From Limnohabitans sp. JirII-31 (GTDB lineage: Bacteria > Pseudomonadota > Gammaproteobacteria > Burkholderiales > Burkholderiaceae_C), in assembly GCF_002778315.1 (NCBI RefSeq), contig NZ_NESA01000001.1, forward strand, positions 124,001-188,000: DNA of 64,000 nt, in the 5' to 3' direction. Shown in pieces: positions 1 through 64,000 of this stretch. The notes below the pieces were generated by a model. That model made no database searches, had not been told where the DNA came from, and worked only from the letters and a program-made list of their open reading frames with translations. Both the position numbers and the translations under genes were made by a program. How positions within the stretch are numbered: position 1 is the stretch's first letter; each line of letters starts with the position of its first letter.

Positions 1-40
1 GTTTGTTGGCGATTGTGCTTGTGGTTTTGTCTTTGCCCTT

Positions 41-108
41 GCCTTTGCCTTTGCCTTTGCCTTTGCCTTTGCCTTTGCCTTTGCCTTTGCCTTTGCCTTT
101 GCCTTTGC
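41..108. repeat. Hexanucleotide tandem repeat (GCCTTT)n
   Basis: About eleven uninterrupted copies of GCCTTT are visible, with a few imperfect copies just upstream. Because six is a multiple of three, every frame stays open through it (Pro-Leu or Cys-Leu translations). That explains the spurious open frames here. Such arrays change length by slippage. No gene start or recognisable promoter can be tied to it. Confidence 0.9.
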
Positions 109-116
109 TGTGCTCG

Positions 117-191
117 CTGGGGGTATGGGTGGGGGCCGCTTCTTCATACTGTGTACAGAAAATCATCAGCGGCCCCCACCCATACCCCCAG
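117..191 (+). repeat. 75-nt stem-loop element, copy A
   Basis: Arms 117-140 and 168-191 are perfect 24-bp reverse complements. They enclose a 27-nt loop at 141-167 that contains CTGTGTACAG. The loop is the exact reverse complement of the loop of copy B at 362-436, whereas the stem sequence differs between copies and remains paired in both. This is the signature of a dispersed structured repeat with a conserved loop. Confidence 0.85.
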
Positions 192-361
192 TCTGCGGCT
201 GGCTTGGCTGGCGCTCGCCGTGTTCATGCGCTGCAATGCACGATCTGAGCTGGCTTTTTTGTTGGCACGCAAATCACTTGTAACTTTCGTGGCTTCTGGA
301 TTCTGGCGTCATGCTTGTGATTCAGCATGGGTTCCCGAAAGAACTTGCTCTCAACCCAACC

Positions 362-436
362 GCAGGGGTGATGGGTGCGGCGGGCGATGATTTTCTGTAC
401 ACAGTATGAAGAGCCCGCCGTACCCATCGCCCCTGC
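362..436 (-). repeat. 75-nt stem-loop element, copy B (inverted relative to A)
   Basis: Arms 362-385 and 413-436 pair over 24 positions. Two pairs are G-T, which would be wobble pairs in RNA. The loop 386-412 is 27 nt and is identical to the loop of copy A when read on the minus strand. The stem shares only the G-rich pattern and an ATGGGT block with copy A. The element lies 104 nt past the glyA stop codon, so a role as a transcript-end structure is possible. Confidence 0.85.
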
Positions 437-539
437 CGTTTCCGGCGCGAACGCTTCACAAGAACCATCACGCCAACAGAACCAGCAAACCCCAAAAGCA
501 GTGACCGGCGCGAAATCTTCACGCCAGAAACACCCCAAC

Positions 540-1784
540 TCAGCGGTAGACCGGAAAGCGGCTGGTCAAAGCATGCACCTTGGCGCGCACGGCTGCGATG
601 TTGGCTTCGTCGTGCGGGTTGTCCAACACGTCGGCAATCAAATTGGCGGTCATGCGCGCTTCTTCGTCCTTGAAACCACGCGTCGTCATCGCTGGGGTGC
701 CAATGCGCACGCCGCTGGTGACGAAAGGTTTTTCGGGGTCGTTGGGGATGGCGTTCTTGTTGATCGTCATGTGGGCGGCGCCCAAGGCGGCTTCGGCTTC
801 TTTGCCAGTGATCTTTTTCGAGCGCAGGTCCACCAACATCACGTGGCTTTGTGTGCCGCCGCTGACGATGCGCAGGCCGCGTTGGGTCAGCGTTTCGGCC
901 ACGATGCGGGCGTTGGTAATGACTTGTTGTTGGTAAGCCTTGAACTCAGGCGCCAGGGCTTCTTTGAACGCCACGGCTTTGGCCGCGATGACGTGCATCA
1001 GCGGGCCGCCTTGCAGGCCAGGGAAGATGGCGCTGTTGATGGCTTTTTCGTGCTCGGCTTTCATCAAGATGATGCCGCCACGGGGGCCGCGCAGGCTCTT
1101 GTGGGTGGTGGAGGTCACCACATCGGCGTGAGGCACGGGGTTGGGGTAGACGCCTGCGGCGATCAAGCCGGCGTAGTGGGCCATGTCGACCAAGAAGATG
1201 GCACCCACGTCTTTGGCCACTTTGGCAAACCGTGCAAAGTCAATGTGCAGGCTGTAGGCCGAGGCACCGGCGATGATGAGTTTGGGCTTGCTCTCGTGGG
1301 CCTTTTTCTCCATCGCGTCGTAGTCGATTTCTTCTTTCTCGTTCAGACCGTAGGACACCACGTTGAACCACTTGCCACTCATGTTGAGCGCCATGCCGTG
1401 GGTCAGGTGACCGCCTTCGGCCAGGCTCATGCCCATGATGGTGTCGCCGGGCTTCAAGAAAGCCAAGAACACGGCTTCGTTGGCCGATGCGCCGCAATGC
1501 GGCTGCACGTTGGCCGCGTCGGCGCCAAAGATTTGTTTGATGCGGTCGATCGCCAGTTGCTCAGCCACGTCCACGTGTTCGCAACCGCCGTAATAGCGCT
1601 TGCCGGGGTAGCCTTCGGCGTATTTGTTGGTGAGCTGCGAGCCTTGGGCTTGCATGACGGCGGGGGAGGCGTAGTTTTCGCTGGCGATCAGCTCGATGTG
1701 GTGCTCTTGGCGCGCGTTTTCAGCCTGGATGGCGGCCCACAGTTCGGGGTCGGTCTGTTCGATCAAGATGTTGCGGTGGTACAT
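540..1784 (-). CDS. glyA: Serine hydroxymethyltransferase
   Basis: Cytoplasmic PLP enzyme that interconverts serine and glycine with tetrahydrofolate, feeding one-carbon metabolism. The 414-residue product has the family's usual length. It shows the N-terminal block with [12 protein letters not shown], and the PLP-lysine motif [13 protein letters not shown] near residue 230. I chose the ATG at 1784 (protein starting [10 protein letters not shown]). The frame stays open upstream to 1865, but those extra 27 codons do not look like family sequence. AGGA lies about 7 nt before this start. The gene stands alone between a transglycosylase gene upstream and the stem-loop region downstream. Confidence 0.96.
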
Positions 1785-1963
1785 GCTGGCAGTCCTAGTA
1801 GAGGTGGTCCCGGCGTGCCGATACATCGGCACAGGGCTGCCCAGGCGAACGGCAAAACACCTCAAGGGTTGAGGCTGCGCGCTTCCCAGTGGTCAAAACT
1901 CCACGTCAGCGGTGCGGGGCAGGGGCCCAGCACGCCTATCGCCAGTTGCGCGCGGGTCAGAGT

Positions 1964-2812
1964 TTAGCGTGATTCCTCGTCGTCTTTGGCGGCATCACGG
2001 CCAAAGGGGGTGAGGCGCTGGGCTTTTTCCCACAGGCTCTCCAGACGGGCGGTGGCGGCTTCAGCGGCAGACGATGGTGGTGGCGTGAGCGGCACTTTCA
2101 CACCCTTGGCCACTTGTTGCAGGCGGCCATATTCGGCCACCACTTTGGCGGCGTAGCCGGTGTCTTCTTTGATGTTGGCGGCGCCGACGTACAGACGCAG
2201 ACCACCTTCCACGCTGCCCGCGCGGGTGATGCAGTCTTTCAGCACGTTCACGCCCACCCGCACATTGGCCACCGGGTCAAAGGCAGCCAGCGAGCCGCCA
2301 AAACTCACGTATTTGTCTTCGTGAACTTTGGTCATGACCTGCATCAGACCCTGCGCACCCACGGCGCTTTGCGCGAAGGGGTTGAAGGCCGACTCGACCG
2401 CCATCACGGCCAGAATCAGCGTCGGTTCAATTTGGTTACGGGGCCCCAAGTCGTAGGCTTCGGCCACCAGCGCGCTCAAGGGTTCGGGGGCGACCCGGTA
2501 TTTGCGGCTCAGCCAGTAGGCCAGGTAGGCCTGCTGTTTGGGTAGGTCGCGTGGGTCGGTGGCGGTGGCGCGGTCTACGGCGTCGGCGTCGGAGCTCAAA
2601 CCGGTGGCGTCGTATTGACGTTCTTGCAGCCAACTGATCAGCTTGGCTTCGGTGACAGCACGCAGGTCTGGGCGCACTGTCAATGCGACGACGACGAAGA
2701 AGATCGACAACCCCACCACTGCCATGCCGTTGTGGGTGATGGCAAAAAAGCCCTGCGCCACATCGGCTGCGAAAGTTCGCAGTCCTAATTTGATGTGGGT
2801 GAGCAAGGGCAT
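1964..2812 (-). CDS. Lytic transglycosylase, SLT domain
   Basis: Predicted inner-membrane-anchored murein lytic transglycosylase of 282 residues. Residues about 20-43 form a single hydrophobic segment after a basic start. The SLT fold follows, with AVESAFNPFAQS carrying the probable catalytic glutamate and GLMQVM a few residues on, both hallmarks of the Slt/MltC family. The C-terminal tail is charged. The ATG at 2812 was chosen because the frame upstream (to 2920) translates to unlikely sequence and would run into the divergent gene at 2894. The reading frame stays open for 33 further codons beyond its TAA stop (see findings). Confidence 0.9.
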   Translation of the reverse strand: MPLLTHIKLGLRTFAADVAQGFFAITHNGMAVVGLSIFFVVVALTVRPDLRAVTEAKLISWLQERQYDATGLSSDADAVDRATATDPRDLPKQQAYLAYWLSRKYRVAPEPLSALVAEAYDLGPRNQIEPTLILAVMAVESAFNPFAQSAVGAQGLMQVMTKVHEDKYVSFGGSLAAFDPVANVRVGVNVLKDCITRAGSVEGGLRLYVGAANIKEDTGYAAKVVAEYGRLQQVAKGVKVPLTPPPSSAAEAATARLESLWEKAQRLTPFGRDAAKDDEESR

Positions 2813-2893
2813 GAAGATATTTATAAAAGTGAGGTAGCGGAAAATTTTAAAGCCTAGGCGACAATCTATAGATATTTGATACGAGCCTGACCT

Positions 2894-5761
2894 GTGAACG
2901 ATTCTGCTAACAAACCCCACGACCTGACTTCTTTAGATGCTTTGACCGGCGGAGCCTTCACGGCACCCACCTCGGGCGAACGCGCGTCGCGCTTGCGTGA
3001 CTGGCTGGCCAAAGAGCCCAATGCCGAGCAATTGCAAGCGGTCTTCACTGAAATGAGCCACCGGGACAAAGGCGCATCCAAAGTCTTGCGTGAAAAGCTC
3101 GATGAGTTGCGTCGTGCCAAAGGTCAAGACGCTTTGGCCCAAGAGTGGTTGGCCAAAGGCGAGGTGCTGCGCGACGCGGCACACATCAACTTGGCCGATG
3201 CCATGGCTTGGCAACGTGACGCTGCCAAGGCCGGTGCCCCCTTGTCGCGCGAGCCATTGGCGGGTTTGAAAACCGCTTTGGTCGAACGCGTCAAAGCCAT
3301 CGAAGACTTGCAGCATCAAACCCAGGTGCAGCGCGAAGCCGCGGTGTTGCTGGCACAGCGCATTGAGGTGTTATCGACCAAGCCTTGGCAAGACGCGCAA
3401 GCCCAACGCGCAGGCCTACAGGCTGACCTGGACCGTTGGGTGGCGCAAGCCCAAGCTTTGGCGGCCGATGCGCAGTGGCCCAGCGTGGATGCGAAATTTG
3501 CCCCCGCCTTGCAAACCAGCACCCAACAAGTGCAAGCCGTGTGGGTGGCGTTTTGCGAGGCCCTGGCTTTGACCGAAGCCGCTGCTGCCGATGCCAGTGC
3601 CCCTCTGCCAGCGGTGCCCGCCTGGGCTGATCAGTTGCGTGTGGCCCGTGGCGAAGTGTTGCCCCAAGCGGCTGCTGCGCCCGCCAAACCCGAGACCGTG
3701 CGTGTGGACCCCACGCGCAACGTCAAACCCACGGCCGATAAGGCAGTGGTGGATCAAAAACGTTTGGAGCTGGCACAACAAGCCGAAGCCTTGTTCAAAC
3801 CTGCACCGACGCCCAAAGCGGCCAAGCCCGCTTTGGCCAAAGCCGAGCAGCCTGTGGTTGCTGTGGCGTCTGTCGAAGTAAGTGCAGCAAATGCTGACCC
3901 CGTGTTGGCAGAAGCGGCACCCGAAGTAGAAGCGGCACCCGAAGTAGAAGCGGCACCTGAAGTGCAAGCCTCTCCTGTCGAGGAGGCGCGGGCCACGCCC
4001 GCAGAAGCATGGGTGCCAGAAGTTGCTGCCGAAACACCTGCACAAGCCGTTGCCAACGATGAGCCTGCAACACCCCAGCCCCTTGTTGATGCCGTGGCAC
4101 CTGTCGCTGCTGAACCCGAATGGGTGCCCGCCATGGGCGGACGCAAGATGCAAGAAGCCCTGCGCAACTTGCGTGACCAGTGGAAAAAAATTGACAAAGA
4201 GGCAGCGCCCAACCCTGCGTTGTGGAAGCGCTTTGACACTGCATGCAACCGTGCCCACCACGTGGTGGACGCTTGGCTCAAAGAAGCCCGTGCCCAAACC
4301 GCAGCCCACAAAGCACAGCGTTTGGCTTTGATCGAAGAGGTCAAGGCTTGGGCGGCAGAGCACGCCCAAGGCCCCGACTGGAAGGGCGTGGCGCGTCAAC
4401 TGCACCAATTCGCCCAACGCTGGCGCGACAGCGGTCATTTGAGCGAGAAGATGTTTGCCGAGTTGCAGCCTGTGTGGAAGGCGGCCATTCACGCCGCCCA
4501 CGAGCCACTCGAAGCCGTGCAAAAAGCCAGCTTGGCACGCCGCCAGGCCTTGATTGCCGAGGCCCAAGAGTTGGGTGCTGCGCCCACCTTGCGCATTGAC
4601 GCTGTCAAAGCCTTGCAACAGCGTTGGCAAGAAGAAGCTCACACCGTGGTGCTGGACCGCAAGCAAGAGCAAAAGTTGTGGGATGCATTCCGTCAGCCGA
4701 TTGACGAAGCGTTTGCGCGCAAGTCGTCGGTGCGTGAGCAATCGCAAGCCGCCCTGACCCCACATGACCGTGCGGTGTTGGACGCCTCGAAGGCGTTGGA
4801 AGCGGCCATTGCCAAGGGCGATGGCGCACAGATTCGCGCCGCCATGCAGGTGTTGGAGCAAGTCTCTCGCGGAGAGTTGCCGCCCGAAGCAGCCAAGCCA
4901 GCAGCCCCGGTTGCCGCGCCTGCGCAAGCAGCGCCTGCACCAGAGATGCCGGTCGCTGCCGATGCCAGCACAGAAGCCGCACCCGCGGCCAGCGCCGAAG
5001 CGCCTGCGGCGGATGCCCCCCCATCAGATGCCTCGCAAACAACCACCGACTCAGAGGCAGCGCCTGCTGAGCCCGATGTCGCCCCCGCCCCCGCACCCAA
5101 ACCCCACAAGCCCGTGGTCGCGGTGCGTGGTGACGATCGCCCAGGTCAAAAACGTACCGAGGTGGCCCCAGCGGGTTTCCGTGGCCGTGATGGCAAACCG
5201 GCTGGCAAGTTTGGCGACAAGCCCGGCTTTGGCCGTGACGGTGGCGCACGTGCTGGACGTGATGCACGCGACGGTGGCCGTGATGGTTTTGCACCGCGTG
5301 GCCCGCGTTTGGGTGACGCGGCTTTCCGTGCCCAGCGCAATGCCTTGGACATGGCCCAAGACGCACTGCGTAAGCTGGCCGCACAAGCCCACGGCGAAGT
5401 GCTCACGCAACTGATGCACGCTTGGGAAAAGCGCGATGCCAGCCAGTTGCCCGCAGCGCAAGCCATTGGCAACAAGCTCACACCCGCACAACGCGCCCAG
5501 TGGGCCCAGGCTTTGTCCTCGGCACCGCAAGGCGAGGCCGTGACGCCTTTGCTGCGCCTGGAAGTTGCTGCCGAGTTGCCTACGCCTGCTGCCCAGATGG
5601 ATGCTCGCCGCGCTTTGCAATTGCAACTGCTGACCCGCCGCAACGACCCATCGCCCCAAATGACCTGGGCCGCCGACGCGTCTCAGGTACTGGCTGGCGC
5701 TTACGACGAAGCCGCTGCACGCCGCTTGCAAGCCGCTTTGAAGGTGTTGCTCAAGCGTTGA
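2894..5761 (+). CDS. DUF349 domain-containing protein
   Basis: A 955-residue, highly charged, alanine-rich protein with no signal peptide or membrane segment. Helical DUF349-type repeats lie around residues 410-620, with the recurring pattern of a tryptophan-rich helix pair (for example LRDQWKKIDKE and LQQRWQEEAH). They are flanked by two long low-complexity linkers rich in Ala, Pro and Glu (about residues 250-410 and 660-780), and the second runs into an Arg/Gly/Asp-rich stretch. The start is a GTG at 2894. DUF349 proteins have no settled function; a nucleic-acid role is only a guess from the RGD-rich part. The gene end overlaps lpxH by 11 bp, convergently. Confidence 0.85.
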   Translation: MNDSANKPHDLTSLDALTGGAFTAPTSGERASRLRDWLAKEPNAEQLQAVFTEMSHRDKGASKVLREKLDELRRAKGQDALAQEWLAKGEVLRDAAHINLADAMAWQRDAAKAGAPLSREPLAGLKTALVERVKAIEDLQHQTQVQREAAVLLAQRIEVLSTKPWQDAQAQRAGLQADLDRWVAQAQALAADAQWPSVDAKFAPALQTSTQQVQAVWVAFCEALALTEAAAADASAPLPAVPAWADQLRVARGEVLPQAAAAPAKPETVRVDPTRNVKPTADKAVVDQKRLELAQQAEALFKPAPTPKAAKPALAKAEQPVVAVASVEVSAANADPVLAEAAPEVEAAPEVEAAPEVQASPVEEARATPAEAWVPEVAAETPAQAVANDEPATPQPLVDAVAPVAAEPEWVPAMGGRKMQEALRNLRDQWKKIDKEAAPNPALWKRFDTACNRAHHVVDAWLKEARAQTAAHKAQRLALIEEVKAWAAEHAQGPDWKGVARQLHQFAQRWRDSGHLSEKMFAELQPVWKAAIHAAHEPLEAVQKASLARRQALIAEAQELGAAPTLRIDAVKALQQRWQEEAHTVVLDRKQEQKLWDAFRQPIDEAFARKSSVREQSQAALTPHDRAVLDASKALEAAIAKGDGAQIRAAMQVLEQVSRGELPPEAAKPAAPVAAPAQAAPAPEMPVAADASTEAAPAASAEAPAADAPPSDASQTTTDSEAAPAEPDVAPAPAPKPHKPVVAVRGDDRPGQKRTEVAPAGFRGRDGKPAGKFGDKPGFGRDGGARAGRDARDGGRDGFAPRGPRLGDAAFRAQRNALDMAQDALRKLAAQAHGEVLTQLMHAWEKRDASQLPAAQAIGNKLTPAQRAQWAQALSSAPQGEAVTPLLRLEVAAELPTPAAQMDARRALQLQLLTRRNDPSPQMTWAADASQVLAGAYDEAAARRLQAALKVLLKR
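3911..3964 (+). repeat. 18-bp in-frame tandem repeat
   Basis: Three copies of an 18-bp unit (GAAGCGGCACCCGAAGTA; the last copy has two substitutions) lie inside the DUF349 gene and encode the hexapeptide EAAPEV three times. The repeat sits in the first flexible linker, where length changes would keep the frame. Confidence 0.9.
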
Positions 5762-6575
5762 GTGAACGCAAGGGGCGTCGCACCAAGCCGTGGCTGACGC
5801 TGTCAGCCTCTTTGCGCAGCCAAGACACCACTTCCAAGCGCGGGGCTGTGCCGCTGGCATGCCAGTCACTCAAGACCCAGCGCTGTAAACCGTCACCCAT
5901 ATCGTGCACCGCAGGTCGGTGGGTATGGCCGTGCAGCAGCAATGAACTGTTGGTGGCCAGCAGCCAGCTGCGTGCGGCTGGCGTGTCCACGTCGGCATAG
6001 TCGGTGTGCGTGCGTTTGCGTGCTTCGCTTTGGGCACGCATGGCTTGCCCAGTGGCTTGTCGCTGCGCCAAAGGCTGTGCCAGAAACTGCGCTTGCCATG
6101 CGGGTTGGCGCACTTGGTTGCGAAAAGCCAGGTAGTCGTGGTCGCCCAAGCACAGGCTGTCGCCGTGGCTCAGCAGCATGCGTTGGTCGCCCAAGGACAG
6201 CACCGTCGGGTCGTGCAAACCCTGCATGCCTGCTGCTTGCAAGGCGTGTGCGCCTAACAAAAAGTCACGGTTGCCACAGAGGAAGTAAACCGGCAAACGC
6301 TGCGACGTGCGCTGGATCACCGACAAACACTGCAAAGCAAAAGGCTCTTGGGTGTCATCACCCACCCACACCTCGAACAGATCGCCCAAGATGAACAGGG
6401 CATTGGCCTGTGTATGGGCCATGTAATGGGACCAAGCGAGGAAGGTGTCTGGATCGTGCACATCGAGGTGCACGTCAGAGATGAAATCCACCTGTTGCCA
6501 GGTGGAGCTTGCCTGGATGTGTGACACCGCATCAGCCAACAGGCCAGGTGACAAAGCCGGTGACGGCGTGAACAT
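5751..6575 (-). CDS. lpxH: UDP-2,3-diacylglucosamine diphosphatase
   Basis: Lipid A pathway enzyme that hydrolyses UDP-2,3-diacylglucosamine to lipid X and UMP at the inner membrane. The metallophosphoesterase motifs are in order: DVH near residues 34-36, GDLFEVWVGDD at 64-74, GNRD at 101-104, and HGHTHRP near the C-terminus. All metal ligands appear present. The 274 residues are slightly long for LpxH, with an N-terminal extension of about 25 residues. The ATG at 6575 was chosen because the alternative at 6623 would overlap the upstream ppiB gene. It follows ppiB by 25 nt and is probably in the same minus-strand operon. Confidence 0.93.
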   Translation of the reverse strand: MFTPSPALSPGLLADAVSHIQASSTWQQVDFISDVHLDVHDPDTFLAWSHYMAHTQANALFILGDLFEVWVGDDTQEPFALQCLSVIQRTSQRLPVYFLCGNRDFLLGAHALQAAGMQGLHDPTVLSLGDQRMLLSHGDSLCLGDHDYLAFRNQVRQPAWQAQFLAQPLAQRQATGQAMRAQSEARKRTHTDYADVDTPAARSWLLATNSSLLLHGHTHRPAVHDMGDGLQRWVLSDWHASGTAPRLEVVSWLRKEADSVSHGLVRRPLRSLNA

Positions 6576-6600
6576 GTCGGCTGGCCCTACGGGTGGCGCT

Positions 6601-7107
6601 TTAGAGCGCAACCGCTTTCTCAATCACCACGTCTTCTTTGGGCACGTCGTCATGGAAGCCTTTGCGCCCGGTTTTGACGGCGGCAATTTTGTCGACCACG
6701 TCCATACCACTGACCACTTTGCCGAACACGGCGTAGCCCCAGCCTTGTGCGCTGGGGGCGGTGTGGTTCAAGAAGCCGTTGTCTGCCACGTTGATGAAGA
6801 ACTGAGCCGTGGCCGAGTGGGGGTCTGAGGTACGCGCCATGGCCACCGTGTAGTGGTTGTTTTTGAGGCCGTTGTTGGCTTCGTTTTGAATGGGCTCATC
6901 GCATGACTTTTGGGTCATGCCGGGCTCGAAGCCGCCACCTTGCACCATGAAGCCAGGAATGACGCGGTGGAAGATGGTTTTGTCGTAATGGCCTTTGGCC
7001 ACGTAGCTCAAAAAGTTGGCCGTGCACTTGGGGGCTTTCTCGGCATCGAGTTCCAGCGTGATGACGCCGTGGTCCAAGATGTGCAGTTCGACTTGTGGGT
7101 TGCTCAT
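6601..7107 (-). CDS. ppiB: Peptidyl-prolyl cis-trans isomerase, cyclophilin B type
   Basis: Cytoplasmic cyclophilin of 168 residues without a signal peptide. The family core is visible: [13 protein letters not shown], a [18 protein letters not shown] block that holds the active-site Phe and Gln-rich region, and [19 protein letters not shown]. It follows the periplasmic cyclophilin gene by only 3 nt, so the two are co-transcribed and probably a duplication that split between cytoplasm and periplasm. Confidence 0.93.
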
Positions 7108-7110
7108 GAT

Positions 7111-7710
7111 TTACTTCTCAAGGGTTGCAGATTGAATGACGATGGCCGTGCGTGGCACATCGGTGGCGAAGGGGCCGCCAGAACTGGTGGGCACTGCCTT
7201 GATGCGTTGCACCACCTCCATGCCAGAGACCACGCGACCAAACACGGTGTAGCCGGGTTGCTGTGGGCTGGGATCTAAAAAGCCGTTGTCCACCACGTTG
7301 ATGAAAAACTGTGACGTGGCTGAATTGGGGACATTGGTGCGCGCCATGGCAATGGTGCCTACGGTGTTGCGTGGGCCTCCTTTGGCCAAGGCCTCACGGC
7401 CTTCGTGCACCACGGGCGCACGGGTGGGGCGCTCCATGTAGCGCTGGTCGTAACCGCCGCCTTGAATCATGAAGTTGCCGATCACGCGGTGAAAGATGGT
7501 GCCGTCGTAGTGCTTGTCGCGCACATATTGCAAAAAGTTTTCCACCGTCTTGGGGGCTTTGTCGGGGTAGACCTCGACCACGATGTCACCCGCATTGGTG
7601 GCAAATTTCACCCGGGGTGCGTCTTGTGCGAAGGTGGTTTGTGCGGCCAAGCCGCACAGGGCCAGGGTGATCGTGCACAGGGCACGCCGAGAGATGAAGG
7701 ACAGGTTCAT
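7111..7710 (-). CDS. ppiA: Periplasmic peptidyl-prolyl cis-trans isomerase, cyclophilin A type
   Basis: A 199-residue cyclophilin with a cleavable signal peptide: a basic start, a hydrophobic stretch through about residue 28, and a likely cut after the TTFAQ region. The core motifs FHRVIGNFMIQGG and MARTNVPNSATSQFFINV are intact. It probably assists folding of exported proteins. Its ATG overlaps the stop of the upstream TPR gene by 4 nt (ATGA type), and ppiB follows after 3 nt, which shows a tight operon TPR-ppiA-ppiB-lpxH. Confidence 0.93.
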   Translation of the reverse strand: MNLSFISRRALCTITLALCGLAAQTTFAQDAPRVKFATNAGDIVVEVYPDKAPKTVENFLQYVRDKHYDGTIFHRVIGNFMIQGGGYDQRYMERPTRAPVVHEGREALAKGGPRNTVGTIAMARTNVPNSATSQFFINVVDNGFLDPSPQQPGYTVFGRVVSGMEVVQRIKAVPTSSGGPFATDVPRTAIVIQSATLEK

Positions 7711-8333
7711 GGTTTGCTTTGGCTCAGTTCAAGTGCAGGTTTGAGGCGCTCTACTTTTTGTGCTGCGGTGCGATGTTTGGGGTCTAGGGACGAGGCACGT
7801 GCATAAGACTGTTGAGCCAAGTGCAGCAGCACATCGCCTAGGTTCTCGTGGGCCGCGGCATAGCTGGGGTTGTCGCGCAAGGCCGCCTCAAACGATTCTT
7901 TGGCACGGTTGTAGTCGCCTTTGGCGGCATACAACACACCCAGGTTGTTGTGCGGCTCAGCCAGCTCCGGGTAGTCTTGCGTCAGCCCCAGGTAAACGGG
8001 CAGGGCTTTGTCGGCTTGACCGGTTTGTTCGTAAATGAAGGCTTGCCAGAACAGCATTTGCGGATCGCGTGGTTTTTTGGCCAAGCTGCGATCAATCCAC
8101 GACAGCGCGGCGGTGTACTTGGCTTGGCGCAACAGTTTGCGCACTTCTTGGTGGTCGTCGGTTTGGGTGGTGCTGGCCAATTCTCCTGGCTGCCAAGCGG
8201 GGCCCACATCGGATTGCGCGAAGGTGGATGTCACCACGCAGGCCAGCGCAAACCCCCAGGCCAAGATGCCGTGTCTGCCCAGTACATGACCGATGTCACG
8301 CGGGTTGGCAAAAGTGTGCTGAGGGTTTTTCAT
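7707..8333 (-). CDS. TPR-repeat exported protein
   Basis: A 208-residue protein with an N-terminal hydrophobic segment at about residues 18-38 (ILAWGFALACVVTSTFAQ) that reads as a signal peptide. Two to three TPR units follow from about residue 70 to 190, with the typical spacing of Gly/Ala, Tyr and Pro (for example AEPHNNLGVLYAAKGDYNRAK). TPR domains bind partners, and none can be named. The ATG at 8333 was chosen because it gives a signal peptide; the frame runs open to 8447 but would then overlap the divergent cysS leader. It is the first gene of the ppiA-ppiB-lpxH operon. Confidence 0.85.
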   Translation of the reverse strand: MKNPQHTFANPRDIGHVLGRHGILAWGFALACVVTSTFAQSDVGPAWQPGELASTTQTDDHQEVRKLLRQAKYTAALSWIDRSLAKKPRDPQMLFWQAFIYEQTGQADKALPVYLGLTQDYPELAEPHNNLGVLYAAKGDYNRAKESFEAALRDNPSYAAAHENLGDVLLHLAQQSYARASSLDPKHRTAAQKVERLKPALELSQSKP

Positions 8334-8433
8334 GTGCTTTGTATACTGAGAGCCATTGTAAAACAGCGGGTCTTCATCACCCTTTGCCTTTGCACCCTTG
8401 TTGACCCAATCTGCGGTCCTTAACGATTCACTC

Positions 8434-9807
8434 ATGACGCTTCGCATTCACAACACGCTTTCGCGTGCGCTGGAGACTTTTTCGCCGCTCGAACCTGGAC
8501 ATGTCCGCATGTATGTGTGCGGCATGACGGTGTACGACTTGTGCCACTTGGGCCATGCCCGTTCAATGGTGGCTTTTGACGTGGTGCAGCGCTGGCTCAA
8601 AGCCAGTGGCTACCGCGTGACCTATGTGCGCAACATCACCGACATTGACGACAAGATCATCAAACGTTCGGTCGAGAACGGCGAGACCGTGCGCGCCCTG
8701 ACCGATCGCATGGTCGACGCCTTGCACCAAGACGCCGACGCACTGGGCATTGAGCGCCCCAGTTTTGAACCCCGCGCCATGGACTATGTGCCCCAAATGT
8801 TGGCCATGATTGGCACGCTCGAAAACAAAGGTTTGGCCTATCGTGCGAGCAACGGGGATGTGAATTACTCCGTGCGCAAGTTTGCGGGTTACGGCAAGCT
8901 TTCGGGCAAATCGCTCGACGAGTTGCAAGCCGGTGAGCGTGTGGCTGTGGACGACGGCAAGCACGACCCGATGGACTTTGTGTTGTGGAAGTCAGCCAAA
9001 GCCAGCGAGCCCGACGAGGTGAAATGGGCCAGTCCGTTTGGTGCCGGGCGACCCGGCTGGCACATCGAGTGCTCGGCCATGAGTTGCGAGATGTTGGGCG
9101 AGAGCTTTGACATTCACGGCGGTGGTGCCGACTTGCAGTTTCCACACCACGAAAACGAAATCGCCCAAAGCGAAGGCGCGTTTGACAAACCCATGGCCCG
9201 CGTGTGGATGCACAACGGTTTCATCAATGTGGACAACGAAAAAATGTCCAAGAGCTTGGGCAACTTCTTCACCATCCGCGATGTGCTGAAAGAATTTGAT
9301 GCCGAGACCATCCGCTTCTTCGTGGTGCGCAGCCACTACCGCAGCCCGCTCAATTACAGCGATGTGCATTTGAACGACGCACGCGGCGCGTTGAAGCGCC
9401 TGTACACCGCCTTGCATGCCGTGCCTGCCGCAGAGCTTGAGATTGACTGGACGCACCCTCTGGCAGCGCGTTTTCAAGCCGCCATGAACGAAGACTTTGG
9501 TACGCCGGAAGCCGTGGCGGTGTTGTTTGAATTGGCGGGTGAAGTCAACCGCACGCATTCTGCGCAGGCCGCAGGTTTGCTCAAGGCCTTGGGTGGCCTA
9601 TTGGGTTTGTTGCAAGACAACCCCGAAACCTTTTTGCAGGCGGGTGCCTCGTTGGATGAGGGTGCTATTCAGACCCAAATCGCGGCACGCGCCGCAGCCA
9701 AGGCTGCGAAAAACTTTGCCGAGGCTGACCGCATTCGCCAAGAACTGGCAGCGCAGGGTGTGCTGCTGAAAGACTCGCCCACGGGCACCACCTGGGAACG
9801 CGGGTGA
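8434..9807 (+). CDS. cysS: Cysteinyl-tRNA synthetase
   Basis: Class I aminoacyl-tRNA synthetase charging tRNA-Cys, 457 residues as is usual. The HIGH-type motif is HLGH at 38-41, the zinc-binding Cys30 lies just before it, and WHIECSAM and the zinc-site region follow near residue 210. The KMSKS loop is at about 269-273. The ATG at 8434 gives the expected [11 protein letters not shown] start; an upstream in-frame start at 8398 adds only 12 unlike residues. Its stop overlaps the next gene's start, so it is co-transcribed with the glycosylase and probably accA. Confidence 0.96.
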
Positions 9808-10454
9808 TGATGGCGCACCAAGAAAAAATCACCATTGCGACGCCCGCCTACTGGGCCGAAGCGTGCAAGCACTTGGTCAAAAAAGACCGGGTGATGAAGC
9901 GCCTCATCCCTCAATTGGGCGACGCTTGTTTGCAGTCGCGCGGCGATGCTTTCATCACGCTGGCGCGCAGCATTGTGGGGCAGCAAATTTCCGTCAAAGC
10001 GGCCCAAAGCGTGTGGGATCGATTTGCCTTGTTGCCGCGCAAAATCTCTCCAGCCAATGTGCTCAAACTCAAGGTGGATGACATGCGTGCCGCAGGTTTG
10101 TCTGCCCGAAAAATTGAATACTTGGTGGACTTGGCTTTGCACTTTGACAGCGGTGCGTTGCATGTGAACCAATGGGCTGAGATGGAGGACGAAGTCATCA
10201 TCGAAGAGCTGGTGGCCATTCGCGGCATCGGTCGTTGGACGGCTGAGATGTTCTTGATTTTTCACCTCATGCGGCCCAATGTGCTGCCGCTCGACGACGT
10301 GGGCTTGATCAACGGCATCAGCCACAACTATTTTTCAGGGGAGGCCGTCAGCCGCAGCGAAGTGCGCGAGGTAGCTGCCGCCTGGGCCCCCTATTGCAGC
10401 GTGGCGACTTGGTATATTTGGCGCTCGCTAGACCCGCTGCCGGTTGAATACTGA
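9807..10454 (+). CDS. DNA-3-methyladenine glycosylase, AlkA/HhH-GPD type
   Basis: Base-excision repair glycosylase of 215 residues that removes alkylated purines. The helix-hairpin-helix (AIRGIGRWTAEMF, about residues 138-150) is followed by the catalytic aspartate in LPLDD. SIVGQQIS near residue 52 is typical for the short bacterial AlkA-like group, which lacks the N-terminal domain of E. coli AlkA. Starts GTG 9804, ATG 9807 and ATG 9810 are consecutive. I took 9807, which shares one base with the cysS stop (TGATG). Translational coupling with cysS is likely. Confidence 0.9.
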   Translation: MMAHQEKITIATPAYWAEACKHLVKKDRVMKRLIPQLGDACLQSRGDAFITLARSIVGQQISVKAAQSVWDRFALLPRKISPANVLKLKVDDMRAAGLSARKIEYLVDLALHFDSGALHVNQWAEMEDEVIIEELVAIRGIGRWTAEMFLIFHLMRPNVLPLDDVGLINGISHNYFSGEAVSRSEVREVAAAWAPYCSVATWYIWRSLDPLPVEY

Positions 10455-10475
10455 GCAGCCAAGGAGTAATTGATT

Positions 10476-11453
10476 TTGGCTAAGAAAACTTTCCTCGATT
10501 TTGAACAACCGATTGCCGAGCTGGAAGGCAAGATTGACGAGCTGCGCTATGTGCAAAGCGAGTCGGCGGTCGATATTTCGGAGGAGATTGATCAGCTCAG
10601 CAAGAAAAGCTTGCAGCTGACCAAGGATATTTACAGCAACCTCACGCCCTGGCAAATCACCAAGATTGCTCGCCATGCCGAGCGTCCTTACACGCTGGAC
10701 TACATCAACGACATCTTCACCGACTTTGTCGAGCTGCACGGTGACCGTCATTTTTCCGATGACTTGAGCATTGTGGGGGGCTTGGCCCGTTTCAACGGCA
10801 ACGCCTGCATGGTGCTGGGCCACCAAAAAGGCCGTGACACCAAAGAGCGTGCCGCCCGTAACTTTGGCATGAGCCGTCCTGAGGGCTACCGCAAAGCTTT
10901 GCGCCTCATGAAGACGGCTGAAAAATTCAAGCTGCCCGTGTTCACCTTTGTCGACACACCCGGTGCCTACCCCGGCATTGACGCCGAAGAGCGCAGCCAG
11001 AGCGAGGCCATTGGCCGCAATATTTTTGAAATGGCCCAACTCGAAGTGCCCATCATCACCACCATCATTGGTGAAGGTGGCTCGGGCGGCGCCTTGGCCA
11101 TTAGCGTGGCCGACCAAGTGTTGATGTTGCAGTACTCGGTGTACTCGGTCATCAGCCCTGAAGGTTGCGCCTCCATTCTGTGGAAAACCTCTGACCGTGC
11201 CGAAGATGCTGCCGAAGCCTTGGGCATCACGGCTCACCGGCTCAAAGCGCTGGGGCTGATCGACAAAATCGTCAACGAACCTGTGGGTGGCGCACACCGT
11301 GACCCCAAACAAATGTCCGCACAGCTCAAGCGTGGCTTGAACGACGCGTGGCGTCAGGTGACCGACCTCAAGGTCAAAGAGTTGCTGGACAAGCGCTACG
11401 AACGTCTGCAAAGCTATGGCCGGTACAACGACACCAAAGCCGACGCCCGCTGA
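10476..11453 (+). CDS. accA: Acetyl-CoA carboxylase, carboxyltransferase subunit alpha
   Basis: Transfers the carboxyl group from biotin to acetyl-CoA to make malonyl-CoA, together with AccD, at the first step of fatty acid synthesis. The 325-residue length is typical. The oxyanion-hole glycines are in [10 protein letters not shown], and VDTPGAYPG and [11 protein letters not shown] are conserved blocks. The start is a TTG at 10476, which gives [17 protein letters not shown] and sits 9 nt after AAGGAG (10461-10466). The alternative TTG at 10470 would be only 3 nt from that site. The 3' end overlaps the tilS start by 38 nt. Confidence 0.95.
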
Positions 11454-12384
11454 TTTCCCTCCGCTGGACGCGCTCCAGCAGGCCTTGCCCTTAGGTGTGG
11501 CCTTGAGCGGCGGGGCCGATTCCACCGCCATGCTGATCGCCTGTGCCACCCGCTGGCCGGGCCAAGTGTTTGCAGTGCATGTGCACCACGGTTTGCAGCA
11601 AGCCGCCGACACTTTTGAAATCCACTGCATCGAGTTGTGCCAGCAGTTTGATGTGCCTTTGGTGGTGCAGCGCGTCAACGCTGCACACGCGAGTGGAGAA
11701 AGCCCCGAAGACGCCGCCCGCCAAGCCCGCTACCGAGCTTTGAGTGATGCGGTGAAGCAGCATTGGAATGGCCAAGTTCAGCATGTGGTGCTGGCGCAGC
11801 ATGCCGATGACCAAGTGGAAACTTTGCTGCTCGCACTCTCACGTGGCGCGGGCTTACCCGGCTTGGCCAGCATGCCCAAGGTGATGGTGCGAGACGGCGT
11901 GACTTACCACCGCCCCTGGTTGCAAGCCTCGGGGGCGAGTTTGCGCCAGGCCTTGCATCGCTTGGGCCAACCTTGGGTGGAGGACCCCACCAACCAAGAC
12001 ACCCGTTACACCCGCAATCGCATTCGCGCGCAATTGCTGCCCGTGCTAGAGGGAGCTTTTCCATCCTTTCGTGACACCTTTGCGCGCTGTGCGGCCCATG
12101 CCGCACAGGCCCAAGAACTTTTGCAAGAAGTGGCACAGCAAGACCTGCAAACCGTGGGCGATCCACCGCGCATCAAAGCCTTGCAAACATTGAGCGTGGC
12201 CCGACAAAGCAATGTGTTGCGCCATTGGTTGGTACAGCAGCAACAACGCCCCAACACAGCGCAATTGCACGAACTGCTGGCGCAGCTCAAAGCGTGCACC
12301 ACCCGAGGCCACAACATCGACATCAAGGTGGGGCGTGGCTTTGTCAGGCGCGATGGGGCGGTGCTGCGTTGCTACAATCTTTAG
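11416..12384 (+). CDS. tilS: tRNA(Ile)-lysidine synthase
   Basis: Modifies C34 of the CAU-anticodon tRNA-Ile to lysidine so that it reads AUA. The 322-residue product carries the PP-loop ATP-binding motif SGGADST near residue 31, and [11 protein letters not shown] and RNRIR further on, all typical of TilS. It has the shorter bacterial form with a truncated C-terminal part. The ATG at 11416 lies inside the end of accA (38-nt overlap). This start gives a short N-terminal extension, but no better one was seen. Confidence 0.92.
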
Positions 12385-12417
12385 CTTTGCTTTGATCTTT
12401 CAACCTTTTCACGCAAC

Positions 12418-13686
12418 ATGGCATTGATTGTTCATAAATACGGCGGCACCTCGATGGGCTCGACAGAGCGCATCCGCAACGTCGCCAAACGCGTGGCCAA
12501 GTGGGCCCGTGCTGGCCATCAAATGGTGGTGGTTCCTTCGGCCATGAGCGGAGAAACCAACCGTTTGCTGGGGCTTGCCAAAGAACTGGCTCCTTCCAAA
12601 GCCGACTCGGCCTACAACCGCGAACTCGACATGTTGGCCTCCACCGGTGAGCAGGCCTCGTCGGCTCTGTTGGCCATTGCGCTGCAAGCCGAAGGCCAGC
12701 CCTCGGTGAGCTACGCCGGTTGGCAAGTGCCTATTCGCACCAACAGCGCGTTCACCAAGGCGCGCATCGAGTCGATCGATGACGCACGTGTGCGTGCTGA
12801 CTTGGATGCAGGCCGCGTGGTCATCATCACCGGCTTTCAAGGCAAAGACGAGCACGACAACATCACCACCTTGGGCCGTGGCGGCTCAGACACCTCGGCT
12901 GTGGCCGTCGCCGCTGCCATGAAAGCCCACGAGTGTTTGATTTACACCGACGTTGACGGCGTTTACACCACCGACCCGCGCGTGGTGCCCGAAGCACGTC
13001 GCTTACAGACCTTGTGCTTTGAAGAGATGCTGGAAATGGCTTCTTTGGGCAGCAAAGTGTTGCAAATTCGCTCGGTTGAATTTGCGGGTAAATACAAGGT
13101 GCCGCTGCGCGTGTTGTCCAGCTTCACCCCGTGGGACATTGACATCCACGAAGAGGCCAAATCTGGCACGTTGATCACCTTTGAGGAAGACGAACAAATG
13201 GAACAAGCCATCGTATCGGGCATCGCATTCAACCGTGATGAAGCCAAAATTTCTGTGGTCGGCGTGCCCGACAAGCCAGGCATTGCCTACCAAATCTTGG
13301 GTGCTGTGGCCGATGCCAACATTGAAGTGGACATGATCATTCAAAACATCAGCAAAGGTGGTTTGACCGATTTCAGCTTCACCGTGCACCGCAACGACTA
13401 CGCCCGCACCACCGACTTGTTGAAAGAAAAAGTGTTGCCCGCTTTGGGCGCCACGGATGTGCAAGGCGACACCAAAATTTGTAAGGTCTCCATCGTGGGC
13501 ATTGGCATGCGCAGCCACGTGGGTATCGCCAGCAAAATGTTCCGTTCCTTGAGCGAAGAGGGCATCAACATCCAGATGATCTCCACCAGCGAAATCAAAA
13601 CCTCGGTGGTGATTGACGAAAAATACATGGAATTGGCAGTTCGGGCCTTGCACAAGGCGTTCGACCTGGACCAAGCTAAGGCATAA
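12418..13686 (+). CDS. lysC: Aspartate kinase
   Basis: Phosphorylates aspartate, the entry step to lysine, threonine and methionine. 422 residues, the monofunctional lysine-sensitive class. The catalytic block begins with KYGGTSMGS at residues 7-15. FQGKDEHDNITTLGRGGSDT and DVDGVYTTDPR follow. Two ACT domains occupy about residues 265-340 and 345-415 (SVVGVPDKPGIAYQIL and SIVGIGMRSHVGIASKMF), implying feedback control by end products. The tRNA-Ser gene begins 12 nt after its stop. Confidence 0.95.
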   Translation: MALIVHKYGGTSMGSTERIRNVAKRVAKWARAGHQMVVVPSAMSGETNRLLGLAKELAPSKADSAYNRELDMLASTGEQASSALLAIALQAEGQPSVSYAGWQVPIRTNSAFTKARIESIDDARVRADLDAGRVVIITGFQGKDEHDNITTLGRGGSDTSAVAVAAAMKAHECLIYTDVDGVYTTDPRVVPEARRLQTLCFEEMLEMASLGSKVLQIRSVEFAGKYKVPLRVLSSFTPWDIDIHEEAKSGTLITFEEDEQMEQAIVSGIAFNRDEAKISVVGVPDKPGIAYQILGAVADANIEVDMIIQNISKGGLTDFSFTVHRNDYARTTDLLKEKVLPALGATDVQGDTKICKVSIVGIGMRSHVGIASKMFRSLSEEGINIQMISTSEIKTSVVIDEKYMELAVRALHKAFDLDQAKA

Positions 13687-13698
13687 TACGCACCTGCT

Positions 13699-13791
13699 GG
13701 AAACGTGACCGAGTGGCCGAAGGTGCTCCCCTGCTAAGGGAGTATGGGGTGTAGAGCCTCATCGAGGGTTCGAATCCCTCCGTTTCCGCCA
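13699..13791 (+). tRNA. tRNA-Ser(GCU)
   Basis: A 90-nt tRNA plus an encoded CCA (13789-13791). The acceptor arm GGAAACG pairs with CGTTTCC at 13781-13787, followed by discriminator G. The anticodon stem CTCCC/GGGAG holds the loop CTGCTAA, so the anticodon is GCU, reading AGC/AGU. A long variable arm and the T loop GTTCGAATC complete the class II (serine) form. It is just downstream of lysC and ahead of a clear terminator. Confidence 0.98.
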
Positions 13792-13800
13792 GCAAACCCT

Positions 13801-13832
13801 AAAAAGCCGTTCTAAACCAACGGCTTTTTTTA
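13801..13832 (+). terminator. Rho-independent terminator after tRNA-Ser
   Basis: An inverted repeat AAAAGCCGTT / AACGGCTTTT with a short CTAAACC loop is followed by a T-run on the plus strand. It begins 10 nt after the tRNA CCA end and would close the lysC-tRNA transcript. Confidence 0.92.
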
Positions 13833-13893
13833 TTTTGAATTTCAGCATTTGAGTTGCCTGTACTCGCAGCATGAGGCCTTGAAAAGGCCTCAT

Positions 13894-14568
13894 TCAAATT
13901 TCATCAATGGGGGTCGATGGAGGCGCAGCAACGCCAGCGACTTCTTCAACTGAAAATCTGTCGCGTGTGGTGGTGTAAAAACTGGCACCAAATCGACCAA
14001 CGGGGTGGTAGTCACGCAAATTGACGCGCCATGCCTGTGTGTCAATCAGCCCATCGCGTGCCGACAACCATTTGACACGGCCAATGAACACATAACGACT
14101 CGGTGTTTCCAGCGTTTCATGCAGCACACATTCAAAAGCCACAGGCGCTTCAACGATGCGAGGTGGCTTGACGGTGTGTGATGCAGCGCTGGTCAAACCG
14201 ACATGCGTCAACTCACTCACGTGCGAGGGCAAGGCTTCGCCACAGGCGTGCATTTTGGAGGCCATGGCTTCGTCGGTCATGTGCACCACAAACTCACCTT
14301 GGTTCAGGATGTTTGCTGCCGTGTCTTTGAGCCGTCCATCGGTGAGCCGGTTGATGCTCAACATCACAATCGGTGGGTCTTCACCCACCATGTTGAACAT
14401 GGAAAAAGGTGCCGCATTCGCCACACCGTTGGCTCCGAGTGTTGTCACCAAGGCAATGGGTCGAGGCACGATCAGGCTGGCCATCAGCTTGTAGCGCTGA
14501 TAGGCGTTGATTTGCTCGAAGTCAACTTCAGTCATGGGTTCGCTTTGTGTGGGTTGCTCACCAACCAT
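13894..14568 (-). CDS. Flavin-reductase-like FMN-binding protein
   Basis: A 224-residue protein of the flavin reductase-like family (split-barrel FMN fold). It shows VPRPIALVTTLGANGVANAAPFSMFNMVGEDPPIVMLS at the N-terminal side, the usual flavin-binding block, and RYHPVGRFG-like sequence late. Some family members are reductase partners of flavin monooxygenases, others are esterase-like; the substrate is unknown. Starts ATG 14568 and ATG 14535 are both possible and neither has a strong ribosome-binding site; the second gives MTEVDFEQINAYQRY, closer to the family start. It precedes a hydrolase lipoprotein gene in the same direction, 62 nt upstream of it in coordinates. Confidence 0.82.
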   Translation of the reverse strand: MVGEQPTQSEPMTEVDFEQINAYQRYKLMASLIVPRPIALVTTLGANGVANAAPFSMFNMVGEDPPIVMLSINRLTDGRLKDTAANILNQGEFVVHMTDEAMASKMHACGEALPSHVSELTHVGLTSAASHTVKPPRIVEAPVAFECVLHETLETPSRYVFIGRVKWLSARDGLIDTQAWRVNLRDYHPVGRFGASFYTTTRDRFSVEEVAGVAAPPSTPIDEI

Positions 14569-14629
14569 ACCATCGACAAGTCACTTCATTGATGGGGTTC
14601 GTGAAAGCATGAAACCCCATTCAGCCTAC

Positions 14630-15676
14630 TCAGCGCACAAACCCTTTGTTGGACAACCACTGTTGAATCACTTGCGCAATCTGCTGGTTGTTGCGGTCCA
14701 TCATCATCATGTGGCTGTTGCCTTGAATACCGATCTCAGGCAGGTTCACCAAATCGGGCTTGCCCCCAGCAGCGCGAATGGCGTCATGAAACTTGATGTT
14801 ATTGGCACGGATGGTGGGCCAACGGGCATCGCTGGCAATGTAGTCGCCATAAATGCTCAAGCTGGGGATGTCTTTGAGTTTGGCCGCTTGGCTGATGTCG
14901 CCCACGCCTGCGGGCTCCACCAACACCAGCGCCTTGACTTTGTCGGGCCGTGCTTGCGCCACTTTGTAGCCAAAGGGGCCGCCTTGTGAGTGCACCAGCA
15001 CCACGCACGGGCAGACCTTGTCCACCAGCGCGATGTAGGCGGCAATGGTGGGTTCGTCGGTGCTGGTCCAGCGTGGCACCACCTGTTTGGTGAAGTTGTC
15101 GTAGCCCTCGGTGGGGAACTGGTTGCCGGGCAGTGGCTTCATCTTGGCCGGGTCGCGGTTGTAGCTGCCAGGGCCATTGCCAATGCGAAAACGCTCAAAC
15201 GGATTTTCTTTGGTCAAGAACACCGGATCGGTCTTGGTGATTTCGGGGTACATGGCCCAGCCTGAACGGCCGCGCTCCACGGCGTCGCTGTTGTACACCG
15301 TCCAGCCTTGGCGGATGAAGTAGTTGAGCCAGCCTTCGCGACCGTCGGGCGTGGTCTCATACGTCACACCACTCAAGCCCCCGCCATGCCACATCAGCAA
15401 AGGCAGCTGGCCTTTTTCGTTGGCAGGCACAAAGTACTGCACATACATTTGCTCGACCTGGTAGACGCCATTGGGATCGACTTTGGCCGGCACACCGCCT
15501 TGCGAGAACAAGACTTCTTTGATGGGTTTGCCCGAGAGTTCCACCTCACGTCCGCCCACATGGAAAGAGCCCATGTCTTTGAGTGCCAAAGATCCTGAGG
15601 GTGTGCTGCATGCACTGAGCAGTGCGCAGCTCAAGGCGAGCCAATTGAAGAGTCGATGAGGTAACTGGGTTTTCAT
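14630..15676 (-). CDS. Alpha/beta hydrolase lipoprotein (esterase)
   Basis: A 348-residue predicted lipoprotein: basic start MKTQLPHR, hydrophobic stretch, then a lipobox LLSAC near residue 23. The hydrolase domain shows LLMWHGGGLSG (oxyanion hole) and VHSQGGPFG, which carries the probable catalytic serine (S-x-G-G). A histidine sits late in GNSHMMMMDRN. It resembles esterases found next to uptake genes in Comamonadaceae. The ATG at 15676 was taken because the upstream frame is not signal-like. It lies 53 nt after a Bug receptor gene, so the two may share a transcript. Confidence 0.8.
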   Translation of the reverse strand: MKTQLPHRLFNWLALSCALLSACSTPSGSLALKDMGSFHVGGREVELSGKPIKEVLFSQGGVPAKVDPNGVYQVEQMYVQYFVPANEKGQLPLLMWHGGGLSGVTYETTPDGREGWLNYFIRQGWTVYNSDAVERGRSGWAMYPEITKTDPVFLTKENPFERFRIGNGPGSYNRDPAKMKPLPGNQFPTEGYDNFTKQVVPRWTSTDEPTIAAYIALVDKVCPCVVLVHSQGGPFGYKVAQARPDKVKALVLVEPAGVGDISQAAKLKDIPSLSIYGDYIASDARWPTIRANNIKFHDAIRAAGGKPDLVNLPEIGIQGNSHMMMMDRNNQQIAQVIQQWLSNKGFVR

Positions 15677-15729
15677 GTGAGGTGTTTTCCGTGTGAGATA
15701 AAAAGAATGCGAACGTGTTGCAGCGTGGG

Positions 15730-16707
15730 TCAATCGACCTTGGCCCCCGACTCCACCACCAGTTTGGCCCACATGGGGGCGTCTTTGAGGTTTTGGGCCT
15801 GAAATTCAGCAGGGGATGCATTGGGCGCAGGGTCCATGCCTTGGGTGGCGAGCTTGTCGCGAATGTCCGGGCGCTTGAGCACCTTGACCGCAGCATCAAA
15901 CACCTTCTTGATATCTTCCGCACGCATGGCAGAGGGCGCATACAAACCGAAAGAGAAGCTGATGTCGTAGTCAGGCAGGGCCGCTTCTTTCATGCCCATG
16001 ATGCCGGGGATGGCGCCCGATTTTTCTTGCGTGGTGATGGCCAAGGCCCGAATGCGCCCACCGCGCACCTGGGGCAGCACCACGGGCGAGGTGCCGTAAA
16101 TCACCTGGGTGTCGCCCGCGATCACCGATTGCACGGCAGGTGCGCCACCCTTGAAGGGGATGTGCAAGATGTCCAAGTCCGACACGCTGTTGAACAACAC
16201 CCCGGCCATATGCGGCGCTGAGCCGTTGCCACTGGAGGCAAAGTTGAGCTTGCCAGGGTTCTTCTTGGCATAGGCGATCAACTCTTTGATGCTGTGAACG
16301 GGCAAGTTGTTGTTGACCGCAATCACCATCGGGCCATTGGCCAACAGGGTGACGGGTTGAAAGTCTTTCTCAATGTCGTAGGGCAGTTTTTTGTACAGCG
16401 CTTTGTTGATGTACGGGTTGCTGCCCACCAGCAGTGTGTAGCCGTCAGCGGGTGCCTTGAGCACGATCTCACTGGCCAAGTTGCCCGCCGCGCCCGGGCG
16501 GTTGTCAATCACGGCCGACTGTCCCAGCTCCGCCGCAATGGCTTCGCCCACGGTCCGCGTGACAAAGTCACCCGAGCCGCCGGGTGGATAACCCACCACA
16601 AAGCGAATCGGTTTGTTGGGATAGGGCTGAGCCAACACCGACAGCGCGCTGCACAAACAAGCAGCGCCTAACCACTGAAACGAGCGACGTGACAAACCGT
16701 TGAACAT
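15730..16707 (-). CDS. Bug/TctC-type periplasmic solute-binding protein
   Basis: Periplasmic receptor of the tripartite tricarboxylate transporter type, 325 residues. It has a signal peptide with a hydrophobic core (residues about 13-26) and starts the mature part PYPNKPIRFVVGYPPGGSGD, the family's ligand-loop signature. GAAGNLASEIVLKAPADGYTLL and the late HIPFKGGAPAVQS follow. No TctA or TctB membrane gene is nearby, so it must use a permease elsewhere. It lies 12 nt after the enoyl-CoA hydratase, in one minus-strand operon with it and the CoA-transferase, so the ligand may feed acyl-CoA metabolism. Confidence 0.93.
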   Translation of the reverse strand: MFNGLSRRSFQWLGAACLCSALSVLAQPYPNKPIRFVVGYPPGGSGDFVTRTVGEAIAAELGQSAVIDNRPGAAGNLASEIVLKAPADGYTLLVGSNPYINKALYKKLPYDIEKDFQPVTLLANGPMVIAVNNNLPVHSIKELIAYAKKNPGKLNFASSGNGSAPHMAGVLFNSVSDLDILHIPFKGGAPAVQSVIAGDTQVIYGTSPVVLPQVRGGRIRALAITTQEKSGAIPGIMGMKEAALPDYDISFSFGLYAPSAMRAEDIKKVFDAAVKVLKRPDIRDKLATQGMDPAPNASPAEFQAQNLKDAPMWAKLVVESGAKVD

Positions 16708-16719
16708 GGGCGTGTACTC

Positions 16720-17523
16720 CTAGTGACCTTTGAAAACAGGGGGGCGTTTGGCGGCAAAGGCTTGTCGGCCTTCTTGGTAGTCTTGGCTGGCAAAGCACGC
16801 GTTCACCATGGCTTGTACCAAGGCCATGTCACGTTGCTCGGGGTTCTTGCGCAGTTCCAGCAAAGCACGCTTGGCAGCAGCCAGCGTGAGGGGCGCGTTC
16901 TCGCACACCGTGCGGGTGTAGTCGTCCACAGTGGCCGACAAGGCTTCAGGGGCCACCACTTGCTTGACCAAGCCCATGGCCAGTGCGTCGTGCGCGTCAA
17001 AGATGCGGGCGCTGAAAAACAAATCGGCCGTGTGGCCCACGCCCACAATTTCTGTGAAGCGTTTCACGCCATCGAAGGCATAGCCCAAGCCCAGTCGTCC
17101 TGCTGGCATGCGAAATTTGGCGTTGCTGGCGCAAATGCGCACATCGCAGTTGAGCGCCAAACCCAAACCACCGCCCATGCAGATGCCTTGAATTTGCACC
17201 ACCGTAGGCTTGGGGCAATCGAGCACGGCGGCATAGCCCGCTTCGGAGGCTTGCGAGTAGACGAGGTTGGCGTCGCCCGTGCGCATTGTGTCGAATTGGC
17301 TGATGTCGGCACCTGACACAAAGGCTTTGTCGCCTGCACCGCTGAGCACAATCACCCGGATGTCGGCGTCATCCACAAAATCTTGCATGACCTGGGGCAG
17401 GGCGGCCCACATGTCATAGTTCATCGCGTTGAATTTGCGGGGGTTGTTGAACACGACATGGCCGACGTGTCCGCGTTTGAAACTTTGCAGTGTGCCGGGG
17501 GCGTGGGGTTCAGGTGTAGACAC
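16720..17523 (-). CDS. Enoyl-CoA hydratase/isomerase family protein
   Basis: Crotonase-fold enzyme of 267 residues acting on acyl-CoA intermediates. Features: RVIVLSGAGDKAFVSGADISQF, then CMGGGLGLALNCDVRI with the oxyanion-hole glycines, GFFA-like RFGYAFD and FFSARIFDAHDALAMGLV. Its start is read as the GTG at 17523, one base after the CoA-transferase stop (TGA at 17525-17527). The frame extends further upstream into that gene but the extra residues are not family sequence. The spacing implies translational coupling with the CoA-transferase. Confidence 0.9.
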   Translation of the reverse strand: MSTPEPHAPGTLQSFKRGHVGHVVFNNPRKFNAMNYDMWAALPQVMQDFVDDADIRVIVLSGAGDKAFVSGADISQFDTMRTGDANLVYSQASEAGYAAVLDCPKPTVVQIQGICMGGGLGLALNCDVRICASNAKFRMPAGRLGLGYAFDGVKRFTEIVGVGHTADLFFSARIFDAHDALAMGLVKQVVAPEALSATVDDYTRTVCENAPLTLAAAKRALLELRKNPEQRDMALVQAMVNACFASQDYQEGRQAFAAKRPPVFKGH

Positions 17524-17524
17524 G

Positions 17525-18718
17525 TCAGATGACCTTTTTTTCTTGCCATGTGGCGATTTGTGATTCGGTGTACCCCAGGCTGGTGAGCACCTCGTGGTTG
17601 TGCTCGCCCAGTTGGGGTTGGCTGGACCGCACGCTGGCAGGGGTGCGCGTGAGTGTGATGGGTTGCGCCACGACACGAATGTCACCGCGCTTGGCGTTGT
17701 GCACTGTGACGGCTGCCTTCAAATGTTGAACCTGTGGATCGTCAAACACCTCTTGCATGTTGTAGATCGGGCCACAGGGCACACCGGCTTCATTGAGGCA
17801 GTCCACCCAGTGCTGGGTGGTGTGTTGGGCGAAAGCGCGGTTCAGTTCGGCGTTGAGGTAGCTGCGGTCTTTCAAGCGCCCTGGGTTGGTTTGGTAGCGC
17901 GGTTCATCGCGCAGGTCCAAGCGCCCGAGCACGGCGCACAGCGCACGAAACTGCGTGGTGCCCGAGGCCCCAATGTTGAAGTGCCCGTTGGACGATTGAA
18001 ACGTGCCCATGGGCGTGGCAAACGGGTGGTCGTTGCCGGCTTGTGGTGGCACCTCGCCATCAATCAAATAGCGTGCCGCTTGGAAATCGCACAGGCCAAT
18101 CATCGATTGCAGCAAATTGGTTTGCACCCATTGGCCACGGCCCGAGGTTTCGCGCTCCAGCAGCGCCACCATCACGCCCATGGCGGCAAAGTTGCCGGCA
18201 CTTGAATCTGCAATCGCAATCCCTGCGCGCACTGGGCCTTGGCCGGGCAAGCCCGTGACCGACATCATGCCGCCCATGCCTTGGGCAATCTGGTCAAAGC
18301 CTGGGCGCTTGCGGTAAGGACCGTCCTCACCAAAGCCAGAAATACTGGCCAAGATGATGCGTGGGTTGATGGCTGCCAGGCTGTCGTAATCGAGACCTAA
18401 ACGAAACTTCACATCCGGGCGAAAGTTCTCCACCACCACGTCGGCGGTTTGCACCAGCCGGTAAAAAATCTCTCGCGCCTCGGGCTCTTTCAAGTTCAGC
18501 GTGATGGCCCGCTTGTTGCGGTGCAGGTTGAGCATGTCGTAGGTCTCGCGCCCACCCAAAGCCCCTTCGTTGGGGTCAACGCCTGGGGGCGATTCGATGC
18601 GAATCACATCGGCCCCAAAGTCGGCCAACACACGCACACAGGTCGGTCCCGAGCGAACGCGTGTCAAGTCCAGCACCTTGAAGCGTGCCAGTGCGAAAGA
18701 AGTGGGGGAGGAAGGCAT
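17525..18718 (-). CDS. CaiB/BaiF-type CoA-transferase
   Basis: Class III CoA-transferase of 397 residues that moves CoA between carboxylic acids. The N-terminal block LDLTRVRSGPTCVRVLADFGADVIRIE is typical. The catalytic aspartate is probably in AGIAIADSSAGN. FRPDVKFRLGLDYDSL and the C-terminal QPQLGEHNHEVLTSLGY are family blocks. It leads an operon with an enoyl-CoA hydratase and a Bug receptor. This combination fits activation and breakdown of a carboxylic acid imported by the receptor; the acid cannot be named. The intergenic region upstream contains divergent control elements for this and the DUF2141 operon. Confidence 0.93.
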   Translation of the reverse strand: MPSSPTSFALARFKVLDLTRVRSGPTCVRVLADFGADVIRIESPPGVDPNEGALGGRETYDMLNLHRNKRAITLNLKEPEAREIFYRLVQTADVVVENFRPDVKFRLGLDYDSLAAINPRIILASISGFGEDGPYRKRPGFDQIAQGMGGMMSVTGLPGQGPVRAGIAIADSSAGNFAAMGVMVALLERETSGRGQWVQTNLLQSMIGLCDFQAARYLIDGEVPPQAGNDHPFATPMGTFQSSNGHFNIGASGTTQFRALCAVLGRLDLRDEPRYQTNPGRLKDRSYLNAELNRAFAQHTTQHWVDCLNEAGVPCGPIYNMQEVFDDPQVQHLKAAVTVHNAKRGDIRVVAQPITLTRTPASVRSSQPQLGEHNHEVLTSLGYTESQIATWQEKKVI

Positions 18719-18855
18719 GGAGGAAAACCCGACGTGAGCTGAGGAATCAAAACAGACCTGAAGCTAACGGGGCACCGTGCCTGTGACAAGGGTGGAATCC
18801 ATGGCCCATGTCGCCCAGGTGTCGCCAATGCCTCAAGGGTAAGTGCTCTATTTTT

Positions 18856-18873
18856 TTAATCATTAGTGATTAA
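18856..18873. promoter_or_regulatory. Palindromic operator candidate
   Basis: The perfect inverted repeat TTAATCA-N4-TGATTAA sits in an AT-rich part of the 222-nt divergent region, 67 nt before the DUF2141 start. TetR-family repressors usually bind such palindromes, and the operon downstream encodes a TetR protein at 20199, so autoregulation is a reasonable inference. Confidence 0.55.
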
Positions 18874-18940
18874 TTTTTGTTGGCATTCGCATTTAATCGA
18901 ATCTAAACTTTACTTAGATTGTTTCAAAAGGAGTGTCTTC

Positions 18941-19387
18941 ATGCGTGCTGTTCGCTTTGTTTTTCCCCTCATTCTTTGTGCTTTGACCACCCATTCGATG
19001 GCGGCTGAACCGGCTGACAAAACCCTGCGCGTGGAGGTTTCTCAAGTTCGCAGCGCTACCGGAGATGTGGGCTGTTTGTTGTTCAACTCTGCCGATGGTT
19101 ATCCTGAAGTCCATGCCAAGGCTTACCAAGAAACACACGTCGCGATTGATGCAAATCGCGCCACGTGTGAGTTCAAAAATGTCGCTTCAGGAACTTATGC
19201 AGCCATCGTTTTTCACGATGAAAACAAAAATGGCAAGCTGGATAAAAACTTTGTGGGCATGCCCAAAGAGGGGTATGCGGCCTCCAACAATGAGCGACCT
19301 GCTTTTTCAGCCCCTCGGTTCAAGGAAGCTTCGTTTGTGCTGAATGCAGACAGTCCAACGACCATCAAAATTCAAATGGGGTACTGA
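18941..19387 (+). CDS. DUF2141 exported protein
   Basis: A 148-residue predicted periplasmic protein with a signal peptide (basic start MRAVR, hydrophobic core, probable cut after SMA). The DUF2141 domain follows, showing the family blocks GCLLFNSADGYP and YAAIVFHDENKNGKLDKNFVGMPKEGY. The Asp/Asn-rich DENKNGKLD loop looks like a metal-binding loop. No function is established for this family. A strong AAAAGGAG lies 7 nt before the ATG at 18941, which decides the start. It is the first gene of an operon with an SDR enzyme and a TetR regulator. Confidence 0.88.
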   Translation: MRAVRFVFPLILCALTTHSMAAEPADKTLRVEVSQVRSATGDVGCLLFNSADGYPEVHAKAYQETHVAIDANRATCEFKNVASGTYAAIVFHDENKNGKLDKNFVGMPKEGYAASNNERPAFSAPRFKEASFVLNADSPTTIKIQMGY

Positions 19388-19389
19388 CC

Positions 19390-20187
19390 ATGGCTCAGCT
19401 CAAAGGCAAAACTGCACTCATCACCGGTGCATCCTCGGGCATCGGAAAAGCCATTGCATCCAGACTGGGGGCCGAGGGCGTCAACCTTGTTCTGGTGGCA
19501 CGTTCTCAGGCAACGCTTGCGCAACTGGCGGATGCGCTGAGCCGTCAATACGGCGTCAGCGCTACCGCTGTTGTGCTGGACCTGTCGCAACCCAACTGCG
19601 GGGCTCATCTACACAGCCAGCTGGCATCCAAAGGCGTTGTTGTGGATATCTTGGTGAACAACGCGGGCTTGGGGACCTATGGCCCGTTTGAAACACTGTC
19701 ACCGGAAGTCGAGCAAGAGGAGATTGCCGTGAATGTTTCAGCTGTTGTGAGCCTCACACATGCGTTCATTCCCCGCATGCTTGAACGCCGCACAGGTGTG
19801 GTGTTGAACTTGGCATCGACTGCGGCGTTTCAACCTGCGCCCTACATGGCCGTGTATGCGGCCAGCAAGGCCTTTGTGTTGAGTTTCAGTGAGGCGCTGT
19901 GGGCGGAGTACCGTGGCAAAGGCGTTCATGTTGTGGCCCTATGCCCTGGCGCGGTAGAGACGCAATTCATTGACAAATTAGACGATGCTTCGGTCAGACA
20001 AACCAGCGTGTTTTCTAAAACCATTCAACCCGAACAAGTTGCCGAACAAGCGTTGATGGCCATTCAGGGGCAGGCACCCACCCGAATCATTGGCATCAAG
20101 AATTGGTTGCTCGCCAATTCGGTTCGGTTGGCCCCCAGAGACATGGTGGCCCGCAGTGGTGAAAAAATGTTGAGACCATCCAAGTAG
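19390..20187 (+). CDS. Short-chain dehydrogenase/reductase
   Basis: A 265-residue SDR oxidoreductase, NAD(P)-dependent. The nucleotide-binding TGASSGIG is at residues 13-20, NNAG near residue 97, and the catalytic Tyr and Lys in YAASK are at 156 and 160. The C-terminal part (PEQVAEQALMAIQ and later APRDMVARSGEKMLRP) resembles short chain reductases acting on lipid or polyketide-like substrates, but the substrate is not clear. It starts 2 nt after DUF2141 and precedes the TetR gene by 11 nt. Confidence 0.9.
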   Translation: MAQLKGKTALITGASSGIGKAIASRLGAEGVNLVLVARSQATLAQLADALSRQYGVSATAVVLDLSQPNCGAHLHSQLASKGVVVDILVNNAGLGTYGPFETLSPEVEQEEIAVNVSAVVSLTHAFIPRMLERRTGVVLNLASTAAFQPAPYMAVYAASKAFVLSFSEALWAEYRGKGVHVVALCPGAVETQFIDKLDDASVRQTSVFSKTIQPEQVAEQALMAIQGQAPTRIIGIKNWLLANSVRLAPRDMVARSGEKMLRPSK

Positions 20188-20198
20188 AGGAGCGTGGG

Positions 20199-20894
20199 TT
20201 GGCTCAAACATCCAAGTCAAACGGCATGCGCATCAAGAAGGCCGATTACCACCACGGTGACTTACGACGTGCGTTGGTGCAGACGGCGCTCAAGGTCATT
20301 GATCAGCGTGGGGTGGATGCGCTCACGTTGAAAGATTTGGCCGTTCGCACAGGTGTTTCCCCTGGGGCGCCTTACCACCATTTTGCGGACCGCTCAGAGT
20401 TGCTGGCAGCCATTGCACAAGAAGGTTTCGAGTTGCTTGCATCAGCCATGAGGCACGCGAGCGAGGCTGCCGTACAAACGCCAGCAGCCAACTTGCAAGC
20501 TCTGGGGTGTGCCTACATCATGTTTGCTGTCTCTCACCGCGGACACTTCAAGGTGATGTTTCGTGGGGATTTGCATGGCAAAGAAAATGCGGCTCGGGCT
20601 CAGGCGGGCGAGCGTGCTTTTCAACTGTTATGCGATGCGGTTCAAGCTTGTCAAAAAGCTGGCGCTGTTCCCAAGGGAAACCCAGAGCCATGGGTGCTCC
20701 ATGCCTGGGCGACGGTGCATGGCTTATCCACCCTTTTGGTGGATGGCAGCCTGAAAAAAACAACCATCCCCGCCGATCAATTGCCGCAATTGATCACGAG
20801 CTTGGGCACCCAAATGTTCCGCGCTTTGGCCGCAGAGTCAGAGAGCAAGACACGCGCCACCCGTGCTACCCCCCCAACTGAAAAGCTAAGTTGA
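20199..20894 (+). CDS. TetR-family transcriptional regulator
   Basis: A 231-residue repressor. The N-terminal helix-turn-helix shows DLRRALVQTALKVIDQRGVDALTLKDLAVRTGVSPGAPYHHFADRSELLAAIA, a textbook TetR DNA-binding domain, with a C-terminal ligand domain of alanine-rich helices. The start is a TTG at 20199, 6 nt after GAGGAG; an ATG 27 nt further in is the alternative. It is the third gene in the DUF2141-SDR operon, and the palindrome at 18856 is its probable operator. Confidence 0.93.
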   Translation: MAQTSKSNGMRIKKADYHHGDLRRALVQTALKVIDQRGVDALTLKDLAVRTGVSPGAPYHHFADRSELLAAIAQEGFELLASAMRHASEAAVQTPAANLQALGCAYIMFAVSHRGHFKVMFRGDLHGKENAARAQAGERAFQLLCDAVQACQKAGAVPKGNPEPWVLHAWATVHGLSTLLVDGSLKKTTIPADQLPQLITSLGTQMFRALAAESESKTRATRATPPTEKLS

Positions 20895-20898
20895 AACG

Positions 20899-21060
20899 AT
20901 GGAACTCACGCCAACAGTTGCCATCCATTCGGTGATGCATCGGGCACATGACGCGCACCGAAAGACCATGCAGTATCTGTATTGGTTGGCCTGTGTCACC
21001 CCTGGCATCTTCACGCTGCTACCTGGGCGCTTGTTGGGGCAAATGGTCTGGGGACAGTAG
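20899..21060 (+). pseudogene. DUF2306-like C-terminal remnant or small membrane ORF
   Basis: A 53-residue open frame starting 4 nt after the TetR stop. It contains a hydrophobic segment (YLYWLACVTPGIFTLLPG), preceded by a His/Arg-rich stretch and ending in an ILGQMVWG-like tail. This layout matches the last quarter of DUF2306 membrane proteins, whose full length is about 130-200 residues. The rest of that family's sequence is absent, so it is probably a truncated copy. It could instead be a small functional membrane protein, as it sits tightly behind TetR without a strong ribosome-binding site of its own. Confidence 0.45.
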
Positions 21061-21130
21061 CTTTGCATGGCGATGCGTGAGTGCTGGAACATCGTCAAAA
21101 AAATATTGGCGCAAGTGCCCGGGGCTCGTC

Positions 21131-22255
21131 TTAAGCGCTGACGAGTAATCTTTCAAAAAACCAAACCATGCCCAAAGCCATCGCACCATACGAGATCCAA
21201 GCGTTGTCGAGCTTGATCGATGCGTTGCCAGACAAGTGACGCATGGCTTGAAACGCAGCAACTGCTGCCATCGCCACGGCCAGCTGTCCCAATTCAATGC
21301 CCAGGTTAAATCCAGCCAAGCTCAACACCTTGCGACTGCCGTTGAGCCCCAAGTCGCTGAACGCCTGTGCCAAACCCAGACCATGAATCAAGGCACAGCC
21401 AAACACGCCGACCCACCGCACCGCTGCTGGGGGTGTTTGCGCCCGGTGCACGCACCATCGGTCAAACCCTGCCATGCCCACAATGGTGGCTGCAATGGCG
21501 GGCTCTACCAGCGCAGCAGGTGCCGTCCAGCCCAAGACGTTGCAAGCGATCAGCGTGACGGCGTGTCCTGCTGTGAAGCACGTCAAGGCCACCACCATGT
21601 GTCGTACGCGCCATCCTGCGGCCAGCACCACCAGCAAGAACAACACATGGTCTGCGCCCGTCAAAATGTGTTCCGCGCCTAGCGTCAGTTGATCGACAAA
21701 CACGGTCCAGCCAGAGGGTAAAACCTCCAGCGTGCGCCGCGCTGGCGTGAAGGTCATGAGTTGTGATTCTTCACCACGTGTCACGGTGACGTGTTGTGTT
21801 TGTTCATCGGCTCGGCTGCCGAACAGGTCCAACTTGAATTGCCATGCTGCGCTGATCGGCGTCAAGGTAAATTTCCCCAACACCACCAGTTGTTGGGCGG
21901 GTGCCGTGGGTGCATCGTCAGGCGGTGACAGGGTGAATATCACGCCTTGTAGAGGGGCCAGTCCCTGCGGCCCAGCCAATTGCACGCCCGCGCGTATTTG
22001 TGTCTCAATCTCGCGCCGGTGTGCATTGCCCTCCACATAGGACAGTCGCCCATCACCATCGTCATCGATGTTTTTGAACGCCGTGGTGGGCAGCGACATC
22101 ACCATGTAAGCCCCATCGCCAACCAGGTTCAGTGTGCCGCGCTGAGCCACCATCAGGTGTGCGTGGACTGTCGTGCTGGCAAGCAGCATGACCATCCACA
22201 GCCAGGCGTTCACCACCTGCGCCTTGCATGAATGTCTAGACATCCATCGGCGCAT
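21131..22255 (-). CDS. HupE/UreJ-family membrane protein
   Basis: A 374-residue protein. It has an N-terminal signal sequence, an exported domain of about 170 residues, and about six membrane segments in the C-terminal half. Family signature: GAEHILTGADHVLFLLVVLAAG at about 195-215, in which two His and one Asp are probable metal ligands, and GHAVTL next. The exported part holds an EF-hand-like loop, DDDGDGRLSYVEG, a likely calcium site. HupE/UreJ_2 members are linked to metal (nickel or cobalt) uptake by family reputation. Here it is downstream of YHYH lipoprotein genes, suggesting a metal role. Start codons ATG 22255 and 22243 are both possible. Confidence 0.82.
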   Translation of the reverse strand: MRRWMSRHSCKAQVVNAWLWMVMLLASTTVHAHLMVAQRGTLNLVGDGAYMVMSLPTTAFKNIDDDGDGRLSYVEGNAHRREIETQIRAGVQLAGPQGLAPLQGVIFTLSPPDDAPTAPAQQLVVLGKFTLTPISAAWQFKLDLFGSRADEQTQHVTVTRGEESQLMTFTPARRTLEVLPSGWTVFVDQLTLGAEHILTGADHVLFLLVVLAAGWRVRHMVVALTCFTAGHAVTLIACNVLGWTAPAALVEPAIAATIVGMAGFDRWCVHRAQTPPAAVRWVGVFGCALIHGLGLAQAFSDLGLNGSRKVLSLAGFNLGIELGQLAVAMAAVAAFQAMRHLSGNASIKLDNAWISYGAMALGMVWFFERLLVSA

Positions 22256-22269
22256 TCAAGCGCAATGCC

Positions 22270-23268
22270 TCATAGTTTGCCCTTCATGCACCGCTGCAAA
22301 TAGGGGTAGCTGTCGGTGGCGTAGTAGTGGTAAATGCCTTGAGGGAACTCAGGCGTCACCCCTATGCGGCCATTGCATTCATCCAGGTCGCCCAGTCCTG
22401 CCACATACTCACGGTCTTGCTCGAACGTGCCCATGGCGTACAAGCTGGTCGGGGGCCGATTGGCATCTGGTGTGGCCTTGAGTCGGTAGCTGCCCTGCAT
22501 CACTTTGAGTGCAGAGTGAGCGTCGGACGCAACGCTGTAACCGTAGCGCGCATAAATAGGAAATCCATCGCCAGCCCAGCCAATCAGTGTCATGGCTACC
22601 CCTTTGTTGAGCTTGGCCACAAACTCTTCTGGAATGCCGTGGTAGTGGTACGTGCCACTCGGTTGCACGTGTGCATTGCTGGGATCGGTGCCGAAGTTGA
22701 ATGAGGATTGGCCCATTGCTTCAATGTTCCAACGCCCAAAACTTGGCCCCATTGGGCAATGGGTGCCTGCATCGTTGCACGTGCCCGCAGTGCCTGGATC
22801 TATCTTGATGCCGTTGAGGACATAGCCCGTCATCACACGCGGCCCGCCTTTGCGGGTGATGGAGGGGGTGGCCTCGGGAAACAACGGCATCGAGACTTGA
22901 ATGCGCTGTTCAGACATCGTCTCTGGGTTGCCAGGGTTGGGAAAAACGCCCGTGGGGTGGTCGGGAATGCCGTTGGCTGTCAATTTGCGCCGAGAACCTT
23001 CACACGACCAACGGGCTTTGCTGGTGGCCTTGACCGATGGCGTGCTGTTGAATTCTTCTTGTGCGTAATCACACAACACTCCTACGGTGCTACTTTGGTT
23101 GGCCCTCAGAGACATTGGGTTGACGCTGGCTGCATGTGGCTCAACACAGCCTTGCAACGACATGACAACGAGTGATGACAGTGTGGCCATCAACCCCCAC
23201 TTCGGCCATGCAGTGGATTTTTTGAAGGGCCTGACGACGAGATGTGCGTGGCTAATTGAGCTTTCCAT
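22270..23268 (-). CDS. YHYH-domain lipoprotein (paralogue 1)
   Basis: A 332-residue predicted lipoprotein with a basic N-terminal region, hydrophobic stretch and lipobox SLQGC near residue 41. The YHYH domain (of unknown function) shows GTYHYHGIPEEFV, GDGFPIYARYGY, DLDECNGRIG and GIYHYYATDSYPYLQRC. Several Cys and the clustered His suggest metal binding, but this is not established. It is 14 nt before the HupE-like gene and overlaps the end of paralogue 2 by 17 nt, so it is co-transcribed with them. Confidence 0.85.
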   Translation of the reverse strand: MESSISHAHLVVRPFKKSTAWPKWGLMATLSSLVVMSLQGCVEPHAASVNPMSLRANQSSTVGVLCDYAQEEFNSTPSVKATSKARWSCEGSRRKLTANGIPDHPTGVFPNPGNPETMSEQRIQVSMPLFPEATPSITRKGGPRVMTGYVLNGIKIDPGTAGTCNDAGTHCPMGPSFGRWNIEAMGQSSFNFGTDPSNAHVQPSGTYHYHGIPEEFVAKLNKGVAMTLIGWAGDGFPIYARYGYSVASDAHSALKVMQGSYRLKATPDANRPPTSLYAMGTFEQDREYVAGLGDLDECNGRIGVTPEFPQGIYHYYATDSYPYLQRCMKGKL

Positions 23269-24295
23269 AAACGCAACGTTGAAGGTGAGGGAAGGTGTTG
23301 GTGGCGTAATAGTGGTAAGTGCCGTTGGGAAATTCAGGCGTTTTACCAGTGCGACCGTTGCATGCGTCTAAATCACCCGACCCAGCCACGTATTCATAGT
23401 CTTGCGTGAAGGCTCCTAGAGGGTAGGTGGTGGTGGAAGGACGATTGGCATCAGGGGATGTTTGGAGTTGGTAGCTGCTGACGATCTCCTTGATCGCAGA
23501 AGTTGTGTCCAATGGATCTGTATACCCGTACGGTGAATAGATCGGGAAACCATCTATCGCCCAACCGATGAGGGTCATGCCAGTGGTCGATTTGGTTGGG
23601 TTGAGTTTTGTCACAAGCTGTACAGGATTGCCGTGGTAGTGGTAGGTTCCCTGGGGCTGCACGTGTGCGTTGCTGTCGTCCGTTCCAAATTTGAAGCTGC
23701 TCTGACCCAAAGCCTCAATATTCCAAGCGTAATTTCCTCCACCCAATTCGCAAATAGTCCCAGAGTTGTTGCAGGTGCCTGCCGTGCTCGGGTCGAACAC
23801 GATGCCATTCAATGCCACCCCTAACTTTTGCGTACCACTGTTGCTGGCTGTGACGGCAGATGTTTGGGTGGGCGTCAATGTCATGGACTTAGAAACGCTC
23901 TGAGCCACGATGGTGTTGGGGTTGTATACGTTGGGGAAAGCTATGTTGGATGCACTGTCCGTCACACTCACACTGTTGACGGTTCTGCTGAGCGTGTAGT
24001 CTGGCAAGCCATTGGCGCTGACTGAGCGCGTTGTGCTGCTGCAAGACCACGTCACGATGGCACATGTACCTGCCTTCAACACCGAGTAAGAGCTGATTTG
24101 TATTTTGGTCGCGTAGCTGCAAAACACCCCAGCAGTTGTGCCCGTGTCCGTATTGCTGGTGGATGTCGTGCCCGTGGAGCTGTATGCACTACAAGACGTC
24201 TCCGCGGTTGTAGATCCACCTCCACCGCCGCAACCCCAGAGTGAGGCAAGCATGACGATGGCAAGACTTGTTTTGATGCAACGAAAGCGAGTCAT
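23252..24295 (-). CDS. YHYH-domain lipoprotein (paralogue 2)
   Basis: A 347-residue predicted lipoprotein: MTRFRCIKTS, hydrophobic segment, lipobox LWGC at about residue 22, then a Gly/Ser/Thr-rich linker. The YHYH core matches its neighbour: GTYHYHGNPVQLV, DGFPIYSPYGY, DLDACNGRTGKTPEFP and GTYHYYATNTFPHLQRC. The ATG at 24295 was taken because it gives the lipoprotein signal; the frame upstream to 24337 does not. Spacing and overlap indicate one operon with the small secreted protein upstream and paralogue 1 downstream. Confidence 0.87.
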   Translation of the reverse strand: MTRFRCIKTSLAIVMLASLWGCGGGGGSTTAETSCSAYSSTGTTSTSNTDTGTTAGVFCSYATKIQISSYSVLKAGTCAIVTWSCSSTTRSVSANGLPDYTLSRTVNSVSVTDSASNIAFPNVYNPNTIVAQSVSKSMTLTPTQTSAVTASNSGTQKLGVALNGIVFDPSTAGTCNNSGTICELGGGNYAWNIEALGQSSFKFGTDDSNAHVQPQGTYHYHGNPVQLVTKLNPTKSTTGMTLIGWAIDGFPIYSPYGYTDPLDTTSAIKEIVSSYQLQTSPDANRPSTTTYPLGAFTQDYEYVAGSGDLDACNGRTGKTPEFPNGTYHYYATNTFPHLQRCVYGKLN

Positions 24296-24314
24296 GGTGT
24301 GAACTGCGTGAGAT

Positions 24315-24593
24315 TTATTTGGGAGGAGGCATGCCACCCTCGGGGGCGTTCAATGGCCGACAGGCCAGTGGCTTGCCTTCGGGGGCCCAGCAACTGCCTT
24401 TGAGGGTGCCTTGTGGGCTCGAAAAATTGCAGTCCTGACCAGACTTCAGCGTCTTGCAGGCTGCCAGTGATTCAGGAGGGGGGGCTGGCGGCATACCTCC
24501 ACCTGTTGTCGGTTGAGCGCAAAGTGCAATGCCATACAGCGCCATGCAAGAAGCCATGACGGCGCGTAACACTTGCAGTCGTGGGGTGTTCAT
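24315..24593 (-). CDS. Small exported cysteine-containing protein
   Basis: A 92-residue protein with a signal peptide (hydrophobic core to about residue 26, likely cut after CAQ). The mature part has a Pro-rich start, then CKTLKSGQDC, CWAPEGKPLAC, a pattern of four Cys that could form two disulfides or bind metal. It ends in a Gly/Pro-rich tail. Not recognised as a named family. It is the first gene of the minus-strand set with the two YHYH lipoproteins and the HupE-like protein. Confidence 0.72.
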   Translation of the reverse strand: MNTPRLQVLRAVMASCMALYGIALCAQPTTGGGMPPAPPPESLAACKTLKSGQDCNFSSPQGTLKGSCWAPEGKPLACRPLNAPEGGMPPPK

Positions 24594-24768
24594 TTTTTCT
24601 CCTAGAGGTTGGCTAGGACGGCATGTCCTGGTTCTTATTCTGAGAAAAAAATGTGTTGCAAATATGTGTAAATTATTTTGAGAGATTTAATTAATACAAA
24701 TCAAACTTCGCAATTCCTCCACAATTTTTTTTCAGAATTAATGCCCATCTATTCATCGGTGCGTGGTC
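24594..24768. promoter_or_regulatory. Divergent promoter region, AT-rich
   Basis: This 175-nt stretch separates the minus-strand YHYH set from the plus-strand multicopper oxidase set. It is clearly richer in A and T than the flanks and must hold promoters for both directions. I could not identify specific -35/-10 pairs or a regulator box with confidence. Confidence 0.5.
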
Positions 24769-26346
24769 ATGAAAAAGACATTGAACAAGCCAGTCGATCT
24801 GGGCAAACGCGAGCACCTCAAGTTCATGGCGGGTTCTGCATTGGCCTCAACCACTGTTCTTCTGGGATGCATAGGGCCACCACCACGCCATGCGCCCCCA
24901 CGCCTTGTGCCCTCAAGCGATTCGCACGCCAATCAGCCCCGCAACTTCAACGCTTTGCCCATTGCGCCGTTGCATACCGGCACGCTCAGTCAAGGGGTGA
25001 CCACGTTTGACCTGGCACTGTCTGCCAGCACCGTGCCCTACCGCGAGGGGCCCCACACCAACACCTATGGTTACAACGGGGCTGGCTTTGGGGGGCCAAC
25101 CTTGGTCATGAAAAAAGGGTCGCGGGCCAGAATGCAAGTCACCAACCAATTGGCTGAACCCACCACCACGCATTGGCACGGCCTGCTGGTGCCTGGGCCT
25201 GTTGATGGCGGGCCGCACCAGGTGGTGAAAGCTGGGGCTACTTGGTTGACCGATGCCTTCACCGTCAAGAACAACGCGGCGACCTATTGGTACCACCCCC
25301 ACATGCATGAGATGACCCAAAAGCAACTCACCCTCGGGGCGGTCGGCTTGATCATTGTGCAAGACGAAGCCGAGGCAGCGCTTGAACTGCCAAGAACCTA
25401 TGGCGTGGATGACATTCCTTTGGTGCTGACCAGTCGACGCTTTACCAAAGTACAGGGCGTGGCCAATCAGTTTCAGTACACCGACACGGCCTATGGCGAT
25501 CACATGCTGTCGAATGGCGTGATGAATGCGCAGGTGGGCTTGCCTCAACAACTGGTGCGCTTGCGTCTCTTGAATGCGGAGGTTGAGCGCGACTACAACC
25601 TGGGCCTGAGCGATGGTCGCAGCTTTTATGTGGTGGCCAGCGATGGCGGCTTGCTCAATGCGCCCGTGGCTGTGACGCGTTTGATCATGTCCCCGGGCGA
25701 GCGTTACGAAATACTGTTGGACTTATCGGGCGATGCGGTGGGCAACACCCTTGACCTGAATGCCTACAACGGCCCAGATGCAGGCTTGAGTTTTGGCTTT
25801 GCTGGCTATGAGCCCGATCAAGCAGGTGAGTTTGGCAGTTTGTTGAATTACAAAACATTCAGCGTCTTGAACATCAAAGTCGTGGCGTCTACAGACAAGC
25901 CGGTGACTCGGATGCCGTCCCGTTGGGTGAGCCATGTGTACCCCAACACGTCACAGGCCACGAACGCACGCGCGTTGACCATCACGGCACGTGGCCCAGG
26001 GGACCCATTCACGTTCAACAACGTGGGGTTCAATATGGACAGGATCAACCAAGAGGTGAAGCTTGGCAGCACAGAGTCTTGGACCATCCATGCAGGCAAT
26101 ATTTTTGGACACTCATTCCACATCCACGGCGTGCAATTCAAACTGGTGGCTCGCAACGCAAGTGCTGCGGCTGTTAAAAACTATGAACAGGGATGGAAAG
26201 ACACCTTCCACATACCCCTTGGCGAATCGGTCACCTTCGTGGCCAAGTTTGACGAGGCCGCCGATACCCGCTATCCCTTCATGTACCACTGTCACATGGT
26301 GAACCACGAAGACGCTGGGTTGATGGGGCAATTTGTGGTCCAGTGA
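24769..26346 (+). CDS. Multicopper oxidase lipoprotein
   Basis: A 525-residue periplasmic multicopper oxidase, probably oxidising metal ions or phenolics. Copper motifs are complete: HWHG at 135-138, HPHMH at 176-180, HSFHIHG at 448-454, and HCHMVNHEDAGLM at 507-519, the last with the T1 Cys508 and axial Met519. The N-terminus has a KR-type twin-arginine-like stretch (LGKREHLKFMAG) and a lipobox LLGC near residue 34, so it is exported, perhaps by Tat, and lipid-anchored. The ATG at 24769 follows GTG-GTC in the same frame. The YHYH-Fn3 gene begins directly after its stop, implying coupled translation. Confidence 0.92.
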   Translation: MKKTLNKPVDLGKREHLKFMAGSALASTTVLLGCIGPPPRHAPPRLVPSSDSHANQPRNFNALPIAPLHTGTLSQGVTTFDLALSASTVPYREGPHTNTYGYNGAGFGGPTLVMKKGSRARMQVTNQLAEPTTTHWHGLLVPGPVDGGPHQVVKAGATWLTDAFTVKNNAATYWYHPHMHEMTQKQLTLGAVGLIIVQDEAEAALELPRTYGVDDIPLVLTSRRFTKVQGVANQFQYTDTAYGDHMLSNGVMNAQVGLPQQLVRLRLLNAEVERDYNLGLSDGRSFYVVASDGGLLNAPVAVTRLIMSPGERYEILLDLSGDAVGNTLDLNAYNGPDAGLSFGFAGYEPDQAGEFGSLLNYKTFSVLNIKVVASTDKPVTRMPSRWVSHVYPNTSQATNARALTITARGPGDPFTFNNVGFNMDRINQEVKLGSTESWTIHAGNIFGHSFHIHGVQFKLVARNASAAAVKNYEQGWKDTFHIPLGESVTFVAKFDEAADTRYPFMYHCHMVNHEDAGLMGQFVVQ

Positions 26347-27594
26347 ATGCGTTGGATTCGTCTGTTGCAGACCTCTCGGGTATTGCTGTATGCGATGGCT
26401 GTTGCGTCATCGGGCTGTGACTGGGGCAGACTTCCCGCAGCTCCGATTCTGATCCATGCAGCGACTGAGCAGGCCAGTGTTCGTCTGGCGTGGATCGCTC
26501 CTTTTTCCGCAGGGCAATCTGCCATTGCAGCCTACACAGTCACATGCCGCGCACCTGGCGAAAACCTCACTGCCATGGCGCTGGCCAGTCCGGTCAGTGT
26601 GCATGGGCTCAATCTTGGTACCCGTTATGAATGCGTTGTGGCTGCCAGCAATGCATCGGGAACAGGTCCGGTGTCCAACACACTGAGCGTGTTCACCCAG
26701 CCTGAGGCTGCACTTTCGTTGGCCAGTGTTTACCGCAGCGCGCCATGGGCGAAAGGTATGTCGGTGACCTTTCCTTCCGAGTGCGTCATGACCCTTTGGC
26801 CTGCGGCAAGGCCCAACCATGCGGTGGATGATTTTTATTTGTCACCACCCACAACGGGGCAGGCTCGCAATCAGGTCACAGGCGCAAATCAAGCCGTGGC
26901 ACGCACAGCCATCAGTCGCATGCCGCTAGTGGTTCGAGCTTATGAAGGCCCCGGTCGTCACGAACCCATCCGTGTGAATATTTGCCCTCGCCAAGCGCCA
27001 TCCACCACGCCCACCAATGCGGGGGTCATCGGCCTACTTGTGTCTGGTGCAACGCTCTACAAAGCAGCAGAAATCACGGGCCACCGGGCGACGGCACTCA
27101 ATGACAATGTGGCGTATAGCTTCAAGGGCACCAAAGGGCAGAACATCACAGCCCATTTTTTGGACACATGCGGTGGCCATCCGACCCCTGCTGATTCGGG
27201 TAACAGTTACCACTACCACGGGTATTCGTCGTGTGTGACTTCTGTGGTTGATCACGCCGACGGGCCGTCGCACATGATCGGCGTTGCCTTGGATGGTTTT
27301 CCGATTTATGGGGATCGCGACATCCATGGCCGCAGCATCGATCCCACCCAACTCGATGGCTGCAATGGCTTGACCAGCCCGACACCCGAGTTTCCACAAG
27401 GCATTTATCACTACGTCCTGCCCCGTGGCATCACACAACACCATGCTTCCATGCGGTGTTACGGTGGCCACGTGCCAGCCAAAACACTAGCGGCGGCACA
27501 AGCCGCTGGCTTTTGTTACGCATCCGAACAAGCCCCAACGCCGCAGGCCTTGGGGATGGGCATGCCAATGCTGCCGCAGACTCAGAAACGGTAG
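26347..27594 (+). CDS. YHYH-domain lipoprotein with fibronectin-III domain (paralogue 3)
   Basis: A 415-residue predicted lipoprotein (lipobox ASSGC near residue 24). Residues about 30-115 form a fibronectin type III domain: VRLAWIAPFSAGQSAIAAYTVTC and the strand pair ending in TRYECVVAASNASGTG. The YHYH domain lies in the C-terminal half: YHYHGYSSC, GVALDGFPIYGDRD, LDGCNGLTSPTPEFPQGIYHYVL, and several Cys and His late. Start ATG 26347 directly follows the oxidase TGA, so it is made with the oxidase. The Fn3 domain may link the YHYH part to a partner on the cell surface. Confidence 0.86.
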   Translation: MRWIRLLQTSRVLLYAMAVASSGCDWGRLPAAPILIHAATEQASVRLAWIAPFSAGQSAIAAYTVTCRAPGENLTAMALASPVSVHGLNLGTRYECVVAASNASGTGPVSNTLSVFTQPEAALSLASVYRSAPWAKGMSVTFPSECVMTLWPAARPNHAVDDFYLSPPTTGQARNQVTGANQAVARTAISRMPLVVRAYEGPGRHEPIRVNICPRQAPSTTPTNAGVIGLLVSGATLYKAAEITGHRATALNDNVAYSFKGTKGQNITAHFLDTCGGHPTPADSGNSYHYHGYSSCVTSVVDHADGPSHMIGVALDGFPIYGDRDIHGRSIDPTQLDGCNGLTSPTPEFPQGIYHYVLPRGITQHHASMRCYGGHVPAKTLAAAQAAGFCYASEQAPTPQALGMGMPMLPQTQKR

Positions 27595-28388
27595 TTGGCA
27601 AACACGCCATAGCTCGATTGGGTGCCTTTATCAATCGTCGGGCTGTTGGCCGCATCGCCTTGCAATTTGGAAACGCTGGCCTTGGCACTCAGACGCCATT
27701 CGCGAGTGAGTTCGTAATCGACACCCGCACCCAATCGCACAGCATTGACACCCGCCGACGCTTGGTAGGTGCTGTAGCCTGAGCTGGTGCTTTGTGCCGC
27801 AGTCACGCCATAGTAGGTTTGTGCATATTGACTGTTCATCCAGGTGATACCGGGCCCGGCACTCCAGACCAAGCGACCCGGTCTTGTCCTGAACATCACA
27901 TCCAGCGTCGCGCGTGTGCCCTGATCGTGTCCACCTATGTCGGTGATCAGGTTGGCCATTGTCGTCATCGGGCCTTGTGTGTAGCTACCAGATACAGTGC
28001 CTAAGGTGGTTTGTTTTATTTCGCCAAGCCCTGACAAATTCGAACCGTCGTTGCCGCCGCGCGGATTGCCCAGGCTGGTGCCGATACCCACCCCGAATCG
28101 CCAAGGGCCTTCTTGCAACAAGGTGTATCCCAGGCCCAAAGGCACGGCTGCACCGGGCAGGGCACCTATTTGAAAGCGTCCTTTGGTGGCGCTGAAAGTT
28201 GGCATGGGGCCCATTCGGGTGTCGCTGCTGCCGGGGTACTTGGGTTGCGAGATCAGGCCCATGCCGACACTCACGTGCCAAGCATCGTCGTCAACGGGTT
28301 GTGCCAACACCATGCATGGTGTGGCCATCGCAGTCAAGGCCGCCGAGCGCACGATCAGTTTCAGTGAAGAGACAGAAATTTTCTGCAT
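27582..28388 (-). CDS. MipA/OmpV-family outer-membrane protein
   Basis: A 268-residue beta-barrel of the MipA/OmpV family. The signal peptide covers about 28 residues. Family sequence follows: VGMGLISQPKYPGSSDTRMGPMPTFSATKGRF, then alternating strands and a C-terminal YRF, a usual outer-membrane assembly signal. MipA-like proteins occur near metal or antimicrobial-responsive systems; the precise function is open. The ATG at 28388 gives a proper signal peptide. The gene is convergent with the YHYH-Fn3 gene (13-nt overlap) and divergent from the sensor kinase. Confidence 0.88.
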   Translation of the reverse strand: MQKISVSSLKLIVRSAALTAMATPCMVLAQPVDDDAWHVSVGMGLISQPKYPGSSDTRMGPMPTFSATKGRFQIGALPGAAVPLGLGYTLLQEGPWRFGVGIGTSLGNPRGGNDGSNLSGLGEIKQTTLGTVSGSYTQGPMTTMANLITDIGGHDQGTRATLDVMFRTRPGRLVWSAGPGITWMNSQYAQTYYGVTAAQSTSSGYSTYQASAGVNAVRLGAGVDYELTREWRLSAKASVSKLQGDAANSPTIDKGTQSSYGVFANYRF

Positions 28389-28472
28389 AAAGTCCTTTGA
28401 AGAAAAATGGGAGCGCCTCTTTGCTTGCGCCAATCCGAGACTGATTCTGCAAAGGCAATGTGATGGCAGTGT

Positions 28473-28486
28473 GTGAAAATCTTCAC
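28473..28486. promoter_or_regulatory. Inverted repeat in mipA/sensor-kinase intergenic region
   Basis: GTGAA-AATC-TTCAC, a 5-bp inverted repeat with a 4-nt centre, lies between the divergent mipA-like and kinase genes, followed by further TTCAC/TTCAG-like sequence. A site for the OmpR-type regulator encoded at 29994 is conceivable, but short repeats like this are common by chance. Confidence 0.3.
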
Positions 28487-28536
28487 GCTTTGCTCACAAT
28501 GTTCAGGTTTACTCAGCAGATACTTTTCTTCACCCC

Positions 28537-29997
28537 ATGCATCTGCGCCTCGTCCACAAACTGTCCTTGCTCATGCTCAGCTTTGCCTTATTGGCGGTTG
28601 TGGCACTTGGAGGCTTCACTGCATGGAATCTGCGTCAAGGCTTTGGCGAATACTTGGCCGCCAAAGATGTTCAACATTTGGAGCAACTCACTGCGGGCGT
28701 TGAAAAATTAATTCAGAACGAAGGGCTGGACGTTCTGCAAAACCGTGGCTTGTCGATCCATGACTTGCTCAACCGTTTCAGCGGTATGCCTTTCGATTTG
28801 CCTGACCCTTTTCCATGGAAAGATCGTGGCTGGCTTAACCCGCCGCCAAATGGTTCGCATGGGCCGCCCCCCGGCGGACCAGACGCTTTGCCCAATCGGC
28901 TGTCCATCGTGGGTCTTGACGGTCAGACACTGTTGGGGCGGCCACAGATTGATATTTCAGCGCAAGTGCTTCGCCCCGTACACAGCCATGGTCAGGTGGT
29001 GGCATGGGGCCGCATGGTTCCGGCTCGCGTCATATTGGGTGATCAATCCAGATTTTTATTCGCGCAATACGTGGGCATTGTGTTGATCTCTGGTGTGTTG
29101 GTGGTGCTGGCCTTGTTTGGTGCCATTTGGCATTCCCGGCGCTGGGTGAGGCCGTTGATTGCTGTGCAATCGGCGACGCAACAGCTGGCGACAGGTAAAT
29201 TTTCTGCACGCATACCCGTGGGTTTGGGGGTTCAATCGGTAGGCGATGAAATTGGTGAGGTGGTGCACAACATCAACCAAATGGCCGCGAGCTTGGAACG
29301 CTTGGACTCCTCTCGCCGACGCTGGCTGGCTGATATTTCCCACGAGCTGCGAACCCCTTTGACGGTGTTGCAAGGTGACATTGAAGCTCTGTGTGATGGC
29401 GTTCGACCCATGCAACACCAAGCCATGGTGGTGTTGCGTGAAGAGGTGCTGTCGCTTGGAAAAATCGTCAACGACTTGCACTTGCTGGCCTTGTCCGACC
29501 TCCATACGTTGTCGTGCCATTTTGCGGACTTCGATTTGGTGGAGTGCGTGGCGCAATGTGTCGAACGTTTTCAGCGACGCGCGCAAGACGCTGGGTTAGT
29601 GATGGTCTTCAACGAAGGCCACGACATATCGCAACGGGTGTGCTGGGATGCAGACCGCATTCAGCAACTGATGGCCAATATTTTGCAAAATAGCCTGCGT
29701 TATACGGATGCGCCTGGGCAAATTCGCATCCGTTTGAAAGTTTCAAATGAACGCGTACATCTCATGATTTCAGACAGCAGTCCCAGTGTGCCCTTGCAAG
29801 ACTTGGCGCACATTTTTGAACCGCTTTACCGCTGCGACTTGTCACGCTCTCGCGTCCAAGGGGGCAGTGGTTTGGGCTTGTCCATATGCCAGGCCATTGT
29901 GAGTGCCCATGGTGGCACGATCCAGGCCATGCCTTCAGATTTGGGTGGACTCAGCATCGAGATTGTTTTGCCAGTCCGGCCAGAGAGTGCCGTATGA
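28537..29997 (+). CDS. Sensor histidine kinase
   Basis: A 486-residue membrane sensor kinase. Two membrane segments (about residues 8-30 and 170-195) enclose a periplasmic domain with a Pro/Gly-rich loop. A HAMP domain (about 195-250), the HisKA box ADISHELRTP with phospho-acceptor His269, and the ATPase part with GGSGLGLSIC and preceding N-box (ANILQNSLRYTD) follow. It resembles BaeS/CreC-type kinases. The stimulus is unknown; its place beside the metal-type locus suggests envelope or metal stress. Confidence 0.92.
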   Translation: MHLRLVHKLSLLMLSFALLAVVALGGFTAWNLRQGFGEYLAAKDVQHLEQLTAGVEKLIQNEGLDVLQNRGLSIHDLLNRFSGMPFDLPDPFPWKDRGWLNPPPNGSHGPPPGGPDALPNRLSIVGLDGQTLLGRPQIDISAQVLRPVHSHGQVVAWGRMVPARVILGDQSRFLFAQYVGIVLISGVLVVLALFGAIWHSRRWVRPLIAVQSATQQLATGKFSARIPVGLGVQSVGDEIGEVVHNINQMAASLERLDSSRRRWLADISHELRTPLTVLQGDIEALCDGVRPMQHQAMVVLREEVLSLGKIVNDLHLLALSDLHTLSCHFADFDLVECVAQCVERFQRRAQDAGLVMVFNEGHDISQRVCWDADRIQQLMANILQNSLRYTDAPGQIRIRLKVSNERVHLMISDSSPSVPLQDLAHIFEPLYRCDLSRSRVQGGSGLGLSICQAIVSAHGGTIQAMPSDLGGLSIEIVLPVRPESAV

Positions 29998-30680
29998 GTC
30001 AGCCCCGTCATATTCTGGTTGTGGAGGACGATGCACGCATTGCACAGCTGTTGCTGGACTATCTCGCGCACGAGGGCTGGCGTGCCAGCTCTGAGAGCGA
30101 TGGCAACCAAGCATTGCATGCTGTCCAGCGCCAGATGCCCGACTTGGTGCTGCTCGATGTGATGCTGCCAGGCATGGACGGTGTGAGCCTGTGTCGCGCC
30201 ATCCGTCAGTTCAGCGATGTTCCCATCATGATGATCACGGCCAGAGTGGACGAAGTTGACCGATTGCTGGGCCTCAATACAGGTGCCGATGATTACGTGT
30301 GCAAGCCCTTCAGCCCCCGTGAAGTCATGGCCCGGGTGCATGCTTTGTTGCGACGCTCGCAGAGTCACGGCAAAGCACACATCAAGCCCTGGGAAATTCA
30401 GGATGAAGCCATGCGAATTGCTTGGCGCGGACAAAGCCTGAACCTGACCCCGCTTGAATACCGACTCTTGCGGCTTTTCATCAGCCAGCCGGGGCGAGTG
30501 TTTTCGCGTGCACAGCTTCTGGAGGCCTTGCACTTGGAATTGCGAGACATCAGTGATCGGGCCATTGACACGCATGTGAAAAATTTGCGCCGAAAAATTC
30601 AAGCCATTGAGCCCGATGCCAATTGTTTGACGTCTGTCTATGGCGTGGGCTATCGGTTTGAAATCACTGAAACTGTGTGA
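29994..30680 (+). CDS. OmpR/PhoB-type response regulator
   Basis: A 228-residue regulator: receiver domain with acidic pocket EDD at 11-13, phosphorylated Asp55 in LVLLDVMLPG, Thr82 region and Lys104 (CKPF). The C-terminal winged helix (LNLTPLEYRLLRLFISQPGRVFSRAQLLE ... DRAIDTHVKNLRRKI ... YGVGYRFE) follows. Its ATG overlaps the kinase stop (ATGA at 29994-29997), so the pair is translationally coupled. The likely targets are the neighbouring metal-type genes. Confidence 0.95.
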   Translation: MSQPRHILVVEDDARIAQLLLDYLAHEGWRASSESDGNQALHAVQRQMPDLVLLDVMLPGMDGVSLCRAIRQFSDVPIMMITARVDEVDRLLGLNTGADDYVCKPFSPREVMARVHALLRRSQSHGKAHIKPWEIQDEAMRIAWRGQSLNLTPLEYRLLRLFISQPGRVFSRAQLLEALHLELRDISDRAIDTHVKNLRRKIQAIEPDANCLTSVYGVGYRFEITETV

Positions 30681-30696
30681 GCAGATCTAAGAGACC

Positions 30697-30714
30697 GGGT
30701 GCTTGCTTGCACCC
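30697..30714 (+). terminator. Hairpin between convergent genes
   Basis: GGGTGC-TTGCTT-GCACCC, a 6-bp stem, lies 16 nt after the response-regulator stop and 10 nt before the end of the minus-strand gene at 30724. The downstream bases (TTTGCG) are only weakly T-rich. It may end transcripts from either side. Confidence 0.45.
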
Positions 30715-30723
30715 TTTGCGCGT

Positions 30724-32820
30724 CTACAACTTCAAAACTTCAAAGACGTTGCTGAAGTCATCGGTCCAGACTTTCAATCCTTCGGGGATGTTAATTTTTT
30801 CGGGTTCACCCTCCAGCGGTATCTTCTTCAATACCTCTGGGTTTTTGGCCAGCAAAACCCACGAACTTGAGTAAGCCAAGGGCGACGACGAGCCGTCGTC
30901 GTAAATGCTCAGTGCTGTCAGACCGCGTGCTTGAGCCAGCAAGGCCAACACACTTTTCAAATCCAGGTAACGATTGGTCACATGAAACGCCATCACACCA
31001 TCGGGTTTGACGTGTTTCAGAAATACGTCTATGGCTTCCAGCGTGATCAGGTGAATAGGGATTGAATCACTCGAGAAGGCATCCACCACCAAAATGTCAT
31101 AGCGCTGTGCTGGCTCACGCGCCATTGACAAACGTGCATCGCCGAGGACGACTTCCGTCGCGCCAGCCGAGTCCGCCAGAAACGAAAACTGTTTGTGTGC
31201 AACGTCGATCACTTGTGGGTTGATTTCGTAAAAGCGCATGACATCGTGGCGACGGCCATAGCTGGCCAAAGTGCCAGCCCCAAGACCAATCACCCCAACA
31301 CGCAAGGGCGCTGCGCCATCAAGGCCTTTGAAGGTGCGACCAATGCCTGACGTTTGGGTGAAGTACGTGGTGGGGTTCTGTCGGTGCTCAGGATTTAAGG
31401 ACTGCTGTCCGTGCAAGATGACGCCGTGCACGAAATTGCGCACACGCTCACTTCCCACTTTGTTGTCTTGTACGCGCAGTGCGCCAAAAAAGTTACGTTC
31501 CATCCGTAAGGTGCGGCGCCCCAAGTAGTCTGTTTCGTATTGGTACAAATACCAGCCCGTGGTGACGGTCGCGTAGAGAGCTGCAACCACCATGACAGAG
31601 CGATGCAGCGATGGCGTGATGCCAGCGCTAAGCGTTTCATTTGACGTGACAGGTGGCGTATCCGCCTGTGCAACATCCGGTTTTTTGGCAGATTGGTAGA
31701 GCAGAAACATTGTGACGAGACCGCCTGCCATCAATACGATAGGCAATTCGTAGTAGGCCGAGAAAATGCGCGGTGCCACCACGCCAACGAAGATGCCCCC
31801 GAGTGCACCCCCCAAAGACACCATCAAGTAAAACCGCGCCAGATGCTGCGGCGAAGGTTTCTTTGCTGCCAATTCGCCGTGAAAAAATGTGCACGCCACA
31901 AACAAGCCCGCGCAATAAAGCGGTATAGCAATTTCAATGCTCAAAATTCCATTGTCTGCTTGCAGTCCCCACGCCATGGCGGGCAGCAAAAGCAGCAAGG
32001 GCCAGAGGAATTGCCAGCGTTGGTAACGTCCTTCAAACGACACGATGAAGGAGCACAGGTACAAGGTCAGCGGGGCCAGCCACAACAGCGGAATCGATGC
32101 AATGTTTTGCGTGATGTGGTTGGTGACAGACATCAGCATCACGGTCCCCAACGCTGAAAGCGTCAACCACAAACTTTGCGCGCCCAGGCTGGGGGGCGCA
32201 GTGATGTCGCTCTCTTCAGGTGAGACGCCATGTACAGCCCGGGGGCTGGCTGCCAGCAAGACGCTTGCCCCACACAACACCATGAAGACACCGTATGCCA
32301 CGCTCCATGTCACGGCCTGAAGGTGTGTGTTGAGTACCGACTCAATGGCCAAAGGAAATGCCAACAAGGCCAGCAGCGAGCCAAAATTTGACAGGGCAAA
32401 GAGCCGATACACGCCATCTCCTCCATGGCAGCGCACATAGCAGGACTGAATCAATGGGCCCGTTGACGCGAGTAAAAAATACGGCAAGCCAATGGTGGCT
32501 GTGAGCAGCGAAAGAATGCGCCAAACCGGGTCTTCGTTGGCGAGGGGTTTCCAATCAAGGCTGGCGATGATGGGTAGAAATGCAAGGCTGATGATCAGCA
32601 GCGTGCAATGGAGCAACGCTTGCCGACGCGGTGACAATTTGCGCGTGCTCCATTCCGAATAGGCGTAACCAGCCAGCAGCAAGGTCTGGAAAAAAATCAT
32701 GCAGCTATTCCACACGGCCGGTGCGCCGCCAAACCAAGGCAGGATTTGCTTGGCAATGATGGGCTGCACCATGAAAAGCAGAAAAGCAGACAGAAAAATA
32801 GTCCAGGCGAAAATCGGCAT
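30724..32820 (-). CDS. Membrane-fused spermidine-synthase-like protein
   Basis: A 698-residue fusion. The first about 390 residues carry 10 or more membrane helices of a transporter-like type (MPIFAWTIFLSAFLLFMVQPIIAK at the start). The C-terminal part is a spermidine synthase-like SAM-binding domain: VGVIGLGAGTLASYGR, EINPQVIDVA, VLGDARLSMA and VVDAFSSDSIPIHLIT. The usual polyamine-synthase acidic pocket can be partly seen (D in GDAR, DAF). Whether it makes polyamine or methylates something else is unknown. The ATG at 32820 was chosen for the clean membrane start. Stands alone between a hairpin and the GGDEF/EAL gene. Confidence 0.85.
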   Translation of the reverse strand: MPIFAWTIFLSAFLLFMVQPIIAKQILPWFGGAPAVWNSCMIFFQTLLLAGYAYSEWSTRKLSPRRQALLHCTLLIISLAFLPIIASLDWKPLANEDPVWRILSLLTATIGLPYFLLASTGPLIQSCYVRCHGGDGVYRLFALSNFGSLLALLAFPLAIESVLNTHLQAVTWSVAYGVFMVLCGASVLLAASPRAVHGVSPEESDITAPPSLGAQSLWLTLSALGTVMLMSVTNHITQNIASIPLLWLAPLTLYLCSFIVSFEGRYQRWQFLWPLLLLLPAMAWGLQADNGILSIEIAIPLYCAGLFVACTFFHGELAAKKPSPQHLARFYLMVSLGGALGGIFVGVVAPRIFSAYYELPIVLMAGGLVTMFLLYQSAKKPDVAQADTPPVTSNETLSAGITPSLHRSVMVVAALYATVTTGWYLYQYETDYLGRRTLRMERNFFGALRVQDNKVGSERVRNFVHGVILHGQQSLNPEHRQNPTTYFTQTSGIGRTFKGLDGAAPLRVGVIGLGAGTLASYGRRHDVMRFYEINPQVIDVAHKQFSFLADSAGATEVVLGDARLSMAREPAQRYDILVVDAFSSDSIPIHLITLEAIDVFLKHVKPDGVMAFHVTNRYLDLKSVLALLAQARGLTALSIYDDGSSSPLAYSSSWVLLAKNPEVLKKIPLEGEPEKINIPEGLKVWTDDFSNVFEVLKL

Positions 32821-32949
32821 GTCGCGTCCTAATAAGGATGAGTCAGTCAAATTAACCCAACGCCTTATGCTAACCAAATTAATTTATATCTATAAATAAA
32901 TAGACTCTTTGGTGTTAATTATTTTCTGATTCAGCAAGCCTGCACACGA

Positions 32950-35892
32950 TCAATGCAACAAGCGTTCATCGTCTGTGTCTGCCCGTGCGGTGAAGTCCAT
33001 CAAGCTGAGTTTGCGCACAAAGGCCATGGTGTCCGCGTCTTGGATGAAGTCGGCTGACGACTGCGCCGTCAAAATTCGCTCGGGCTCCACCGGCTTGCTG
33101 ATGCCGTAGCCCTGTGCGTAACTGACGCCTGCATCCACCAAGGCTTTGATGATGGGGAGGTTTTCGGCAAATTCACCCACGCAAGTCATGCCCAAGCTGT
33201 GGGCCAAGCCTGCGCAAGCGTGCACGATGGCATGGGTTGCGGGGTTGGTCGCAATGCTTTGTACCAACGAGCCATCGAGCTTCAAGGAGTCAGATGGCAC
33301 ATCACGCAAGTAAGTGAAACCGGCAAAGCCCGAGCCGAAGTCATCAATCGCAATACGCAGTCCTAGCTGACGTGCACGTTCCACAAACTTGATCGTGTTT
33401 TTGATGTCTGTCAGCGCCACGGTTTCGGTGATCTCAAGACACAGTTTGCTGGCTGCTTCTCGGTGCTGAGAAAGAATCGCAAACGCATCGCCGAGAAAAA
33501 CTTCGTCATTCATCGAGGCACCCGACAAATTCACGCTGATGAACTTGGTACGACTCAAGTGCGGCATGTGCTGCTCGATCCATTCCAGCGTGGTACGCAG
33601 GACCCATCGATCGATCAATGTAATCTTGCCAAGAAACTCTGCCGTTTCAATCAGCCCGACCGCGCCCAAAATACTGCCATCGGGTTTCCTGAGCCGCAAC
33701 AACACTTCAAAATTCAGGGAGGCAAAAGGATTTTTAAGACTCATGATGGGCTGCATGAACAAGGTCAACCCTTGTGGCATGCGACCGTCTTCCAAGCACC
33801 GTGCAATCTCTAATTCCTCTTTGTTTTTTTTGTAAAACCCCGAGGCACTGTTGGCCTCCACCAACCGCTTACCTTGTTTTTTGGCCATGCGACATGCGGC
33901 ATCGGCGGCTGAAATCATGTCTTCTGCATGGAATCCTTGGGCTGCTGATTCGACCAGTCCCGCGGAAGCACTCAGGGAAAAACTTTTGCCATCAAAGTGA
34001 AACAAAGACTCACACAAACTGGCCATCAATTTTTCAACAATCGCATGGGCCTCTTCAATCGCCGTCGATGGAAACACCAGCAAAAACTCATCGCCACCCA
34101 CACGTGCAATGGCGTCGCGCGCGCGAACGCATGCGCGCATGCGCATGCACACCTCGCGTAACACGTGGTCGCCCGCAGGATGACCGTACAAATCGTTGAC
34201 GAGTTTGAACCGATCCAAGTCCAGATACACCATCGACACAGGACCTACAGCGGCTTGTTTGATCTGTTCCAACTCAGCGGTTGCACCGCGTAAGTTCAAA
34301 CATGCCGTCAACGGGTCGTGCGAAGCCAAAAACTCCAAGGCCTGTTTGGAGGCATGGGCTTCGGTGGCATCTTGGATGGAGCCTTCAATTTGATGCGTCT
34401 TGGCATCCAGCGAGCCACGCACCAAGAACCACTTGTCGGTGTTGGGCCTCAGTCCTGCCACCTGTACCTCTACCTCACTGCTTTGGGCGTTGTCGAACGC
34501 ATCGCTCAACGCGTGCCAAGCTTGTTGCTCTAGCAGTGTCATGAGTGTGCAGCCGACCGGATCAAACCCCATCATGCGTTGCATGGCTGGATTGCCCTTC
34601 ACCACCGTTCCTGTACTCGACAGGGTGAACAAACCAATCGGCGACCCCTCATAGGCACGCCGTGCGCTGGATTTGGCTTCGTCTTTCTCCTCGCGTTCTG
34701 AGCGAATACGCTCCGCAATGGCCAAAGACGCCATCAGCGCAGAAATTACAGCAGCAGACACCGATGTCAGCATCATCGGTGGTTTGGCCAGACTCAAGGC
34801 TGCGGCGACCACCTCAGACATACCCGCGGCCAGCGTCACCACAATCGAGGCACCATACCAAGCCGCCGCACGGTCAAAGCCTTGCATCAACACGCGCGTC
34901 AAACTGTAAAGAATCAAGGCCACGTTGATGGTGGTGCAGACCCAGACCACGATCAGAAAGTGACCATAAGCGAGCAGGGCGGCCGCTCCCATCACCAGCA
35001 TGGCCAGTCCCTGGATGATCCGCGTGGGGGTTTTGACACCAGCTTGTTCCAGCTCGGTCTTGAACAGTTTTGAAAACATCACCACAGTGGTGGCGAAATA
35101 AAAAGCGATCGTCCACTGGCGCGCCGGTATCAGTGCGCTCAGTGGCAAACGCCAGCCCATCAATTCAAAGTCTGTGCCCGCTGACAGCGCTGCCATGCGC
35201 ATACCCAGACCCAACCAGACGCCAAACACCAGATGCGCAGGTTCCTTGTTGATCCATGCCGAGATCAGCATGAACAAGGCCAGCACCCCCATGCCAGCTT
35301 CAATCAATGCGCCTTGCTTGCTGTGGTGAACTTCAAAGCTCTCCAGCGCGGTTTCAGACATGATGGCTGCGGACACTCGGGCGGGACCTTCGAATTGACC
35401 TTGACACAAGATAGACGATTGCGCTGCGTTGATGCGCAGCGAGAAGCCCGTGCCAGACACGTGCAAAGCCCCGACGCTTGCCGCTCGTGTTGCCGTTCCT
35501 AATAACTCTCCTGTTGCGCTCCAACACGACACACTCAGTGCGTGTCGGGAGGGAAAGACCAAAAACTGTCCTGCCGAAACAGGTGTGTGAATGACCCACC
35601 AAAGAGGATTTTTTGAAAACTGAGCTGGCAACGTCGTCTGCGGCGTGCTTTGCAGTGCTGCCGTGCGTGCTTGTTCTAAGCTGGTGTCTGGCGTGGTTTG
35701 CTCCCAGCCATGCAACGGCACAGCGATGGCTGGCTGTGACGATGTGTCTTGGCCGCCAATGGCCATCAGGACCACCAAGACAAGCAACGCCATCGGCACA
35801 CCGAAGCGACACATGAAAGTCAGCGCTTGTTCTACATAGGTCTTGCCGCGACGTAAGGATGGATCAATCTGGGAAAAGTATCTTTGAAACAT
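32950..35892 (-). CDS. Membrane GGDEF-EAL protein (diguanylate cyclase/phosphodiesterase)
   Basis: A 980-residue signalling protein that probably makes and/or breaks c-di-GMP. An N-terminal 7TMR-DISM-type periplasmic domain and about seven membrane helices (to about residue 390) are followed by a PAS-like region. A GGDEF domain has an intact RVGGDEF near residue 598. An EAL-type domain has EVLLR instead of EAL near residue 730, but NLSG, EITET, DDFGSG, KLDGS and QGYGISKP are present. A working phosphodiesterase is therefore plausible. The ATG at 35892 was chosen over 35913. The gene lies right after the FeeM-like acyltransferase gene, separated by a hairpin. Confidence 0.92.
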   Translation of the reverse strand: MFQRYFSQIDPSLRRGKTYVEQALTFMCRFGVPMALLVLVVLMAIGGQDTSSQPAIAVPLHGWEQTTPDTSLEQARTAALQSTPQTTLPAQFSKNPLWWVIHTPVSAGQFLVFPSRHALSVSCWSATGELLGTATRAASVGALHVSGTGFSLRINAAQSSILCQGQFEGPARVSAAIMSETALESFEVHHSKQGALIEAGMGVLALFMLISAWINKEPAHLVFGVWLGLGMRMAALSAGTDFELMGWRLPLSALIPARQWTIAFYFATTVVMFSKLFKTELEQAGVKTPTRIIQGLAMLVMGAAALLAYGHFLIVVWVCTTINVALILYSLTRVLMQGFDRAAAWYGASIVVTLAAGMSEVVAAALSLAKPPMMLTSVSAAVISALMASLAIAERIRSEREEKDEAKSSARRAYEGSPIGLFTLSSTGTVVKGNPAMQRMMGFDPVGCTLMTLLEQQAWHALSDAFDNAQSSEVEVQVAGLRPNTDKWFLVRGSLDAKTHQIEGSIQDATEAHASKQALEFLASHDPLTACLNLRGATAELEQIKQAAVGPVSMVYLDLDRFKLVNDLYGHPAGDHVLREVCMRMRACVRARDAIARVGGDEFLLVFPSTAIEEAHAIVEKLMASLCESLFHFDGKSFSLSASAGLVESAAQGFHAEDMISAADAACRMAKKQGKRLVEANSASGFYKKNKEELEIARCLEDGRMPQGLTLFMQPIMSLKNPFASLNFEVLLRLRKPDGSILGAVGLIETAEFLGKITLIDRWVLRTTLEWIEQHMPHLSRTKFISVNLSGASMNDEVFLGDAFAILSQHREAASKLCLEITETVALTDIKNTIKFVERARQLGLRIAIDDFGSGFAGFTYLRDVPSDSLKLDGSLVQSIATNPATHAIVHACAGLAHSLGMTCVGEFAENLPIIKALVDAGVSYAQGYGISKPVEPERILTAQSSADFIQDADTMAFVRKLSLMDFTARADTDDERLLH

Positions 35893-35902
35893 GAGACCTG
35901 GT

Positions 35903-35930
35903 GTGCCACACACGGCCGTGTGTGTGGCAC
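35903..35930 (-). repeat. Hairpin between FeeM-like and GGDEF/EAL genes
   Basis: An 11-bp perfect inverted repeat (GTGCCACACAC / GTGTGTGGCAC) with a 6-nt loop sits between the stop of the acyltransferase gene (35938) and the GGDEF/EAL start (35892). There is no T-run on the minus strand, so it may be an attenuator or mRNA stabiliser rather than a terminator. Confidence 0.6.
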
Positions 35931-35937
35931 TTATGGG

Positions 35938-36675
35938 TTAAATGAACGGGAATGCGTGTCGGCGCTCAGGCTGGTGGTGCATGGGGGGCAAAGAAGCAAT
36001 GAAAGACTCTGGGTGAAACACTGATTCGTGCGTCACATCGATGTCTGGGTGGTGTGTTTCAAACACAAAGCGATAGAGGGGGTGTTCTTTGGCTTTCCAC
36101 AGCGCCTGTGCCTCAGATGGGGCAAAGCTCATCACACGGTGTGGAAGGTTGGCCACATGGTGCATGGGATAGAAGGTGTTTTTCTCCAGCACATCCTCAA
36201 ACAACAATCCGTCATAGATGCGGTCCACGGGGGAGCGCCCAGTGACAACCATCCAGTCAATCTCTTGTTGCATCGTGAACAGATAGAACGCTTTAAACAA
36301 GGCATTGCGCACCACCGAGGAGTTGGGAGATCTGCCCACGCTCAATCGCGTCGCCTCACACAAACGCAGACCTGTGTAGTGCTCGGGAAGCTCCAGTGAA
36401 CTCTCCAATGGCAGTGGACGATGTGCATTGGTGTGAATGCGCATGCTCCCCAACACTTCATCGTCCATGCGCGATGTGGCGCATATCACCAAGCAGCCCG
36501 CTTCGTAATCGGCGGATTCTGCGGTGGCAAGTCGCGCTCCCAATTCAGGAAGATGGTGTCCGTATGCGGCAGCCCGCAGTTGAACGACTCTAGGCAGTAC
36601 GTCTTCTCGTGCAACCTTCACTTGGAAGGGAAGGTATTCAATGCGTTTGGGGGTATCAAATGAGATGGCTTTCAC
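35938..36675 (-). CDS. FeeM-like N-acyltransferase
   Basis: A 245-residue protein of the N-acyl amino acid synthase/autoinducer-synthase-like GNAT fold. Visible are a charged start, VLGSMRIHTNAHRPLP, RLCEATRLSVGRSPNSSVVRNALFKAFYLFTMQQEIDWMVVTGRSP and a C-terminal about 60-residue His/Pro-rich tail. Such enzymes use acyl-ACP to acylate an amino acid or similar amine. An AGGAG precedes the ATG by 5 nt. The GGDEF/EAL gene directly downstream suggests that the product or the enzyme links to c-di-GMP signalling. The acyl and amine substrates are unknown. Confidence 0.78.
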   Translation of the reverse strand: MKAISFDTPKRIEYLPFQVKVAREDVLPRVVQLRAAAYGHHLPELGARLATAESADYEAGCLVICATSRMDDEVLGSMRIHTNAHRPLPLESSLELPEHYTGLRLCEATRLSVGRSPNSSVVRNALFKAFYLFTMQQEIDWMVVTGRSPVDRIYDGLLFEDVLEKNTFYPMHHVANLPHRVMSFAPSEAQALWKAKEHPLYRFVFETHHPDIDVTHESVFHPESFIASLPPMHHQPERRHAFPFI

Positions 36676-37048
36676 ATCGGGCTCCTAGTGTGTGGATGAA
36701 TACGATGTGGACTTTTGTAGACGATCCAACACCGTACTACATTTATCTCATATAACTATGTCCAATCAACACTTTGAGCGTGCAAAGGCGACACCAATTA
36801 GTATCTAAAGCTTATAACTATCTTCATCTTTTATTTTTTCTACTTTTGATATTTATGAATAATTTGAACCTATAAGTACTATTTATTGTGTGAAAATCTT
36901 CTCATGTGTCGCTCTTGGGCGTAGCTATCAATCGTTAGGTACAAAGACGGGTGACCCAGCTTTCAGAACCATTTGGTCGAAAGGCCAGGAATGGTGATCC
37001 CATGGACAATCGAATTTCTTTGCAGACAACCGCCGGAGACCCTTCACC
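36676..37048. other. AT-rich intergenic region
   Basis: This 373-nt stretch lies between the start of the FeeM-like gene (minus) and the HNH gene (plus). From about 36730 to 36915 it is markedly AT-rich, with two ATAACTAT octamers about 50 nt apart. It should hold the FeeM-like promoter. No gene, tRNA or clear hairpin is visible. A 16-codon frame at 37001 is too short to support. Confidence 0.5.
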
Positions 37049-37266
37049 TTGAGCCGATTAGCCCTCACCCGAGACAAGATTTACAAAACGGTCGCACGTC
37101 AACTGCATGGCGTGGTACCTTGCTGGGTGTGTGGTGAGCATGTGTCACACGACAGTGCCAGCCTGGAGCACATCCAACCTTTGAGCGAGGGCGGCAGCAG
37201 CCATCTCGACAACCTGGCCATCAGCCATGCACGCTGCAACCACCAACGTCACGCGAAAACCACACC

Positions 37267-37270
<4 letters not shown>
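37049..37270 (+). CDS. Small HNH endonuclease-like protein
   Basis: A 73-residue protein with an HNH motif: CWVCGEHV, then SLEHIQPLSEGGSSHLDNLAISHARCNHQR. The two CxxC/CN pairs and central EH, N and H are the ββα-metal core. The start is a TTG at 37049, preceded by GGAG at 37035-37038. It overlaps the M16 peptidase start by 4 nt (ATGA), so they are co-transcribed. Its DNA target and role are unknown; single-domain HNH proteins of this size are often nicking or repair-like. Confidence 0.8.
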
Positions 37271-38714
<1,444 letters not shown>

Positions 38715-38718
<4 letters not shown>

Positions 38719-40052
38719 ACACCGCACGCTGGACACGCACTCTCTGCGGGCTGGCCCTGGCCTGCCTGACGTCATGGGCCCATGCAGGCATTCCGATTCA
38801 ACACTGGGTCATGCCCAATGGTGCACGGGTGTATTTGGTGGAAGCACCTGGCCTGCCGATGGTCGATGTGCAGATCGACTTTGACGCCGGTACGCGCCGT
38901 GACCCCGCCAACCAAGTGGGCTTGGCTTCGGCCACGGCGTTGATGATGGGCAAGGGCGTAGCCGCTGCGGGTGGTGCCGCAGCGATGGACGAAAACGCCT
39001 TGGGTGAAGCCTGGGCTGATCTGGGGGCATCGCTGAGCATGGGCGCGAGCAATGACCGCTTCAGCGTGAACTTGCGTAGCCTCACACGCACCGAGCTGCT
39101 CGATGCAGCGGTGCAACTGGCGGCGCGACAACTGGCGCACCCCAGTTTTCCAGAGGCCGTGTGGCACAGCGAACGCCAGCGTTGGCAAGCGTCTTTGGCC
39201 GAGGCCAAAACCCAACCCGGCTATCTGGCTGGGCGCGCGTTTGCGGCTGCTGTGTACGGCACGCACCCCTATGGCTACGACACCACGCCCGCGCACTTGC
39301 AGGCCATCGAGGTGGGGCATCTGCGGGCCTTTCATGCGCGCTACGTGCATGCCTGCCAGGCGCGTGTGAGCATCGTCGGTGCACTTAACCGGGCGCAAGC
39401 CCAGGCACGGGTCACGCAACTGCTGGCCGGCTTGCCGCAAGCGCGAGGGTGTGCCGCTTTGCCTGCTGTGCCCGAGGTGCAGCCTTTGGCACGCGCTCAA
39501 GACATCGCCATCCCTTTTGAGTCGGCCCAAGCGCATGTGTTCATCGGTCAACCGGGTATCGCGCGTCAAAGCCCCGATTTCTTGGCGCTGACCGTGGGCA
39601 ACTATGTGCTGGGCGGTGGCGGCTTTGTGTCGCGCCTGACTGCGCAGGTGCGCGAAAAGCGCGGCTTGAGCTACAGCGTGTCGAGTTACTTTTCACCCAG
39701 CATGCACGCGGGCGCGTTTCGTATTGCCTTGCAAACCCGCGCCAACCAGGCGGCTCAAGCCGTGCAAGTGGCGCGTGAGGTGCTGGCCGACTTTGTGCAG
39801 CATGGTCCTACCGAGGCCGAGGTGCAAGCCGCCAAGGACAACCTGATTGGCGGCTTTGCCTTGCGCTTGGACAGCAACCGCAAGTTGCTCGACAACGTGA
39901 GCAACATTGCCTGGTACGACTTGCCCTTGGACTACCTGGACACCTGGACCGACAAGGTGCAGCGCCTCAGCGCGTCTGACATCCAAGCCGCCTTCGCACG
40001 CACCTTGCAACCCGAGCGCATGGTCACGGTGGTGTTGGGCGCCAAGCCCTGA
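38715..40052 (+). CDS. M16 peptidase family protein, inactive partner subunit
   Basis: A 445-residue exported M16 protein with signal peptide (cut after AHA). The zinc motif is absent: the equivalent position reads VGLASATALMMGKG. The C-terminal domain keeps the REKRGLSYSVSSYF block that binds substrate. This is the classic non-catalytic partner of an M16B pair. ATGA overlap with the active subunit ensures equal expression. Confidence 0.92.
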
Positions 40053-40055
40053 GTT

Positions 40056-40886
40056 TTAAAACTTGGCGTGCTCGCCCGGCTTCAAGGCTAGCACTGGAAT
40101 GCCACTGCCTTTCATGGCCTCGACAAACTGCGCGGCGGTGCCTTTGGCCAAGGGGTTGGCCCCGTAGTGCATGGGGATCACCGCTTGTGGTTTGAACCAC
40201 GCCTTCAGCGCATAGGCCGCTTCGGTCGGGCCCATGGTGAAGTTGCCGCCAATCGGCACCAACACCAGGTCCGGTTTGTACATCTCGGCAATCAGCTTCA
40301 TGTCGCCAAACACGCCGGTGTCGCCCATGTGGTAAATCTTGAAACCGTTCTCCAGCGTGATGATGAAGCCCAGCGGCTCGCCGCCCACATGGGCTTCGTC
40401 CTTGCCAGTGCTCGGGTTCTTCCACACCAGCACCGACGAGTGCTCGGCGTGTACGGCCGTGACGTGAATGCCCGGCGCGGGCTCGACGGTGCCGCTTTTG
40501 TTGAAACGTGGCAACAACTCGGGCGGCAAGATGCCCAGCAAAGTGGCGGTTTGGTTCATATCACCGGGCGCATACATCTTGACGTTGTGCATCAACGCCA
40601 GGGCCGGGGCATCGGCAAAGTGGTCCCAGTGCGCGTGGCTCACCAGCAGCACATCCACCTTGCCCAGGTTCTCCAGGTTTTTGTACTCAGGCGGTGTCAG
40701 CGGGTTGGCTTTGAGCCAAGGGTCGGTGATGACGGTCTTGCCACCGGGCGTGGTGATTTTGAACGCCGATTGGCCCAGCCACTGCACCTCGGTGCTGGGC
40801 GTTTGGGCCCACAGGGCGCTGGCACCCATCAACGACAGGGCCAGGGTGGTGTGGCGCAATGTGCGGTTTAGAAAACGGTTGAACAT
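40056..40886 (-). CDS. Metallo-beta-lactamase-fold hydrolase
   Basis: A 276-residue exported protein: signal peptide to about residue 27 (ALWAQ), then the MBL fold with HAHWDH as the zinc-site signature near residue 83, and further His in PMHYGANPLA and GDTGVFGD. It resembles UPF0173-like metal-dependent hydrolases; the substrate is unknown. It is convergent with the M16 pair, with only a 3-nt gap. Confidence 0.88.
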   Translation of the reverse strand: MFNRFLNRTLRHTTLALSLMGASALWAQTPSTEVQWLGQSAFKITTPGGKTVITDPWLKANPLTPPEYKNLENLGKVDVLLVSHAHWDHFADAPALALMHNVKMYAPGDMNQTATLLGILPPELLPRFNKSGTVEPAPGIHVTAVHAEHSSVLVWKNPSTGKDEAHVGGEPLGFIITLENGFKIYHMGDTGVFGDMKLIAEMYKPDLVLVPIGGNFTMGPTEAAYALKAWFKPQAVIPMHYGANPLAKGTAAQFVEAMKGSGIPVLALKPGEHAKF

Positions 40887-40970
40887 GGGTGTCTCCTTCT
40901 CATCGACAGGCCCACTTTACCCGTTCAGTCGATGGTTAAATTGGCACCATGTCCACCCCAGTTGTTTCTG

Positions 40971-41888
40971 ATGTCGTCCACGCCTGATGTGCTGATCAGC
41001 GAAGTCGGCCCGCGCGACGGTTTGCAGTCGGTCAGCCGGGTCATGTCCACCGCGCACAAACTGCGTTGGCTCGATGCCCTGGTGGCGGCGGGCTTGCGCG
41101 AAATCGAGGTCGGCTCCTTTGTGCCGGCGAAGCTGTTGCCGCAAATGGCCGACACCGCCGAGGTGGTGCGTCACGCCTTGACCCACCCGGGCCTGACCGT
41201 CATGGCCTTGGTGCCCAACCTGCGTGGTGCTGAGGCTGCGCTGCGTGCGGGCGTGCACAAGCTCACCATTCCGGTCTCGGCCAGTGCCGCGCACTCTATG
41301 GCCAATGTGCGCAAAACACGCGAAGACATGGTGGCCGAGGTGCGTGCCATCGTGCAGCTCAAAAACCAACTCGCGCCACAGGTGCACATCGAAGCCGGCA
41401 TTTCCACCGCCTTTGGTTGCACCTTGCAGGGCGTGGTGCCCGAAGACGATGTGGTCTGGCTGGCCCAAGCCGTGGTGGAGGCGGGGGCCGATGAGTCGGG
41501 CCTGTCAGACACCACCGGCATGGCCAACCCCGCGCAGGTGCGGCGCCTGTTTGCCAAAGTGCGCGCTGCCATTGGCGACAAAACCGGCGCTGCCCACATG
41601 CACAACACGCGTGGCTTGGGGCTGGCCAATTGCTTGGCCGCCTATGACGTGGGCGTGCGCACCTTTGACAGCTCGCTCGGCGGCTTGGGCGGTTGCCCGT
41701 ACGCACCCGGCGCCTCAGGCAATGTGGTGACCGAAGACCTGGTGTTCATGTTCGAGGCCATGGGCGTGCGCACCGGCGTGGACTTGACCCGTTTGATCGC
41801 CGCACGTGCCCCCCTGCGCGAGGGCTTACCTGATGAACCGCTGTATGGCATGACGCCCGAAGCAGGCCTGCCCAAGGGTTGGCTCTGA
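40971..41888 (+). CDS. HMG-CoA lyase-like enzyme
   Basis: A 305-residue TIM-barrel lyase of the hydroxymethylglutaryl-CoA lyase type. It starts with VLISEVGPRDGLQ, contains the GDLSDTTG-like metal region (DESGLSDTTGMANP), HMHNTRGLGLAN and the late GGLGGCPYAPGASGNVVTEDL with the catalytic Cys. It cleaves a 3-hydroxy-3-methylacyl-CoA-like substrate to a ketone body and acetyl-CoA. The ATG at 40971 gives the family start. The next gene is a CoA-transferase, so the pair may break down a branched acid. It does not look like an obvious leucine cluster here. Confidence 0.9.
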   Translation: MSSTPDVLISEVGPRDGLQSVSRVMSTAHKLRWLDALVAAGLREIEVGSFVPAKLLPQMADTAEVVRHALTHPGLTVMALVPNLRGAEAALRAGVHKLTIPVSASAAHSMANVRKTREDMVAEVRAIVQLKNQLAPQVHIEAGISTAFGCTLQGVVPEDDVVWLAQAVVEAGADESGLSDTTGMANPAQVRRLFAKVRAAIGDKTGAAHMHNTRGLGLANCLAAYDVGVRTFDSSLGGLGGCPYAPGASGNVVTEDLVFMFEAMGVRTGVDLTRLIAARAPLREGLPDEPLYGMTPEAGLPKGWL

Positions 41889-41906
41889 TTTTTTGATGTT
41901 GCACAG

Positions 41907-43139
41907 ATGACCGAGACACACACCACCACAGCATCCACACCGTCGCAGCCCGCGCCCTACGCGGGCCTGCGCGTGGTGGAGTTCACCCACATGGTGATGG
42001 GCCCCACCTGCGGCATGGTGCTGGCCGACTTGGGCGCCGAGGTGATCAAGATCGAACCCATTGGCCACGGCCGCCACGGCGACGCCACCCGGCAGTTGAT
42101 TGGCTCGGGCGCGGGCTTTTTCCCGATGTTCAATCGCAACAAAAAAAGCCTGGCGCTCGACCTTGAAACGGTGGAAGGCAAAGAGGCGGTGTTGCGCCTG
42201 ATCGCCACCGCCGACGTGGTGAGCGAAAACTTCAAGAGCGGCACCATGCGCAAGCTGGGTCTGGACTACGCCAGCTTGAAAGCCTTGAACCCACGCCTGA
42301 TCTACGTCAGCCACAAAGGCTTTTTGCCCGGCCCTTACGAGCACCGCACCGCCTTGGACGAGGTGGTGCAAATGATGGGCGGCTTGGCCTACATGACGGG
42401 CCGCCCCGGTGACCCCTTGCGTGCGGGCACCAGCGTGAACGACATCATGGGCGGCGTGTTTGGTGCTTTGGGTGTCATGGCGTCACTGGCGCAACGCGAA
42501 AAGACGGGGCTGGGCCAAGAAGTGCAAAGCGCCTTGTTTGAAAACAATGTGTTCCTGATGGCCCAGCACATGATGCAGTTTGCTGTCACCGGCCAAGCCG
42601 CAGCCCCCATGCCTGCGCGCATTTCGGCCTGGGGCATTTACGACGTGTTCAAGGTCAAAGACGAGGCACAAATCTTTTTGGCGGTGGTCAGCGACACCGC
42701 CTGGGGTGTTTTTTGCGAGGCCTTTGGCTTTGCCGACCTCAAAGCCGATGCCCGCTTGCACACCAACAACGACCGCGTGCGCAACCGCGACTGGATGATG
42801 CCCCTGTTGCGCGAACGCTTGGCCGCTTGGTCCGCCCACGACTTGGCGGCGGTGTTTGAACAGCACGGCTTGCCGTTTGCACCCATCACGCGTCCGCACG
42901 AGTTGCTCAACGACCCGCACCTGCAAGCCAGTGGCGGCTTGTCGCCCATCACCTTGCCCGATGGACGCAGCGCGCCTGCGGTGTTGCTGCCGTTCACGCT
43001 CGATGGTCAGCGCCCGGGCATTCGCCTGTCGCCGCCGCGCTTGGGCGAGCACAACGCGGCCTTGTTGGCCGAGTTGGGTTACAGCGCCGCAGAGATTGAG
43101 GCCCTGAGCCACCCAGTGGGCGGCACTACTCCAGCGTGA
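41907..43139 (+). CDS. CaiB/BaiF-type CoA-transferase
   Basis: A 410-residue class III CoA-transferase: GLRVVEFTHMVMGPTCGMVLADLGAEVIKIEP, and LRAGTSVNDIMGGVFGA with the probable catalytic Asp. FNRNKKSLALDLETVEGKEAVLRLIATADVV also matches the family. It is 18 nt after the HMG-CoA lyase-like gene and convergent with a Bug gene (14-nt overlap). It would activate the acid that the lyase cleaves, or return CoA from it. Confidence 0.92.
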   Translation: MTETHTTTASTPSQPAPYAGLRVVEFTHMVMGPTCGMVLADLGAEVIKIEPIGHGRHGDATRQLIGSGAGFFPMFNRNKKSLALDLETVEGKEAVLRLIATADVVSENFKSGTMRKLGLDYASLKALNPRLIYVSHKGFLPGPYEHRTALDEVVQMMGGLAYMTGRPGDPLRAGTSVNDIMGGVFGALGVMASLAQREKTGLGQEVQSALFENNVFLMAQHMMQFAVTGQAAAPMPARISAWGIYDVFKVKDEAQIFLAVVSDTAWGVFCEAFGFADLKADARLHTNNDRVRNRDWMMPLLRERLAAWSAHDLAAVFEQHGLPFAPITRPHELLNDPHLQASGGLSPITLPDGRSAPAVLLPFTLDGQRPGIRLSPPRLGEHNAALLAELGYSAAEIEALSHPVGGTTPA

Positions 43140-44106
43140 TCTTGGCGTCTTGAATCACGCGACGCCACTTGGCCGCGTCGCGTTGTGTCCACAACAGCAC
43201 CTCGTCGGCCGAGCCCGCGCGCAGCTCGGTGCCTGCGGCTTCTACCTTGCTGGTGAGCGCTGGGTTCTTCAGTGCACGGCTCAAGGCTTGGTTGATGCGC
43301 TCCACCAAAGCGGGTGGGGTGGCCAGTGGCGCGTACATGGCGTACCAGGTGGCGTATTCAAACTCGGGCAGGGTGGCCGACATCAGCGGTAAATTTTTGG
43401 TGGCGGGTGATTGGCTGGGCGCGGTGGCGGCCAGCAGCCGCACATAGCCTTTGTCGATCAGGCCTTGCAGCGAGGGCAGGCTGCTGAACAGCGCGCTCAC
43501 CTGGCCCGAGATCAAATCGTTCACCGAGCCAGAGCTGCCTTTGTAGGGCACATGGATGACATCGGTTTTGGAGAGCGACTTGAACATTTCCATGCCTAAG
43601 TGCGAGGTACCGCCCGTGCCCGCAGAGGCAAAGCTCACCTCACCCGGATGGGCTTTTGCATAGGCCACCAACTCGGCCACCGACTTGATGGGCAACTTGG
43701 CACTCACCACCAGCACATGCGGTGCGGTAGAGATGATCGACACCGGGCGCAGCTTGGCCACCAAGTCTGCTCCGCCGTGTTTGCTGAGCATGGGTTGCAG
43801 CACCACATTGCCCACGGCTGCCATCAGCAAGGTGTGGCCATCGGGTTCGGCCCGTGCCACGGCACCCAGCGCTGGCACGCCCATCGAGCCGCCCATGTTC
43901 TCGACCGTCACCGACTGTTTGAGGTCTGCCGTCAAGGTGAGGGCGAGTTCGCGGGCCACCAAATCCGCCGGGCCGCCAGCGGCGTAGGGCACCACCAGAC
44001 GGATGTTTTTGCTGGGCCACGTGGTTGCGTTTTGTGCATAGGCACCCGCGCAGGCGAGCAATGCGAGCGCGCTGCTGGCGAGTTGAAGAAGGTGTCGACG
44101 TGTCAT
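43126..44106 (-). CDS. Bug/TctC-type periplasmic solute-binding protein
   Basis: A 326-residue receptor: signal peptide (LASSALALLACAGAYAQ), mature start WPSKNIRLVVPYAAGGPADLVARELA, GSMGVPALGAVARAEPDGHTLL, HVPYKGSSGSVNDL. No permease gene is near. It is separated from the aldolase downstream of its start by a 15-bp tandem repeat. Whether it is in the aldolase operon is unclear, though both run on the minus strand. Confidence 0.92.
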   Translation of the reverse strand: MTRRHLLQLASSALALLACAGAYAQNATTWPSKNIRLVVPYAAGGPADLVARELALTLTADLKQSVTVENMGGSMGVPALGAVARAEPDGHTLLMAAVGNVVLQPMLSKHGGADLVAKLRPVSIISTAPHVLVVSAKLPIKSVAELVAYAKAHPGEVSFASAGTGGTSHLGMEMFKSLSKTDVIHVPYKGSSGSVNDLISGQVSALFSSLPSLQGLIDKGYVRLLAATAPSQSPATKNLPLMSATLPEFEYATWYAMYAPLATPPALVERINQALSRALKNPALTSKVEAAGTELRAGSADEVLLWTQRDAAKWRRVIQDAKITLE

Positions 44107-44128
44107 CGGTGTGGGTCAGATAAAAGTC

Positions 44129-44173
44129 GGTCAGGCAGAGGTGGGTCAGGCCGAGGTGGGTTAGGCCGAGGTG
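44129..44173 (-). repeat. 15-bp tandem repeat with repeated stop codons
   Basis: Three 15-bp copies (consensus GGTCAGGCCGAGGTG; two single-base variants) span the aldolase stop. Read on the minus strand each copy carries Thr-Ser-Ala-stop in the aldolase frame, so the gene's stop codon exists three times in succession. A tandem duplication of the gene end is the simplest explanation. Confidence 0.85.
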
Positions 44174-44910
44174 GTTTTGGGCTGTGCCGCTTCAGCGGCC
44201 AGGCGGGGCAACCATTGGGTGCGCCACAGATCCCACGAGCGGGCGTAGGCTTGCCACGACAAGGCCTCTACCTCAGCGTCGTCGAGGTACACCACCTCGT
44301 CCACCTGCCCGGGCGATTGCAGGGCTTGCATCTGCATGGCTTGCAGTTGCATCTTGGCGTTGTGGTCGAGGTAAATGGTGCGCCCCACGGCAATGGCCAA
44401 ACTCGCACCCACCACCACCGAGCCATGGCCGCGCATGAGCGCAGCGGGGTGGTTCCCCAGTTTCTGCGCCAAGGACTGGCCCAGCTGGCTGTTGCGCACC
44501 AGCATGTCGCTGCCGCGTTGTGCGTCGCGGATGTCCCAGGTGGGAATGCCTTCGCCAATGAAGGCCGCCAAATGAAATATCGGTCGCAGCCGACAGCCGG
44601 TGCAACTGAAGGGCACCACCGCATGCGAGTGGTTGTGCACGATGGCGTGCACATCGGGCCGCGCTTTGTAAATCTCGCCGTGGATGTAGCGCTCGTTGTA
44701 GGCCGCCGGGCCACCGTCTTGGATGCGGTGGCTGTCGAGGTCAAACTCCAGCAAGTCGACTTCGGTGATCAGCTCGGGCGCCACGGCGCGGGCCATCCAG
44801 TAACGGTCAGGCGAGGTCTCGCTGCGCACACTCACATGCCCGTAGGCGTCAATCACGCCGTGCTCGGCACAGGTGCGCGAAGCAATGACCAAATCTTGTA
44901 ACAAACTCAT
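44161..44910 (-). CDS. Class II aldolase/adducin-family protein
   Basis: A 249-residue zinc-dependent aldolase-fold protein. The metal ligands are in HNHSHAVVPFS, and GHGSVVVG follows later; YGHVSVR lies near residue 24. Members split sugar phosphates or decarboxylate acids; no substrate can be given. The C-terminal residues TSA and stop lie in the tandem repeat. It is the last gene of a long minus-strand run from 50937, and a Bug receptor precedes it by 26 nt. Confidence 0.85.
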   Translation of the reverse strand: MSLLQDLVIASRTCAEHGVIDAYGHVSVRSETSPDRYWMARAVAPELITEVDLLEFDLDSHRIQDGGPAAYNERYIHGEIYKARPDVHAIVHNHSHAVVPFSCTGCRLRPIFHLAAFIGEGIPTWDIRDAQRGSDMLVRNSQLGQSLAQKLGNHPAALMRGHGSVVVGASLAIAVGRTIYLDHNAKMQLQAMQMQALQSPGQVDEVVYLDDAEVEALSWQAYARSWDLWRTQWLPRLAAEAAQPKTTSA

Positions 44911-44936
44911 GGTGTCTCTCTGTCAGGTGTGGGTGT

Positions 44937-45977
44937 TCAGTCTGCTTGGATGTGGGCGGTGCTGACCACTTGCTTCCAGCGTGTCACTTCTCGCGACAGC
45001 AGCTGCCCCAGGCGCTCGGGTTTGCCGCCTGCCGGGCTGAGTCCGTGTTTGGTCATGGCCTCGCGCACCTCGGGCAGTTGCAGCAAGGTGTTGAAGTCGC
45101 CATTGAGTTTGGCCACCACCTCCGGCGGTGTGCCCGCTGGCGCGAAGATGCCGTACCAGGTGTCCACCACCAAGTTGGGATAGCCCAACTCTTTGAGGGT
45201 GGGCACTTTGGGGAACACCGCAGAGCGCTCGTCGCTCATCACGGCCAGCATCTGCAATTGCCCACTCTGAATCAAGCTGCTGGTGGTTTGCAGCGCCACG
45301 ATGCTGGCTTGCACATGGCCTCCCATCAAATCTGTCATGGCACCCGCTGCGCCTTTGTAGGGCACATGGCTCATGCTGGCGCCGGTTTCTTGCAGCAGCA
45401 AGGCCATGGCCAAGTGCTGCACCACCCCGTTGCCGGGCGAGGCGTAGTTGAGCTGACCCGGTTTGGCTTTGACCAGGGCCAGCCATTCGTTGAAGTTCTT
45501 CACGCCCAATTGCGGTGGCACGACCAAGGCCAGGGCACTGGTGGCCATCAAGGCCACCGGCTCGAAACTTTTGATCGGGTCAAACGGCAGCTTGGCGCGC
45601 AGGGCTTGCACCGTGCCGTGCGAGGTGGCGGTGAACAGCAAGGTGTGGCCGTTGGCCGCAGACTTGGCCACGGCTTCTGAGCCAATCGCACCCGACGCGC
45701 CCACGCGGTTGTCGGTCACCACGGGCACGCCCCAGCGCTCGCTGAGTTTTGTGCCCATCAAACGTGCCATCGCGTCCGCCGAGGTGCCGGTGGAGAACGG
45801 CACCACCAGCGTCACCGCGCGGTTGGGGAAACTGGCACTGGGTGTTTGGCTCCAGGCCGCTGTGGCGCTGGCCAGCCACAGACCCAGCAAGCAGAACTTG
45901 GCCACACGCCCTGCGGTGCGCGTGGCGGGTGGTGTGCGGTGTTGAGCGTGGTGTGTAGTGGGGGATGTGATGTGCAT
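44937..45977 (-). CDS. Bug/TctC-type periplasmic solute-binding protein
   Basis: A 346-residue receptor, longer than its relatives because of a 40-residue N-terminal region before the mature start ASFPNRAVTLVVPFSTGTSADAMARLM. GASGAIGSEAVAKSAANGHTLL and HVPYKGAAGAMTDL are the usual blocks. I used ATG 45977; an upstream TTG at 46007, overlapping the stop of the preceding gene, is the alternative. No permease gene is present. It lies in the run of genes from GlcG to aldolase. Confidence 0.88.
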   Translation of the reverse strand: MHITSPTTHHAQHRTPPATRTAGRVAKFCLLGLWLASATAAWSQTPSASFPNRAVTLVVPFSTGTSADAMARLMGTKLSERWGVPVVTDNRVGASGAIGSEAVAKSAANGHTLLFTATSHGTVQALRAKLPFDPIKSFEPVALMATSALALVVPPQLGVKNFNEWLALVKAKPGQLNYASPGNGVVQHLAMALLLQETGASMSHVPYKGAAGAMTDLMGGHVQASIVALQTTSSLIQSGQLQMLAVMSDERSAVFPKVPTLKELGYPNLVVDTWYGIFAPAGTPPEVVAKLNGDFNTLLQLPEVREAMTKHGLSPAGGKPERLGQLLSREVTRWKQVVSTAHIQAD

Positions 45978-46003
45978 GGCCACAGACTTCAAGGGAATGG
46001 CGT

Positions 46004-46774
46004 TCAACGCGCCTCGACGAAGGGCTCAATGCCAATCGGGCGCAAGGTCAGGTCTGCCGGTGGGCTGGTCATGAAGCGCACCAAGGCTTGCGCCTCTGCC
46101 GGGTGGGCGCTGCGCGTGGCAACCGCTGCGGCAAAACCAATCCAGGTTTGCAGTTCGTCGGGAATCAAGCCCACCACCTGCACACCGGGCACACCGTACA
46201 TGCGCGAGGCGACCACCACCACCATGTCCACCTCGCCGCGCGCCACGCCCTCGACGTTGTACTCGCCCGACATGGGGCGCATGCGGGGTTTCATCTCGGC
46301 TTCAAGCCCCAAGCGTTGAATGAGGCTTTCAAAATAAATGCCACTGGCCCCTTCGCCGGGATACGCCACCGAGCGTGTTGCGAGCAAGGTTTTTTTGAAG
46401 CCCTCCACGCTGCGAATGTCGGGCAAGGGTGCACCTTGGCGAATGCCCACGCCTAGCCCAATGCGCCCAATCACCCGGCGTGTATCAGCCCGCACCTGAC
46501 CGCTTTGGATGACTTGGTCCAGTGTGGGTGGGTTGAGCACCGTGACGTCAAAGGCTTCACCGTCTTGGATTTTTTTCTTGGCCCGTGGATTCACCGCAAA
46601 CTCCACCGCCACCTTGTGCCCGGTGGCGGCTTCGAATTGTTGGCACAAGGCGATGACGGCAGGGCGCGAGCCGTTGCCGCTGAGCACTTTGAGTTCGACC
46701 GCTTGGGCCGATGCAGACAGCGCCATCAGCACCGTCGCGAGCAGGCGTGCGCCCTGTGTGGTGAAGCGTGTCAT
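46004..46774 (-). CDS. ModA-like periplasmic binding protein
   Basis: A 256-residue type II binding protein with a signal peptide (ALSASAQA). It resembles the molybdate-binding ModA family: VLSGNGSRPAVIALCQQFEAATGHKVAVEF, then FDVTVLNPPTLDQVIQSG and YNVEGVARGEVDMVVV. No modBC genes are near, so it may bind an organic ligand or sulfate/molybdate-like ion. The binding residues cannot be judged. It lies between a Bug gene and an esterase gene. Confidence 0.75.
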   Translation of the reverse strand: MTRFTTQGARLLATVLMALSASAQAVELKVLSGNGSRPAVIALCQQFEAATGHKVAVEFAVNPRAKKKIQDGEAFDVTVLNPPTLDQVIQSGQVRADTRRVIGRIGLGVGIRQGAPLPDIRSVEGFKKTLLATRSVAYPGEGASGIYFESLIQRLGLEAEMKPRMRPMSGEYNVEGVARGEVDMVVVVASRMYGVPGVQVVGLIPDELQTWIGFAAAVATRSAHPAEAQALVRFMTSPPADLTLRPIGIEPFVEAR

Positions 46775-46792
46775 ACAACGTCGATCATGAAT

Positions 46793-47887
46793 TCAGCGGG
46801 CCAAATGGCGGTCAAAAAATTGGGCGATGTCGGTGAACGCTTCGCGGGTTTCTGGGGCGTCGGCGTTGAAGCCGTATTGCGCATGCGACTGACCTTCGTA
46901 CACATTCAAATCGGCCACCACGCCCGCGCGGCGTAGTTTGCGGTGGGTGCGCACGGTGTTGGAGAGAAACAAGTCACGCGTGCCACTGGTCAGAATGGTG
47001 GGCGGAAAGTGTGAGAAGTCACCATAGATGGGCGACAGCTGGGGGTCTTTCAAATCGCGGCCATTGGCGTACAACAGAGCCGCGCGTCCGAGCCAGCCGT
47101 CCCAGGTGACCAGCACGTTGTCCACCCATTCGTTGGTTTCGTAGGTGTCGCCAATCTTGGCAATGTCCGACCATGGTGTGCCGGGCGCAATGGCCGCAGG
47201 CAAGGCCACTTTTTCGTCTTTGGCACGCAGCACCAGCGACAAGGTCATGGCACCCCCGGTGGAGGTGCCAAACACGGCCATGTGTTTGGCCGAGTGTTTT
47301 TTCAGCAGTTCTTTCCACACTGCCATGGCGTCATCCATGGCCGCGGGGTAGGGATGATCGGGCGGCATGCGGTAGTCCACCGACACCACGGTGTAGCCGC
47401 CAAAGCTGGCCAGCAACAGGGCTTCAGGCAAGGCCGACTCGCCGGGGCCAAACACATAGCCACCGCCGTGCACATGCATCAACACGCGGTTTTTGTTTTT
47501 CGATACGGGGTGTTTGGGTGTCACCACAAATACCGGCACGCCCGCCATCTGCGTGGCTTGCACCGTGACGCCTAATTTCTCTTTCAAAGCAGGCAGGCCC
47601 GCCACCACCAAGGCTGCACGGCGGTTGACCAGCTCTTTCCATTCGGCAGGGTTTTTCGGGTCGGCGTTGAAGTGGGGTGGGTAGGGCGCCGCGATCATGG
47701 CCTGCATGGCGGGGCTCACGTCGCTTGACGGCGGCGGGCTCACATGCGCAGGTGACTTGCGCGCACCTGCTTGTGCGTTGGCTGCACCTTGTGCGACAGC
47801 CAGCTCTGCGTAGCCTGCGGGTTGTGCGTGCAGGCCGAAAGACAAGAGGCTGCCTAACAGCAGCCCCCAGAGAGAAAGTTTTGTCAT
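46793..47887 (-). CDS. Exported alpha/beta hydrolase, HSL-type esterase
   Basis: A 364-residue predicted periplasmic esterase. The signal peptide ends near residue 22 (GLHAQ). The hormone-sensitive lipase signature MHVHGGGYVFG gives the oxyanion hole, and GTSTGGAM holds the catalytic Ser. A late Asp and His (FLSNTVRTHRKLR and EGQSHAQYGF) complete the triad. ATG 47887 was chosen for the signal peptide. It may release acid products that the Bug receptors in this cluster bind. Confidence 0.87.
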   Translation of the reverse strand: MTKLSLWGLLLGSLLSFGLHAQPAGYAELAVAQGAANAQAGARKSPAHVSPPPSSDVSPAMQAMIAAPYPPHFNADPKNPAEWKELVNRRAALVVAGLPALKEKLGVTVQATQMAGVPVFVVTPKHPVSKNKNRVLMHVHGGGYVFGPGESALPEALLLASFGGYTVVSVDYRMPPDHPYPAAMDDAMAVWKELLKKHSAKHMAVFGTSTGGAMTLSLVLRAKDEKVALPAAIAPGTPWSDIAKIGDTYETNEWVDNVLVTWDGWLGRAALLYANGRDLKDPQLSPIYGDFSHFPPTILTSGTRDLFLSNTVRTHRKLRRAGVVADLNVYEGQSHAQYGFNADAPETREAFTDIAQFFDRHLAR

Positions 47888-47982
47888 GGCGATGTCTCCT
47901 GTGCGTGTGGTTTTTGTGGGCCTGAGCATTCTTGGCTCAGATCACCCAGGTCAAAAGCACGTAGGAGACAGCGTGTCAGGCG

Positions 47983-48468
47983 TCAACCAAAAGCGTTGAG
48001 CGTTTTGCCACCGGCTTGCACCGGGTTGGCATGAATCAAGATCACGGCCATCACACAGGGCTCGGTACCACGGTTGATCCAGTTGTGCACAGTGCCGCGT
48101 TGCACCATCACATCGCCTTGCTTGAGGTGCACTTCTTCGCCGCTTTCCAGCTCCATGTCGATCTCGCCCGACATCACCACGATGTAGTCGATGCTGTCGG
48201 TGCGGTGCACGCGCTGCTCAACGCCGGGATGAAAGTCCAAGATGCGAAACACGGTGCCGTTTTCGATCATGGTGAACTTGCCGGGACGTTGGCCCTTGTC
48301 GTCTTGCGACGAGTTGTCGGCAGGCGCGGTGTCGGTGGTCCAGATGTTGCAAATCTGGCCGTTGGGTCGGCCCTCTTTGAAATGGGTGCAGACCTCGTCA
48401 ATCTTGACGATGGCTTTGCCTTGGTCGTCGTGGCCCGTGACCACGCGGCGGATGCTGGGTGTCTTCAT
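47983..48468 (-). CDS. Cupin-domain protein
   Basis: A 161-residue cytoplasmic cupin. The two cupin motifs are seen: HRTDSIDYIVVMSGEIDMELESGEEVHLKQGDVMVQRGTVHNW includes G-x5-HxH-like and the late G-D-x(4)-P-style block. It is a metal-type small-molecule enzyme or sensor with unknown ligand, often found next to aromatic breakdown genes. Start ATG 48468. Confidence 0.82.
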   Translation of the reverse strand: MKTPSIRRVVTGHDDQGKAIVKIDEVCTHFKEGRPNGQICNIWTTDTAPADNSSQDDKGQRPGKFTMIENGTVFRILDFHPGVEQRVHRTDSIDYIVVMSGEIDMELESGEEVHLKQGDVMVQRGTVHNWINRGTEPCVMAVILIHANPVQAGGKTLNAFG

Positions 48469-48493
48469 GGTGTCTCTCCGTCAATGTTGTGTG

Positions 48494-49459
48494 TTATTCG
48501 GCTTTGATCTTGGCGTCTTTGATCACGCGGCCCCACTTGGCGACCTCGGACTTGATGTAGCTGGCAAATTCCTCAGAGCTTGACCCGCCCAGTTCATAAC
48601 CCAGGCTCAAGGCCTCGGCTTTGAAGGCGGGCGCTTCCATGATGGCGCTGACTTCAGCCTGCAAGCGTTGGATGATGGGCTTGGGCGTGCCCGCTGGCAC
48701 AAACAAACCGTTCCAGCCGGAGGCTTCCGCATCGGGCAAACCGGCTTCAGCCAGCGTGGGCACCTCGGGCAAGATGGGGATGCGACGCGCACCCGCCACA
48801 CCCAAGGCCACCAACTTGCCCGAGCGGATGTGCTGGGCCACCACCACGGGGGCCAAGTAGGCGGTGGCCACGTGGCCGGCCATCAGGTCGGGCAGCTCAG
48901 CGCCAATGGCTTTGTAGGGAATCTCACGCACAGTGAGGCCAGCCATCATGTTGATCTTCACACCCAGCAACTGCGTGATGGAGCCAGTGCCGCCCGAGGC
49001 AAAGGTCAACAACTGCGGTTGGCTTTTGGCCAAGGCCAAATACTCTTTCCACGTCTTCACGCCAAGGCTTGGGTGGGCCACCATCACCAGCGGTGTGCTG
49101 GTGAGCAAGGTCACGGGAATGAGGGCTTCGTTCAAACGGCAGCAGGCATCGTTGGTCAAGATGTCGTTGAGCGAGTTGTTGATGTTGGCGTGAAACAGCG
49201 TGTGGCCATCGGGCGCCGAACGGGCCGCTTCACGTGCGCCAATGGCGCTGTTGCCACCGGGGCGGTTTTCCACCACCACCGACTGCCCAAACTTGTCGGC
49301 CAAGCCAGGCGTGAGCTTGCGGGCAAACACGTCCACGGCGCTGCCAGGGCCTGCGGGTTCGATGATGCGCACCGTTTTGCTGGGGTAGTTTTGTGCCCAG
49401 GCACTGTGCAGCAGCAGGCCGCAGACCGCGGCCAAACAGAGTTGTTTCAAAGACTTCAC
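48494..49459 (-). CDS. Bug/TctC-type periplasmic solute-binding protein
   Basis: A 321-residue receptor: signal peptide (LAAVCGLLLHSAWAQ), then NYPSKTVRIIEPAGPGSAVDVFARKL, GNSAIGAREAARSAPDGHTLF and REIPYKAIGAELPDLMAG. The ligand loop differs from its sister receptors (EPAGPGSAVD), suggesting another substrate. It follows the alpha/beta hydrolase gene at 49489 by 29 nt and precedes the cupin gene by 25 nt. Confidence 0.92.
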   Translation of the reverse strand: MKSLKQLCLAAVCGLLLHSAWAQNYPSKTVRIIEPAGPGSAVDVFARKLTPGLADKFGQSVVVENRPGGNSAIGAREAARSAPDGHTLFHANINNSLNDILTNDACCRLNEALIPVTLLTSTPLVMVAHPSLGVKTWKEYLALAKSQPQLLTFASGGTGSITQLLGVKINMMAGLTVREIPYKAIGAELPDLMAGHVATAYLAPVVVAQHIRSGKLVALGVAGARRIPILPEVPTLAEAGLPDAEASGWNGLFVPAGTPKPIIQRLQAEVSAIMEAPAFKAEALSLGYELGGSSSEEFASYIKSEVAKWGRVIKDAKIKAE

Positions 49460-49488
49460 ATCGATCTCCTCGAACGGTCAATACAGGT

Positions 49489-50337
49489 TCAGTGGGCACG
49501 CGCTTCGACGCGGTGCATGAAGTCGGCCAGCGCTTGTGCCAGCTCGGGCTCTTGCTCAGACCACGCGGAGAACGGCAGCAGCGGCACGTCTTGGTCTTCA
49601 ATCGGCAGGTTGTAGAGCTCGCTGCCAGGAATCAACTCGGCGGCGGCAATGCCATTGACCGAGGCATGTGTGTTGTCGTTGCCGGGCACCACCAAGGTGG
49701 GCACCTGGATGGAACGCAGCGCCTCGTCGGTCATGCCCAACACGGGCTTGCGGGGCCCTTGCAAAAAGATATCCAGCCAATGGCTCATGACCCGGATGTA
49801 GTGGGCCGGGTCCATGTTCATCAAGTAGTCCAGGTTCTTGGGGTTGGCCTTGATGCGCTCTTGGTATTGCTCGGTCGCGCACACCGCGGCCATGCCGCCT
49901 TCTTGGGCCGCGCGGATGAACTGTTTGTAGTACATCTCGGGCAAGCGTCCGGCTGCAAAGTCACCGCCGGTGATGCGCATCAGCAGCAGGCCTTTGACAT
50001 CTTTGGGGTGGCGCAAGTACACCAGCATGGACATGCGTGCGCCGGATGAGGTGCCACCAATGTAGGCGGGCAGGGCATTGAGGTGTCCCAGCAAGGCGAT
50101 CAAATCGTCGGCTGCAATTTCTTCTTCACCTTCTTGGCCGTCAATCACCACATCGGAGGCGCCCGTGTTGCGTCGGTCATGCAGCACCACGCGAAAACCT
50201 TTGGCCGCGAGTTTGTGTGCAAAGGGAATGAACTCGGCGTAGCCACGGCGCCCACCGGTGGTCAACGCCACGTAGGGGCCGCTGTCGCCCACCACCTCAT
50301 AGTTCATGTTGAAGCCACGGATATTCAAAATAGGCAT
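49489..50337 (-). CDS. Alpha/beta hydrolase
   Basis: A 282-residue cytoplasmic alpha/beta hydrolase. The oxyanion block VALTTGGRRGYAEFI and the Ser-nucleophile elbow GGTSSGARMS are present. A GNDNTH region and HRVEARAH at the end may supply the acid and His. It resembles hydrolases of aromatic or lactone breakdown, but the substrate is unknown. The start ATG 50337 gives MPILNIRGFNMNYEVVGDSG. Confidence 0.85.
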   Translation of the reverse strand: MPILNIRGFNMNYEVVGDSGPYVALTTGGRRGYAEFIPFAHKLAAKGFRVVLHDRRNTGASDVVIDGQEGEEEIAADDLIALLGHLNALPAYIGGTSSGARMSMLVYLRHPKDVKGLLLMRITGGDFAAGRLPEMYYKQFIRAAQEGGMAAVCATEQYQERIKANPKNLDYLMNMDPAHYIRVMSHWLDIFLQGPRKPVLGMTDEALRSIQVPTLVVPGNDNTHASVNGIAAAELIPGSELYNLPIEDQDVPLLPFSAWSEQEPELAQALADFMHRVEARAH

Positions 50338-50392
50338 GCTGTGTTCGCTCAGTCAAAAAGATGCGAGAGTGTCCATGAAATAAAACGCTGCC

Positions 50393-50410
50393 GTGTCGCC
50401 TACGCGGCAC
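50393..50410 (-). terminator. Hairpin after GlcG-like gene
   Basis: A 7-bp stem (GTGTCGC / GCGGCAC, one G-T pair) with a CTAC loop lies directly beyond the GlcG-like stop (50413). On the minus strand it is followed by GTTTTATTT. It could end part of the glcG transcript, or separate its level from the hydrolase downstream. Confidence 0.4.
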
Positions 50411-50412
50411 GC

Positions 50413-50937
50413 TCAGAGCTTGCCCGTGTCGAGGCCTGCTTTGCGGTACAGCGCTTCGATGTGCTGCCTGACTTCGGGCGGTGTGGCATCGTTTTGCGCA
50501 CGGTGTGCCCAGCCCACTTTTTCGCGTGCATAGATGGCCATGATCTCGTCTTGGTCCGAGGTGCCACCGCTCACGCCATAGGCCCCTACCATCTCGTCGC
50601 CTTTGAAGATGGGTGCGCAGCCGCCCGACACCACCACCTTGCCGCCCGTGAAGATGGAGGCGTTGATCAGCATTTGGGGGTTGCGTTCTTTGAACCATTG
50701 CTGAATGGCCAAGCCGTCTGGAAAGCGCGGGCTCATCGAGCGAAAAGCCGCCACGGTGAAGGCTTTGCTGGTGGCAATGTCGGGGGTGATGAAGCCCGCG
50801 TCGTCCATGCGCTCAAGCGCCAACAAGTGGCCCTCGGCGTTGACCACGGCAATGGCGACCGGCACTTTCATGTCGAGCGCCTTGGCTGAAACGGTTTGGA
50901 TGAATTCGCGGCATTCTGCAATTTTGAGTTTGGGCAT
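50413..50937 (-). CDS. GlcG/HbpS-like heme-binding-fold protein
   Basis: A 174-residue GlcG/HbpS-type protein: VAIAVVNAEGHLLALERMDDAGFITPDIATSKAFTVAAFRSMS, then GGKVVVSGGCAPIFKGDEMVGAYGVSGGTSDQDEIMA. The family binds small ligands and is often found in catabolic clusters; the function is open. It is the first gene of the minus-strand run to the aldolase. A divergent Bug gene starts 73 nt away, so the two directions share a control region. Confidence 0.88.
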   Translation of the reverse strand: MPKLKIAECREFIQTVSAKALDMKVPVAIAVVNAEGHLLALERMDDAGFITPDIATSKAFTVAAFRSMSPRFPDGLAIQQWFKERNPQMLINASIFTGGKVVVSGGCAPIFKGDEMVGAYGVSGGTSDQDEIMAIYAREKVGWAHRAQNDATPPEVRQHIEALYRKAGLDTGKL

Positions 50938-51010
50938 GGCGGTGTAAAAAAAGTAAGGAGACTAAAAATATTCTAGGATCGTAGTCATAACCACAACGCA
51001 GAGAGACAAC

Positions 51011-52003
51011 ATGAATACCCTTAGGCATCACCTGGGCGACACCTCACGCCGCGCATGGCTGGTCGGTCTGTGGCTGGCCTGTGCCGCCAGCGCGTGGGGG
51101 CAAAGCAGCTACCCCTCTAAGCCCATCAAACTGGTGGTGGGTTTCCCCAGTGGCAGCTCGGCCGATGTGACAGCGCGCATCCTGGCACGCAAACTCGGCG
51201 ACACCTTGGGCCAAGCGGTGGTGGTGGACAACAAGCCTGGTGCCAGCAGCAACATTGCCACCGACGGTGTGGTGCGTGCCCCTGCGGATGGTTACACCTT
51301 GTTGCTGGGTTCGGTGGCCAACACCATCAATGCGGGCATGGGCAAAAGCCTGCCCTTCAACTTTGCGACCGACTTGGCCCCCATCACCCTGGTGTCGAGT
51401 TTGCCCAATATCTTGGTAGTGCATCCCTCACTGGGCGTGAGCAGCGTGCAAGAGTTGGTGGCTTTGGCCAAAACCAAACCGGGCGCGATTGACTTTGCGT
51501 CGTCGGGCAACGGCACCTCGCCGCATTTGTCGGGCGAATTGTTCAACCTGATGGCGGGCGTCAAGCTCAGCCATGTGCCTTACAAGGGCAGTTCGCAAGC
51601 CATGACCGATGTGTTGTCGGGCTTGGTGCCAGTGATGTTTGCGCCCGCGTCCACTGCGTTGCCGCACATCCAAAGCGGCGCACTCAAGGCCTTGGCGGTG
51701 ACCAGTGCGCAACGCTCGGCCATTGCGCCCAAGTTGCCCACCATCAGCGAGTCGGGCTTGAGTGGTTACGAAACCTCGGTGTGGTTTGGTGTGCTGGTGC
51801 CGCAACTCACACCGCGTGATGTGCAAGACAAGTTGTCGCAAGCCATCAACCAGTCGATTCAAGCGCCCGAGATCAAACAACAACTGCTGAGCCAAGGCAT
51901 TGATGCCTTGGGTGGCACCCGTGCGGACTTCGCCAAATACATGGCCGCAGAAACCGACAAATGGGAAAAGCTCATCAAAGCTTCAGGTGCCAAATTCGAC
52001 TGA
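51011..52003 (+). CDS. Bug/TctC-type periplasmic solute-binding protein
   Basis: A 330-residue receptor: signal peptide (LWLACAASAWGQS), mature start SYPSKPIKLVVGFPSGSSADVTARIL, GASSNIATDGVVRAPADGYTLLLG, HVPYKGSSQAMTDVL. It is transcribed away from the GlcG-like gene and precedes another Bug gene by 24 nt. Confidence 0.93.
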   Translation: MNTLRHHLGDTSRRAWLVGLWLACAASAWGQSSYPSKPIKLVVGFPSGSSADVTARILARKLGDTLGQAVVVDNKPGASSNIATDGVVRAPADGYTLLLGSVANTINAGMGKSLPFNFATDLAPITLVSSLPNILVVHPSLGVSSVQELVALAKTKPGAIDFASSGNGTSPHLSGELFNLMAGVKLSHVPYKGSSQAMTDVLSGLVPVMFAPASTALPHIQSGALKALAVTSAQRSAIAPKLPTISESGLSGYETSVWFGVLVPQLTPRDVQDKLSQAINQSIQAPEIKQQLLSQGIDALGGTRADFAKYMAAETDKWEKLIKASGAKFD

Positions 52004-52027
52004 CCTTTTCATTCAGTGAGGTGTCTT

Positions 52028-52996
52028 ATGCGAAAGTTGTTTCACAAGAGGTGGGTGGTGTTGGCCGTGTGGTTGGGCTGTGTCTGTGCTTATGCAGAGT
52101 ACCCCGACAAACCCATTCGCATGATCGTGCCGCAAGCCCCAGGCAGCGCCACCGACACGGCAGCGCGCATTTTGGCCAGTGAGCTCACAGTTCAACTCGG
52201 GCAAACCATCGTGGTGGAGAACCGACCCGGCGGCGGCTTCACCATTGGGCTGGACATGGTGGCCAAAGCGCCGCCCGATGGTTACACCATCGGCTTGGGC
52301 CCAGTGGGGGCCATGGCCATCAGCCCCAACATGATGGCCAAGTTGCCCTACGACATTGACAAAGATTTCCAACCCGTGGCCTTGGTCACGCGCGGTCATT
52401 TGCTGTTGGCGGTCTCGCCCAATTTGCCGGTCAACAGCGTGGCCGAGTTGATGGCCTATGCCAAGAAAAATCCGGGCAAGCTCACCAACGCGTCATCATC
52501 CAATGGCTCGCCCGGCCATGTGGGCGGTGAGTTGTTCAAACTCATGACCGGCACGCAGATCGTGCACGTGCCCTACAAGGGTGGCGCACTCGCGATCAAC
52601 GATTTGATGAGCGGACAAGTCGATGTGCTGTTTGAAAGCCTCAACTCCATCGCACCCCATGCACGCTCGGGCAAGGTCAAAGCCTTGGGCGTGAGTGGCG
52701 CGCGCCGCTCGCCAGGGTTTCCCAACATTCCCACCATTGCTGAGGCCGGTGTGCCGGGCTTTGATGCACCCACTTGGACCGGCGTGTTTGCACCCGCCGG
52801 TTTGCCCAAGCCGGTGCTGGACAAACTCAATCTGGCTACCAACCGCGCCATTGCATCGTCCACCTTCAAAGAACGCTTTGGCGTGATTGGCGACGAGCCT
52901 GCAGGAGGTACGCCAGAAGAGTTGGGGGACTTGCACAAACGCGAGTTGGCCAAGTGGCGCGATGTGGTCAAACGCTCGGGCGCCCAGTTCGATTGA
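52028..52996 (+). CDS. Bug/TctC-type periplasmic solute-binding protein
   Basis: A 322-residue receptor: signal peptide (VVLAVWLGCVCAYA), mature start EYPDKPIRMIVPQAPGSATDTAARIL, GGGFTIGLDMVAKAPPDGYTIGLG and HVPYKGGALAINDLM. The ATG at 52028 follows GTGAGGTG; a GTG at 52016 is an upstream alternative. It abuts the stop of the convergent membrane gene exactly (52996/52997), and it is the second of two tandem receptor genes. Confidence 0.92.
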   Translation: MRKLFHKRWVVLAVWLGCVCAYAEYPDKPIRMIVPQAPGSATDTAARILASELTVQLGQTIVVENRPGGGFTIGLDMVAKAPPDGYTIGLGPVGAMAISPNMMAKLPYDIDKDFQPVALVTRGHLLLAVSPNLPVNSVAELMAYAKKNPGKLTNASSSNGSPGHVGGELFKLMTGTQIVHVPYKGGALAINDLMSGQVDVLFESLNSIAPHARSGKVKALGVSGARRSPGFPNIPTIAEAGVPGFDAPTWTGVFAPAGLPKPVLDKLNLATNRAIASSTFKERFGVIGDEPAGGTPEELGDLHKRELAKWRDVVKRSGAQFD

Positions 52997-54961
52997 CTAC
53001 ACATCCAGCAGCGGGCGCATGCGTCGCACAGGCACAAAGCGCCACTGCCCCACAAAACAGGCCACCCATGCACTGGCCACACCCCAGCACAGCGTCACCA
53101 GCATGGGGGTGTACCAATCACCTTCAAATGCATGGAACATGCAGGCCTTCACGCCCATCACCACCCAGGTCATGGGCAACCAGGGGCTGATTTGTGCGTA
53201 CAAGCTGCCACTGAGTTCCACGGGCAATAGCCCGCCAGATGCAGACACCTGCAAGGCCAGAAACAACATCGCCAGCGCTTTGCCTGCATCGCCAAAGGCG
53301 CGCGTGAGTGCATACACAATGCACACGAAGGTGAGCGACGCCAGCGCCAGCATGACGGCCAAGATAGCGGGATGCTGAACGCTGATGCCCAGCACCCAAC
53401 ACACCGTGAGCAGCACCAAGGTCGCCTGCAACAAACACACCGAAGCCGGCACCGAAACCTTGCCTAAGAACTGGGCCCATGGCGAAAAACTTTGCGCCAT
53501 GCGAGGCAACAAACGCAGGTGAACCAAAAATGCGGCAATGCCTGCACCCAGCCACAGCGACACCGGAATGATGTTGGGTGCAAAGCCACTGCCGTGGTTG
53601 GCCACTTCGGCATCAACTTCCAGAATCGGCGTGACGGAATGTGCCAGGCCTTCTGGGCTGCCTTCGATCGAGCCTACCGCGCTGGGCAATTCTTGCGTCA
53701 TCAAGTCAATGCCGGCTGACAGGTAGTGCGAACCTTCGCGCAGGCGTTGCAAGCCGTCATGCAGTTGGCTGGTGCCGCGAGCCAGTTCAAGCGAGCCATT
53801 GCGCAGTTGATCCAGTTGGCTGTCTTCGGGCAGTTTGCCCGTCATGCTGCGCAGGCCAGCGCGCATGTCGCGAACCCCAAAAGTGAGCGTGCGAATTTTG
53901 TTGCTGAGGGTGGTGGCACCTTGGCTGAGTTTTTGTTGGCCTTCTTGGGCTTGCCCCAAACCTTGGTCAAGTTGTTCGGCACCCTGACGCACGCGGTCAA
54001 GCCCATCGGCCACGGCCGATGGCACAAACACATTGCTGTCGGCTTCGGTCTTGAAGTGGCTCACGCTCTGTGCCATGCGCTGGCTGCCCAGTCGCAGTTC
54101 TTGCAGTCCCTTGTCGAGCTCTTGGTGCCCACTGGCCAGTGCTTCTGCGCCTGTGCGAAGGTTACGCACATCGTCGATGGGGGGCAGGCTGGCTTCCATG
54201 GATCGGATGCCGCCGCCGAGTTGCGCTGTGCCGTCGGCCAGTCGTTGCACGCCATCTTGCAAACGTGTCGCTCCTTGGTGCAAGCCCACGCTGCTGAGCT
54301 CGGCTTTGCTGGTGCCGTTGGCCAACTCCAGTGCGCCGTTGCGCAGCTGTGTCATGCCCGAGCGCAGGCGATCCACACTTTGTTGTGAGCCTGCACTGGC
54401 ACTGAGCACCAGTGACCAACGCTGCTCATTGAGGGTTTGATTGACCTCTTCACCCAGTGCTTTGGCAAACTGTGATGCCAAGACAGAGCTCTCATAGTTG
54501 TTGCCCGCCGAGGTGTACACCACCAAGCGTCCTTGCCCAGCTTGCAAGCCCGGTACGGCATTGGCGCTGAAGTCACGCGGAATGATGAGGGCAAAAGCCA
54601 GTTTTCCTTGGCGCACCCGTTCACGAGCCTGGGCTTCGTTGTCGAAGTTTTGATAGCCCAGTTGCTTTTTGTGTTGCAACCCGCTGATCAAGTCGTTGCC
54701 GATGTTGAGTGTTTTTTCACGGTAGGTGAAGCCTTGGTCCAAATTCACCAAGCCCACAGGCAATGAGGTGGACCGAGCCGACGGGTCCCACACGCTGGAG
54801 AGGTAAATCAGCAGGTAGATCGAGGGAATGATGGCCACCACCAAAGCCGCCAGCCGTAGCTTGGCCTCGCGCTGGAAATGACTGAACTCGACATGGGCCA
54901 CCCACCGAGTTTGTGTGAGCAGATGTTTCAACCGGGCACGGCGACTGACGCTGTGTGACAT
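52997..54961 (-). CDS. YhgE/Pip-type membrane protein
   Basis: A 654-residue protein: one N-terminal membrane helix (about residues 37-57), a long extracytoplasmic helical domain with repeated Leu/Gly/Gln heptad-like units (such as GAEQLDQGLGQAQEGQQKLSQGA), and about five C-terminal helices from about residue 470. This is the YhgE/Pip architecture, related to ABC-2 type membrane proteins and type VII secretion-like accessory proteins. No ATPase gene is near. The extracytoplasmic coiled-coil may contact the cell wall or partners. The role is unknown. Confidence 0.82.
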   Translation of the reverse strand: MSHSVSRRARLKHLLTQTRWVAHVEFSHFQREAKLRLAALVVAIIPSIYLLIYLSSVWDPSARSTSLPVGLVNLDQGFTYREKTLNIGNDLISGLQHKKQLGYQNFDNEAQARERVRQGKLAFALIIPRDFSANAVPGLQAGQGRLVVYTSAGNNYESSVLASQFAKALGEEVNQTLNEQRWSLVLSASAGSQQSVDRLRSGMTQLRNGALELANGTSKAELSSVGLHQGATRLQDGVQRLADGTAQLGGGIRSMEASLPPIDDVRNLRTGAEALASGHQELDKGLQELRLGSQRMAQSVSHFKTEADSNVFVPSAVADGLDRVRQGAEQLDQGLGQAQEGQQKLSQGATTLSNKIRTLTFGVRDMRAGLRSMTGKLPEDSQLDQLRNGSLELARGTSQLHDGLQRLREGSHYLSAGIDLMTQELPSAVGSIEGSPEGLAHSVTPILEVDAEVANHGSGFAPNIIPVSLWLGAGIAAFLVHLRLLPRMAQSFSPWAQFLGKVSVPASVCLLQATLVLLTVCWVLGISVQHPAILAVMLALASLTFVCIVYALTRAFGDAGKALAMLFLALQVSASGGLLPVELSGSLYAQISPWLPMTWVVMGVKACMFHAFEGDWYTPMLVTLCWGVASAWVACFVGQWRFVPVRRMRPLLDV

Positions 54962-55134
54962 AGGGTATTAACCGTTTCGAGGAGTGTCGCTGTGATTTTT
55001 GCAGCTTTTAGAATTCTCTTAGGCTGCTAAGTTCATATATTTTTGACATGCTAACAGCGATCCCTTGGCGCTTATGTTCCACAAATCAAGATGAAGGAAT
55101 ACATTTGGGGCCTGTGTCCGACAGGGAGCCAACG

Positions 55135-55764
55135 GTGAACACAAACCTCATGACGGAAGTGCCTTTGTTTCCTTTGGGAACGGTGTTGTTTCCAGGGGGG
55201 CGCTTGCCACTGCAAATTTTTGAAGTGCGTTACCTCGACATGGTGGGTCATTGTCATCGCGAGGGCTTGCCTTTTGGTGTGGTCTCGCTCATACACGGTG
55301 GCGAAGTTCGAAAAGCCGGAGACGAAGACCAAGCGCCCGAGATTTTTCAAAATATCGGCACCATGGCACGCATCAGTTCATGGGAGGCCCCGCAACCAGG
55401 CTTGATGCGCATTGATTGCGTGGGTGAGCAGCGCTTCAAAGTGCTCGGACAACGCAAGCTCAAACATGGGCTGTGGGTGGGCGATGTGGAACGCCTGGAG
55501 GCAGACCAAACCGTGACGGTGCCTGACGACTTGGTGCATGTGGCGCAACAACTTGAGCGCTTGATTCAACACCTCCAGGCGAGGGTGATCAGCCCCGAGC
55601 AATTTCCTATTGCCACACCTTTTGCTTTGGACGACTGTGGCTGGGTGGCCAACCGATGGAGCGAGTTGTTGCCCCTGCCTCCCGCCATGAAACAAAACCT
55701 GCTGGCGCTCGACAGCCCATTGATGCGGCTGGAGTTGATTGCTGATTTTTTAGAGCAAGTTTGA
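55135..55764 (+). CDS. LON-substrate-binding-domain protein (copy 1)
   Basis: A 209-residue stand-alone LON N-terminal domain protein: EVPLFPLGTVLFPGGRLPLQIFEVRYLDMV opens the domain, and FPIATPFALDDCGWVANRWSELLPLP closes it, followed by QNLLALDSPLMRLELIADFLE. No ATPase or protease domain follows, as in the short LonN family. The GTG at 55135 lies 6 nt after GGGAG, which decides the start. About 78% of positions match the second copy by eye. Confidence 0.9.
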   Translation: MNTNLMTEVPLFPLGTVLFPGGRLPLQIFEVRYLDMVGHCHREGLPFGVVSLIHGGEVRKAGDEDQAPEIFQNIGTMARISSWEAPQPGLMRIDCVGEQRFKVLGQRKLKHGLWVGDVERLEADQTVTVPDDLVHVAQQLERLIQHLQARVISPEQFPIATPFALDDCGWVANRWSELLPLPPAMKQNLLALDSPLMRLELIADFLEQV

Positions 55765-55927
55765 GGTTCGCGCTCAGTTATTACGCATAGAAGTTATCTC
55801 TATTTGGTCAGCCGCTTGCGTTTAAATAGTTTCAAGTCGGGCTCAATGTTTTCCGGGATGTGACGAAACCATAGATTGGGGACGCCTGTTGCGTGCTCCA
55901 GGTTTCTTGACAACGATGGAGTTCACA

Positions 55928-56557
55928 GTGGACACAAACCTGATGACTGAGATGCCGCTGTTTCCATTGGGCGCGGTGCTCTTTCCAGGTGGGCACTTGC
56001 CGCTGCAAATTTTTGAAGAGCGTTACCTTGACATGGTGGGGCGCTGCCTGCGCAAGGGTTTGCCCTTTGGTGTGGTGTCACTCACCGAGGGCGGTGACGT
56101 TCGCAAGCGTGGCGACGCAGGGCACGCCCCTGAAATTTTCAAAAGCATTGGCACCATGGCACGCATCACTGCCTGGCAATCGCCACACCCAGGCCTGATA
56201 CGCATTGACTGCGTGGGCGAACAGCGCTTTCAGGTGCTGGGGCAACGCAAGCTCAAACACGGCCTTTGGTTGGGTGATGTCGAGCGCCTGGCCGCAGATC
56301 AAGTGGTGGCCGTGCCCGACGACTTGGTGCATGTGGCGCAGCAACTGGAAAGTTTGATTCAGCGCATGCAGGCAGAGGCATCCAGCCCGCAGCCATTGCG
56401 CGCGACCACACCGTTTGCATTTGACGACTGCGGTTGGGTTGCCAACCGTTGGTGTGAGTTGCTGCCCCTGCCGCACGCCATGAAGCAAAACCTGCTGGCG
56501 CTTGACAGCCCTTTAGTGCGCTTGGAGTTGATTGCAGATTTTTTAGAGCGGGGTTGA
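55928..56557 (+). CDS. LON-substrate-binding-domain protein (copy 2)
   Basis: A 209-residue near-duplicate of the previous gene, same length. Starts MPLFPLGAVLFPGGHLPLQIFEERYLDMV and ends LLALDSPLVRLELIADFLERG. GTG 55928 follows GGAG by 6 nt, the same arrangement as copy 1. It lies 163 nt downstream of copy 1. Most differences cluster near residues 163-178, so that region is less constrained. Confidence 0.9.
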   Translation: MDTNLMTEMPLFPLGAVLFPGGHLPLQIFEERYLDMVGRCLRKGLPFGVVSLTEGGDVRKRGDAGHAPEIFKSIGTMARITAWQSPHPGLIRIDCVGEQRFQVLGQRKLKHGLWLGDVERLAADQVVAVPDDLVHVAQQLESLIQRMQAEASSPQPLRATTPFAFDDCGWVANRWCELLPLPHAMKQNLLALDSPLVRLELIADFLERG

Positions 56558-56580
56558 GTCGTTTGGGTGGCTTGTTAGGG

Positions 56581-56843
56581 TTAGGTCGCTTTTTTTCGCA
56601 TTCGTTTGGCTGCTTGGTACTGACGCTCGAAATCTGCCGCATCAAAACCATCATTACGCTTTAAGAGGCTGACATTTAACCAAGCGGTATCCTCATTCTG
56701 AAGTGCGGAGTATGTAGACTCTAAAGCAGTTAGTTATTGGGCTCCTTGTGCAGGCTCATTACTTTCACATCAATGTCACGACGCAACAGCTCTGCGAAAC
56801 AGCCATTGTGCTGCCCAGGCTTAACAACTTGTGCAAAGCGCAT
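56581..56843 (-). pseudogene. Frame-broken small ORF, unrecognised
   Basis: A minus-strand start at 56843 (ATG, 6 nt after GGGGAG) opens a 37-residue frame beginning MRFAQVVKPG and stopping at 56730. The adjoining frame 56581-56733 is open for 50 residues without a start, ending in RQYQAAKRMRKKAT. The two overlap by 4 nt in different frames. Joined, they would give an about 87-residue protein with a basic tail. A frameshifted small gene is plausible; I do not recognise the product. Confidence 0.35.
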
Positions 56844-57070
56844 GACCATCTCCCCTAGCAGTCTTCGAAAAAATTTCGTTTTATGCTCAGTGTTCGAAGT
56901 GGTCGTACTCGCACGCTGGTGCGCCGATCTGTGCGTTCAATGGTTAAGACGTCGATGAGGTTGTGGGTTTTGTATTCGCCATGTTTACATGATGTATCGG
57001 GCACAGTGCGAACTTCTAGCGGTCAAGTCCGATCAAGTTGGGTCGATCGTGCTTTTACCTGCAATCGGCT

Positions 57071-57100
57071 TTGAAAGCATTCTTCCGCCTTGGGTAAGAT
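57071..57100 (+). promoter_or_regulatory. Sigma-70-type promoter candidate for the helicase operon
   Basis: TTGAAA (57071-57076), an 18-nt spacer and TAAGAT (57095-57100) form a good -35/-10 pair. Transcription would begin about 57107, leaving a leader of about 57 nt before the ATG at 57164. Confidence 0.5.
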
Positions 57101-57163
57101 GCCCTGAAGGATCATCAAAAATTGATAGAGCCTGCGGTTACTGATAAGCAGGAAGGGGAGTTC

Positions 57164-60100
57164 ATGGATGTTTTTGACCTGAGGAAACAGGTAGTTGACG
57201 ACTACGCCAGCTTTGCGCGCTCATTCACGCAAATACGCGCCGCTGACTTGAAGGCTCAGATTGACGCCATCTACGCGCAAGACAAGTTCTGGCCTGAGCC
57301 ATTGCTCCAAATCACCCCGTACTACGAACCCGGTGGCAACGTAGATGCCCTGGCTGCCGATGGCTCCATAGACCCCACCACCGCGCAAATCTTCCGGATT
57401 CCCGCTGCTCCTGAGCAGCCGCTCAACCTCTACACCCATCAAGTCCAAGCGCTGACCGCCGCCAATCAGGGGCGCAGCTATGTTGTGACCACCGGTACGG
57501 GTTCCGGCAAATCGCTTTGCTTCTTCATACCGGTGATTGACGCCATCCTGCGCGCCAAGAAGACCGACAACACCAAGCGCACGCGCGCCATCATCGTGTA
57601 CCCGATGAACGCGCTGGCCAACAGCCAAATGGAGGAGCTGGACAAGTTCCTCAAACACCTGGCCCCCGCACAGCCCATTACGTTCGCGCGCTACACCGGC
57701 CAGGAGGGTGACGAAGCCCGCCGCGACGTGGCATCGAACCCGCCAGACATCTTGCTGACCAACTTCATGATGCTGGAATACCTGATGACGCGTCAGGATG
57801 AGACGGATCGAAAGGTCATCGGCCACTGCCAAGACTTGCAATTCCTGGTGCTCGACGAGCTGCACACCTACCGTGGCCGCCAGGGTGCCGACGTTGCGCT
57901 TTTAGTGCGCCGCATTCGCGCATTGCTGGCCCCTAGTGGATTGCAGTGCATCGGCACGTCCGCCACCATGGCTAGTGGCTCTGATGAAGATCGTCGTTCT
58001 GCCGTGGCCACGGTTGCCAGCAAGTTGTTTGGCACAGCTGTGCTTCCGTCGGATGTGATTGGCGAGACATTGATTCGGGCTACATCGCCCGAACTGCATG
58101 CAGGCACGGTGTTGGGGCCGTTGGTAGATGTGGTCAACACTGGCGTATCAGCCACCATCACGGACGCCGAGCTAGCCGTGCACCCGCTCGCCATCTGGAT
58201 TGAAACCCGCCTTGGCATCACCTGGGAAGGTGCCAAATGGGTGCGTGCAAGACCGCAAACACTGCAAACAGCCACCCAATGGCTGTCAGAAGACACTGGG
58301 CAGCCGATGGACAAATGCGCTGATCTGTTGCGCAACTTCCTGCTGATATCCTCGATGGCCGAAGAGGACCGCTTGGCCGGTCACAACAGTGGCAAACGCG
58401 GCTTCTTTGCCTTCAAGCTGCACCAGTTCATATCCGGTGCCGGTGCCGCCTACGCCACCCTTGACCCTGCGGGCACCCGCACCGTAACGGTCAACGCGCA
58501 GCAATACCTGCCGAGCGCTCCTGAAAAGCGGCTGTACCCGGTTCACTTCTGCCGCGACTGTGGGCAGGAGTACCACCCAGTGTTCTTGCAGCAAGATGGC
58601 GGCTATGTGGTGCTGCCGCGCGAAATCGACGACGTGCCACCCAAGTTGAACCGCGATGCCGAAGAGCAAGCGCCCGACCGACCACGCTACGGCTTTCTGA
58701 TGCCTGAGCCCCCCGATGGGTCACTGGATTTTTCCGGGAACGACGAGGACTATCCTGACTCTTGGTTGGAAGAGGACAAGCACGGCACTATCCGTCTAAA
58801 AGCGGATGCCCGCAAGAACCGGTCAGAACGCATTGCAATTGACCCCACGGGACGTGTTGGCGCTGGTGCCTATGCGTGGTTCATGCCAGGCAAGTTCCGC
58901 TTTTGCTTGGTTTGCAAGGCAGTCCATTCTGCCCAGGGCAAAGATAACAACCGCCTTGCCGCGCTGTCATCCGAAGGGCGTTCTTCGGCCACCACGCTGT
59001 TGACTCATTCGGTACTACGCTGGATGCACTCGCAGGAGTCCATACCTGCAAACCGGCGCAAGATGCTGGGGTTCAGCGATAACCGTCAGGATGCAGCCTT
59101 GCAGGCGGGGCACTTTAACGACTTCTTGTTCGTCAGCCTGTTCCGCTCGGCGTTTCTAGGTGCAGTACGCGCAGCGGGGTCGGAAGGGCTGTCAGCCGAC
59201 CGGCTAGGGCAGGCCGTCTTCAAGTCTTTGGGCTTCGACCGGCCCGGTGCTCAGGGACTGCGTGATGAATGGCTGATGGACCCCGAGTTGGAAGGTGCCA
59301 ACTTCATCAATGCGCAGAAGGCCATGCGCCAGGTGCTGGCCTATCGCGCGTGGTTTGACCAGCGCAAAGGCTGGCGCTACACCAACCCCAATCTGGAACA
59401 ACTCGCATTAGTGCGGGTGGAATACGTGGGTCTGGAAGACTTGTGTGCCAACGAGGCCCGCTTTGCCGATGCGCCGCAGTTGCTCAAAGGTGCCTCACCC
59501 CAGATTCGCATGAACGTCTACCGCATCATTCTGGATGCTATGCGCCAAGCGCTTGCGCTAGACCCGGAAGTGCTGGACCCGTCTGAGCAAGACACGCTGC
59601 GGGGGCGCTCTATCAACACGTTGCGTGCACCGTGGGGGTTTGGTCGTGAAGAGCAGATGCGTACCGCCCGCTACCTGATGTTGTCGCCGCCCGCCCGACG
59701 CGATAACTCGATGGCTGACGAAGACAAGCTCTTACGTGCCGGTTTCCTGTCTGGCATTGGCCGCGAATTGCGCAAGCCAGATCTGTGGGGTGGGCGCTCA
59801 GAGGCGCGCCAGCTCAGGCATGGTGACTACCAGATGTTGCTCAGCCACATGCTGCGAGCTGCGGCCAAAGCCGGTTTGGTGGCAGAGGTTCCCACCCCGT
59901 TTGGTACGTCCTTGGGATGGCACCTCAAAAATGCCTGCATTGAGTTCCACGTGGGCACCGGACGGCCAGCCCGTGGTGGCATGGATAACGCCTTCTACAA
60001 GGCGTTGTACGAGAACCTGGCCGCTGCCATCAATTCGGACTATCACTACTTCGGTTTCGAAGCCCGCGAGCACACCGCCCAGGTGGACAAAGACCGCCGC

Positions 60101-62479
60101 GAAGCGCGTGAAATGCGCTTCCGCTTTGGTGACGAAGACCAACAGCGCTTAGCCACCAACGCGCGGCAGCTTGCCGAACTGGGGGAGCGTGGCCGCTTCC
60201 TGCCGGTGCTGTTCTGTTCACCCACCATGGAGCTAGGCGTGGACATCTCCGCGCTGAACACGGTGTACCTGCGCAATATGCCGCCTACACCTGCCAACTA
60301 TGCCCAGCGCAGTGGCCGTGCCGGTCGCAGCGGCATGCCTGCGCTGGTGCTCACGTACTGCGCTGCACGCAGTCCGCATGACCAGTATTTCTTTGCTGAC
60401 CCACCCGCTATGGTCCATGGCGAAGTTCGTGCCCCTACGCTGGACTTGGGCAATGAAGAGCTGGTGCGCAGCCATTTGCAAGCGGTGTGGCTTGCTGCCA
60501 CCAATGCCCCCCTAAGTGCAGCAATCTCTGAAATCGTGGAGCCCAACGAACAGAAAGACTTGCCGCTGTACGAGACGGTCGTCACCGCGTTGTCGGATCC
60601 TGCAACGCCGCCCATTGCTACGCAACGCATCAAACAGGTGTTGGCATTGCTGACCGATGACCTCACACCAGAGGATGCACCTTGGTTTCAGGGCATTGAT
60701 GCACTCACTGCCGACATCGTGGACAAAGCTGTCATCCGCTTTGACGATGCCTTCGACAGGTGGCGTGAACTGTTCCGCAGCGCAGCCCGCCAGCGGGACC
60801 AGTCTCGCCGCACCATGGATACGCACAACCTCCCGCAGCGCGAGCGCGATTCAGCGCGGGTGTTGCACGCTCAGGCGATTGACCAGCTGAACCTGTTGCA
60901 GCGTGGCTCCGAAAGCCTGTCCAGTGACTTCTACACTTACCGCTATCTAGCTACCGAGGCGTTCCTGCCTGGCTACAACTTCCCACGCCTGCCGTTGACG
61001 GCCTTTATTCCTGGCAGTGGTGAGCGGGGTACCAAGGGTGCCTATTTGCAGCGGCCCCGGTTCCTGGCGTTGTCCGAATTCGGCCCTCGTAGCTTGGTCT
61101 ATCACGAAGGCCGCGCCTACCGCGTCACTGCGGCCCAGCTCTCCACCCGTGGCGAAGGTGCAGTGCCTGGCGGCTTACTGAACACCGATACCGCTGTGAT
61201 CTGCCGCAGTTGCGGTGGTGCCCATTTCCGTTCAGACCCAGCAGACAAAGGTCGCAGCCACTGCCGCGCCTGTGGTGCTTTGCTGATGGACAACAGCGAC
61301 ATGGTGCTCAACCTGTACCGCATCGAAAACGTCCGCACTTCGCCCGCCGAGCGCATCACCGTCAATGACGAAGAGCGCCAACGCCAAGGGTTTGACCTGC
61401 AAACCATCTTCCGGTGGGCTCGCCGCGAGGGTGGTCAGCAAGATGTGCGCGTGGTGCGGGCCCAAGATGCCGAAGGCTCTGTGGCTACGCTTCGCTACGG
61501 TCCGGGTGCTGAAATCAGCCGTTTGAACAAGGGCCTGCGCCGTCGTGCCGACCCGGCACAGCATGGCTTTATGGTCAATCCACTCAATGGCTCATGGGCC
61601 AAGATGGACGAGGATGACGGTCGCGAGCCCGACCCCACCGTGACACCCAATCAGTCCATCGTTCCCTGGGTGATGGACCGCAAAAACGCGCTGCTGTTTC
61701 AACTTGCCGAGGAGGGCGCTTCCGAGGTCACCATAGCCACTCTGCAATACGCCATCAAGCGCGGTGTGGAGTCTGTCTACCAGTTGGAAGAGTCCGAGTT
61801 GCTGGCTGAGCCCTTGCCAGACCGCAAGACGCGCAAGGGTGTGCTGCTATACGAGGCGACCGAGGGTGGCGCAGGGGTGTTGACCCGTCTGGTTCATGAC
61901 GAAAACGCGCTTGCCAACGTGGCTCGCGCTGCATTGAAGGTAATGCACTTCGACATACCACCTGTTGGACAACCACTTCCGGCGCTGGACGATTTGCATG
62001 ATGTGGCGGGCACCCAATGTGTTGCGGGCTGCTACCGCTGCGTGCTGTCCTATTACAACCAGCCAGACCACCCCGTGATTGACCGCCGTGACGCTGCGGC
62101 CCGTGCTTTGTTGCTTAGGCTGGCAGCGGTGCGGACCCATTTGATGCCTGCATCCGATGAGCCTGTAAGCGCCACGGATGCAGATGTCGCACCTGCGGAT
62201 GTGAGCAGCGGGACAGCCGCGTCAGTTGCCGCAAGCGTACCGAGCCAAGGCGGGTTCAGCGCCGCAACATATGGCCTGCCAGAACCTACTGCCGTGGGCA
62301 AGCCCATTGACAATACCGATGTGTTGGCACTGTGGCGTGGCCAGCGTGTTGCCTTGGTGGGTCACAACGTTGATCCCGCCCCGTTGCGTGACCGAGGTCT
62401 TGAAGTATTCGTATGGCCTGCGGACGACGCGCAGGCCCAAGCCGCTGTGGCTGCACAGTTGGCTCAAAAACTATCCTAA
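57164..62479 (+). CDS. Large DEAD-type helicase with DUF1998 domain
   Basis: A 1771-residue superfamily 2 helicase. The first RecA-like domain has Walker A TGTGSGKS at 110-117, DELH at 231-234 and SAT at 266-268. The second is far away: QRSGRAGRSG at 1048-1057. The about 780-residue stretch between holds two CxxC pairs (C463/C466, C581/C584). C1347/C1350 with C1367/C1370 form a zinc-ribbon-like block. C1619/C1623/C1626 in the DUF1998-type C-terminal cluster complete it. This plan matches COG1205 helicases of phage defence, such as Druantia DruE and a DISARM DrmA-DrmB-like fusion. ATG 57164 follows GGAAGGGGAG; the SNF2 gene follows by 12 nt. Confidence 0.88.
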   Translation: MDVFDLRKQVVDDYASFARSFTQIRAADLKAQIDAIYAQDKFWPEPLLQITPYYEPGGNVDALAADGSIDPTTAQIFRIPAAPEQPLNLYTHQVQALTAANQGRSYVVTTGTGSGKSLCFFIPVIDAILRAKKTDNTKRTRAIIVYPMNALANSQMEELDKFLKHLAPAQPITFARYTGQEGDEARRDVASNPPDILLTNFMMLEYLMTRQDETDRKVIGHCQDLQFLVLDELHTYRGRQGADVALLVRRIRALLAPSGLQCIGTSATMASGSDEDRRSAVATVASKLFGTAVLPSDVIGETLIRATSPELHAGTVLGPLVDVVNTGVSATITDAELAVHPLAIWIETRLGITWEGAKWVRARPQTLQTATQWLSEDTGQPMDKCADLLRNFLLISSMAEEDRLAGHNSGKRGFFAFKLHQFISGAGAAYATLDPAGTRTVTVNAQQYLPSAPEKRLYPVHFCRDCGQEYHPVFLQQDGGYVVLPREIDDVPPKLNRDAEEQAPDRPRYGFLMPEPPDGSLDFSGNDEDYPDSWLEEDKHGTIRLKADARKNRSERIAIDPTGRVGAGAYAWFMPGKFRFCLVCKAVHSAQGKDNNRLAALSSEGRSSATTLLTHSVLRWMHSQESIPANRRKMLGFSDNRQDAALQAGHFNDFLFVSLFRSAFLGAVRAAGSEGLSADRLGQAVFKSLGFDRPGAQGLRDEWLMDPELEGANFINAQKAMRQVLAYRAWFDQRKGWRYTNPNLEQLALVRVEYVGLEDLCANEARFADAPQLLKGASPQIRMNVYRIILDAMRQALALDPEVLDPSEQDTLRGRSINTLRAPWGFGREEQMRTARYLMLSPPARRDNSMADEDKLLRAGFLSGIGRELRKPDLWGGRSEARQLRHGDYQMLLSHMLRAAAKAGLVAEVPTPFGTSLGWHLKNACIEFHVGTGRPARGGMDNAFYKALYENLAAAINSDYHYFGFEAREHTAQVDKDRREAREMRFRFGDEDQQRLATNARQLAELGERGRFLPVLFCSPTMELGVDISALNTVYLRNMPPTPANYAQRSGRAGRSGMPALVLTYCAARSPHDQYFFADPPAMVHGEVRAPTLDLGNEELVRSHLQAVWLAATNAPLSAAISEIVEPNEQKDLPLYETVVTALSDPATPPIATQRIKQVLALLTDDLTPEDAPWFQGIDALTADIVDKAVIRFDDAFDRWRELFRSAARQRDQSRRTMDTHNLPQRERDSARVLHAQAIDQLNLLQRGSESLSSDFYTYRYLATEAFLPGYNFPRLPLTAFIPGSGERGTKGAYLQRPRFLALSEFGPRSLVYHEGRAYRVTAAQLSTRGEGAVPGGLLNTDTAVICRSCGGAHFRSDPADKGRSHCRACGALLMDNSDMVLNLYRIENVRTSPAERITVNDEERQRQGFDLQTIFRWARREGGQQDVRVVRAQDAEGSVATLRYGPGAEISRLNKGLRRRADPAQHGFMVNPLNGSWAKMDEDDGREPDPTVTPNQSIVPWVMDRKNALLFQLAEEGASEVTIATLQYAIKRGVESVYQLEESELLAEPLPDRKTRKGVLLYEATEGGAGVLTRLVHDENALANVARAALKVMHFDIPPVGQPLPALDDLHDVAGTQCVAGCYRCVLSYYNQPDHPVIDRRDAAARALLLRLAAVRTHLMPASDEPVSATDADVAPADVSSGTAASVAASVPSQGGFSAATYGLPEPTAVGKPIDNTDVLALWRGQRVALVGHNVDPAPLRDRGLEVFVWPADDAQAQAAVAAQLAQKLS

Positions 62480-62491
62480 GGATTCGTATCA

Positions 62492-64000
62492 ATGAGTGCT
62501 GTGATGTCTGATCCTTTGGGCTCGCACTTCCCCCCTGGGGCCTTGGTGCGCGCCCGTGGCCGTGAATGGATAGTGCTGCCTGGCAGCAGTCCCGACCGGC
62601 TGCGCTTGCGCCCCCTATCTGGCAGTGAAGCGGATGTGGCTGTTGTCTCCCCTCGATTGGAAGCTGTCCACGACCCCGTGGTGGCTGCCAACTTCCCGCC
62701 ACCATCGGTTGCGCAGGCTGCAAGCCATGAAGATGCATTGTTGCTGCGTGATGCCCTGCTAATGTCCTTGCGCCGGGGTGCTGGCCCCTTCCGTAGCTTT
62801 GGGCACCTGGCATTCCAGCCGCGCGCCTACCAGTTGGTGCCCCTTCTGATGGCGCTCAAACAGGAAGTGGTCCGCCTTCTGATTGCTGATGACGTGGGTA
62901 TCGGCAAAACCATCGAAGCAGGCATGATTGCCCGCGAGCTGATGGACCGTGGCGAGATAAAGCGGTTTGCGGTGCTCTGCCCACCCCATTTGGTAGAGCA
63001 GTGGGTGCAAGAGCTGGACGAGCGGTTTCACATCAAGGCGGTGGCCGTCACGGCTGCCAGCGCAGCCCGCTTGGAACGTGGTTTACCAGTCACTGACAAC
63101 ATATTCACCGTGCACCCGCACACCGTGGTGAGTCTGGACTTCATCAAGAGTGACCGCCGACGTGGCGACTTCGCCACCCGTTGCCCCGAATTGGTGATCG
63201 TGGATGAAGCCCACACCTGCGCAGGTAATGGCGCTGGCCGCCATCAACGTTACGACTTGCTGCGACTACTGGCTGCGGATGCCGAGAGACACATGCTGTT
63301 TCTCACGGCCACCCCGCATTCCGGCGATGAGGCCAGTTTCAACAACCTGCTAGGCCTGTTGCACCCAGACTTTTTGCAGCTTGCCACCCTGGCTGGCACT
63401 GCCCGTGACGCATTGCGCGCCCGCCTTGCGTTGCACTTTGTTCAACGCCGACGGCCCGACATTGCAGAGTGGAACGACGAGGGTGTGTTCCCACGCCGCG
63501 AAACCTCAGACTTGCCCTATTCTCTGGACGGTGCATGGGCGCATTTTTTCGACTCCGTGTTGGACTATTGCTCCGAGGTAGTGGAGCGTGCGGGCACCGA
63601 CCAGCGCCGCCAGCGCCTCAATTTCTGGGGCACATTGGCACTAATGCGCAGTGCTGCCAGCAGCCCAGCGGCGGCATTGCAGTCTCTGCGTACGCGCATG
63701 TCCAACCAGATCACCGATGCTGACGAAGAGGCTTTGCGCGACCGCGTGTTTGACGGTGCAGAAGACGCCATGCCGGATGACGATGCCGAGCTACCCGCAG
63801 ACAACGCCGAGCCCGCGCTGGCAGACCTGATTACCCAAGCCCAGCGCCTGGCTGCTGACGGCGGCGACCCCAAGTTGGTGGCCCTGCGCAATCACCTTGA
63901 AAAAGACTTGCTCAAACCCGGCTTTGCACCTGTGGTTTTCTGCCGCTACATTGCCACCGCGCACTACCTGTACGAACACCTCAAAAACCGTTACCCCGGT
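62492..64000 (+). CDS. SNF2-type helicase, 5' part (runs off the window)
   Basis: A 503-residue N-terminal part of an SNF2/DrmD-type DNA helicase without a stop before 64000. The ATP site DDVGIGKT is at 133-140, DEAH at 238-241, and a TATP motif near residue 272. The start of the second helicase domain can be seen at the end (PVVFCRYIATAHYLYEHLKNRY). ATG 62492 follows TAAGGA, which overlaps the stop of the previous gene. DrmD-like proteins have about 1000 residues or more, so more than half may be missing. It is co-transcribed with the DUF1998 helicase. Confidence 0.87.
   Translation, partial: MSAVMSDPLGSHFPPGALVRARGREWIVLPGSSPDRLRLRPLSGSEADVAVVSPRLEAVHDPVVAANFPPPSVAQAASHEDALLLRDALLMSLRRGAGPFRSFGHLAFQPRAYQLVPLLMALKQEVVRLLIADDVGIGKTIEAGMIARELMDRGEIKRFAVLCPPHLVEQWVQELDERFHIKAVAVTAASAARLERGLPVTDNIFTVHPHTVVSLDFIKSDRRRGDFATRCPELVIVDEAHTCAGNGAGRHQRYDLLRLLAADAERHMLFLTATPHSGDEASFNNLLGLLHPDFLQLATLAGTARDALRARLALHFVQRRRPDIAEWNDEGVFPRRETSDLPYSLDGAWAHFFDSVLDYCSEVVERAGTDQRRQRLNFWGTLALMRSAASSPAAALQSLRTRMSNQITDADEEALRDRVFDGAEDAMPDDDAELPADNAEPALADLITQAQRLAADGGDPKLVALRNHLEKDLLKPGFAPVVFCRYIATAHYLYEHLKNRYPG

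Follow-up and report, generated by a model that had tools for sequence, protein, structure and literature searches.

The locus lies at the end of the window, by which we mean the whole 64,000-nucleotide stretch of Limnohabitans DNA at contig positions 124001–188000, and reading the sequence beyond position 64000 shows an operon of four genes in the order YprA/MrfA-type helicase, SNF2 helicase, methyltransferase and HNH endonuclease (Table 1). The two helicase genes are separated by 12 nt, as an earlier note on this DNA had reported, the methyltransferase and HNH genes overlap by 4 nt, and catalytic motifs are present in all four proteins. The low-GC boundary described upstream of the first gene was found again, with a GC content of 0.47–0.49 at positions 56500–57249 against about 0.60 in the genes; the promoter proposed there is at chance level, one site being found with 0.8 expected in shuffled sequences. 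A 213-aa ORF follows the HNH gene and was rejected as a conserved fifth component. No empty site is shown, since in the relatives that have both flanking genes on one contig (G171, G408 and G416) these are 22–31 kb apart.

Table 1. Features of the operon and its surroundings. Positions beyond 64000 are window-equivalent, i.e. the position in L002 plus 53999.
Feature	Position	Strand or location	Basis or remark
YprA/MrfA-family helicase (ArmC-like), 1771 aa	57164..62479	+	starts at ATG; ORF list, profiles, relatives
DEAD (RecA1) domain of the large helicase	57434..57976	+	Pfam PF00270, 9e-29, residues 91-271; GTGSGKS, DELH
MZB (former DUF1998) zinc-binding domain of the helicase	61742..62044	+	Pfam PF09369, 1.5e-08, residues 1527-1627
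Degenerate Vsr-type nuclease domain, helicase C-terminus	62237..62476	+	catalytic motif lost; predicted fold kept
SNF2/RapA/BrxHII-like helicase, 951 aa	62492..64000, continuing past the window to 65347	+	profiles
Eco57I/PglX-like methyltransferase, 1319 aa	65351-69310 (L002:11352-15311)	beyond window	profiles, motif
HNH endonuclease, 266 aa	69307-70107 (L002:15308-16108)	beyond window	profiles, structure model
Orphan ORF, doubtful operon membership	70130-70771 (L002:16131-16772)	beyond window	
Promoter-like site TTGAAA-18-TAAGAT	57071..57100	+	chance level

Besides the DEAD and MZB domains, the large helicase has a Helicase_C match (6e-09) and CxxC clusters, and both the DUF1998 domain and the cysteine clusters that had been read from the sequence are thus confirmed. 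The second protein is an SNF2 helicase, as proposed, with matches to SNF2-rel_dom (5e-13) and Helicase_C (1e-16). The description of the large protein as DruE-like or as a fused DrmA-DrmB-like helicase was borne out; among the PADLOC matches listed its best is DruE1 (8e-91), with DrmD (5e-83) on the SNF2 protein and DrmMI (8e-52) on the methyltransferase. These matches, giving the locus a likeness to Druantia in its helicase and to DISARM Class 1 in its SNF2 protein and methyltransferase, speak for the view of the earlier note that it is a subtype of one of these systems. However, the DruE matches fall in separate pieces, a DpdE-labelled model fits the SNF2 protein better (4.5e-191, over the full length), and the DISARM_DrmA model gives 15.5 bits on the helicase against a cut-off of 950. 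The partner is DrmD-like, as had been stated, though its 307 bits with DISARM_DrmD are below the cut-off of 610 for that model. DrmA and DrmB of DISARM Class 1 are separate genes and its nuclease is a PLD protein, whereas here the two are fused in one protein, the operon holds no separate DrmB gene and the nuclease gene is HNH. It had been suggested that methylase, nuclease or PLD genes may follow past 64000, and the first two are present but the PLD gene (DrmC) is absent: no PLD domain was found by Pfam in the five proteins, the large helicase included, and the PLD-named matches of PADLOC and NCBIfam (PLD_Helicase, phospholipD_antiphage) are confined to the helicase portion of the SNF2 protein. 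Nor are the Druantia partners DruH or DruA-D among the matches listed, the partners being instead the SNF2 protein, the methyltransferase and HNH. In a tree whose references are labelled by gene context, the helicase falls with loci that have the gene order of ARMADA I, Type II and DruE are long branches among deep Type I, and DrmA stands far outside. Gene content speaks against membership of DISARM and Druantia, as do the profile scores, and we reject it; a subtype of either is highly improbable. Genes for 7-deazapurine synthesis or insertion (Dpd) were not found among the four operon genes by profile search.

By sequence comparison, the gene set and order of the operon match ARMADA Type I, not DISARM or Druantia. 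ARMADA is a phage-defence system named in a 2025 preprint (Bell et al., PMC12458937), and its Type I, which is abundant in Pseudomonadota, has the order YprA-like helicase, BrxHII/RapA-like helicase and PglX-like methyltransferase, with DUF1998 fused to the helicase (PMC12458937). The first three genes of our locus are the same, in the same order and with the same fusion. The suggestion of a hybrid or distinct subtype holds in that the locus is neither DISARM nor Druantia, but it is not an unknown hybrid, because the gene combination is that of ARMADA Type I. ARMADA Type II, known from E. coli NCTC 12900 and ATCC 8739 and reported to act against phages without abortive infection (PMC12458937), has the three core protein families in common with our locus but shows the order SNF2-MTase-YprA with a RelE/GajB-like helicase as fourth gene, and its YprA is 2113 aa long in the E. 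coli plasmid locus examined. The MZB domain, as in MrfA, would fit the idea that the helicases serve housekeeping DNA repair and have no defence role. Such a role is, however, difficult to reconcile with the patchy spread of the large helicase (17 of 399 genomes of the order, and none of 11 other family members listed), its carriage on plasmids (64 records at 1e-100) and the methyltransferase and HNH genes as operon partners, and we give it next to no credence. As the earlier note supposed, a role of the locus in defence is very probable.

The YprA protein of ARMADA Type I has BrxA-like, beta-barrel, MarR-like and coiled-coil HTH parts, and ends in a C-terminal Vsr nuclease that is predicted to be active (PMC12458937). 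Here, by contrast, the alignment shows the catalytic motif of the C-terminal Vsr domain to be lost, and the fourth gene encodes a stand-alone HNH endonuclease, a combination beyond the view of the earlier note. In the main text of PMC12458937 the word HNH occurs only in one reference title. The Type I gene set and order are thus known, and the degenerate Vsr domain together with HNH as a fourth gene, seen in many related loci, appears to be new. A model of the C-terminal part of the helicase has a pLDDT of 93–96 from tail residue 91 onward, and the folds that it matches best belong to Vsr-like endonucleases, namely the catalytic domain of I-Bth0305I (Z 7.7) and ngo0050 (7.4), then PvuRts1I and AbaSI, where Z values of 7–8 are borderline; the predicted fold is thus apparently that of the nuclease.

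Of 77 related loci, chosen for likeness to the window locus, 56 have lost the Vsr motif, and read by eye it is kept outside the branch in Nocardioides, Deinococcus, Nostoc, Haloquadratum and Caballeronia. The motif pattern is blind to the DFAY form seen in Roseomonas, of which there is no case among the 81 aligned loci, and locus L059, the tail of which also is without the motif, was left out of the Vsr/HNH counts. On a supported tree the motif is lost twice, both times in HNH-bearing lineages, although a few members lack HNH; the second lineage is Hydrogenimonas, where a methyltransferase and HNH are located downstream too. Loci of the branch come from Pseudomonadota, Myxococcota, Verrucomicrobiota, Spirochaetota, Bacillota (several are metagenome bins) and Campylobacterota. 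The published ARMADA architecture points to the Vsr domain of the helicase, while in relatives that have lost the motif another nuclease is usually conserved nearby, and annotation by the helicase profile alone can therefore name the wrong nuclease.

Where a locus has at least 5 kb of sequence downstream, HNH is encoded no further than 5 kb away in 29 of the 32 loci without the motif, compared with 4 of the 9 that keep it (Fisher 0.007), and two further motif-lost loci have it at 5.4–5.5 kb. Only two losses are counted, so this association is not statistically independent of descent; a test of independent pairs, with HNH status entered by hand, found one pair and gave no significance, some of the rows scored as lacking HNH having less than 5 kb downstream. 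HNH stands beside an intact Vsr motif in six loci, a count favouring HNH in that short loci were kept when they had it and dropped when they did not, and all six belong to a sister clade nested in the node at which HNH emerges. Inside this node the contrast between motif-lost and motif-intact loci is less marked than the overall figures imply, and a strict either/or rule for the two nucleases is ruled out by the six loci. HNH and helicase diverge together, their distances being correlated over 45 loci (r 0.80, with none of 2000 permutations as high), and among the 399 genomes of the order an HNH match is found in 14 of 17 with the helicase and 14 of 382 without it (p 1e-15).

The catalytic residues H176, N193, D202 and D206 of HNH are invariant in all 40 aligned copies and are spaced as H224, N241, D250 and D254 of VcaM4I, so that the catalytic set of that enzyme is present. 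In the structure model the HNH domain is predicted to be closest to VcaM4I (Z 17.6) and TagI (10.7), both modification-dependent HNH restriction enzymes, which likewise have a small domain at the N-terminus and a helix preceding the HNH part. The N-terminal domain of the model matches ygaC (7.8) and the DNA-binding domain of T4 MotA (6.8), with Z values under 8, and the 5mC reader of EcoKMcrA is reported as weakly MotA-like. Here, in difference to VcaM4I and TagI, the partners are helicases and a methyltransferase, and EVE, SRA and sulfur-binding folds are absent among the N-terminal matches listed, which excludes none of them.

We consider it likely, with some reservation, that this operon defends against phages by restricting DNA and belongs to ARMADA Type I, in a branch where the nuclease step has moved to the stand-alone HNH. 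The methyltransferase would mark host DNA as self, and the SNF2/RapA-like translocase, together with the YprA-like helicase, would take hold of foreign DNA as it enters or replicates and remodel it. The Vsr-type domain without catalytic residues would not be the cutter but may act as a scaffold, and the DNA would be cut by the separate HNH endonuclease as effector, recruited through a putative complex, through its own N-terminal DNA-binding-like domain, or both. Action of the operon against phages would presumably be non-abortive, by analogy with Type II (PMC12458937).

HNH could instead be a separate modification-dependent (Type IV) enzyme that is carried with ARMADA and does not serve the helicases, attacking phage DNA whose modified bases evade the self/non-self step of the methyltransferase. 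The folds nearest to it, the MotA-like match of its N-terminal domain and its occurrence outside ARMADA and beside intact Vsr would suit this explanation, but the overlap with the methyltransferase gene, the co-divergence with the helicase and the presence of HNH in nearly all motif-lost loci argue against it, and we hold a separate enzyme to be possible though rather unlikely. A further alternative is that DNA is not cut at all, helicase action alone blocking replication with the dead Vsr domain and HNH as accessories. A passage of a 2026 review lists the ARMADA restriction mode as unknown, which leaves room for this, whereas the invariant HNH residues and the retention of the gene where the Vsr motif is lost make it a doubtful explanation. 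More speculatively, and rather unlikely in our judgement, a large ARMADA branch may have switched to a trans-acting HNH that reads DNA, perhaps its modified bases, through a MotA/NEco-like N-terminal domain. The operon would then pair a methyltransferase that marks self with a cutter resembling Type IV enzymes, which the helicases gate or deliver; HNH would then have been gained first, freeing Vsr to decay into a scaffold. With only four genes, the operon is compact enough for the effector protein to be sought directly by genetics.

Two loci run counter to the general pattern, namely Kozakia, where the motif is lost and an IS21 element follows the methyltransferase with no HNH match, and L106, also with the motif lost and no HNH in 5.3 kb. 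Of the best 20 plasmid records for the helicase, 16 recur among the HNH records, while 4 are missing there. Outside such operons HNH is found on one plasmid with a TIR gene adjoining, and on another with only an SMC-like gene. An SMC-like gene, not found in the Limnohabitans genome, is present in 27 of the 66 relatives having 2.5 kb downstream.

The earlier note had described a 1771-residue helicase with a second helicase gene 12 nt on, and both ORFs were confirmed; the methylase it thought might lie past position 64000 is present as a 1319-residue methyltransferase gene, whose stop codon overlaps the start of an HNH endonuclease gene by 4 nt. The 213-aa orphan ORF that follows is carried, among 399 genomes of the same order, by the genome studied here alone, and its RHALAH stretch is reminiscent of HEPN. 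Two tandem paralogues with 78% protein identity lie just 5' of the operon (window 55048-55764 and 55889-56557), and by eye we take them to be LON-domain-like. On its 3' side, L002:16809-17524 on the minus strand holds fragments resembling a broken Fic-family gene, including a 46-aa ORF with a weak match to a SoFic-like C-terminal domain (6e-04, below the cut-off).

Genes of the operon and the ORF following it (L002 is the stretch reaching past the window end; window-equivalent position = L002 + 53999)
Feature	Position	Strand	Basis
YprA-like helicase, 1771 aa	57164-62479	+	ORF from ATG at 57164
SNF2 helicase, 951 aa	62492-65347	+	ORF, cut by the window end
Methyltransferase, 1319 aa	window-equivalent 65351-69310	+	ORF beyond window
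HNH endonuclease, 266 aa	window-equivalent 69307-70107	+	ORF beyond window
Orphan ORF, 213 aa	L002:16131-16772 = window-equivalent 70130-70771	+	ORF beyond window

The helicase contains DEAD, Helicase_C and MZB (DUF1998) domains in Pfam, and the best 25 of its 35 PADLOC matches include several DruE models in separate pieces (top 8e-91), DpdJ and DrmA. For the SNF2 protein, the best 25 of 41 PADLOC matches include a model labelled DpdE across the full length (4.5e-191) and DrmD (5e-83); it scores 307 bits against NCBIfam DISARM_DrmD with a cut-off of 610, and two PLD-named matches are confined to its helicase part. The DpdE-labelled model, PDLC02853, suits the ARMADA SNF2 protein full-length and far above the DrmD models, and its label may misdirect annotation. 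The methyltransferase matches Eco57I in Pfam, with DrmMI and type IIG among the best 25 of 46 PADLOC matches, and the HNH protein matches HNH_2 (Pfam). The motifs GTGSGKS, DELH and QRSGRAGR are present in the helicase, DDVGIGKT and DEAH in the SNF2 protein, DPACGSG and NPPW in the methyltransferase, and ASHAKPW and FNGLLL in the HNH protein. According to PMC12458937, defence by the E. coli Type II system depended on NPPW in the methyltransferase and on the Walker motifs in both ArmA and ArmC.

DISARM and Druantia were both rejected for this locus. By gene set and order it is ARMADA Type I-like, the order in Type I of this system, named in the 2025 preprint PMC12458937, being YprA-like, BrxHII-like, PglX-like. 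The C-terminus of the Type I YprA is, however, described there as a predicted active Vsr nuclease, whereas the catalytic motif is lost here, and the locus is therefore filed as a variant branch and not as a canonical Type I member. The only "HNH" in the main text of the preprint stands in the title of a reference, passages of PMC13192584 and PMC12904381 mention no ARMADA with HNH, and a literature search, with most subscription papers and the supplements outside its reach, found no description of such a variant. Elsewhere, the conjugative plasmid pNOCA01 of Nocardioides sp. JS614 carries an ARMADA I-type cassette with DISARM drmA-drmB and McrBC-type genes as its neighbours, and on an 85-kb IncY plasmid of E. 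coli YZ3-11 an ARMADA II-like cassette shares one array with a Druantia III-like pair and Zorya II genes.

Relatives were collected from the 399 order genomes (helicase at E <=1e-100 in 17, own genome included), from plasmids (64 helicase records at 1e-100), and by scanning genomes with an alignment of 16 SNF2 sequences, from which the 80 top-ranked of 528 confirmed places were retained, so that the sample is biased to near relatives. L002, 16 order stretches and the 80 scan loci gave 97 loci; 81 have a sufficiently long helicase ORF and an adjoining SNF2 gene, and 77 were counted after removal of three duplicates and the frame-broken L059. The Vsr motif DF-x-Y ... DG-x-x-H is lost in 56 and intact in 21 of these, and in the aligned window helicase both aspartates and the histidine are replaced by other residues or gaps. 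The AlphaFold2 model of its last 165 residues (52-sequence alignment) has a mean pLDDT of 77, and 93-96 from residue 91 of this tail onwards. Foldseek gave I-Bth0305I as top match (probability 0.93, E 0.065) and nothing at E 0.001, and the top VIA-align ranks are I-Bth0305I (Z 7.7), ngo0050 (7.4), PvuRts1I (5.6) and AbaSI (5.3). Each Z is borderline alone, but a Vsr-like fold of the tail is credible since the top five rows are all endonucleases, which we take to be of the Vsr-like kind. In the motif-intact relative L025, DUF559 is found in the helicase tail (Pfam, 2e-05).

The model of the HNH protein (40-sequence alignment, mean pLDDT 92) resembles VcaM4I over residues 122-264 (Z 17.6) and TagI over residues 143-266 (10.7). 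H224, N241, D250 and D254 of VcaM4I, named in PMC7897488, have equally spaced counterparts in H176, N193, D202 and D206, invariant in 40 of 40 aligned sequences (a selection from the HNH ORFs). Residues ~11-112 resemble ygaC (7.8) and T4 MotA (6.8, 6.7), all below 8; the 5mC-reading domain of EcoKMcrA is described as weakly MotA-like (PMC7145662), which makes this N-terminal domain a candidate DNA reader, as a lead and not a result.

The most likely mechanism, which we regard as reasonably probable, is that of an ARMADA I-like variant branch in which DNA would be discriminated and remodelled by the helicase-translocases together with the methyltransferase, and cut by the HNH protein. An HNH match at 1e-20 occurs in 28 of the 399 order genomes, 14 of the 17 with the helicase and 14 of the 382 others (Fisher 1e-15). 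Two of the former, G286 and G288, have it on another contig, in G288 adjoining a methyltransferase fragment at the contig end, and in G223 it is split in two pieces. By eye, the same N-terminal domain is found among the 14 helicase-free genomes only in G277 and G096, both times on short contigs, and the remainder have the HNH part alone in common. Plasmids gave 56 HNH records at 1e-15. In 16 of them the match starts no later than residue 58, and 14 of these 16 recur among the plasmid helicase records. One exception is a TIR-associated gene without ARMADA; the other, on a Paracoccus versutus plasmid (L155:14008-16762), pairs an SMC-like gene with HNH directly next to what by eye are IS21-like genes, and may be a truncated ARMADA locus. 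Of the best 20 plasmid helicase records 16 are in the HNH list, the absent ones being Kozakia (motif lost, IS21 3' of the methyltransferase), Roseomonas (Vsr intact) and two Mesorhizobium. One of the latter, L158 on M. loti plasmid p_2, looks like an operon remnant: its ARMADA I-type helicase, of 1662 aa, stops past the zinc-binding region, and the 35 kb examined contain neither an SNF2 nor a methyltransferase match.

Of the 77 loci, those with at least 5 kb downstream were compared: 29 of 32 motif-lost loci have HNH inside that distance, two more have it at 5.4-5.5 kb and L106 has none, versus 4 of 9 motif-intact loci with HNH inside 5 kb (Fisher 0.007); adding short HNH-bearing loci gives 43/46 and 6/11. 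It is at most 200 nt from the methyltransferase in 12 of 50 motif-lost versus 0 of 19 intact loci. HNH and helicase distances correlate (r 0.80 over 45 loci, reached in 0 of 2000 permutations), a value compatible with operon inheritance and with host descent alike. The count on loci with full coverage and the exceptions on plasmids make HNH as the cutter slightly less likely, and slightly favour its being an attached Type IV, modification-dependent enzyme, an explanation we still consider rather unlikely.

On the careful tree, of 34 rows hand-picked from 86 and with the tail columns excluded, the state of the Vsr motif has to change twice, and the starred branches by themselves already require two changes. 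The motif is intact in the deep loci (Nocardioides, Deinococcus, L035) and in an outer grade (L070, L075, L076, L082, L101, L117), whose three loci with 5 kb downstream (L075, L076, L117) all lack HNH. A supported node (100/98) unites Hydrogenimonas, a motif-intact clade with several HNH-bearing members, and the large motif-lost clade that includes the window; in Hydrogenimonas the motif is lost, with methyltransferase and HNH downstream, across the record start. HNH was therefore probably gained before the two Vsr losses. Six of seven motif-lost plasmid loci examined carry HNH (Hydrogenimonas, Mesorhizobium AR02, A. caldus, Acinetobacter soli, Sphingomonas MM-1 and Agrobacterium; Kozakia lacks it). 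The association of Vsr loss with HNH is suggestive, not proven, because there are only two losses; a test on independent pairs yielded just 1 pair and gave no significance.

Among 66 relatives with 2.5 kb of downstream sequence, 27 have an SMC-like ATPase of ~650 aa on the 3' side of the methyltransferase, often ahead of HNH (L025, L027, L029-L031, L045, L095 and others); a search without positive control gave no match to it in the own genome at 0.001. DUF262 genes lie near HNH in L026, L031, L032, L053, L060, L084 and L098, that of L031 being GmrSD_N.
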